Shown piece by piece: positions 1-22,708 of a stretch of 22,708 bases of DNA; position 1 is the first letter of the stretch; each line of letters opens with the position of its first letter. The notes under the pieces are model-generated. The model was given only the letters and a program-made list of their open reading frames with translations, was not told where the DNA came from and did not search any database. This DNA comes from a virus. The stretch covers positions 1-22,708 of the IMG/VR virus record IMGVR_UViG_3300009011_000057. The stretch is one strand, 5' to 3'. The translations under genes and the position numbers were made by a program.

Positions 1-1
1 C

Positions 2-1084
2 ACGATCACATCACGCAAGCGCAAGGACAACTCGACGGCCTACACGGCGCAGATACGGATCAATCGGGACGGGCGCACAGTTTATCAGGAAAGCCAAACC
101 TTCGACCGAAAGCAGGTCGCCCAGGCTTGGATCAAACGGCGTGAGACGGAGCTGGCTGAGCCTGGTGCGATTGAGCGCGCAAACCGTAAGGGTGTGACGA
201 TCAGGAAGATGATCGAGCAGTACCTGGACGAGTACGAGAAAATCCGGCCGCTGGGCAAGACCAAGAACGCCACCTTGAAAGCGATCAAGGATACTTGGCT
301 GGGCAACCTTGATGACTCGGCTCTGACCAGCCAGAAGCTGGTGGAGTTCGCACAGTGGCGGATGAGTAAAGAGGGTGGCGGTGTTCAGGCTCAGACAGTT
401 GGAAATGACCTGTCGCACCTTGGAGCTGTGCTTTCTATTGCTAAGCCTGCTTGGGGTTATGAGGTTGATCCGCATGCAATGCCTGATGCACGCAAGGTGC
501 TGCGTAAACTCGGCATGGTAAGTAAAAGCAAAGAGCGCAATCGCCGTCCGACGCTCGATGAGCTGGACAAGTTGATGGAGCATTTCCTAGAGATGCAGAA
601 GCGCCGCCCAGACTCAATCCATATGCCGAAAATGATCGCCTTCGCGATCTTCTCGACGCGCCGTCAGGAGGAGATCACGCGGATTCGTTGGGAGGATTTG
701 GACGAGCAACGGCAGTCTGTGCTCGTCAGAGATATGAAGAATCCTGGACAAAAAATCGGAAATGACGTCTGGTGTCATTTGCCGGACGAAGCGTGGTCTA
801 TTGTTCAGGGAATGCCCCGAGATGTTGAGGTGATTTTTCCCTACAATGCACGCTCGATTTCAGCCTCCTTTACACGAGCGTGCAGATTTCTAGGGATTGC
901 TGATCTTCATTTTCATGATCTTCGGCACGACGGGGTTAGTAGGTTATTTGAAATGGGTTGGGATATACCTCGTGTAGCAGCAGTTTCTGGTCACAGGGAC
1001 TGGAACTCAATGCGACGCTACACGCACCTCCGTGGGCGCGGAGATGTGTACGCTGGTTGGAAGCATCTGACTGGTGGGTTTTGA
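2..1084 (+). CDS. int: Phage tyrosine integrase, 5' end cut by the window edge
   Basis: Site-specific recombinase that would integrate and excise the prophage. The frame is open from base 2, so the true start lies outside the window. A GTG at 194 is only an internal codon, because the reading before it looks like the arm-binding domain (basic residues, then YTAQIRINRDGRTVYQESQTF). After a helical core-binding domain comes the catalytic domain: the Arg-I region STRRQEEI, the HDLRH motif (His at 914-916, Arg at 923-925), GHRDW, and the nucleophile Tyr in RRYTHL (1019-1021). All the expected catalytic parts in view are present, so the enzyme looks functional. It points into the prophage, so the attachment site is probably off the left edge. 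The stop codon overlaps a possible TTG start of the cargo that follows. Confidence 0.95.
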   Translation, partial: TITSRKRKDNSTAYTAQIRINRDGRTVYQESQTFDRKQVAQAWIKRRETELAEPGAIERANRKGVTIRKMIEQYLDEYEKIRPLGKTKNATLKAIKDTWLGNLDDSALTSQKLVEFAQWRMSKEGGGVQAQTVGNDLSHLGAVLSIAKPAWGYEVDPHAMPDARKVLRKLGMVSKSKERNRRPTLDELDKLMEHFLEMQKRRPDSIHMPKMIAFAIFSTRRQEEITRIRWEDLDEQRQSVLVRDMKNPGQKIGNDVWCHLPDEAWSIVQGMPRDVEVIFPYNARSISASFTRACRFLGIADLHFHDLRHDGVSRLFEMGWDIPRVAAVSGHRDWNSMRRYTHLRGRGDVYAGWKHLTGGF

Positions 1085-1125
1085 AATTTTTCACTAACGA
1101 TAAAATCGTTAATCAGGTTAAAAAT

Positions 1126-2013
1126 ATGTTGGGTTTCAACGAGATAGCTAAAGTTTTTTCTAGTCGCAACATTAACTCCGTTTCGGAGGGCGATTTTTCT
1201 CTTGTCACCCAAGTGGCTAAATGCTATCAAGATAGCTTTGATGATATTTTCACCGTAGGCAGTGTTTTTGATTTTTGCTATAGCATCCTGTGTAAGGAGT
1301 ATCGTAATGAGTACTATTATAAGAATGCTATTGCGAGAAAAATACTCGTCGGCAGGCACTCAGTTAGTAGTTCTACAATGTTTACTGAGTTTCGGGTTGG
1401 TACAAGTAAGGCAGATTGCGTAATAGTTAATGGTGTTTCAACATGTTACGAGATTAAAACTGACTACGATAATTTAGGTCGCTTGAGATCTCAGATAGAT
1501 TCGTATCTGAAGATTTTTGACAAGGTTAATGTGGTTGTTTCAGATAAGTATCTCAATGCAGTCTTGCACGCCGTTCCAGAAGAGGTCGGAGTTATACTGC
1601 TAAATAAGAGAGGATCTTTTAGAGAGATGCGATCGGCACAGCTTATAAATGCGCCGATTGACATTGGGGTGTTGATGCGATCCCTCCGACGTGAAGAGTA
1701 TGTGAGTATTGTCGAGTCATTGTTTGGCGTTGCGCCAGCTGTAAGTAATACTGAGATTTTTCGTGAGTGTGAACGATTGTTGATATCTGCCACTAATGAC
1801 AGAGTTCGTACGGAGTTTAGAAACGTGATTCGGCGAACGAGGGCTTTGGATAAGGATTTTATATTGTCCTTGCCCGCTTCTTTGTTGGTGGCCGGAGTTG
1901 AGTTTGGATTGACTCGCAAGGCTCGAGTCTGCCTTGTGGAAAATATGAGTTCCATTCTAAGTAAGGAAGCTGTATGTACTACCCAATTCTCAAGGGCAAA
2001 CAATTTGAACTAG
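1126..2013 (+). CDS. sce7726 family protein, PD-(D/E)XK nuclease-like
   Basis: Recognised as the sce7726 family, named from a Sorangium cellulosum locus; its biochemical role is not established. From ATG 1126 the protein has 295 residues. The centre, SKADCVIVNGVSTCYEIKTD, carries Asp97, Glu109 and Lys111 in the D-x(n)-E-x-K spacing of PD-(D/E)XK nucleases, followed by RLRSQIDSY and a beta-rich stretch (VNVVVSDKYL). The C-terminal half is helical, with no motif I can name. The start is uncertain: ATG 1126 has AGG eight bases upstream, but the frame is open further back and a TTG at 1081 overlaps the integrase stop as TTGA. The DNA is AT-rich compared with the phage genes (16 G+C in the 60 bases 1081-1140), suggesting separate acquisition. 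Its end overlaps the next gene by 40 bases. Confidence 0.8.
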   Translation: MLGFNEIAKVFSSRNINSVSEGDFSLVTQVAKCYQDSFDDIFTVGSVFDFCYSILCKEYRNEYYYKNAIARKILVGRHSVSSSTMFTEFRVGTSKADCVIVNGVSTCYEIKTDYDNLGRLRSQIDSYLKIFDKVNVVVSDKYLNAVLHAVPEEVGVILLNKRGSFREMRSAQLINAPIDIGVLMRSLRREEYVSIVESLFGVAPAVSNTEIFRECERLLISATNDRVRTEFRNVIRRTRALDKDFILSLPASLLVAGVEFGLTRKARVCLVENMSSILSKEAVCTTQFSRANNLN

Positions 2014-2903
2014 GCGCGCTAAAGGAGCTAGTTGGGCATATACCGGCGGGTAATGTGTGTCCAATTTTGGAGCCGGTTAATTTAAGCCTCGGCCCCCTAG
2101 CGACTACTATCTCTGAATTGACAACTGCAGGCATCACTTCGTGGGTGGTTATTAATCCGTCTCAAGGTGAATTCTTGAGCGGATCGGGATCGAATATTAC
2201 AGCGTCCCTGATCACACACCTTGCAACTGTAGGTAACGGCACTGGCGCATTCGTCCCATGTGTAAAAGTGCGCGATGTTACTGACGTATCGGCCATAGCA
2301 TTGTTAAGAAGCTTAACAACGCCTTTCGTAGCTTATGTTGAAGGTGCTATTAGTCCAGCTCTGAATCTGGATTTAATGCGAGCCTCTGTTGTGGCGCTGA
2401 ATCCAGAAAAAACTGACCATTCGATATGGGGTAGTCTTTCAAACGTTGTTCTTTTTCATGATGGCTTCGACAAAAAGTCAAGAAATTTGGACTATGGTCT
2501 AGAGTCGTTTTATTCTAACTATCACACCGAATACAGATCGCGTCCGAATGCTATCGGTTTTGGTGACTATACGATTCTTGGAGAGCGTTTTTCAGAAGGC
2601 GGTGGTCCAGCATTTGTTGTCACCTTGCATTTGTCTTATCTGGACCCTTCTAGGCTAAATCATATGTATGTTCGCCATTTTTCGTCGTACTCTGATAATG
2701 ACAGTCAGAGTGACCCTGGTGGTAAATTTCGTGAGGCATTAGATTTGCTTGTTGCTCATGTCTCAGCTAATTTTACAAATTTTGTTAATACTGCTGGATT
2801 GCGGGATTTTAATGCCCTCCATGCTACGCGTCACTTCCCAGGACTTGGTGTTGCGAAAAAAATATCAATTAAACATCACATTCAAACTTTGTCGGGATGG
2901 TAA
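1974..2903 (+). CDS. sce7725 family protein (beta-protein-like)
   Basis: 309 residues beginning MYYPILKGKQFELGALKEL, the signature start of the sce7725 family. Members typically lie directly beside an sce7726 gene, as here. The N-terminal pattern (P-x-L-K-G-K-x-E-x-x-AL, then PILEPV near residue 35) resembles the phage T4 beta-protein family. I see no signal peptide, membrane segment or recognised catalytic motif. The conserved blocks NAIGFGDYTILG (about residues 193-204) and YVRHFSSYSDND (about 232-243) may form the active or binding surface. The ATG lies inside the sce7726 gene (40-base overlap), which implies coupled translation and a joint function. A strong terminator follows seven bases after the stop. 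Family assignment is fairly secure; the function is unknown. Confidence 0.8.
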   Translation: MYYPILKGKQFELGALKELVGHIPAGNVCPILEPVNLSLGPLATTISELTTAGITSWVVINPSQGEFLSGSGSNITASLITHLATVGNGTGAFVPCVKVRDVTDVSAIALLRSLTTPFVAYVEGAISPALNLDLMRASVVALNPEKTDHSIWGSLSNVVLFHDGFDKKSRNLDYGLESFYSNYHTEYRSRPNAIGFGDYTILGERFSEGGGPAFVVTLHLSYLDPSRLNHMYVRHFSSYSDNDSQSDPGGKFREALDLLVAHVSANFTNFVNTAGLRDFNALHATRHFPGLGVAKKISIKHHIQTLSGW

Positions 2904-2910
2904 TTTTTTT

Positions 2911-2936
2911 GGGCATACTCTCGTATGCCCTTTTTT
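2911..2936 (+). terminator. Rho-independent terminator closing the cargo operon
   Basis: Perfect 8-bp stem GGGCATAC/GTATGCCC (2911-2918 with 2923-2930), TCTC loop, then six T (2931-2936). It acts only on rightward transcripts, because the minus-strand reading has A, not T, after the stem. Its T tract touches the stop codon of the convergent PrtN-family gene. Confidence 0.9.
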
Positions 2937-3201
2937 AGTTTCTTCCCATAAGCTTATTTTGTTCATTGGCTGCTTTTTCTCGTTGGGCGTCGTTGTATTT
3001 AGCAAGGTCTTGTATGTGGACGCCCAATGCTGCTTTTTGACTATTAGCGCCTAAACGAACTATTGGTATATCTATTTCTCCGGACATGCATTTGAGTTTG
3101 AATTTCTCAACTGTCAAATGCATGTAGTCTGCACACACTTGGCTTACTGGAATGACAGCTTGCCCACCATATTGTGCCATTAACAGGAAAAGTGTGTTCA
3201 T
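2935..3201 (-). CDS. Pyocin activator PrtN family protein (first copy)
   Basis: 88 residues starting MNTLFLLMAQYGGQAVIP, with CADYMHLTVEKF, GEIDIPIVRL and SQKAALGVHIQDLA. This is the pattern of PrtN, the transcriptional activator of pyocin genes in Pseudomonas aeruginosa, which contains a helix-turn-helix-like fold. The start at 3201 is chosen because it forms an ATGA overlap with the stop of the preceding gene. An ATG at 3213 would add only four residues. It is the last gene of the leftward early operon and runs convergent to the cargo genes. A second PrtN-like gene lies three genes upstream (4081-4401). The targets are unknown, but see the 11-base repeats at 10651-10705. Confidence 0.8.
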   Translation of the reverse strand: MNTLFLLMAQYGGQAVIPVSQVCADYMHLTVEKFKLKCMSGEIDIPIVRLGANSQKAALGVHIQDLAKYNDAQREKAANEQNKLMGRN

Positions 3202-3593
3202 GCTGCGTTCCATCGTTCACTCTCTACTAGCAGTAATCCCATGCTTGACGAATGGGTGCGCTTGTATCCCACCATAGGCTGCGCGGGCGGGCGATGCTGA
3301 GTGGTTAGCGTTGTATCAGGTGTCGCTGCCTCGCGCAGCTTTTCGTGGGGTCTAAGCATCTCAGAGCTGCTGGTAGAAGCAATAATGCCTGCCGCTGCGC
3401 AGCAGCGACTCTTTGTTTCCAGTGCATCGACGCTGGTTTCCTGGCGGAGCAAAGCGGTCGTGAATTGAGTGTTGTGCTGGTCCTTCTTCATGCCGCTTTC
3501 CTCCGAGGTTCGATAGCTAGTTGGTTCAGCATCCGCTGGTGGAGCGTAAGCTAGGCTGCGGTGGATGCCGGAGTGGATGAGGATCTCGCTCAT
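3198..3593 (-). CDS. Hypothetical protein in leftward early operon
   Basis: 131 residues that I do not recognise. The protein is polar, rich in Ser, Thr and Ala, with a Cys pair near the middle (SRCCAAAG). It has no clear membrane segment, signal or domain. The case for a real gene is the arrangement: its ATG overlaps the previous stop as ATGA (3590-3593), and its own TGA overlaps the PrtN-family start as ATGA (3198-3201). Such double four-base overlaps indicate translational coupling. An internal ATG (MKKDQHNTQ, residue 35) is an alternative start. Amino-acid composition is not typical of a folded globular protein, so some doubt remains. Confidence 0.5.
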   Translation of the reverse strand: MSEILIHSGIHRSLAYAPPADAEPTSYRTSEESGMKKDQHNTQFTTALLRQETSVDALETKSRCCAAAGIIASTSSSEMLRPHEKLREAATPDTTLTTQHRPPAQPMVGYKRTHSSSMGLLLVESERWNAA

Positions 3594-4009
3594 GCAGCTT
3601 CCTCCTGCTTTGCTTGTTCCAGAAGAGCTGCGATGGCAAGCGCCTGGTCGCGTAGAGTGCGGGTCTCGCGTTCGAGTTTTTTACCAGTGCGGAAGGCGCT
3701 GAACGTCTCGGCGGCGATTCGCAGCTTTTCTGCGATGTCGATCAGAGTCTGGTGTTCAGTCTCGCCAAGACGCTGAGCCTCCCGTTGCCTTTTGCAGAGT
3801 TGTGTCAAGTTCTTGTGGTCGGCCCTGATGAATTGGAGGGACGCCTGCAGTTCGCGGATGGTCTTGGCGCTTTCGGCGCGTTGGATCTCGTCGCCTTCCT
3901 TCATTCCGGCCGACATGCCATCGCTGTGGCCCATGAAGTAGCCGGCCCAAACTAATAGCCCCACCAGAGTGACGAGAGAGATAAGTGCGCAGATTTGAAT
4001 TGCTGTCAT
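3590..4009 (-). CDS. Membrane-anchored coiled-coil protein, unknown function
   Basis: 139 residues from ATG 4009, chosen because AGGAG lies eight bases before it; a longer frame from 4051 lacks this. Residues about 4-25 (IQICALISLVTLVGLLVWAGY) form one hydrophobic membrane segment. The rest, about 40-135, is charged and heptad-like (RELQASLQFIRADHKNLTQL, and later helices), so a single-pass inner-membrane protein with a long coiled coil is likely. The topology resembles an i-spanin. However, it sits in the early leftward operon, far from the holin, and the overlapping next gene has no lipobox to act as its o-spanin partner. Function unknown. Confidence 0.65.
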   Translation of the reverse strand: MTAIQICALISLVTLVGLLVWAGYFMGHSDGMSAGMKEGDEIQRAESAKTIRELQASLQFIRADHKNLTQLCKRQREAQRLGETEHQTLIDIAEKLRIAAETFSAFRTGKKLERETRTLRDQALAIAALLEQAKQEEAA

Positions 4010-4080
4010 TTGGTTTGCTCCTGGGTTCGATTGGCTGGTGGTGGCAGCCAAATGGGAGGTCGCTTGATCTCGAGTGGGTA

Positions 4081-4401
4081 TTACGCGACCGGCTTGTCGT
4101 CTAGCTGTCGTTGCATCTTTTCATCAGCCTTGTAGGCGCGGATATCGATCAGAGCCGCAATGTGCTTGATGTGGGCATACCTCAATGCTTTTCCACTTTC
4201 GTCGATAGTGGTCACGGGAATTTGAATCCGGCGGCTATTGATCGCTTCTGTGAACGTCTTTTCGTTGAGGTTCTTGAAGTAGTGGACACGCAGCTTTTCA
4301 AGTGGAATGAGTACGTCGCCGAAAAGACGGTAAAGCATGTCAACGGTGCAGGTATCAGCCGCTGGAAGCAGTCGCAGCGGTGTTTGATTCGCGTTGTTCA
4401 T
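4081..4401 (-). CDS. PrtN-family regulator, second copy
   Basis: 106 residues. The block LYRLFGDVLIPLEKLRVHYF, followed by LNEKTFTEAI, RRIQIPVTTID and LRYAHIKHIAALIDIRAY, aligns with the PrtN-like protein at 2935-3201 (GGQAVIPVSQVCADYM, LTVEKF, GEIDIPIVRL, GVHIQDLAKY). The two look like diverged members of one family. It has an N-terminal extension of about 17 residues and no membrane segment. AAGGAGG lies about 12 bases before the ATG, inside the end of the upstream gene four bases away. It presumably binds DNA and activates phage promoters; the target is unproven. Call by pattern, not by search. Confidence 0.7.
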   Translation of the reverse strand: MNNANQTPLRLLPAADTCTVDMLYRLFGDVLIPLEKLRVHYFKNLNEKTFTEAINSRRIQIPVTTIDESGKALRYAHIKHIAALIDIRAYKADEKMQRQLDDKPVA

Positions 4402-4405
4402 GTGG

Positions 4406-4603
4406 CTATTGAGCCTCCTTGCGTTTTGATCGTGATGGGTGGTTCCAGGCGTTCAGGCAATGGCGTTTGGTCAATTCCCGCAGATGTTCGGGCACCTCCT
4501 GGAGCGCCGCATTGCGCTCCCCACGTGTCCGCATTGCGATGATCTGTCGGGCGTACTCCCTAGGCCACGTCACGGCGGTCTGCCGGGATGGCGGGAAGAT
4601 CAA
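4406..4603 (-). CDS. Small conserved prophage protein (TWPREYA type)
   Basis: Up to 65 residues. The core VTWPREYARQIIAMRTRGERNAALQEVPEHLRELTKRH is a pattern I associate with short hypothetical proteins of Pseudomonas prophages. It is helical and charged, with no known function. The start is ambiguous: TTG at 4603, or GTG at 4573 directly before TWPREYA. Neither has a good ribosome site, so translation probably depends on the overlapping KilA-C-like gene, whose stop is at 4560. The stop is four bases from the next start. Confidence 0.6.
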   Translation of the reverse strand: MIFPPSRQTAVTWPREYARQIIAMRTRGERNAALQEVPEHLRELTKRHCLNAWNHPSRSKRKEAQ

Positions 4604-4841
4604 TGCCCAGCTGGTCAGCCAGCCAGCGGATGCCGGACTGGGTTACCCGGGTCGACTGGCTGTACTGCATGCCGTACTTCTCGTCGTACCAAGAGCTGTC
4701 CTTGATCCGCAGGTAGACTTTATGGCGCTTCGGGTCCGCCGGCAGGTTTCCCTTGAGCAAGCCTTTTTCGCGCATGCGGGCGATGAGCTTGGGACGCGTC
4801 AGGCCGAGATGAGCAGCCGTTTGGGCGAGGGTGCGTTCCAT
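4560..4841 (-). CDS. KilA-C / antirepressor-C-like DNA-binding protein
   Basis: 93 residues from ATG 4841, preceded by a near-perfect AAGGAGG six bases upstream; a longer frame to 4928 is not needed. The sequence RTLAQTAAHLGLTRPKLIARMRE, then GLLKGNLPADPKRHKVYL, then STRVTQSGIRWLADQLGI, matches the C-terminal domain of phage antirepressors (KilA-C/ANT): a winged-helix-like N-part followed by a second short helical unit. No BRO or KilA-N domain is present, so this is the C-domain alone. It probably acts as a small DNA-binding regulator in early infection. It overlaps the small gene downstream and follows the 196-residue gene by ten bases. Confidence 0.65.
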   Translation of the reverse strand: MERTLAQTAAHLGLTRPKLIARMREKGLLKGNLPADPKRHKVYLRIKDSSWYDEKYGMQYSQSTRVTQSGIRWLADQLGIDLPAIPADRRDVA

Positions 4842-4851
4842 GGCGTCCTCC

Positions 4852-5442
4852 TTAAGCCGCGTGTGCAGCAGGAGTGGCCGCTGCAGCAATTTGGCTGATG
4901 GACTCGCGGACCTTGCCGTAGATCTCAAGATCGGTACCGCACGCGGTAAAACACCGGGTGCGCGGGCTCTTTTTGCCTATGCTGAGAATGGCGGTGATGC
5001 AGGAGAGAGTGTGCGGGCGATGGACAGCCACGTGCAGCGGCAGATCGAAGCCCATGTCGAGGCTCAGCATGCCGCCGGTGCGGATCAACTCGAATACCCG
5101 CTGCTTGTCCTGGACGTCAAAGCGGCCGTATTGGCGATCGGCATGCGCGCGATGCACCTGGTCGCTGGTGCTGCTCGGTTCAAGCGGGCCGTTGGCAATC
5201 TCTTCGATGAAGTCGGCCAGCTTGAGGTGCATCTTCTTGTCGTTCGGCAGAGTCAGCGTGTGGCGTTCACTGCCCAGCTCGATGACAAAAGTGCTTTCCA
5301 ATGTGCCGCGTTCGGCCTTTAGACGGAATGCCAGGCACTCGCGCTTCGGTGCTGTACGCAGGACGTGGTTGAAGGTCTCGGTCAGATTGACCTGGGCATT
5401 GAGCAACTGCAGGGTGCGGTTGTCGATCTTGTACTTGATCAT
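4852..5442 (-). CDS. Hypothetical phage early protein
   Basis: 196 residues, unrecognised. The N-terminal half (TLQLLNAQVNLTETFNHVLR, then TFVIELGSERHTLTLPNDKK) looks like a mixed alpha/beta fold. The middle contains YGRFDVQDKQRVFELIRTGG and the C-terminus is Ala-rich. No transmembrane segment or catalytic motif is evident. GGAGGG lies about ten bases before ATG 5442. The start overlaps the stop of the upstream 59-residue ORF as ATGA, and the stop is ten bases from the KilA-C-like gene, so it is firmly part of the leftward operon. Confidence 0.75.
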   Translation of the reverse strand: MIKYKIDNRTLQLLNAQVNLTETFNHVLRTAPKRECLAFRLKAERGTLESTFVIELGSERHTLTLPNDKKMHLKLADFIEEIANGPLEPSSTSDQVHRAHADRQYGRFDVQDKQRVFELIRTGGMLSLDMGFDLPLHVAVHRPHTLSCITAILSIGKKSPRTRCFTACGTDLEIYGKVRESISQIAAAATPAAHAA

Positions 5443-5618
5443 GCCGCGTGCCCTCCGCCGTTCGGATCGACAGGAGAGGGCTGGCAGGACTTGGCGACAA
5501 GCTTGGGTTTGCAGTTATGAATGACGACCAGGCAGCCCGTGGCGAGCTGCAGCTGCTCGATCATTTTTTTGTTGCTGATGCACGCCGGGTGAACGTGGAG
5601 GGTAGCGCTAGGTAGCAT
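5439..5618 (-). CDS. 59-residue first gene of the leftward operon
   Basis: Short frame MLPSATLHVHPACISNKK...NGGGHAA, 59 residues. It begins about 30 bases after the predicted PL start point and ends with an ATGA overlap (5439-5442) with the next gene. This position and coupling argue that it is translated. It contains Cys14, Cys29 and Cys36 and a hydrophobic segment CLVVIH, too short for a membrane helix. The ribosome site is weak (GAGG about ten bases upstream). I recognise no domain; function unknown. Confidence 0.6.
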   Translation of the reverse strand: MLPSATLHVHPACISNKKMIEQLQLATGCLVVIHNCKPKLVAKSCQPSPVDPNGGGHAA

Positions 5619-5653
5619 GGGTGAAGCCTCGCTCTATGGTGGAGAGTGAGGCA

Positions 5654-5681
5654 ATATTAACCCTAAAGGTTATTTGGTCAA
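5654..5681 (-). promoter_or_regulatory. PL-like early promoter
   Basis: On the minus strand, TTGACC (5681-5676) is followed after 16 bases by TAATAT (5659-5654). The operator palindrome at 5657-5672 fills the spacer and part of the -10, so a bound repressor would block polymerase. It drives the leftward operon, whose first ATG is at 5618. This is a prediction from consensus only. Confidence 0.6.
5657..5672. promoter_or_regulatory. Left operator 1 of the phage repressor
   Basis: TTAACCCTAAAGGTTA, an imperfect palindrome with TAACC/GGTTA half-sites. It matches the sites in the cI-cro gap and overlaps the PL-like promoter. It is likely bound by the repressor encoded at 5708-6355 and perhaps by Cro. 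Confidence 0.7.
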
Positions 5682-5688
5682 GAAAAAG

Positions 5689-5704
5689 TAACCTTTGGGG
5701 TTAA
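5689..5704. promoter_or_regulatory. Left operator 2 of the phage repressor
   Basis: TAACCTTTGGGGTTAA. Its reverse complement differs from left operator 1 by one base. It lies just upstream of the PL -35 box and four bases from the repressor stop codon. The centre-to-centre distance to operator 1 is 32 bases, about three helical turns, which would suit cooperative binding. Confidence 0.7.
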
Positions 5705-5707
5705 TTT

Positions 5708-6355
5708 TTAAAGGTCGGAAATTTTCCACCTTGCTCGGCCGCATATGTTCCATTCTTCAGTCATTCGGATTATGCGTTCCGGCCAATCAGGATTGACTGC
5801 ATAGAGATAACGTTCGCTACCCTCTTGTCTGAGTTGCTTGAGTGTTGCTGCTTCATCTCTAACTCGCTTCGCTGCAACAAAATGGCCTGGTAAAGCTTCG
5901 AGGGATGGATCGATCACGATCTTGTCACCCTCCATAAACTTTGGCTCCATGCTCACACCTTCAACTCTAAGAATGAATGCGCTTGGGCCCACTGGACCCG
6001 GAGCATCAATCCATTCCTCCGCATCTCTTGGATCAAAACTCCCTTGCCCCTCGCACCATGAACCCGCAGCAATGGAGCCTATAACGGGAAGCTTACGTCC
6101 TGTATGGCTTAGCACAGTAGCGTTATTGAACTCACCAACACCGTATGGCATGTCGAGGTAACCCTCGTGCAAGTTCAGAGCTTTTTCGAGCTCGCGTGCA
6201 ATCTGGTCACCAATCCCTTTCGTAGGATTCTTCCCTCCGAAAGCACTGACCTGCGCAGGCGCTTTACCTAGGCGCTCAGCTACGTCCGTCAAGCGAAGAT
6301 TCCGCTCAGCGATGATTCGTCGAAAGTTGTGAAGCCGGGTATCTGAAATTTTCAT
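5708..6355 (-). CDS. cI: CI/LexA-like phage repressor (HTH + S24 peptidase)
   Basis: 215 residues. The N-terminal helix-turn-helix (about 14-60: RIIAERNLRLTDVAERLGKA...QVSAFGG) should bind the TAACC/GGTTA operators. The C-terminal S24 domain has the Ala97-Gly98 autocleavage site (SIAAGSW), Ser135 (VEGVSMEPK) and Lys173 (ATLKQL) as the catalytic pair. It maintains lysogeny and should self-cleave when RecA is activated by DNA damage, as in LexA, CI and PrtR. It is transcribed leftward from the cI-cro gap. I see no clear ribosome site before its ATG. Left operators lie immediately after its stop. Confidence 0.93.
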   Translation of the reverse strand: MKISDTRLHNFRRIIAERNLRLTDVAERLGKAPAQVSAFGGKNPTKGIGDQIARELEKALNLHEGYLDMPYGVGEFNNATVLSHTGRKLPVIGSIAAGSWCEGQGSFDPRDAEEWIDAPGPVGPSAFILRVEGVSMEPKFMEGDKIVIDPSLEALPGHFVAAKRVRDEAATLKQLRQEGSERYLYAVNPDWPERIIRMTEEWNICGRARWKISDL

Positions 6356-6374
6356 GTGATGATTTTGGCTTCAT

Positions 6375-6389
6375 TAACCTTTGAGGTGA
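6375..6389. promoter_or_regulatory. Right operator proximal to the repressor gene
   Basis: TAACCTTTGAGGTGA. One half-site is perfect and the other has one change (TCACC for TAACC). It lies 20 bases before the repressor start, so it may autoregulate repressor transcription. Confidence 0.6.
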
Positions 6390-6404
6390 ATGTCTCCACA
6401 GGTA

Positions 6405-6433
6405 TTGCAAAAAATAACCTCAAAGGTTAATTT
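6405..6433 (+). promoter_or_regulatory. PR-like early promoter
   Basis: TTGCAA (6405-6410), 17-base spacer, TAATTT (6428-6433). The spacer holds the operator at 6415-6429, the same geometry as at PL. It drives cro and the replication genes. The -10 match is weak, so exact borders are uncertain. Confidence 0.5.
6415..6429. promoter_or_regulatory. Right operator overlapping PR
   Basis: TAACCTCAAAGGTTA, the most symmetric of the four operators: six-base half-sites TAACCT/AGGTTA around a three-base centre. It sits between the PR -35 and -10 boxes. Confidence 0.7.
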
Positions 6434-6453
6434 GGCGCTCGGAGGATTACTCA

Positions 6454-6687
6454 ATGAACCTGCGTGATTACATCAGCAACATGGATAAGGAAAAACTAAA
6501 GGCCTATGCGAAGCGCTGCCGTATAGCTGATAGCTACCTTCGCTTACACGTGAAATATGCGAGCAAAGATCCAAGCGTTTCTCTAATCAAGTCATTGGCC
6601 CGCGAAAGTGATGGCTGCGTGACGATCTCAGAAGTACTTGAACACTTTGGGATCATGGACGATGTCTCGCCGAGCGAAGCAGCATAG
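6454..6687 (+). CDS. cro: Cro-like regulator
   Basis: 77 residues, small and helical: LRDYISNMDKEKLKAYAKRC, then SYLRLHVKYASKDPSVSLIK and VTISEVLEHFG. The position, divergent from the repressor across shared operators, and the size make it the Cro equivalent. The helix-turn-helix resembles the YdaS/Cro type rather than lambda Cro itself. GGAGG lies nine bases before the ATG. It should oppose the repressor and turn down early transcription during lytic growth. The role is assigned mainly from context. Confidence 0.75.
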   Translation: MNLRDYISNMDKEKLKAYAKRCRIADSYLRLHVKYASKDPSVSLIKSLARESDGCVTISEVLEHFGIMDDVSPSEAA

Positions 6688-6691
6688 TTAG

Positions 6692-6715
6692 AAAAAAGGC
6701 GACCCAAAGGTCGCC
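6692..6715 (-). terminator. Terminator-like hairpin facing leftward, just after cro
   Basis: Perfect 7-bp stem GGCGACC/GGTCGCC (6698-6704 with 6709-6715), with six A before it on the plus strand. Read on the minus strand this is a stem followed by six T, so it would stop transcripts running left towards cro and the operators. For rightward transcripts it is a hairpin without a T tract. Confidence 0.6.
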
Positions 6716-6780
6716 CAGTTCCTCCCGACACGCACCACCACAGCGCTGTCGGGCCGCGTTAGGAGTAGGGGGCAAACCAA

Positions 6781-6873
6781 ATGCAAACCACCCACTCTTC
6801 TCGCGTTTTCCAAGGCTCGGAAGCTTTGGTGTTGCTGCCTTTTCCACCACAGAGCTGGCAGCTGTTGCGCTAG
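6781..6873 (+). CDS. Possible 30-residue small protein
   Basis: ATG frame MQTTHSSRVFQGSEALVLLP and onward to WQLLR, 30 residues. GGGGG lies about nine bases upstream. The content (a hydrophobic VLLPFPP stretch) is protein-like, but length alone gives little support. It lies in the PR transcript between cro and cII and overlaps a CGGA-loop hairpin. Confidence 0.3.
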   Translation: MQTTHSSRVFQGSEALVLLPFPPQSWQLLR

Positions 6874-6875
6874 GG

Positions 6876-7013
6876 GTGAACAACGGATTGTTCGCCCCAG
6901 CACGGTGCCGGTGTTGGTCTATGAAACCTCGCCGGCGTTTGGGCACTTACACGCCACACGACAAATGTACCACCACTCCCTGTCGTGCGGCACTGGCAAC
7001 ATTCAAGGATTAA
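6876..7013 (+). CDS. Possible 45-residue basic, Cys-containing small protein
   Basis: GTG frame NNGLFAPARCRCWSMKPRRR and on to LATFKD, 45 residues, starting two bases after the stop of the 30-residue ORF and ending four bases before the cII ATG. It could be translated by reinitiation, since there is no room for its own ribosome site. Cys residues (CRC, then two more) and a basic run are visible. The same bases hold the inverted repeats described for this spacer, so a non-coding explanation is equally possible. Confidence 0.3.
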   Translation: MNNGLFAPARCRCWSMKPRRRLGTYTPHDKCTTTPCRAALATFKD

Positions 7014-7017
7014 TGCC

Positions 7018-7536
7018 ATGAGCCGAATCGCTCTGAGTTCCGTAGATCGGGCCCAGCGGGAAGTCCTGCCGCTCGATTTAGCGCTGTACCACGCCGCTCG
7101 CGAATACCCAGGCGGCGCTGCGGCCATCGCCGCCACGACCGGCCGCAACCCGACCACGCTACAGCACAAGCTGTCGCCGACCCACCCTAGCCACTCCATC
7201 AACATTCAGGAGTTCGGCGAGATCCTCGAACTGACCAAGGATCGCCGTATTCTGGATGCGGTGCACGCGCTGGTCGGCGACACGGTCTGGCAGGAGTTGG
7301 CCGACACCTACACCAACGACATGCCTGAAACCCTCACGACTGGTATCGCCGAGTACTTTCGGCAGGTCGCGGATCTCGCCGATACCTGGGCCAAGAGCAT
7401 CGGCGACGGCGTCGTCACCAATCAGGAACTCGCCGCGATTCGTCTGCAGGTGTTCCGGGGTATTCAAGGGCTGCTCGGGTTGTTCAACCGCGCCACCTAT
7501 GTCAATCAGACGACGCGAGGTGCTGACCGTGGCTGA
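7018..7536 (+). CDS. Phage regulatory CII family protein
   Basis: 172 residues from ATG 7018, with AAGGA eight bases upstream; a longer frame from 6985 has no such site. The block LDLALYHAAREYPGGAAAIA, followed by NPTTLQHKLSP and the helices FGEILELTKDRRILDAVHALVG, matches the CP76-type phage CII family, which controls the lysis/lysogeny choice. The C-terminal half (VADLADTWAKSIGDGVVTNQ...) is helical and probably oligomeric. Despite the name it is not homologous in detail to lambda CII. It precedes and overlaps the zinc-finger gene. Confidence 0.85.
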   Translation: MSRIALSSVDRAQREVLPLDLALYHAAREYPGGAAAIAATTGRNPTTLQHKLSPTHPSHSINIQEFGEILELTKDRRILDAVHALVGDTVWQELADTYTNDMPETLTTGIAEYFRQVADLADTWAKSIGDGVVTNQELAAIRLQVFRGIQGLLGLFNRATYVNQTTRGADRG

Positions 7537-7759
7537 CATCGCAGACTTTGCTAATGATCTCGTCCAAGAGCGTGTCGACCAAGCGCTCGCAGCACGTCGC
7601 ATCGCCGCCAAACCTGCATTGGCGGCGCACTCTTATCTGTTCTGTGAAGAGTGCGAAGATCCGATTCCAGAGGCACGTCGTGTCGCGCAACCAGGCTGCA
7701 CCCATTGTGTGGACTGTCTTTCGCTCGCGGAATTGAAGGGAGCTCGTCATGCTCGATGA
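7529..7759 (+). CDS. TraR/DksA-type C4 zinc-finger protein
   Basis: 76 residues. GTG 7529 is chosen because GAGGT lies eight bases before it. The C-terminal half has FCEEC followed 16 residues later by CTHCVDC, a four-cysteine zinc finger of the TraR/DksA family, and is preceded by a helix (DLVQERVDQALAARR). The short, helix-plus-finger form is that of TraR-like phage proteins, which can bind RNA polymerase in its secondary channel and shift transcription towards phage needs. That role is inferred from the family. It overlaps the CII-family stop (8 bases) and the primase start (11 bases). Confidence 0.85.
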   Translation: MADIADFANDLVQERVDQALAARRIAAKPALAAHSYLFCEECEDPIPEARRVAQPGCTHCVDCLSLAELKGARHAR

Positions 7760-9968
7760 AGTTTTGGCGCAGTTCGCGGATTACGGCCTTGTACCAGCGC
7801 AACCGCTGGTGTTCGGAAAGCTTACCCGGTGCAAGACGGCGCAGGATAAGGGTACGGAGAAAAACGGCTGGTACGTCGCCCATGAACACCGCACCGAGAA
7901 AGGTGAGACGCTGATTTTCGGTTCATTCGGCGATTGGCGTTCGGGTGAGACGCAGAAGATCAAGGTCAAGGCCGGCCGGATGTCACCCGAAGAACGCGAA
8001 GTGATGCGCGCTCGGCAGGAAGAGGGCAAGCGTCGTGCTGCTGAGGTTGCGGCAAACACGGCGCGCCGGGCGGCGAAGCGAGCGGATGCCTTGTTCCAGC
8101 GGATGCCAGAGAAAGGCCGCAGCGAATACCTGGACCGCAAGCAAATTGTCGGTATCCGGGTGCGCTACGCGCCGCGTTCCGGGGCAGTCTTGGTCCCCAT
8201 GAGCAATGCGCGGGACGACATCGTCGGGCTTCAGGTGATTTACCCGAACAAACAGGAAGACACTGGCCGGGACAAGACGTATTGGCCTTACGGGATGTCG
8301 AAAGAGGGGGCTTTCCACCTCCTAGGACCGGACGCCGATCCGGGCGATCCCGTGCTGGTGTGTGAAGGCTACGCGACTGGCGCCAGCCTGCACATGGCGA
8401 CCTCGCTTACCGTCGCCGTAGCATTCGATGCGGGTAACTTGCTTGCGGTCTGTAAGGCCATGCGTGAGCGGTTCGCGGGCTGTCCGCTGATCATTTGCCG
8501 CGATGATGACTGGAAAACTACCAAGCCGAACGGTGATGCCTGGAACCCTGGTGAAGAAAAGGCCAATAACGCGGCACTGATCGTCGGTGGCCAGGTGGTT
8601 GCACCAATCTTTTCCGGTGAGCGCGGTGATAAATGGACCGACTTCAACGATTTGCACGTCGCAGAGGGGCTGGAGGCGGTGCGCCGTCAAGTGTTGGCGG
8701 TGGTTAAGCCGCCGGCCGCAGGCGGGTGGAAAGATCTCCTGGCCCGTAGTGACAGCGGCGCACTGATTGCACACATGCAAAACGTTGAATTGATCCTCGC
8801 CAATGATCCTCGCTGGGCCGGAGTCATCAGTTTCAGCGCGTTCAGTTCGAAGATCGTCAAGCTCCGTGCAGCACCTTATGGCGGGGGTACGGGCGACTGG
8901 GCTGACATTGATGATGTGCGGGTAATGAAATGGCTCGCGCAGCATTACAACCTGCGGGTCAAAGCGTCCCATGTGATCGAGGCGGTGAGTGTCGTGGCGC
9001 ATGACCACGAGTTTCACCCAGTGCGGCAATACCTAAAAAAGCTGGAATGGGATCGTGTGCCGCGTCTGGAATGCTGGCTGACGGACGTCATGGGCGTTAG
9101 GGCTTCTGCTTACTCGTCCAAGGTTGGCAAGCGCTGGATGATTTCGGCTGTAGCGCGGGTGATGAAACCGGGCTGCAAGGCTGACTCGGTGATGATCCTC
9201 GAAGGTGCGCAGGGTGCTGGTAAATCGACGGCGATGAGCATTCTCGGCGGTGAATGGTTCATGGACACACCGTTCGCCCTAGGCGACAAAGACGGTTTTC
9301 AGGCGATCCGGGGAAAGTGGATCGTCGAACTTGGCGAGCTGGACAGCTTCAACAAAGCGGAAAGTACAAAGGCCATGCAGTTTTTCTCGGCGTCCACCGA
9401 TACCTACCGCGAGAGTTACGGCCGTCGCACCATGGACGTCCCGCGTCAGTGCGTCTTTGTCGGCACCACCAACCAGGAGGAGTACCTGAAGGACGCCACC
9501 GGTAACCGGCGGTATTGGCCGGTAGCCTGTACCAAGGTGGACCTAGAGCTGCTGCGCTCCATTCGCGACCAGCTATGGGCCGAGGCTGTGTTTTGTTACG
9601 ACGCGGGTGACCTCTGGTGGGTGACGCGAGATGAGGCGACATTGTTCGCTGAGGAGCAGGACGAGCGCTTCGTGGTGGACGAATGGGAGACGCCGATCCT
9701 GACCTGGCTGGAGGAATCGCAGATTGGAGAGACTACCACCGGCAGTGAGATTTTGACGCAAGCGCTCAAGCTTGATCCGGGACATTGGGGCAAGCCCGAG
9801 CAGATGCGGGTCGGGGCAATACTGCATCGGCTGGGCTGGAGTCGCTACCGGCTCGGAGCAATGACCAAGAGTCGGATTCGTTTGTGGGGTTACAAGAAAC
9901 CTGAGGGCTGGGGCAAGGCGTCTACTTTGGAACAATCTGCTTTCGAGGAGCCTTGCTTCGATGATTAA
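7749..9968 (+). CDS. Bifunctional Toprim primase / VapE-type helicase
   Basis: 739 residues. Residues about 75-125 are a charged helical linker. A Toprim domain follows, with VLVCEGYATGAS (Glu206) and CRDDDW (Asp252-254), the acidic residues that bind metal for primer synthesis. The C-terminal half is a VapE-type superfamily 3-like ATPase: Walker A GAQGAGKST (486-494), Walker B-like WIVELGELDSF, and sensor region FVGTTNQEEYLKDATGNRRY. No zinc-binding primase N-domain is evident. It should prime and unwind at the phage origin. The downstream repeats at 10347-10621 are a candidate for that origin. It is coupled to its neighbours by overlaps at both ends. Confidence 0.9.
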   Translation: MLDEVLAQFADYGLVPAQPLVFGKLTRCKTAQDKGTEKNGWYVAHEHRTEKGETLIFGSFGDWRSGETQKIKVKAGRMSPEEREVMRARQEEGKRRAAEVAANTARRAAKRADALFQRMPEKGRSEYLDRKQIVGIRVRYAPRSGAVLVPMSNARDDIVGLQVIYPNKQEDTGRDKTYWPYGMSKEGAFHLLGPDADPGDPVLVCEGYATGASLHMATSLTVAVAFDAGNLLAVCKAMRERFAGCPLIICRDDDWKTTKPNGDAWNPGEEKANNAALIVGGQVVAPIFSGERGDKWTDFNDLHVAEGLEAVRRQVLAVVKPPAAGGWKDLLARSDSGALIAHMQNVELILANDPRWAGVISFSAFSSKIVKLRAAPYGGGTGDWADIDDVRVMKWLAQHYNLRVKASHVIEAVSVVAHDHEFHPVRQYLKKLEWDRVPRLECWLTDVMGVRASAYSSKVGKRWMISAVARVMKPGCKADSVMILEGAQGAGKSTAMSILGGEWFMDTPFALGDKDGFQAIRGKWIVELGELDSFNKAESTKAMQFFSASTDTYRESYGRRTMDVPRQCVFVGTTNQEEYLKDATGNRRYWPVACTKVDLELLRSIRDQLWAEAVFCYDAGDLWWVTRDEATLFAEEQDERFVVDEWETPILTWLEESQIGETTTGSEILTQALKLDPGHWGKPEQMRVGAILHRLGWSRYRLGAMTKSRIRLWGYKKPEGWGKASTLEQSAFEEPCFDD

Positions 9969-10320
9969 GGAGATTGATTCGTTGCTGAAGCTGTGGGCTC
10001 AGGAGCTGCATTCCGAACATTCGAAAGGGGGGCTGGCAGGTGGCAACATGGTCGCGATGATGATGGAAAGCAATGGCCAGTTGATCCGTGGGCGGCGCGC
10101 ATTTCGTGCGCCGTTGGAGAGCTCGTTAGATATTGAGTTGATCGTGAATAAGCACCTTGCGCCCGAGCTTGTGACGGTGGTGCGAGAGCACTACTGCACC
10201 CTCGATGTCGGCATGCGCTTGCGATATGCGCACTGCGGCTGCGGGCGTGACACTTATTATCAGCGCCTGCATGACGCACACCTGCAGATTCTTGGAGTCA
10301 TGATGGGGGTGGCTGCTTGA
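9961..10320 (+). CDS. Putative late-gene regulator (antiterminator/RinA-like)
   Basis: 119 residues overlapping the primase stop by eight bases. The central part ELIVNKHLAPELVTVVREHY and the end MRLRYAHCGCGRDTYYQRLH resemble the Q/RinA-type late regulators, which end in a sigma-region-4-like helix-turn-helix (C-GRDTYYQRLHDAHL). The place, last in the early operon and upstream of holin, cos and terminase, is where lambda has Q. Two cysteines (CGC) may bind metal. It might act at the promoter/terminator pair at 10722-10828. Family membership is a judgement from pattern and position. Confidence 0.55.
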   Translation: MIKEIDSLLKLWAQELHSEHSKGGLAGGNMVAMMMESNGQLIRGRRAFRAPLESSLDIELIVNKHLAPELVTVVREHYCTLDVGMRLRYAHCGCGRDTYYQRLHDAHLQILGVMMGVAA

Positions 10321-10346
10321 CCCTTGGCACGGCTCCGGCAGTTGCT

Positions 10347-10621
10347 GTCCCACCGGCCCGCCTTGTCCCACTATGTTTAGACGTAGTGGGACAGGTGCGG
10401 GCCTTGTCTTTACTGGGTTGTCCCACCGTCCCACCTTTCAGCGTCACCCGCCCGCATATGCGTAGCAGGCACATGCACGCGCGTTTCACGCGCAAGCGTG
10501 TTCTTAAATTTCTCCCTTTACACGAGAAAGGAGATAAATAAGTAGGACGGTGGGGCGAGGCCCCGAATCTAGGCGCTTTCAAGCGTCCCACTTCGATTTT
10601 TAAAGGTGGGACGGATGGGAC
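10347..10621. repeat. Cluster of GTCCCAC repeats, candidate replication iterons
   Basis: Exact GTCCCAC occurs at 10347, 10365, 10420, 10428 and 10585; the complement GTGGGAC at 10386 and 10606. A one-change copy is at 10615. Seven exact 7-mers on two strands in about 275 bases is far more than chance (about 0.03 expected). Some are arranged as tandem pairs eight bases apart and some as inverted pairs. The place directly after the primase-helicase suggests an origin or a regulator-binding array. Confidence 0.65.
10355..10403 (+). other. Long hairpin downstream of the early operon
   Basis: Outer stem GGCCCGC/GCGGGCC (10355-10361 with 10397-10403), then after one bulged T an inner 15-bp stem with two T-G pairs, closing on a TTAG loop (10377-10380). 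In total this is 22 pairs. It contains two of the GTCCCAC copies. The bases after it (TTGTCTTTA) are only mildly T-rich, so it may be a weak terminator, an RNA stabiliser, or a cruciform at an origin. Confidence 0.6.
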
Positions 10622-10650
10622 GCCGAATCAAAAGCGATAGCCGGGTGAAT

Positions 10651-10705
10651 ACGTTGTACCCCTGTTACACCCGCGTCGTGCCCATATTGCACCCGTATTG
10701 TTCCA
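10651..10705 (+). repeat. Five tandem 11-base repeats upstream of the late promoter
   Basis: Head-to-tail units ACGTTGTACCC, CTGTTACACCC, GCGTCGTGCCC, ATATTGCACCC and GTATTGTTCCA, with consensus NNRTTGYACCC. The period is exactly 11 bases, so all cores lie on one face of the helix, as expected for an array of activator sites. The array ends 16 bases before the -35 box of the candidate late promoter. A possible ligand is a PrtN-family protein, since PrtN is known to act through tandem P-boxes with an ATTG core. Confidence 0.6.
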
Positions 10706-10721
10706 TGGCATTAAAACTCGC

Positions 10722-10750
10722 TTGCTGCCACCGGAATCGCCCTGTAAAAA
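10722..10750 (+). promoter_or_regulatory. Candidate late promoter
   Basis: TTGCTG (10722-10727), 17-base spacer ending in TG, then TAAAAA (10745-10750). It lies between the 11-base repeat array and the terminator at 10803, an arrangement like lambda PR' and its terminator. It would supply the holin and morphogenesis transcript if read-through occurs. Only consensus and context support it. Confidence 0.4.
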
Positions 10751-10802
10751 GTACCCATCTTCGATAGGTGCGACCGCAGAGAGCGGCAGGCACCACACCA
10801 CC

Positions 10803-10828
10803 AAACCCGGCCATTGCGCCGGGTTTTT
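10803..10828 (+). terminator. Rho-independent terminator before the holin gene
   Basis: Perfect 9-bp stem AAACCCGGC/GCCGGGTTT (10803-10811 with 10818-10826), loop CATTGC, and the T run reaching 10828. It is placed 18 bases before the holin ATG, so late expression must start after it, pass through it, or depend on antitermination. Confidence 0.85.
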
Positions 10829-10845
10829 GCGTTTAGGGGTTGGCG

Positions 10846-11184
10846 ATGACAAACGAGCAACAAGCGCTGGCAGAGATGCCGATCTGGTTAGTGATCGTCC
10901 TGGCCCTGGTCGGTGGCGTATCGGGGGAGATGTGGCGTGCCGACAAGGACGGGGCGCGGGGCTGGGCATTGTTGCGCCGCCTCGCGCTTCGGTCTGGTGC
11001 CTGCATTGTCTGCGGGGTCTCGGCGATGATGTTGATGATCGCCGCCGGCATGACGATCTGGACGGCGGGCGCCTTGGGTTGCCTGACGGCAATGGCCGGT
11101 GCCGATGTTGCCATCGGGTTGTACGAACGCTGGGCTGCCAAGCGGTTGGGCGTTTCGGAGTCGGCATCGACCGACCGAAGCTAG
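10846..11184 (+). CDS. Phage holin, LydA/superfamily III-like
   Basis: 112 residues from ATG 10846, with AGGGG six bases upstream; a TTG at 10840 is less likely. Three hydrophobic segments are visible: about 13-27 (IWLVIVLALVGGVSG), about 48-67 (GACIVCGVSAMMLMIAAG) and about 72-90 (AGALGCLTAMAGADVAIG). A charged tail (YERWAAKRLG) follows. The EMWRADKDGARGW loop is typical of holins of Pseudomonas phages. It forms inner-membrane holes to release endolysin. No endolysin or spanin gene is found beside it, so the rest of the lysis set should lie outside the window. Confidence 0.85.
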   Translation: MTNEQQALAEMPIWLVIVLALVGGVSGEMWRADKDGARGWALLRRLALRSGACIVCGVSAMMLMIAAGMTIWTAGALGCLTAMAGADVAIGLYERWAAKRLGVSESASTDRS

Positions 11185-11218
11185 GTCGGCGGCCGGGTGG
11201 GTGGGGCACCATTTTTCC

Positions 11219-11262
11219 GGGTCCTCCCTGGGGGCCGCCCCCTACACGGGTTAGCGAACTCG
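11219..11262 (+). other. Lambda-like cos site
   Basis: GGGTCCT (11219-11225), then 33 bases, then CTCGCGGG. Both blocks and the 33-base spacing match the lambda cos region. A partial palindrome, CGGGTTAGCGAACTCG (11247-11262), has 12 of 16 positions symmetric. By alignment with lambda the terminase would cut to leave the 12-base 5' overhang GGTTAGCGAACT (11249-11260), centred on the dyad. The site lies 58 bases before the terminase small-subunit gene. The packaged left end would therefore begin at 11249, with the holin at the right end. Confidence 0.75.
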
Positions 11263-11319
11263 CGGGATCTCTGCAGCTGAAAATTTGGCAGGGATGTCCG
11301 TCTTTTCAAAGGGTTAGAT

Positions 11320-11844
11320 ATGGGCAGATCAGTTAGCAAGGCCGACTTGAGCGAGATCGTCGGCCGTGATGAACGCACCCTGACCCGATGGCAGAACGAC
11401 GGCATGCCTGTGACCGAGTTCGGCCTCGGTCGGGGCAACGAAAACCAATACGACACCGAAGCCGTCATTCAGTGGCTGATGCACCAGGCCGCACTCAACG
11501 GCAAAAAAGAATCTTCACGCGACCGGCTCGACCGGATCCGTGCCGACCGCGAAGAACTCGCGATGGCCAAGGATCTGGGCGAGGTTGTGATTGCGGCTGA
11601 TCTGGTCGAGCGTTTCGAAGCCATGATCACCGCTGCCAAAGTGGAGCTGCTCAATTCCTTTCCGGACGCGTTAGCCGCCGAATTGTCGGCGCGCTACGAC
11701 GTGGAAGTTGACGAGCAGCTCATTCGCGACCCCATTGAAGCCATCCTGAGGAGGCTTTCTGACTATGACAAGGATGATGCCCCGTCAGATGGATATTCTG
11801 ACGAACCGGACGATTCGGAGGGCCTTGAGGAAGACGGCGACTAA
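11320..11844 (+). CDS. Terminase small subunit, Nu1-like
   Basis: 174 residues (lambda Nu1: 181). The N-terminal winged helix-turn-helix (VSKADLSEIVGRDERTLTRW, then DGMPVTEFGLG) recognises cos DNA. The middle helices (LDRIRADREELAMAKDLGEV) allow dimerisation. The C-terminal part binds the large subunit, and the tail is very acidic (SDEPDDSEGLEEDGD). AAAGGG lies before the ATG. It follows the cos site and overlaps the large-subunit gene by 80 bases, which implies coupled synthesis of the two subunits. Confidence 0.9.
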   Translation: MGRSVSKADLSEIVGRDERTLTRWQNDGMPVTEFGLGRGNENQYDTEAVIQWLMHQAALNGKKESSRDRLDRIRADREELAMAKDLGEVVIAADLVERFEAMITAAKVELLNSFPDALAAELSARYDVEVDEQLIRDPIEAILRRLSDYDKDDAPSDGYSDEPDDSEGLEEDGD

Positions 11845-13777
11845 AGCGCTGCGCGGCGCCTGCCGCAAGTGGGCACCGCCGCCCCGCATGAGTATTATCG
11901 AGTGGGCGGACAAGTACCGCTGGCTCGCACCGGAAGAAGCGGCACGCCCCGGCAAGTATCGCTTTGACGTGACACCTCACCTTATCTGGCCCGGTGGGCC
12001 ATTGGAGGCACTGGACGATCCGACTGTTAGCGAGATCGTCGGACGCAAATCGGCGCAGGTGGCCTGGACGTCTGGCGTTCTGGGAAATGCCCTGGGCAAA
12101 TGGATTGACATTGACCCGTCCCCGATCCTGGTGTTGTTTCCCAAAGCCGAAGCGGCCAAACAGTACGTCGGCGAAAAGCTCGAACCGATGATTGAAGCCA
12201 CGCCACGGCTGCGCAAGAAAGTCGACCTGCGCAGCCGCAAGCTTCAACAAAGGCAGGATTTCAAGCGCTTTCCTGGTGGCTTCCTGAAAATGGTTGGCTC
12301 CAACAGCCCGGCCAGCGTGAAGTCCACGCCAGTGCCACGGGTGGCCATTGAGGAACCGGACGACTGCAACCTCAACCTGCGCGGGCAGGGCGATAGCATC
12401 AAGCTGGCGAAGGAGCGACTCAAAACCTTTCGTCGTTCAAAAATCATCATCGGCGGCACACCGACCATCAAAGGTCTATCGGCCATCGATGCGGAGTTGG
12501 AGCTATCAGACAAGCGTGTTGGCTTGGTGCCCTGTCACGAGTGCGGGCAAGAGCACGCGCTGAGCTTCGACAACCTGCACTGCGATGAGGATCCTGAGTA
12601 CCAGCATGAGGTGTACGGCAAGAAGCGTCCGGAACAGACTTTCTACTCTTGCCCGCACTGCGGCGGGATCTGGGACGATAACCAGAAAAACGCCAACCTC
12701 AAGCATGGGCGCTGGTCAGCTACAGCAGAGTTTCGCGGTATCGCGGGCTACATCCTCAACGAGCTCTACGCAACGTTTTGGGGATCTCGCTTTGAGGTGC
12801 TGATGGAAAAGAAACTCCAGGCTGAGCACGCGGCGGCGCAGGGCAACATCGGCCCGATGATCGCCTTCGTCAATAGCTCCAAAGGCGAAAGCTACGAATA
12901 CCAGAGCGATGCTCCGAAGACTGACGAACTGGAGAAGCGCGCCGAACCCTACGCGGAACTCACCGCACCCCAAGGTGTGCTTTTGGTCACCGTCGGCGTC
13001 GACGTGCAAGGCGACCGCTTGGCGCTAGTGATCACTGGATGGGGACGGGGTGAAGAGTCATGGCGTCTGTATTGGGGCGAGCTGCACGGCAACCCCATCG
13101 ATCCGCATGACGCTGTCTGGCAAGAGCTGGACAGGGTCATCTCCAGACCGATTCCCATCGCAAGCGGCGCCCAACTGGCGGTGTCGGCGGTCAGCATCGA
13201 CAGCTCTGACGGTAATACCAGCGATGCGGTTTATGCGTATGTGCGTGATCGTCAACGCTACAACGTTATGGCGATCAAAGGTGCTTCCGTTGACAGCCGT
13301 GACAAGGAGATTTTTACCAAGCCGCCGCAGTCGGTGGACACCTCGCAAGATAACACCAAGGCTGCCAAATACGGGCTGAGGGTCCACATCGTTGGCACGC
13401 ACAAAGCCAAGACTCTGATCGACGGCCGACTTCGGCTGAAAGGCGCAGGGCCTGGCCGCATGCACTGGTATAGCGAGATCCGCTCGGACTACTACGAGCA
13501 GCTCACCAACGAAGTGCTGGCGCCGCACCCACGCAACCCCAGCAAGATGGTTTGGCAGAAAAAGGCCGGACGGCGCAACGAAGCGCTCGACTGCGAGGTG
13601 TACGCCTTGCATGCGGCGCGCAGTCTGAAAACCCACCTGCTGCGCGATCACGAATGGGACCAGCTGGAGCAGCAACTGCTACAGCCAACTCTGTTCACCA
13701 CCGAACAACCGGTCGCACCGGTACCGCGCCGAGCCGTCGCTCGTGGGCGGGGCACCCGCAGTCGCGCGGGCTACTAG
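11765..13777 (+). CDS. Terminase large subunit, lambda gpA-like
   Basis: 670 residues (lambda gpA: 641). It is the ATP-driven packaging motor and cos nuclease. A deviant Walker A, GRKSAQVAWTSG (from residue 93), matches lambda gpA KSARVGYS. A zinc-ribbon-like set lies at Cys257/Cys260 (CHEC) and Cys296/Cys299 (CPHC). The nuclease half begins at VGVDVQGDRLALVITGW, with further acidic residues in SIDSSDGNTSD. AGGAGG lies ten bases before the ATG, inside the small-subunit gene; an ATG at 11777 or 11780 is also possible. The Arg-rich tail (RRAVARGRGTRSRAGY) may dock on the portal. Confidence 0.95.
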   Translation: MTRMMPRQMDILTNRTIRRALRKTATKALRGACRKWAPPPRMSIIEWADKYRWLAPEEAARPGKYRFDVTPHLIWPGGPLEALDDPTVSEIVGRKSAQVAWTSGVLGNALGKWIDIDPSPILVLFPKAEAAKQYVGEKLEPMIEATPRLRKKVDLRSRKLQQRQDFKRFPGGFLKMVGSNSPASVKSTPVPRVAIEEPDDCNLNLRGQGDSIKLAKERLKTFRRSKIIIGGTPTIKGLSAIDAELELSDKRVGLVPCHECGQEHALSFDNLHCDEDPEYQHEVYGKKRPEQTFYSCPHCGGIWDDNQKNANLKHGRWSATAEFRGIAGYILNELYATFWGSRFEVLMEKKLQAEHAAAQGNIGPMIAFVNSSKGESYEYQSDAPKTDELEKRAEPYAELTAPQGVLLVTVGVDVQGDRLALVITGWGRGEESWRLYWGELHGNPIDPHDAVWQELDRVISRPIPIASGAQLAVSAVSIDSSDGNTSDAVYAYVRDRQRYNVMAIKGASVDSRDKEIFTKPPQSVDTSQDNTKAAKYGLRVHIVGTHKAKTLIDGRLRLKGAGPGRMHWYSEIRSDYYEQLTNEVLAPHPRNPSKMVWQKKAGRRNEALDCEVYALHAARSLKTHLLRDHEWDQLEQQLLQPTLFTTEQPVAPVPRRAVARGRGTRSRAGY

Positions 13778-13787
13778 GAAAACAAAC

Positions 13788-14003
13788 ATGACAGACGCAC
13801 AACAGCGCCTCGCGGAAGTCCGGGCGGCGATCTCTGACGTCCTGAAGAAAGGCCAGCGCTTGCGTCGTGCGGATCGCGAACTGTATCGCGCCGAGCTGAA
13901 CAGCCTTCGCCTGCTGGAGCAGCAATACGCGAAGGAGGTCGCGCTGGAACAGGCCCAACAACAGGGACGCGGTCGTAACCGCATCTCCTACATGAAGATC
14001 TGA
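13788..14003 (+). CDS. Head-tail joining protein, gpW-like
   Basis: 71 residues (lambda gpW: 68). The helical pair AQQRLAEVRAAISDVLKKG and ELNSLRLLEQQYAKEVALEQ and the short C-terminal tail RGRNRISYMKI fit the gpW family. The protein joins the filled head and readies it for the tail. AGGA lies before the ATG. It sits between terminase and portal, exactly as in lambda, with the portal start two bases after its stop. Confidence 0.85.
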   Translation: MTDAQQRLAEVRAAISDVLKKGQRLRRADRELYRAELNSLRLLEQQYAKEVALEQAQQQGRGRNRISYMKI

Positions 14004-14005
14004 CT

Positions 14006-15616
14006 ATGGGATTTTTTCGAAAAGACCCGGCCGAGTTGCTGATGCGTGAGGCGATTAAGCTCGCCAAGTCGGCAAACGAAGCCCGACCTATCGTCGCTCA
14101 AGGCGGCGGGGGTGGTGTTGAGACTCGGTGGCGCGGTGCCTCCCGGGTGCTGCGTAGCATGGCCAGCTGGATACCCGGTCTTGGTAGCCCGCGTCGGGAT
14201 CTCAATCAGAACGAGCGGCGAATGCTGGTGGCTCGCTCGCGGGATGCCATGCGCAATCACCTGATCGCCCGTGCAGCCATCACTCGCCTGCGTACCAATG
14301 TCGTTGGCACCGGACTGGTTTGCCGCGCACAGATCGACCATGACGCGCTTGGACTCGACGAACTACAGGCCGATGCAATCAACGCTCAGCTTGATCGTTT
14401 GTGGTCGTTGTATGCCGATGACCCTCGGGAGTGTGACGCCGAGGCGTCGCTCAATCACTACCAGCTACAGGCATTGGTGTTGATCTCGTCGATGGTAGGC
14501 GGTGATGTATTGGTGGCCAGTCCCGACGATGAGCGTCCTGGCTGTGTGTTCAGTACTCGGCTGCAATTGATTGAGTCAGATCGGGTGTGCAACCCGGCTG
14601 GGCAACTGGATGGCGTTAACCTGGTGGACGGAGTCGAGTTTGACCGTCTCGGCGCGCCGGTGGCCTATCACGTCTGCAGCGGCTACCAGAACGAATACAC
14701 CTCCGGCCAAGCGCTCAAGTGGGAACGGTTGCCAGCCTTCGGAGAGGCCACTGGCCGGCGCCGTGTGATGCACGTCATGGCGGACAAGGAGCGGCCAGGG
14801 CAAAAGCGTGGCGCGCCCTATTTGGCTCCGGTGCTGGAGCCGCTGCAGAAGTTGGAGCGCTACAGCAGTGCCGAACTGATGGCGGCGGTGATCTCGGCGA
14901 TGTTCACCGTGTTCATCAAAAAGACCAATGACTTTCAGGTGGGCAATCTGCCGCTGACGGCACTGGCCAACGAAGGTGACGGCGTTGGAGGCGACACCAC
15001 CGGCGATGGTGAGTTGGCCTTGGGCGAGGGCGCCATTGTCGATTTGGGCCAAGGTGAAGAGCCAGTGATCGCCAATCCTGCGCGACCCAACGCGCAATTC
15101 GATCCGTTCTTTACCGCCGTCGTTAAGGAAATCGGCGCCGCGCTCGAACAGCCAATGGAAGAGCTTTTGCTGCATTACAGCAGCAGCTATAGCGCTGCCC
15201 GCGCCGCCATGTTGCAGGCGTGGCGGTTCTACAGCCTGCGTCGTTGGTGGCTGATCTGTGACTTTTGTCAGCCCAGTCGAGAGCTGCTGATTGATGAAGC
15301 GGTGGCGAGGGGGCTGATCAAATTGCCGGGCTACGCTGATCCGGCCAAACGCAAAGCGTACTGCCAAGCGATCTGGATCGGTCCGGCCCGTGGCGCTATT
15401 GATGAACTGAAGGAGGCCAACGCCGCCGGCAAGCGCATTGAAATCGGCGTCAGCAATGAAACGCTGGAAACAGCCGCAATGACCGGTGAACCGTGGCAGC
15501 AAGTTTACCGACAGCGTGTCCGCGAGGTCGAGCAACGCCGCAAGGATGGCCTGCATGTCCTGCCCAAAGGACGCGAGCAGGAAACTCCACCGCCCAACAA
15601 CCCCAACGAGGAATAA
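14006..15616 (+). CDS. Portal protein, lambda gpB-like
   Basis: 536 residues (lambda gpB: 533). The dodecameric ring at the head vertex through which DNA enters. The N-terminal helix region (NERRMLVARSRDAMRNHLIA), TNVVGTGLVCRAQ, SSMVGGDVLV, FDPFFTAVVKEIGAALEQPM and SSSYSAARAAMLQAWRFY are family landmarks. The C-terminus is polar and proline-rich and is probably trimmed by the head protease in related phages. It is tightly packed between the gpW-like gene (2-base gap) and the protease gene (2-base gap). Confidence 0.95.
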   Translation: MGFFRKDPAELLMREAIKLAKSANEARPIVAQGGGGGVETRWRGASRVLRSMASWIPGLGSPRRDLNQNERRMLVARSRDAMRNHLIARAAITRLRTNVVGTGLVCRAQIDHDALGLDELQADAINAQLDRLWSLYADDPRECDAEASLNHYQLQALVLISSMVGGDVLVASPDDERPGCVFSTRLQLIESDRVCNPAGQLDGVNLVDGVEFDRLGAPVAYHVCSGYQNEYTSGQALKWERLPAFGEATGRRRVMHVMADKERPGQKRGAPYLAPVLEPLQKLERYSSAELMAAVISAMFTVFIKKTNDFQVGNLPLTALANEGDGVGGDTTGDGELALGEGAIVDLGQGEEPVIANPARPNAQFDPFFTAVVKEIGAALEQPMEELLLHYSSSYSAARAAMLQAWRFYSLRRWWLICDFCQPSRELLIDEAVARGLIKLPGYADPAKRKAYCQAIWIGPARGAIDELKEANAAGKRIEIGVSNETLETAAMTGEPWQQVYRQRVREVEQRRKDGLHVLPKGREQETPPPNNPNEE

Positions 15617-15618
15617 CC

Positions 15619-16851
15619 ATGCCCCGCGCATTTGAGCTGGCTGCATCGCAGCCTTGGCTGATGCTGCCTGGCGCCCTGGACAACCTGCTGACCATTGCAG
15701 ATCGGATGGGCGATCCGGCAGCGCTGGAAACCCGCACCGGCATGAGGCTGGATAACAGCCGCACCGTCAGTGTGCGCAATGGCGTGGCCATCATTCCGGT
15801 GGTTGGCCCAGTGTTTCGTTACGCCAATCTCTTCACTGAGATCAGCGGCGCGACGAGCACTCAGGTGTTAGCCACCGACCTGCAAACGGCGCTGGATGAT
15901 CCCAAGGTCAGTGCAATCATCCTGAACATCGACAGCCCTGGCGGCGTAGCGGCTGGCATCAACGAGCTGGCAGACCAGATCCATTCGGCCCGTGATCGTA
16001 AACGCATTGTCGCCTACATCGGCGGCACTGGTGCCAGCGCGGCTTATTGGATTGCTTCAGCGGCCAGCGAGATCGTTATCGACGAAACCGCACTCGCTGG
16101 CAGCATCGGTGTAGTCGTCGAGGCTGTCGTCGGCGGTGAAGAAGCCAACGGTCGCAAGCGCTACCAGATCGTCAGTCGCAACGCGCCCAACAAGCGAGTG
16201 GATCTGGCCACCGAAGAAGGTCGGGCCAAGGTCGGCGAGACGGTCGACGCCATGGGCGACGTGTTCGTGGCCAAGGTGGCCCGCAACCTGGGGGTGGATC
16301 CTGAGCGCGTTCCCGAGATGGGCGACTTCGGCGGTTTGCGCGTGGGCGCCGCCGCCGTTGAGTCCGGCTTGGCCCACCGTCTTGGCTCACTCGAAACATT
16401 GATTACAGAACTGGCCAAACCGGCCGCAACCCAACCGAGGAAATACAACATGACCACCGTCAGCAGCACGGCGGAGTTGCGTGAGGCGCTGGCCGCCGGC
16501 ACGGATCCGCAAACCATCGAGATCGCTCAAGCCGGTCAACCGGATCTTGAGAGTGTTCGCACCCAAAGCCGTGAGGAGGGTGCTACCGCCGAGCGACAGC
16601 GCATCACAGGTATCAACGCCATGGCCAGCAAGGGTTTCGAGACCGAGATCGCCGCCGCCATCGATTCCGGCACCTCGGTCGAGGCCACCGCTCTGCAGCT
16701 GTTTAAGGCGGCGCAGGATCGCGGTATTTCACTGAGTGCGATCAAGGCTGATGCCACCGGCGCGTCGACATCTACTCCGACGGGCGATGCGGCTCAGGGT
16801 GAACGTAAAGCAGTTGTGAACGCCATTGTTGAAGGCGCCTCGCGCCGCTGA
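15619..16851 (+). CDS. S49-family head maturation protease with scaffold domain, gpC-like
   Basis: 410 residues. The SppA-like protease occupies about residues 55-240: VAIIPVVGPV, ILNIDSPGGVAAG, the nucleophile Ser140 in GTGASAAYW, then ALAGSIGVVVE. The C-terminal part (from about 278) is the scaffold: Ala/Glu-rich helices including SREEGATAERQRITG. As in lambda, the protease would cleave the scaffold and itself after procapsid assembly. ATG 15619 has GAGGAA upstream, overlapping the portal stop region. A second, in-frame start at 16450 probably makes the scaffold alone. Confidence 0.92.
   Translation: MPRAFELAASQPWLMLPGALDNLLTIADRMGDPAALETRTGMRLDNSRTVSVRNGVAIIPVVGPVFRYANLFTEISGATSTQVLATDLQTALDDPKVSAIILNIDSPGGVAAGINELADQIHSARDRKRIVAYIGGTGASAAYWIASAASEIVIDETALAGSIGVVVEAVVGGEEANGRKRYQIVSRNAPNKRVDLATEEGRAKVGETVDAMGDVFVAKVARNLGVDPERVPEMGDFGGLRVGAAAVESGLAHRLGSLETLITELAKPAATQPRKYNMTTVSSTAELREALAAGTDPQTIEIAQAGQPDLESVRTQSREEGATAERQRITGINAMASKGFETEIAAAIDSGTSVEATALQLFKAAQDRGISLSAIKADATGASTSTPTGDAAQGERKAVVNAIVEGASRR
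16450..16851 (+). CDS. Nested scaffold protein, Nu3-like (internal in-frame start)
   Basis: Codon Met278 of the protease frame is an ATG preceded at nine bases by GAGG, a usable ribosome site in the middle of a gene. Translation from here gives 133 residues holding only the helical scaffold region (TAELREALAAGTDPQ..., SREEGATAERQ, GFETEIAAAIDSG). This reproduces the lambda C/Nu3 arrangement, in which the scaffold is made from an internal start. The prediction rests on ribosome site and analogy. Confidence 0.6.
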   Translation: MTTVSSTAELREALAAGTDPQTIEIAQAGQPDLESVRTQSREEGATAERQRITGINAMASKGFETEIAAAIDSGTSVEATALQLFKAAQDRGISLSAIKADATGASTSTPTGDAAQGERKAVVNAIVEGASRR

Positions 16852-16863
16852 TTGGAGATCCTC

Positions 16864-17214
16864 ATGAGTAATCCTGAACGCCAAACCTACGTCCCCGACC
16901 AACTGTCGGCGGGCGCCTTTCCAGTGATCATCGATACCGTCGTGATTGCTTCCGGACAAAAACTCAACCGTGGCGCCGTCCTCGGTCAGGTCAAAACCAG
17001 TGGTGAGTTTGTCCTGGCCAAAGCGGCAGCAACTGATGGTTCCGAGACGCCACTGGCAATCCTCGATCAGGCCACCGATTCGACCAAAGGTGCGCAGATC
17101 GCGCCTATCCGCCTGACCGGCGAAGTTCTGGCCAGCCAACTCACTCTCGGCGAGGGCTTCACCCTGGCGCAGGCGAAAGCCGCGCTACGTGCCCTGAGCC
17201 TGTTCGTTCGTTAA
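16864..17214 (+). CDS. Head decoration protein, gpD-like
   Basis: 116 residues (lambda gpD: 110). Trimers of this protein clamp the expanded capsid. The N-terminus ERQTYVPDQLSAGAFPVII, then NRGAVLGQVKTSGEFVLAKA, DGSETPLAILDQ and a C-terminal GFTLAQAKAALRALSLFVR are as in the family. GGAGA lies before the ATG. It is in the lambda position, between the protease/scaffold gene and the major capsid gene. Confidence 0.9.
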   Translation: MSNPERQTYVPDQLSAGAFPVIIDTVVIASGQKLNRGAVLGQVKTSGEFVLAKAAATDGSETPLAILDQATDSTKGAQIAPIRLTGEVLASQLTLGEGFTLAQAKAALRALSLFVR

Positions 17215-17227
17215 TTCGGAGTTCTAA

Positions 17228-18256
17228 ATGGATATTTTTGATACCCGCACCATGCTCGAAGCGGTTGAGCAGATGCCGACTGCGCGCCGTTTTTTGTTGA
17301 ACACATTTTTCAACGGTGGCAGCCCAGTGACGTTCCCGACCAAAACGGTCGACATCGACATTATCAAAGGCAAGCGAAAAATGGCTCCCTTTGTTCACCC
17401 GCGTCTGCCTGGCAGTGTGTCGTTGCGTGAGGGCTACACCACCAGCAACTACACCCCGCCTTACATCCAACCCAAGCGCGAAACCACTGCCGAGTTGGTA
17501 CTCAAGCGTTCGGCTGGCGACAACCCGTTTTCTTCGCGTACTCCATTGGAGCGGGCAGGGCAGTTGCTCGGCAAGGATCTGCGTGACTTGGACGATGAAA
17601 TCGTACGCCGTGAGGAGTGGATGTGTGCTCAAGCCCTCACCACCGGCAAAGTCCGCGTGATCGGCGAAGGCGTGGACGACACGATCGACTTCCTGATGTC
17701 CAGTGATCACAAGATCAGCTTGGGCAGCGGGCAATGGAACAGTTCTGACGGTGACCCTATTGCCAATCTGCGTGGCTGGAAACGCAAAATCGCCAAGGAC
17801 TCTGGACGTACAGCCAACACCGTCGCCATGAGCGGTGAGGCTCTGGATGCCTTCCAGTCGAACGCAACGGTGATGAAACAGCTCAATACTCGCCGTGTGG
17901 ATATGGGGCTAATCAAACCCGAGGAGCTGCCCGACGGTGTGACGTACCTCGGCTATCTGAATGATCCTGGCGTCGACCTTTATGGCTATGACGAGTGGTA
18001 CCTGGATGACGACGAAGAAGAACAGCCGATGATTCCGGCTGGCGGCCTGATTCTCGGTTCGACTTCGACGCGCAACGCCATGTTGTATGGCGCGATCCAG
18101 GATCTGGAAGCCGTGGAAAGCGGCTTGGTCGAAGCGGCGCGCTTCCCGAAAAGCTGGGTGACCCAAGAGCCAAGCGCTCGTTGGCTGAAGCTCCAGAGTG
18201 CAGCATTGGCTGGCCTGCTCGAACCGGATGCCTTCATCTACGCCAAGGTGGTGTGA
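17228..18256 (+). CDS. Major capsid protein, gpE-like
   Basis: 342 residues (lambda gpE: 341), an HK97-fold shell protein. It starts MDIFDTRTMLEAVEQMPTAR, followed by FLLNTFFNGGSPVTFPTKTV, the long helix containing REEWMCAQALTTGK, and AMSGEALDAFQSN. The C-terminal SWVTQEPSARWLKLQSAAL is typical of the gpE family. It is not cleaved in lambda, and I see no protease delta domain here. It follows gpD by 13 bases and precedes the small gpFI-position gene by one base. Confidence 0.95.
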   Translation: MDIFDTRTMLEAVEQMPTARRFLLNTFFNGGSPVTFPTKTVDIDIIKGKRKMAPFVHPRLPGSVSLREGYTTSNYTPPYIQPKRETTAELVLKRSAGDNPFSSRTPLERAGQLLGKDLRDLDDEIVRREEWMCAQALTTGKVRVIGEGVDDTIDFLMSSDHKISLGSGQWNSSDGDPIANLRGWKRKIAKDSGRTANTVAMSGEALDAFQSNATVMKQLNTRRVDMGLIKPEELPDGVTYLGYLNDPGVDLYGYDEWYLDDDEEEQPMIPAGGLILGSTSTRNAMLYGAIQDLEAVESGLVEAARFPKSWVTQEPSARWLKLQSAALAGLLEPDAFIYAKVV

Positions 18257-18257
18257 C

Positions 18258-18476
18258 ATGGCCAAGAAAGCCGAGTTTCTGGTGATCGATGGTTGCGTGC
18301 AGGATGGCCGCGTCGTTGTCGTAAAGGGCGAGCCATACAGTCCGCCGAATAAAGAAATCGAGGAAGCGTTACTCGCTGAGGGGCGTATCGCCCCGCTCAA
18401 GGATCCGCGAGCACAAGAACTGCTGCGCCAACAGTCGGACGTTGCCGATGAGGACGAAGACAGCGGAGGTGAGTGA
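18258..18476 (+). CDS. Small acidic protein at the gpFI position
   Basis: 72 residues from ATG 18258, one base after the capsid stop. The N-terminal half is beta-like (AEFLVIDGCVQDGRVVVVKG), and the C-terminus is acidic (QSDVADEDEDSGGE). In lambda this position holds gpFI, a 132-residue packaging stimulator. This protein is much shorter and I see no sequence match, so the equivalence is by place only. It overlaps the next start by one base. Confidence 0.7.
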   Translation: MAKKAEFLVIDGCVQDGRVVVVKGEPYSPPNKEIEEALLAEGRIAPLKDPRAQELLRQQSDVADEDEDSGGE

Positions 18477-18790
18477 TGGGCTTTCGCGAATTGAGCGACG
18501 ACATGGATGCCTTGGTTCTGGATGGCTTGGGCGATATGGCAACGGTCGGCGGTCGAGAGATCGCCGGTTTCTTTTCCGCGCCTTGGTTGCAGCCGCGCAT
18601 GGGGCGAATCAACACAGCATTGCGCGAGCCGCAATTTGAGATTCGCGTCTTCGATGCTGCAGGTGTAGAGCCGGGACAGCTGGTGGTTATTGATCTTGCG
18701 AGGCAAGACGGGGGAGGCCAGTACGACCTGATCAAACTGGAGCCAGACGGCACCGGCTGGGTAGCATTGCTATTGAGGCCTAAAGCATGA
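18476..18790 (+). CDS. Head-tail connector, gpFII-like
   Basis: 104 residues from ATG 18476 (lambda gpFII: 117). MDALVLDGLGDMATVGGREI is followed by a beta-rich region (FEIRVFDAAGVEPGQLVVID), GQYDLIKLEPDGTGWVALLL and a basic end. This matches the gpFII attachment family, which forms the collar where the tail joins. AGGTGAG provides the ribosome site. It overlaps the next gene as ATGA. Confidence 0.75.
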   Translation: MGFRELSDDMDALVLDGLGDMATVGGREIAGFFSAPWLQPRMGRINTALREPQFEIRVFDAAGVEPGQLVVIDLARQDGGGQYDLIKLEPDGTGWVALLLRPKA

Positions 18791-19443
18791 GCGTTGGCAG
18801 TCACTTCAAGCCCTCGGCTGGCGGCGGGATGATCTCGTTGCAGACATCGGCGGCAGACCTGAAAGCCTTTCAGGACTTTGCCGCCGTGCTACCAAAAGCA
18901 GCCGCCAACGCCCAGCGCCGAGCCATCAACAAAACTTTGCGTTGGCTTGCCACACACATCGCCCGCGCTGTCGGCCGGCAGGAACGCATTGCGGTTGCAG
19001 CGGTGCGGCAACGGCTGCGGGCCTACCCGGTCAGTGGCGGGGCCAACAGCGGCAAATTGTGGTTCGGCCTCAACGCCATGGAGGCCAGCCGCATCGGCCG
19101 GCCTCGGCAGAGTCGCTCCGGTGTCTCGGTGGCCGGCCGGCGCTTTCAAGGTGCATTCTTCAAGAAGGTCTACGGCAACAGCGCAGACGTCTGGATTCGT
19201 ACCGGCAGCAAGCACTTCAGGGCGAGCGATTATCCCGACAGCGATGTCAGCAGTGCGGTCGGCGCGAGTTCGGGCTGGATCGCCGAGCACGACAATCGCT
19301 TCCCGCTGGCCAAGGCCAAGGTGTCGTTGGAGCAGGCTCGCACGCATTTCGAGAGCTGGGTACGCAAAGCTGACGAACACCTGGTGCATGTCCTGCAGCA
19401 GGAACTCAATTTCGAAGTGCAGAAGCACTTGAAGGGGAAGTGA
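18787..19443 (+). CDS. Minor tail protein Z-like
   Basis: 218 residues (lambda gpZ: 192). KAAANAQRRAINKTLRWLAT, then RIAVAAVRQRLRAYPV, KLWFGLNAMEASRIG, RFQGAFFKKVYGNSADVWIR and a helical C-terminus are features of the prophage minor tail Z family, which completes tail ends for joining. It is very basic through its first two-thirds. ATG overlaps the gpFII-like stop (ATGA). It marks the last lambda-type gene before the baseplate module. Confidence 0.85.
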   Translation: MSVGSHFKPSAGGGMISLQTSAADLKAFQDFAAVLPKAAANAQRRAINKTLRWLATHIARAVGRQERIAVAAVRQRLRAYPVSGGANSGKLWFGLNAMEASRIGRPRQSRSGVSVAGRRFQGAFFKKVYGNSADVWIRTGSKHFRASDYPDSDVSSAVGASSGWIAEHDNRFPLAKAKVSLEQARTHFESWVRKADEHLVHVLQQELNFEVQKHLKGK

Positions 19444-19444
19444 T

Positions 19445-19984
19445 GTGACGGATCAAGTCGACGAGCCGTTCAGTCTTGAACAGCTGTATCACGCCATCGA
19501 GCGGCGCATTCAGGAACACTTCCCGGGCCTGCAGGCGGTGTGCATGTGGCCGAATGATTTGGATCGCTTGCCGCTGCCAGCGATGCTGATCGAACTGGCT
19601 GAGATGGAGCCGGGTCTCGATCCGGGAACCGGTGAAACCGGCTTGGCCTGCAAGTTCGAGGCACGGGTGATCACCGATCCGATTCAGTCGGATCATCATC
19701 AACAAGCGGTGTTCCTGGCGGGCCACCTCGCCGCGTTGCTGCGCATGCAGTGCTGGGGCGTCGAGGTCGAACCGGCCGAGTTCGTTCAGGCCATGCCGGA
19801 CTGGACCAAGCCAGAGCTGGACGGCTACACGGTCTGGGTCGTGGAATGGACGCAGCAAATCTACCTCGGTGAAGCGCAATGGCCGTGGCCAGATCAGCCA
19901 CCGGGTACGCTGCTGTTAGGCGTTGACCCTGATGCGGGGCCAGCCAACCTGGACAAGTACTTTGCGCCGGAGAGTCTGGCATGA
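19445..19984 (+). CDS. Phage protein at tail-terminator position, unknown
   Basis: 179 residues, starting GTG 19445 with a GGGGAAG ribosome site. The ATG two bases earlier is followed at once by a stop. Features are a helix (LEQLYHAIERRIQEHFPGLQ), LPLPAMLIELAEM, PGTGETGLACKFEARVITDP and DGYTVWVVEWTQQIYLGE. The alternation of strands and the place between Z and V fit a tail-terminator or completion protein (lambda U or P2 R role), but I cannot assign a family. It overlaps the gpV start as ATGA. Confidence 0.6.
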   Translation: MTDQVDEPFSLEQLYHAIERRIQEHFPGLQAVCMWPNDLDRLPLPAMLIELAEMEPGLDPGTGETGLACKFEARVITDPIQSDHHQQAVFLAGHLAALLRMQCWGVEVEPAEFVQAMPDWTKPELDGYTVWVVEWTQQIYLGEAQWPWPDQPPGTLLLGVDPDAGPANLDKYFAPESLA

Positions 19985-20568
19985 GTGGTGGCTATGTGAG
20001 CGCCCAGCATGACCGCATGCTCGCTGGGCTTGTGAAGGACTGCTATGTCGTGGCGGTGGATCTCGCAGCGTCACCACCGGTGTGCCGGGTGTCGGACGGT
20101 GAATGGGTCAGTGGCTGGGTACGCTGGCACAGCATCGCCGCCGGCAAGGCGCGGCACTGGCGGGCGCCGAGCCTCAACGAGCAGGGCACCCTGATCAGTG
20201 CCAGTGGCGAGGTGGCGCAGGGCACATTCATTCCCGGCCTTTATGGAAATGGCGGCGCGCCGCCGGACAATCGCGATCACGTTGAAGTCTGGCGTTTCGA
20301 CGATGGAGGATCTCTGGTCTACGACTGGCAGACGAGCAGTTACACCATCAGCGTGCCGAGCGGTACCGTCACGATCAAGGTCGGATCAACTCAGGCCGAA
20401 GTCACCGACAATGCCGTCGCCGTGAAGTCCGGAACGATCGATCTGGAGGGTATTGTGAACATCAAAGGCCAGGTCAACATCGACGGCCCGTTGCACGCTA
20501 CCCAGAGCATCACCAGCGATGCCGATATTCTGGCCACCGGCCAGAGTGACAATCATCACAAGCACTAA
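19981..20568 (+). CDS. Baseplate assembly protein V (tail spike)
   Basis: 195 residues. It forms the membrane-piercing spike of contractile tails. The N-terminus (GLVKDCYVVAVDLAASPPVCRVSDGEWVSGWVRW) is an OB-like fold. PGLYGNGGAPPDNRDHVEVW follows, then a C-terminal region of short beta repeats (GTVTIKVGSTQAEVTDNAVAV, LEGIVNIKGQVNIDGPLHA) that makes the helical needle. It ends in NHHKH, the His-x-His tip motif that binds iron in P2-type spikes. It is the first clearly P2-like gene after the lambda-like block. Confidence 0.92.
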   Translation: MSGGYVSAQHDRMLAGLVKDCYVVAVDLAASPPVCRVSDGEWVSGWVRWHSIAAGKARHWRAPSLNEQGTLISASGEVAQGTFIPGLYGNGGAPPDNRDHVEVWRFDDGGSLVYDWQTSSYTISVPSGTVTIKVGSTQAEVTDNAVAVKSGTIDLEGIVNIKGQVNIDGPLHATQSITSDADILATGQSDNHHKH

Positions 20569-20582
20569 CTCAACATTTATGC

Positions 20583-20605
20583 AGCCCGCCGCGTGCGGGC
20601 TTTTT
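20583..20605 (+). terminator. Terminator-like hairpin inside the tail operon
   Basis: AGCCCGC/GCGGGCT stem (20583-20589 with 20595-20601), five-base loop, and five T at 20601-20605. It sits between gpV and the next tail gene, in the direction of transcription. It might reduce expression of the distal genes or be bypassed by antitermination. Confidence 0.75.
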
Positions 20606-20621
20606 CATGCCTGGAGTCCCC

Positions 20622-20852
20622 ATGGCCAAACATCAAGATGAATCCACTGCGTCTGAGTCCACCTCCATCAGCCCTGTGCTGATGCCCATGTCCGTGACCT
20701 TTCGCGACACGCTCTACACCTCGCGCACTGTCGTCCTGCCGGACGGCCGCACGCTTGCGGTGGCGAAAAACAAGGTCACGGTCGATAGCGCCGACGATGT
20801 GGCGCTGAAAACGCTCAAGGCTCACGGCGAGTTCGAGCAACTCAAGGAGTAA
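20622..20852 (+). CDS. Small phage protein between gpV and gpW, unknown
   Basis: 76 residues from ATG 20622, with GGAG seven bases upstream. The N-terminus is polar (Ser, Thr, Glu); then come SVTFRDTLYTSRTVVLPDGR, TLAVAKNKVTV and ALKTLKAHGEFEQLKE. The beta-hairpin-plus-helix content is like the small C-terminal-domain proteins found beside baseplate genes in Pseudomonas phages. I cannot give a function. It starts 17 bases after the hairpin and ends five bases before gpW. Confidence 0.65.
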   Translation: MAKHQDESTASESTSISPVLMPMSVTFRDTLYTSRTVVLPDGRTLAVAKNKVTVDSADDVALKTLKAHGEFEQLKE

Positions 20853-20857
20853 ACCCG

Positions 20858-21184
20858 ATGATCGGAATGGATCGCCACACCGGGCAACCCATCTCCGGCA
20901 TCGAGCATTTACGCCAGTCCATCGGGGACATCCTCGGCACGCCGTTGGTGAGCCGCCGAGAGCGTCCCGAGTATGGTAGCAAGCTGCGGCGCATGGTCGA
21001 CCTGCCTGTCAACGAGGGCTGGAAAAGCGCCGTGCAGGCTGAAGCCGCCCGGGCGCTGGGTCGGTGGGAGCCACGGTTGAAGCTGGAACGGGTGCGTGTG
21101 CTGTCCGTGCTGGGCGGCAAAATCAACATACAAGTCAGCGGCGAATACCTCGGTGTGCGCGGCACGTTGGAGGTGTGGGTATGA
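20858..21184 (+). CDS. Baseplate protein W (gp25/lysozyme-like family)
   Basis: 108 residues. GIEHLRQSIGDILGTPLVSR, RPEYGSKLRRMVDLPVN, ARALGRWEPRLKLERVRVLS and a beta end (KINIQVSGEYLGVRG) match the GPW/gp25 family. These proteins initiate sheath assembly at the baseplate of contractile tails. It overlaps gpJ as ATGA (21181-21184). Confidence 0.92.
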   Translation: MIGMDRHTGQPISGIEHLRQSIGDILGTPLVSRRERPEYGSKLRRMVDLPVNEGWKSAVQAEAARALGRWEPRLKLERVRVLSVLGGKINIQVSGEYLGVRGTLEVWV

Positions 21185-22065
21185 GTACCCTGGTGGATCT
21201 GTCGGAGCTGCCGGCACCGGACGTGCTGGAACCGCTGGATTTTGAAGAAGTGTATGGCGAGGCACTCGACGTGTTTCGCGGCCACATGGGCGGGAACTGG
21301 ACGGCCTCTCTGGAAAGTGATCCGGTGACCAAGCTGTTGGAGGTCGCCAGCTACATCAAGCTCGGCAACCGGGCACGGGTCAACGACGCGGCCAAATCGC
21401 AACTCCTGGCCTATGCGACGGGCGCCGATCTGGAGCACCTTGCGGCTAACGTCAATCTCAAGCGCCTGGTGATTCAACCTGCCGATCCGCTGGCGGTACC
21501 ACCGGTCGAGGCGGTGATGGAATCACACGACGCTCTGCGCGAGCGCGTGCAATTGGCCTATGAGGGACTGACCACGGCAGGGCCGCGTAACAGTTACATC
21601 CTGCATGCGCGCAATGCTTCAGCGCTGGTGGCAGATGCAACGGCTGAAAGCCCGTCACCGGCCTGTGTGGATGTCACGGTGTTGGGCCTTGAAGGTGACG
21701 GCACGGCCAGTCCTGAACTGTTGAAGCTGGTCGCCACGGCGGTGAACGACGATGACGTGCGTCCGGTGGGTGATCGCGTCACGGTGCGCGGCGCGCAGAT
21801 CCTGCGCTACCGCGTCGACGCCGTGCTGCACATGAAAGGTGCTGGCCCGGAGAACGACGCCGCGCTTACCGAGGCGATCAAGCGGCTTGAGGCCTGGATC
21901 AATCCACGCCGCCGGTTGGGCGTCGAAGTGGCGCGCTCTGGCGTCGATGCGCAGCTGCACGTTGCCGGCGTGGCCCGCGTGGAGCTGACGGACTGGCTGG
22001 ATCTCAAACCGACCAAGGCGCAGGCGGCGTACTGCACCGGTTATTCCGTCGTGCTGGGAGGTTGA
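21181..22065 (+). CDS. Baseplate assembly protein J
   Basis: 294 residues. PAPDVLEPLDFEEVYGEALD, SLESDPVTKLLEVASYIKLG, NDAAKSQLLAYATGADLEHL and the central GLTTAGPRNSYILHARNASA, then PACVDVTVLGLEGDGTASPE and DDDVRPVGDRVTV, are the P2 gpJ/Mu gp47 pattern. It is the wedge protein at the edge of the baseplate. Length is close to P2 gpJ (302). It is followed by gpI after one base. Confidence 0.93.
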   Translation: MSTLVDLSELPAPDVLEPLDFEEVYGEALDVFRGHMGGNWTASLESDPVTKLLEVASYIKLGNRARVNDAAKSQLLAYATGADLEHLAANVNLKRLVIQPADPLAVPPVEAVMESHDALRERVQLAYEGLTTAGPRNSYILHARNASALVADATAESPSPACVDVTVLGLEGDGTASPELLKLVATAVNDDDVRPVGDRVTVRGAQILRYRVDAVLHMKGAGPENDAALTEAIKRLEAWINPRRRLGVEVARSGVDAQLHVAGVARVELTDWLDLKPTKAQAAYCTGYSVVLGG

Positions 22066-22066
22066 T

Positions 22067-22675
22067 ATGCGCAGTCTCTTGCCGCTCAACAGCACTCCCC
22101 TGGAGCGGGGTATCGAGGCGACGTTCGCCGAAACCACGCTGATTCCGTTGCGCACCTTGTACAACCCCGACACCTGCCCGGTACACCTGCTACCGCATCT
22201 GGCCTGGGCCTGGTCGGTCGACCGCTGGGACCCTTCGTGGTCGGAGTCGGTCAAGCGTGCCGCCATCAAGGCGTCGTTCTTCATCCACAAGCACAAGGGC
22301 ACCATCGGCGCCTTGCGTCGAGTGGTTGAGCCGCTGGGCTACCTGATCGAGATCGTCGAATGGTTCAACACCGTGCCGCAGGGCGTGCCGGGCACCTTCG
22401 CGCTGAAGGTGGGGGTGCTGGACACCGGCATCACCGAGGAAATGTATCTCGAACTTGAACGCTTAATCGACGACGCCAAGCCCGTCAGCCGACAACTTAC
22501 CGGCTTGGCCATCAGCCTGGAAACCCAAGGCAATTTAGACATTGCCGTGTCCCTCTACGACGGCGACGAAATCGAAGTTTACCCGCCTGTCATGCGTGAC
22601 ATTGAGGTCACCGGCAGCATTGGCGTGGTCGGCCGCGAACACACCATAGACACTCTGGACGTTTATCATGATTGA
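22067..22675 (+). CDS. Phage tail protein I
   Basis: 202 residues. LLPLNSTPLERGIEATFAE, then PHLAWAWSVDRWDPSW, KASFFIHKHKGTIGALRRVV and LGYLIEIVEWF match the P2 gpI family of baseplate wedge components. In most such phages it is followed by a tail fibre, as here. The stop overlaps the next start by eight bases. Confidence 0.92.
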   Translation: MRSLLPLNSTPLERGIEATFAETTLIPLRTLYNPDTCPVHLLPHLAWAWSVDRWDPSWSESVKRAAIKASFFIHKHKGTIGALRRVVEPLGYLIEIVEWFNTVPQGVPGTFALKVGVLDTGITEEMYLELERLIDDAKPVSRQLTGLAISLETQGNLDIAVSLYDGDEIEVYPPVMRDIEVTGSIGVVGREHTIDTLDVYHD

Positions 22676-22708
22676 TGCGAATTCGCAGTTTTTCGCGATC
22701 CTCACGAA
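22668..22708 (+). CDS. Tail fibre protein, N-terminal fragment cut by window edge
   Basis: Only 13 complete codons are in view: MIDANSQFFAILT. This resembles the start of phage tail-collar/fibre proteins of the P2 gpH type (often T-D-x-x-S-x-F-x-x-I-L-T). It starts inside the end of gpI, as tail fibre genes commonly do. The position next to gpI supports the call. Confidence 0.65.
   Translation, partial: MIDANSQFFAILT

What the first reader, a model, noticed from the sequence alone, without database searches (positions are those of the whole stretch)
1126..2903. sce7726-sce7725 pair as AT-rich cargo behind the integrase: candidate defence or exclusion module
Two genes of uncharacterised families overlap by 40 bases and share one terminator. 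They are much more AT-rich than the phage genes, and lie in the slot between integrase and early operon where prophages carry non-essential cargo. The first has a PD-(D/E)XK-like D-x(11)-E-x-K motif. The second resembles the phage T4 beta-protein family at its N-terminus. A nuclease-like protein plus a partner of unknown type, carried by a prophage, is a typical layout for anti-phage systems. I infer the function; the sequence shows only the motif, overlap and location.
Basis: partly seen in the sequence, partly recalled or inferred. Interest (0 to 1): 0.75.

Follow-up and report, generated by a model that had tools for sequence, protein, structure and literature searches.

The report
Toxin-free relative of gop-beta-cII defence module
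Two overlapping genes carried by a Pseudomonas-type prophage, a predicted DNA-cutting enzyme and a barrel-shaped partner, are relatives of a proven phage-defence system of satellite phage P4; they sit in a cargo slot that related prophages fill with other defence genes, but unlike most relatives they lack a cell-killing third gene.

Summary
Genes 1126-2013 and 1974-2903 overlap by 40 bases, are AT-rich (43% vs 59% GC), share a terminator, and are an sce7726 and an sce7725 family protein. sce7726 has a PD-(D/E)XK fold with invariant catalytic residues. sce7725 is a TIM barrel distantly related to Beta_protein of satellite phage P4 (not T4). P4 cII is itself an sce7726 protein, and gop-beta-cII protects E. 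coli against lambda and P1 (Rousset 2022).

(1) In most relatives a third gene follows: a RES-domain protein (family of NAD+-degrading toxins), giving an sce7726-sce7725-RES operon that lies in defence islands in the three E. coli genomes examined and has no PADLOC 2.0 model for its second and third genes. (2) The window and its nearest relatives lack RES, yet both genes are under purifying selection (dN/dS about 0.08-0.13). (3) The integrase-PrtN interval is a cargo hotspot: 80 sibling loci carry 40 cargo types, always GC-poor, several matching known defence families.

Best reading: a toxin-free, nuclease-based anti-phage module. Phage protection by this pair, nuclease activity, and the role of sce7725 are untested.

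The parts
2..1084 (+). Tyrosine integrase, N-terminus cut by the window start
   Evidence: PF00589 E 1.4e-18; phrog_1 integrase
1085..2934 (.). Cargo slot between integrase and PrtN-like gene; in 78 sibling loci 364-4779 bp long, GC-poorer than the same phage's integrase in 78/78; 40 cargo types at 80 loci
1126..2013 (+). sce7726 family protein (295 aa), predicted PD-(D/E)XK nuclease, homologue of phage P4 cII
   Evidence: NF033832 182 bits; PADLOC cll E 2e-21; P4 cII tblastn E 6e-7; AF2 pLDDT 95.4, Z 10.3 to 3dnx
1309..1494 (+). Codons of the active-site residues E62 (1309), D97 (1414), E109 (1450), K111 (1456), Q123 (1492)
   Evidence: D97, E109, K111 and Q123 identical in 106/106 distinct relatives; E62 is E or D in 105 and a gap in one
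1963..1967 (+). AAGGA, Shine-Dalgarno-like, 6 nt before the sce7725 start and inside sce7726
   Evidence: sequence
1974..2013 (+). 40-nt overlap of the two genes, conserved in near relatives
1974..2903 (+). sce7725 family protein (309 aa), predicted TIM barrel, distant relative of the P4 beta protein
   Evidence: NF033831 239 bits; hhalign to beta family 96.8%, E 2.4e-10; AF2 pLDDT 92.6, TIM-barrel matches Z 10-11
2911..2936 (+). Terminator-like hairpin GGGCATAC-TCTC-GTATGCCC followed by TTTTTT
2935..3213 (-). PrtN-like / excisionase-like gene that closes the slot
   Evidence: PF11112 E 9e-25; phrog_1300 excisionase

Best explanation
The pair is a two-gene, toxin-free member of a wider group of anti-phage modules built from a PD-(D/E)XK protein (sce7726/cII) and a TIM-barrel protein (sce7725/beta), to which a toxin is often added: RES in most relatives, gop in P4. 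In the three-gene form I infer that the pair senses infection and keeps the RES enzyme in check until a phage arrives; RES then destroys NAD+ and the infected cell stops. In this prophage the toxin gene is absent. I infer that the pair acts directly: sce7725 binds an infection cue or positions the substrate, and sce7726 then cleaves phage nucleic acid, so that the lysogen resists other phages without suicide. Shown here: homology, fold, invariant catalytic residues, conserved gene order and overlap, purifying selection, a cargo slot with defence genes in siblings. Inferred: complex formation, nuclease activity, the trigger, and protection.
For: Family assignments. Link to gop-beta-cII. Where a phage-borne sce7726 lacks sce7725, its neighbour is often a convergent Beta_protein gene: 14 of 17 partners tested match PF14350. 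sce7725 and beta profiles align end to end, and 15 of 62 sce7725 proteins match PF14350 on their own. PD-(D/E)XK fold and invariant residues, also in RES-less pairs. sce7726 lies directly before sce7725 in 104 loci, 102 within 60 nt. dN/dS 0.08-0.13 at dS 0.5-0.8 against L005 and L007, close to the integrase's 0.064. Slot content. Defence islands in E. coli.
Against: No phage assay exists for any sce7726-sce7725 pair in the papers found. In P4, gop is part of the tested unit, and whether beta-cII without gop protects is not stated in the passages read. RES-bearing relatives are the majority, so the ancestral function may need the toxin. Some residues fixed in RES-bearing sce7725 (R7, R17, K296) vary in RES-less ones, which fits loss of a toxin contact but says nothing of a new function. 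Pfam and PADLOC give no significant match for this sce7725 itself.
Confidence: 0.55

Rival explanations
1. Anti-defence (antidote) module: the prophage kept the pair so that sce7725 neutralises RES toxins of the host's or a competitor's three-gene system, protecting the phage from abortive infection.
For: [quoted passage not shown] RES is missing here and the RES-less state needs at least five changes on the tree; 10 of 13 RES-less rows come from phage contigs.
Against: It does not explain why the nuclease residues stay invariant in RES-less pairs. In PD-lambda-2 the beta relative is not the antitoxin. The link to phage contigs is confounded by the collections searched and not significant once kinship is counted (5 independent pairs).
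Confidence: 0.13
2. Split system: the pair works only with a RES or other toxin encoded elsewhere in the phage or the host.
For: The three-gene form dominates. The window record looks like a partial prophage, so another effector could lie in the missing part.
Against: No RES match in the window or in the records of L174, L197, L005 and L099, though these may be fragments. No room for a third gene: about 30 nt separate sce7725 from the PrtN-like gene.
Confidence: 0.1
3. Prophage housekeeping: the pair regulates integration, excision or lysogeny, given its place between int and an excisionase-like gene.
For: Position; the gene is called cII in P4.
Against: The slot holds 40 cargo types in siblings with 77-93% identical integrases, so no single cargo is needed for the phage cycle. 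Relatives sit on plasmids, ICE-like elements and chromosomal islands. P4 gop, beta and cII are called non-essential.
Confidence: 0.06
4. Decaying remnant of a three-gene operon that lost its toxin.
For: RES absent; relative L150 (47% identical sce7725) still has it. The E. coli UTME-9 copy has a frameshifted RES gene.
Against: Both frames intact, dN/dS 0.08-0.13 over dS 0.5-0.8, and the five RES-less sequences around the window have diverged to about 45% identity with intact genes.
Confidence: 0.05

Closest known systems
gop-beta-cII of satellite phage P4 (Rousset et al. 2022, PMC9122126)
   Same: cII is an sce7726 family protein directly downstream of the integrase; beta is a distant homologue of sce7725; carried in a variable cargo locus of a phage-related element.
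   Different: No gop here; the two genes are co-directional and overlap, while beta-gop is convergent to cII; sce7725 is below the Beta_protein cut-off.
sce7726-sce7725-RES operon (NCBI annotation; no paper found that tests its function)
   Same: Same two families, same order, same tight spacing.
   Different: The window lacks the RES gene (PF08808).
PD-lambda-2 (Vassallo et al. 2022, PMC9519451)
   Same: Its third component matches the same beta family; [quoted passage not shown]
   Different: Its other parts are HigB-like and Xre-peptidase proteins; no sce7726 protein.
P2/P4 defence hotspots (Rousset et al. 2022)
   Same: Short, exchangeable defence cargo at a fixed place in a prophage family.
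   Different: Here the place is between integrase and a PrtN-like gene in another, Pseudomonas-type prophage family.

Membership tests
sce7726 family (NF033832) | Score above the curated cut-off of 70 bits | tested here: met
   182.2 bits
sce7725 family (NF033831) | Score above the curated cut-off of 60 bits | tested here: met
   239.3 bits
PD-(D/E)XK nuclease superfamily | Fold | tested here: met
   AF2 pLDDT 95.4; VIA-align Z 10.3, 143 residues, rmsd 5.2 to 3dnx; Z 9.2 to PaqCI; Z 7.8 to Can2
PD-(D/E)XK nuclease superfamily | Catalytic D...E-x-K residues | tested here: met
   D97, E109, K111 identical in 106/106 relatives
PD-(D/E)XK nuclease superfamily | Metal-dependent cleavage of nucleic acid | not testable with these tools
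   needs purified protein
Beta_protein (PF14350) | Gathering score of 27 bits for this protein | tested here: not met
   15.4 bits, residues 2-33
Beta_protein (PF14350) | Homology of the two families at profile level | tested here: met
   hhalign 96.8%, E 2.4e-10, 297 columns; 15 of 62 sce7725 proteins match PF14350, best E 2.5e-7
gop-beta-cII system | cII homologue | tested here: met
   PADLOC cll E 2e-21; BLAST to P4 cII E 9e-14, 25%
gop-beta-cII system | gop toxin gene | tested here: not met
   int ends 1084, pair 1126-2903, PrtN-like gene from 2935; no further gene in the slot
gop-beta-cII system | beta convergent with cII | tested here: not met
   both genes on + and overlapping; P4 layout
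sce7726-sce7725-RES operon | RES gene directly downstream | tested here: not met
   none in the window or four related records
Prophage defence hotspot | Variable, exchangeable cargo between conserved flanks | tested here: met
   40 cargo types at 80 loci; GC below the integrase in 78/78
Prophage defence hotspot | Other occupants are known defence genes | tested here: met
   PADLOC matches to MTase_II, PtuA, AriA, PifA, PD-Lambda-5_B; Pfam KAP, GmrSD_N, Mrr, Z1, DndB; the share of cargo types that match was not counted and no control intervals were scanned
Anti-phage defence system | Reduces plaquing of some phage | not testable with these tools
   needs plaque assays

The most novel reading that the evidence does not exclude
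sce7726/cII plus sce7725/beta is a common core for sensing and nuclease action, found across several bacterial phyla, to which different toxins (RES, gop, none) are attached. The RES form is an unrecognised widespread abortive-infection system, and phages have more than once kept a toxin-free form that defends without killing the host.
Probability: 0.4. Interest if true: 0.75.

Novelty: new variant of a known kind. Interest (0 to 1): 0.6.

Why it matters
It links two 'uncharacterised' families, shared across Pseudomonadota, Bacteroidota, Bacillota and others, to a proven but mechanistically unexplained defence system (gop-beta-cII) and predicts its missing logic: a fixed nuclease plus TIM-barrel core with an exchangeable toxin. 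Natural RES-bearing and RES-less forms give a direct way to test what the core does alone. It also marks the integrase-PrtN interval of this prophage family as a place to look for new defence genes.

Tried and rejected
Direct BLAST of sce7725 against P4 beta gave nothing (E 0.54); only profiles show the link. PDB profile searches with both families found no solved relative. sce7725 matches many TIM barrels equally (Z about 10-11), so no enzyme family can be named; one viral model, Gordonia phage Powerball, E 2.5e-10, is uncharacterised. The PD-(D/E)XK-like gene before sce7725 in Levilactobacillus could not be shown to be an sce7726 homologue (hhalign 2.8%). The link of the RES-less state with phages looks strong uncorrected (Fisher p 1.6e-5) but is not significant with kinship counted and is confounded by collection. 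Literature searches found no functional study of sce7725/sce7726 or of the RES trio; the library holds open-licence papers only. Promoter scan: no sigma-70-like site directly before the pair, and the number of sites in the region is no more than chance.

Full report
What is there. The window is a whole IMG/VR virus record of 22,708 bases. Its genes are those of a temperate phage: integrase, S24 repressor, primase/VapE helicase, terminase, portal and head protein. The primase is 63% identical to that of Pseudomonas aeruginosa phages, so a Pseudomonas host is likely. Between the integrase (stop at 1084) and a convergent PrtN/excisionase-like gene (2935-3213) lie two co-directional genes, 1126-2013 and 1974-2903, overlapping by 40 bases. 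An AAGGA sequence six bases before the second start lies inside the first gene, as expected for coupled translation (inference). A terminator-like hairpin follows at 2911-2930. The pair is 42.8% GC against 58.7% for the rest.

Families. Gene 1 is an sce7726 family protein and gene 2 an sce7725 family protein, both far above NCBI's cut-offs. PADLOC's only match for gene 1 is 'cll' (E 2e-21), the model for phage P4 cII (P4 cII itself scores 376 bits on it). RefSeq itself calls P4 cII an sce7726 family protein, and in P4 it also directly follows the integrase. Rousset et al. report that P4 gop-beta-cII protects E. coli against lambda and P1, and that gop is toxic without beta (PMC9122126).

Gene 1. 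AlphaFold2 gave a confident model (pLDDT 95.4). Its best structural matches are PD-(D/E)XK proteins: 3dnx Z 10.3, PaqCI Z 9.2, Can2 Z 7.8 (that 3dnx belongs to this superfamily is general knowledge). D97, E109, K111 and Q123 are identical in all 106 distinct relatives examined, including 15 from pairs without RES and 28 without sce7725; E62 is E or D in 105 and a gap in one. Q123 and Y127 resemble the QxxxY motif of RecB-like nucleases (general knowledge). Activity is not shown.

Gene 2. AlphaFold2 (pLDDT 92.6) gives a TIM barrel, with many matches at Z about 10-11 and none that stands out. Pairwise BLAST to P4 beta finds nothing, but the family profiles align over 297 columns (96.8%, E 2.4e-10), and 15 of 62 sce7725 proteins match Pfam Beta_protein on their own, best E 2.5e-7. 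Where phage-borne sce7726 genes lack sce7725, the next gene is often a convergent Beta_protein gene as in P4 (14 of 17 chosen partners match PF14350), for instance in Pasteurella phage Pmp11. P4 beta also matches PD-Lambda-2_C (E 8e-14). Vassallo et al. found PD-lambda-2C necessary for defence against lambda-vir though not for neutralising the toxin (PMC9519451). So the beta family is a component of two tested defence systems, with more than one possible role.

The missing third gene. In 104 loci with both genes, sce7726 lies directly before sce7725 on the same strand, 102 within 60 nt. The exceptions are 17 Levilactobacillus sequences with another gene in that place, plus broken or truncated loci. 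Directly after sce7725, 81 loci carry a relative of a protein of about 340 aa, within 17 nt where intact; all five tested match RES (PF08808, E 3e-12 to 1e-17), two also HEPN_RES_NTD1. 36 columns, including two CxxC pairs, are at least 95% conserved in 75 copies. RES toxins of RES-Xre modules degrade NAD+ (Skjerning et al. 2019, as cited in PMC9503650). NCBI annotates the trio on Rhizobium, Moraxella and Shinella plasmids as sce7726, sce7725 and 'RES family NAD+ phosphorylase', and 18 of 5,426 E. coli genomes carry a relative of it. In three of these examined, the neighbours are BREX, AbiE and a KwaB-like gene; type I RM and TIR-caspase; reverse transcriptase and TIR-caspase. PADLOC 2.0 has no match for its second and third proteins. 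A P. aeruginosa mobile element with the three families was mentioned in passing before (PMC9394441). I found no functional study, in a library of open-licence papers only.

The window has no RES gene, nor do the records of L174, L197, L005 and L099, which may be fragments. On the sce7725 tree the window, L005, L007, L099 and L100 form a RES-less group (support 94, unstarred) whose sister L150 has RES; at least five changes are needed overall. The two genes are not decaying: dN/dS is 0.08 (sce7726) and 0.09-0.13 (sce7725) at dS 0.5-0.8 against L005 and L007, close to 0.064 for the integrase. RES-less rows are mostly from phage contigs (10 of 13, against 9 of 64), but with kinship counted this is not significant, and the two collections differ.

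The slot. I took the 80 best viral relatives of the integrase (77-93% identical). In 78 a PrtN-like gene follows on the opposite strand. The interval between is 364-4779 bp and GC-poorer than the same phage's integrase in 78 of 78 (median 0.44 against 0.57). Clustering gives 40 cargo types at 80 loci; only L174 (the L007 contig) and L197 (the L100 contig) carry this pair. Cargo proteins match PADLOC models for type II methyltransferases, Septu PtuA, AriA, PifA and PD-lambda-5, and Pfam KAP, GmrSD, Mrr, Z1 and DndB domains. No control intervals were scanned, PADLOC models for ATPases and methyltransferases are broad, and the share of matching cargo types was not counted.

How it probably works. 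Established: homology to defence components, nuclease fold with fixed residues, overlapping genes, purifying selection, hotspot location. Inferred: sce7725 recognises an infection cue or positions the substrate, sce7726 cuts phage nucleic acid, and the toxin, where present, adds abortive infection. In the window the toxin-free form would defend the lysogen without suicide. The strongest rival is an antidote role against RES systems; it leaves the conserved nuclease unexplained.

Verdict. By membership it is not gop-beta-cII (no gop, different layout); it is a new variant of that kind. Phage protection remains to be tested.

Noticed in passing
window 1085-2934 and L174-L253: The integrase-PrtN interval is a cargo hotspot with 40 cargo types at 80 loci, many without an assigned function; a source of candidate defence genes.
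   Followed up: partly
window 717-2933 vs L005:4747-6963: L005 matches the window only from mid-integrase to the end of the pair (87% nt), as if the 3' half of int and the cargo moved together into a different element.
   Followed up: no
L074-L098 (Levilactobacillus): 17 sequences share a chromosomal sce7725 after a 230-aa gene with a PD-(D/E)XK-like D..ELK motif and a helicase gene; conserved synteny unlike mobile cargo. No sce7726 homology shown.
   Followed up: partly
L269:11678-12702 (E. coli UTME-9): The RES gene is annotated as frameshifted while sce7726 and sce7725 are intact, near BREX, AbiE and KwaB-like genes.
   Followed up: no
L143:6669-8298: A Beta_protein-type gene convergent to sce7726 is preceded by an IrrE/M78 peptidase gene, recalling the peptidase of PD-lambda-2.
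   Followed up: no
L117-L149: Among 17 partners of sce7726 tested in loci without sce7725 (P4 and Pmp11 included), two match Radical_SAM (PF04055, best E 1.6e-5), a possible further partner type.
   Followed up: no
L008:4477-6755 and L032:7145-9898: Decayed copies of the trio: the genes are broken into several frames.
   Followed up: no
sce7725 residues R7, R17, K296: Fixed or nearly fixed in RES-bearing sce7725 (R7 and K296 100%, R17 95% of 64) but variable in RES-less ones; possible toxin contact sites.
   Followed up: partly
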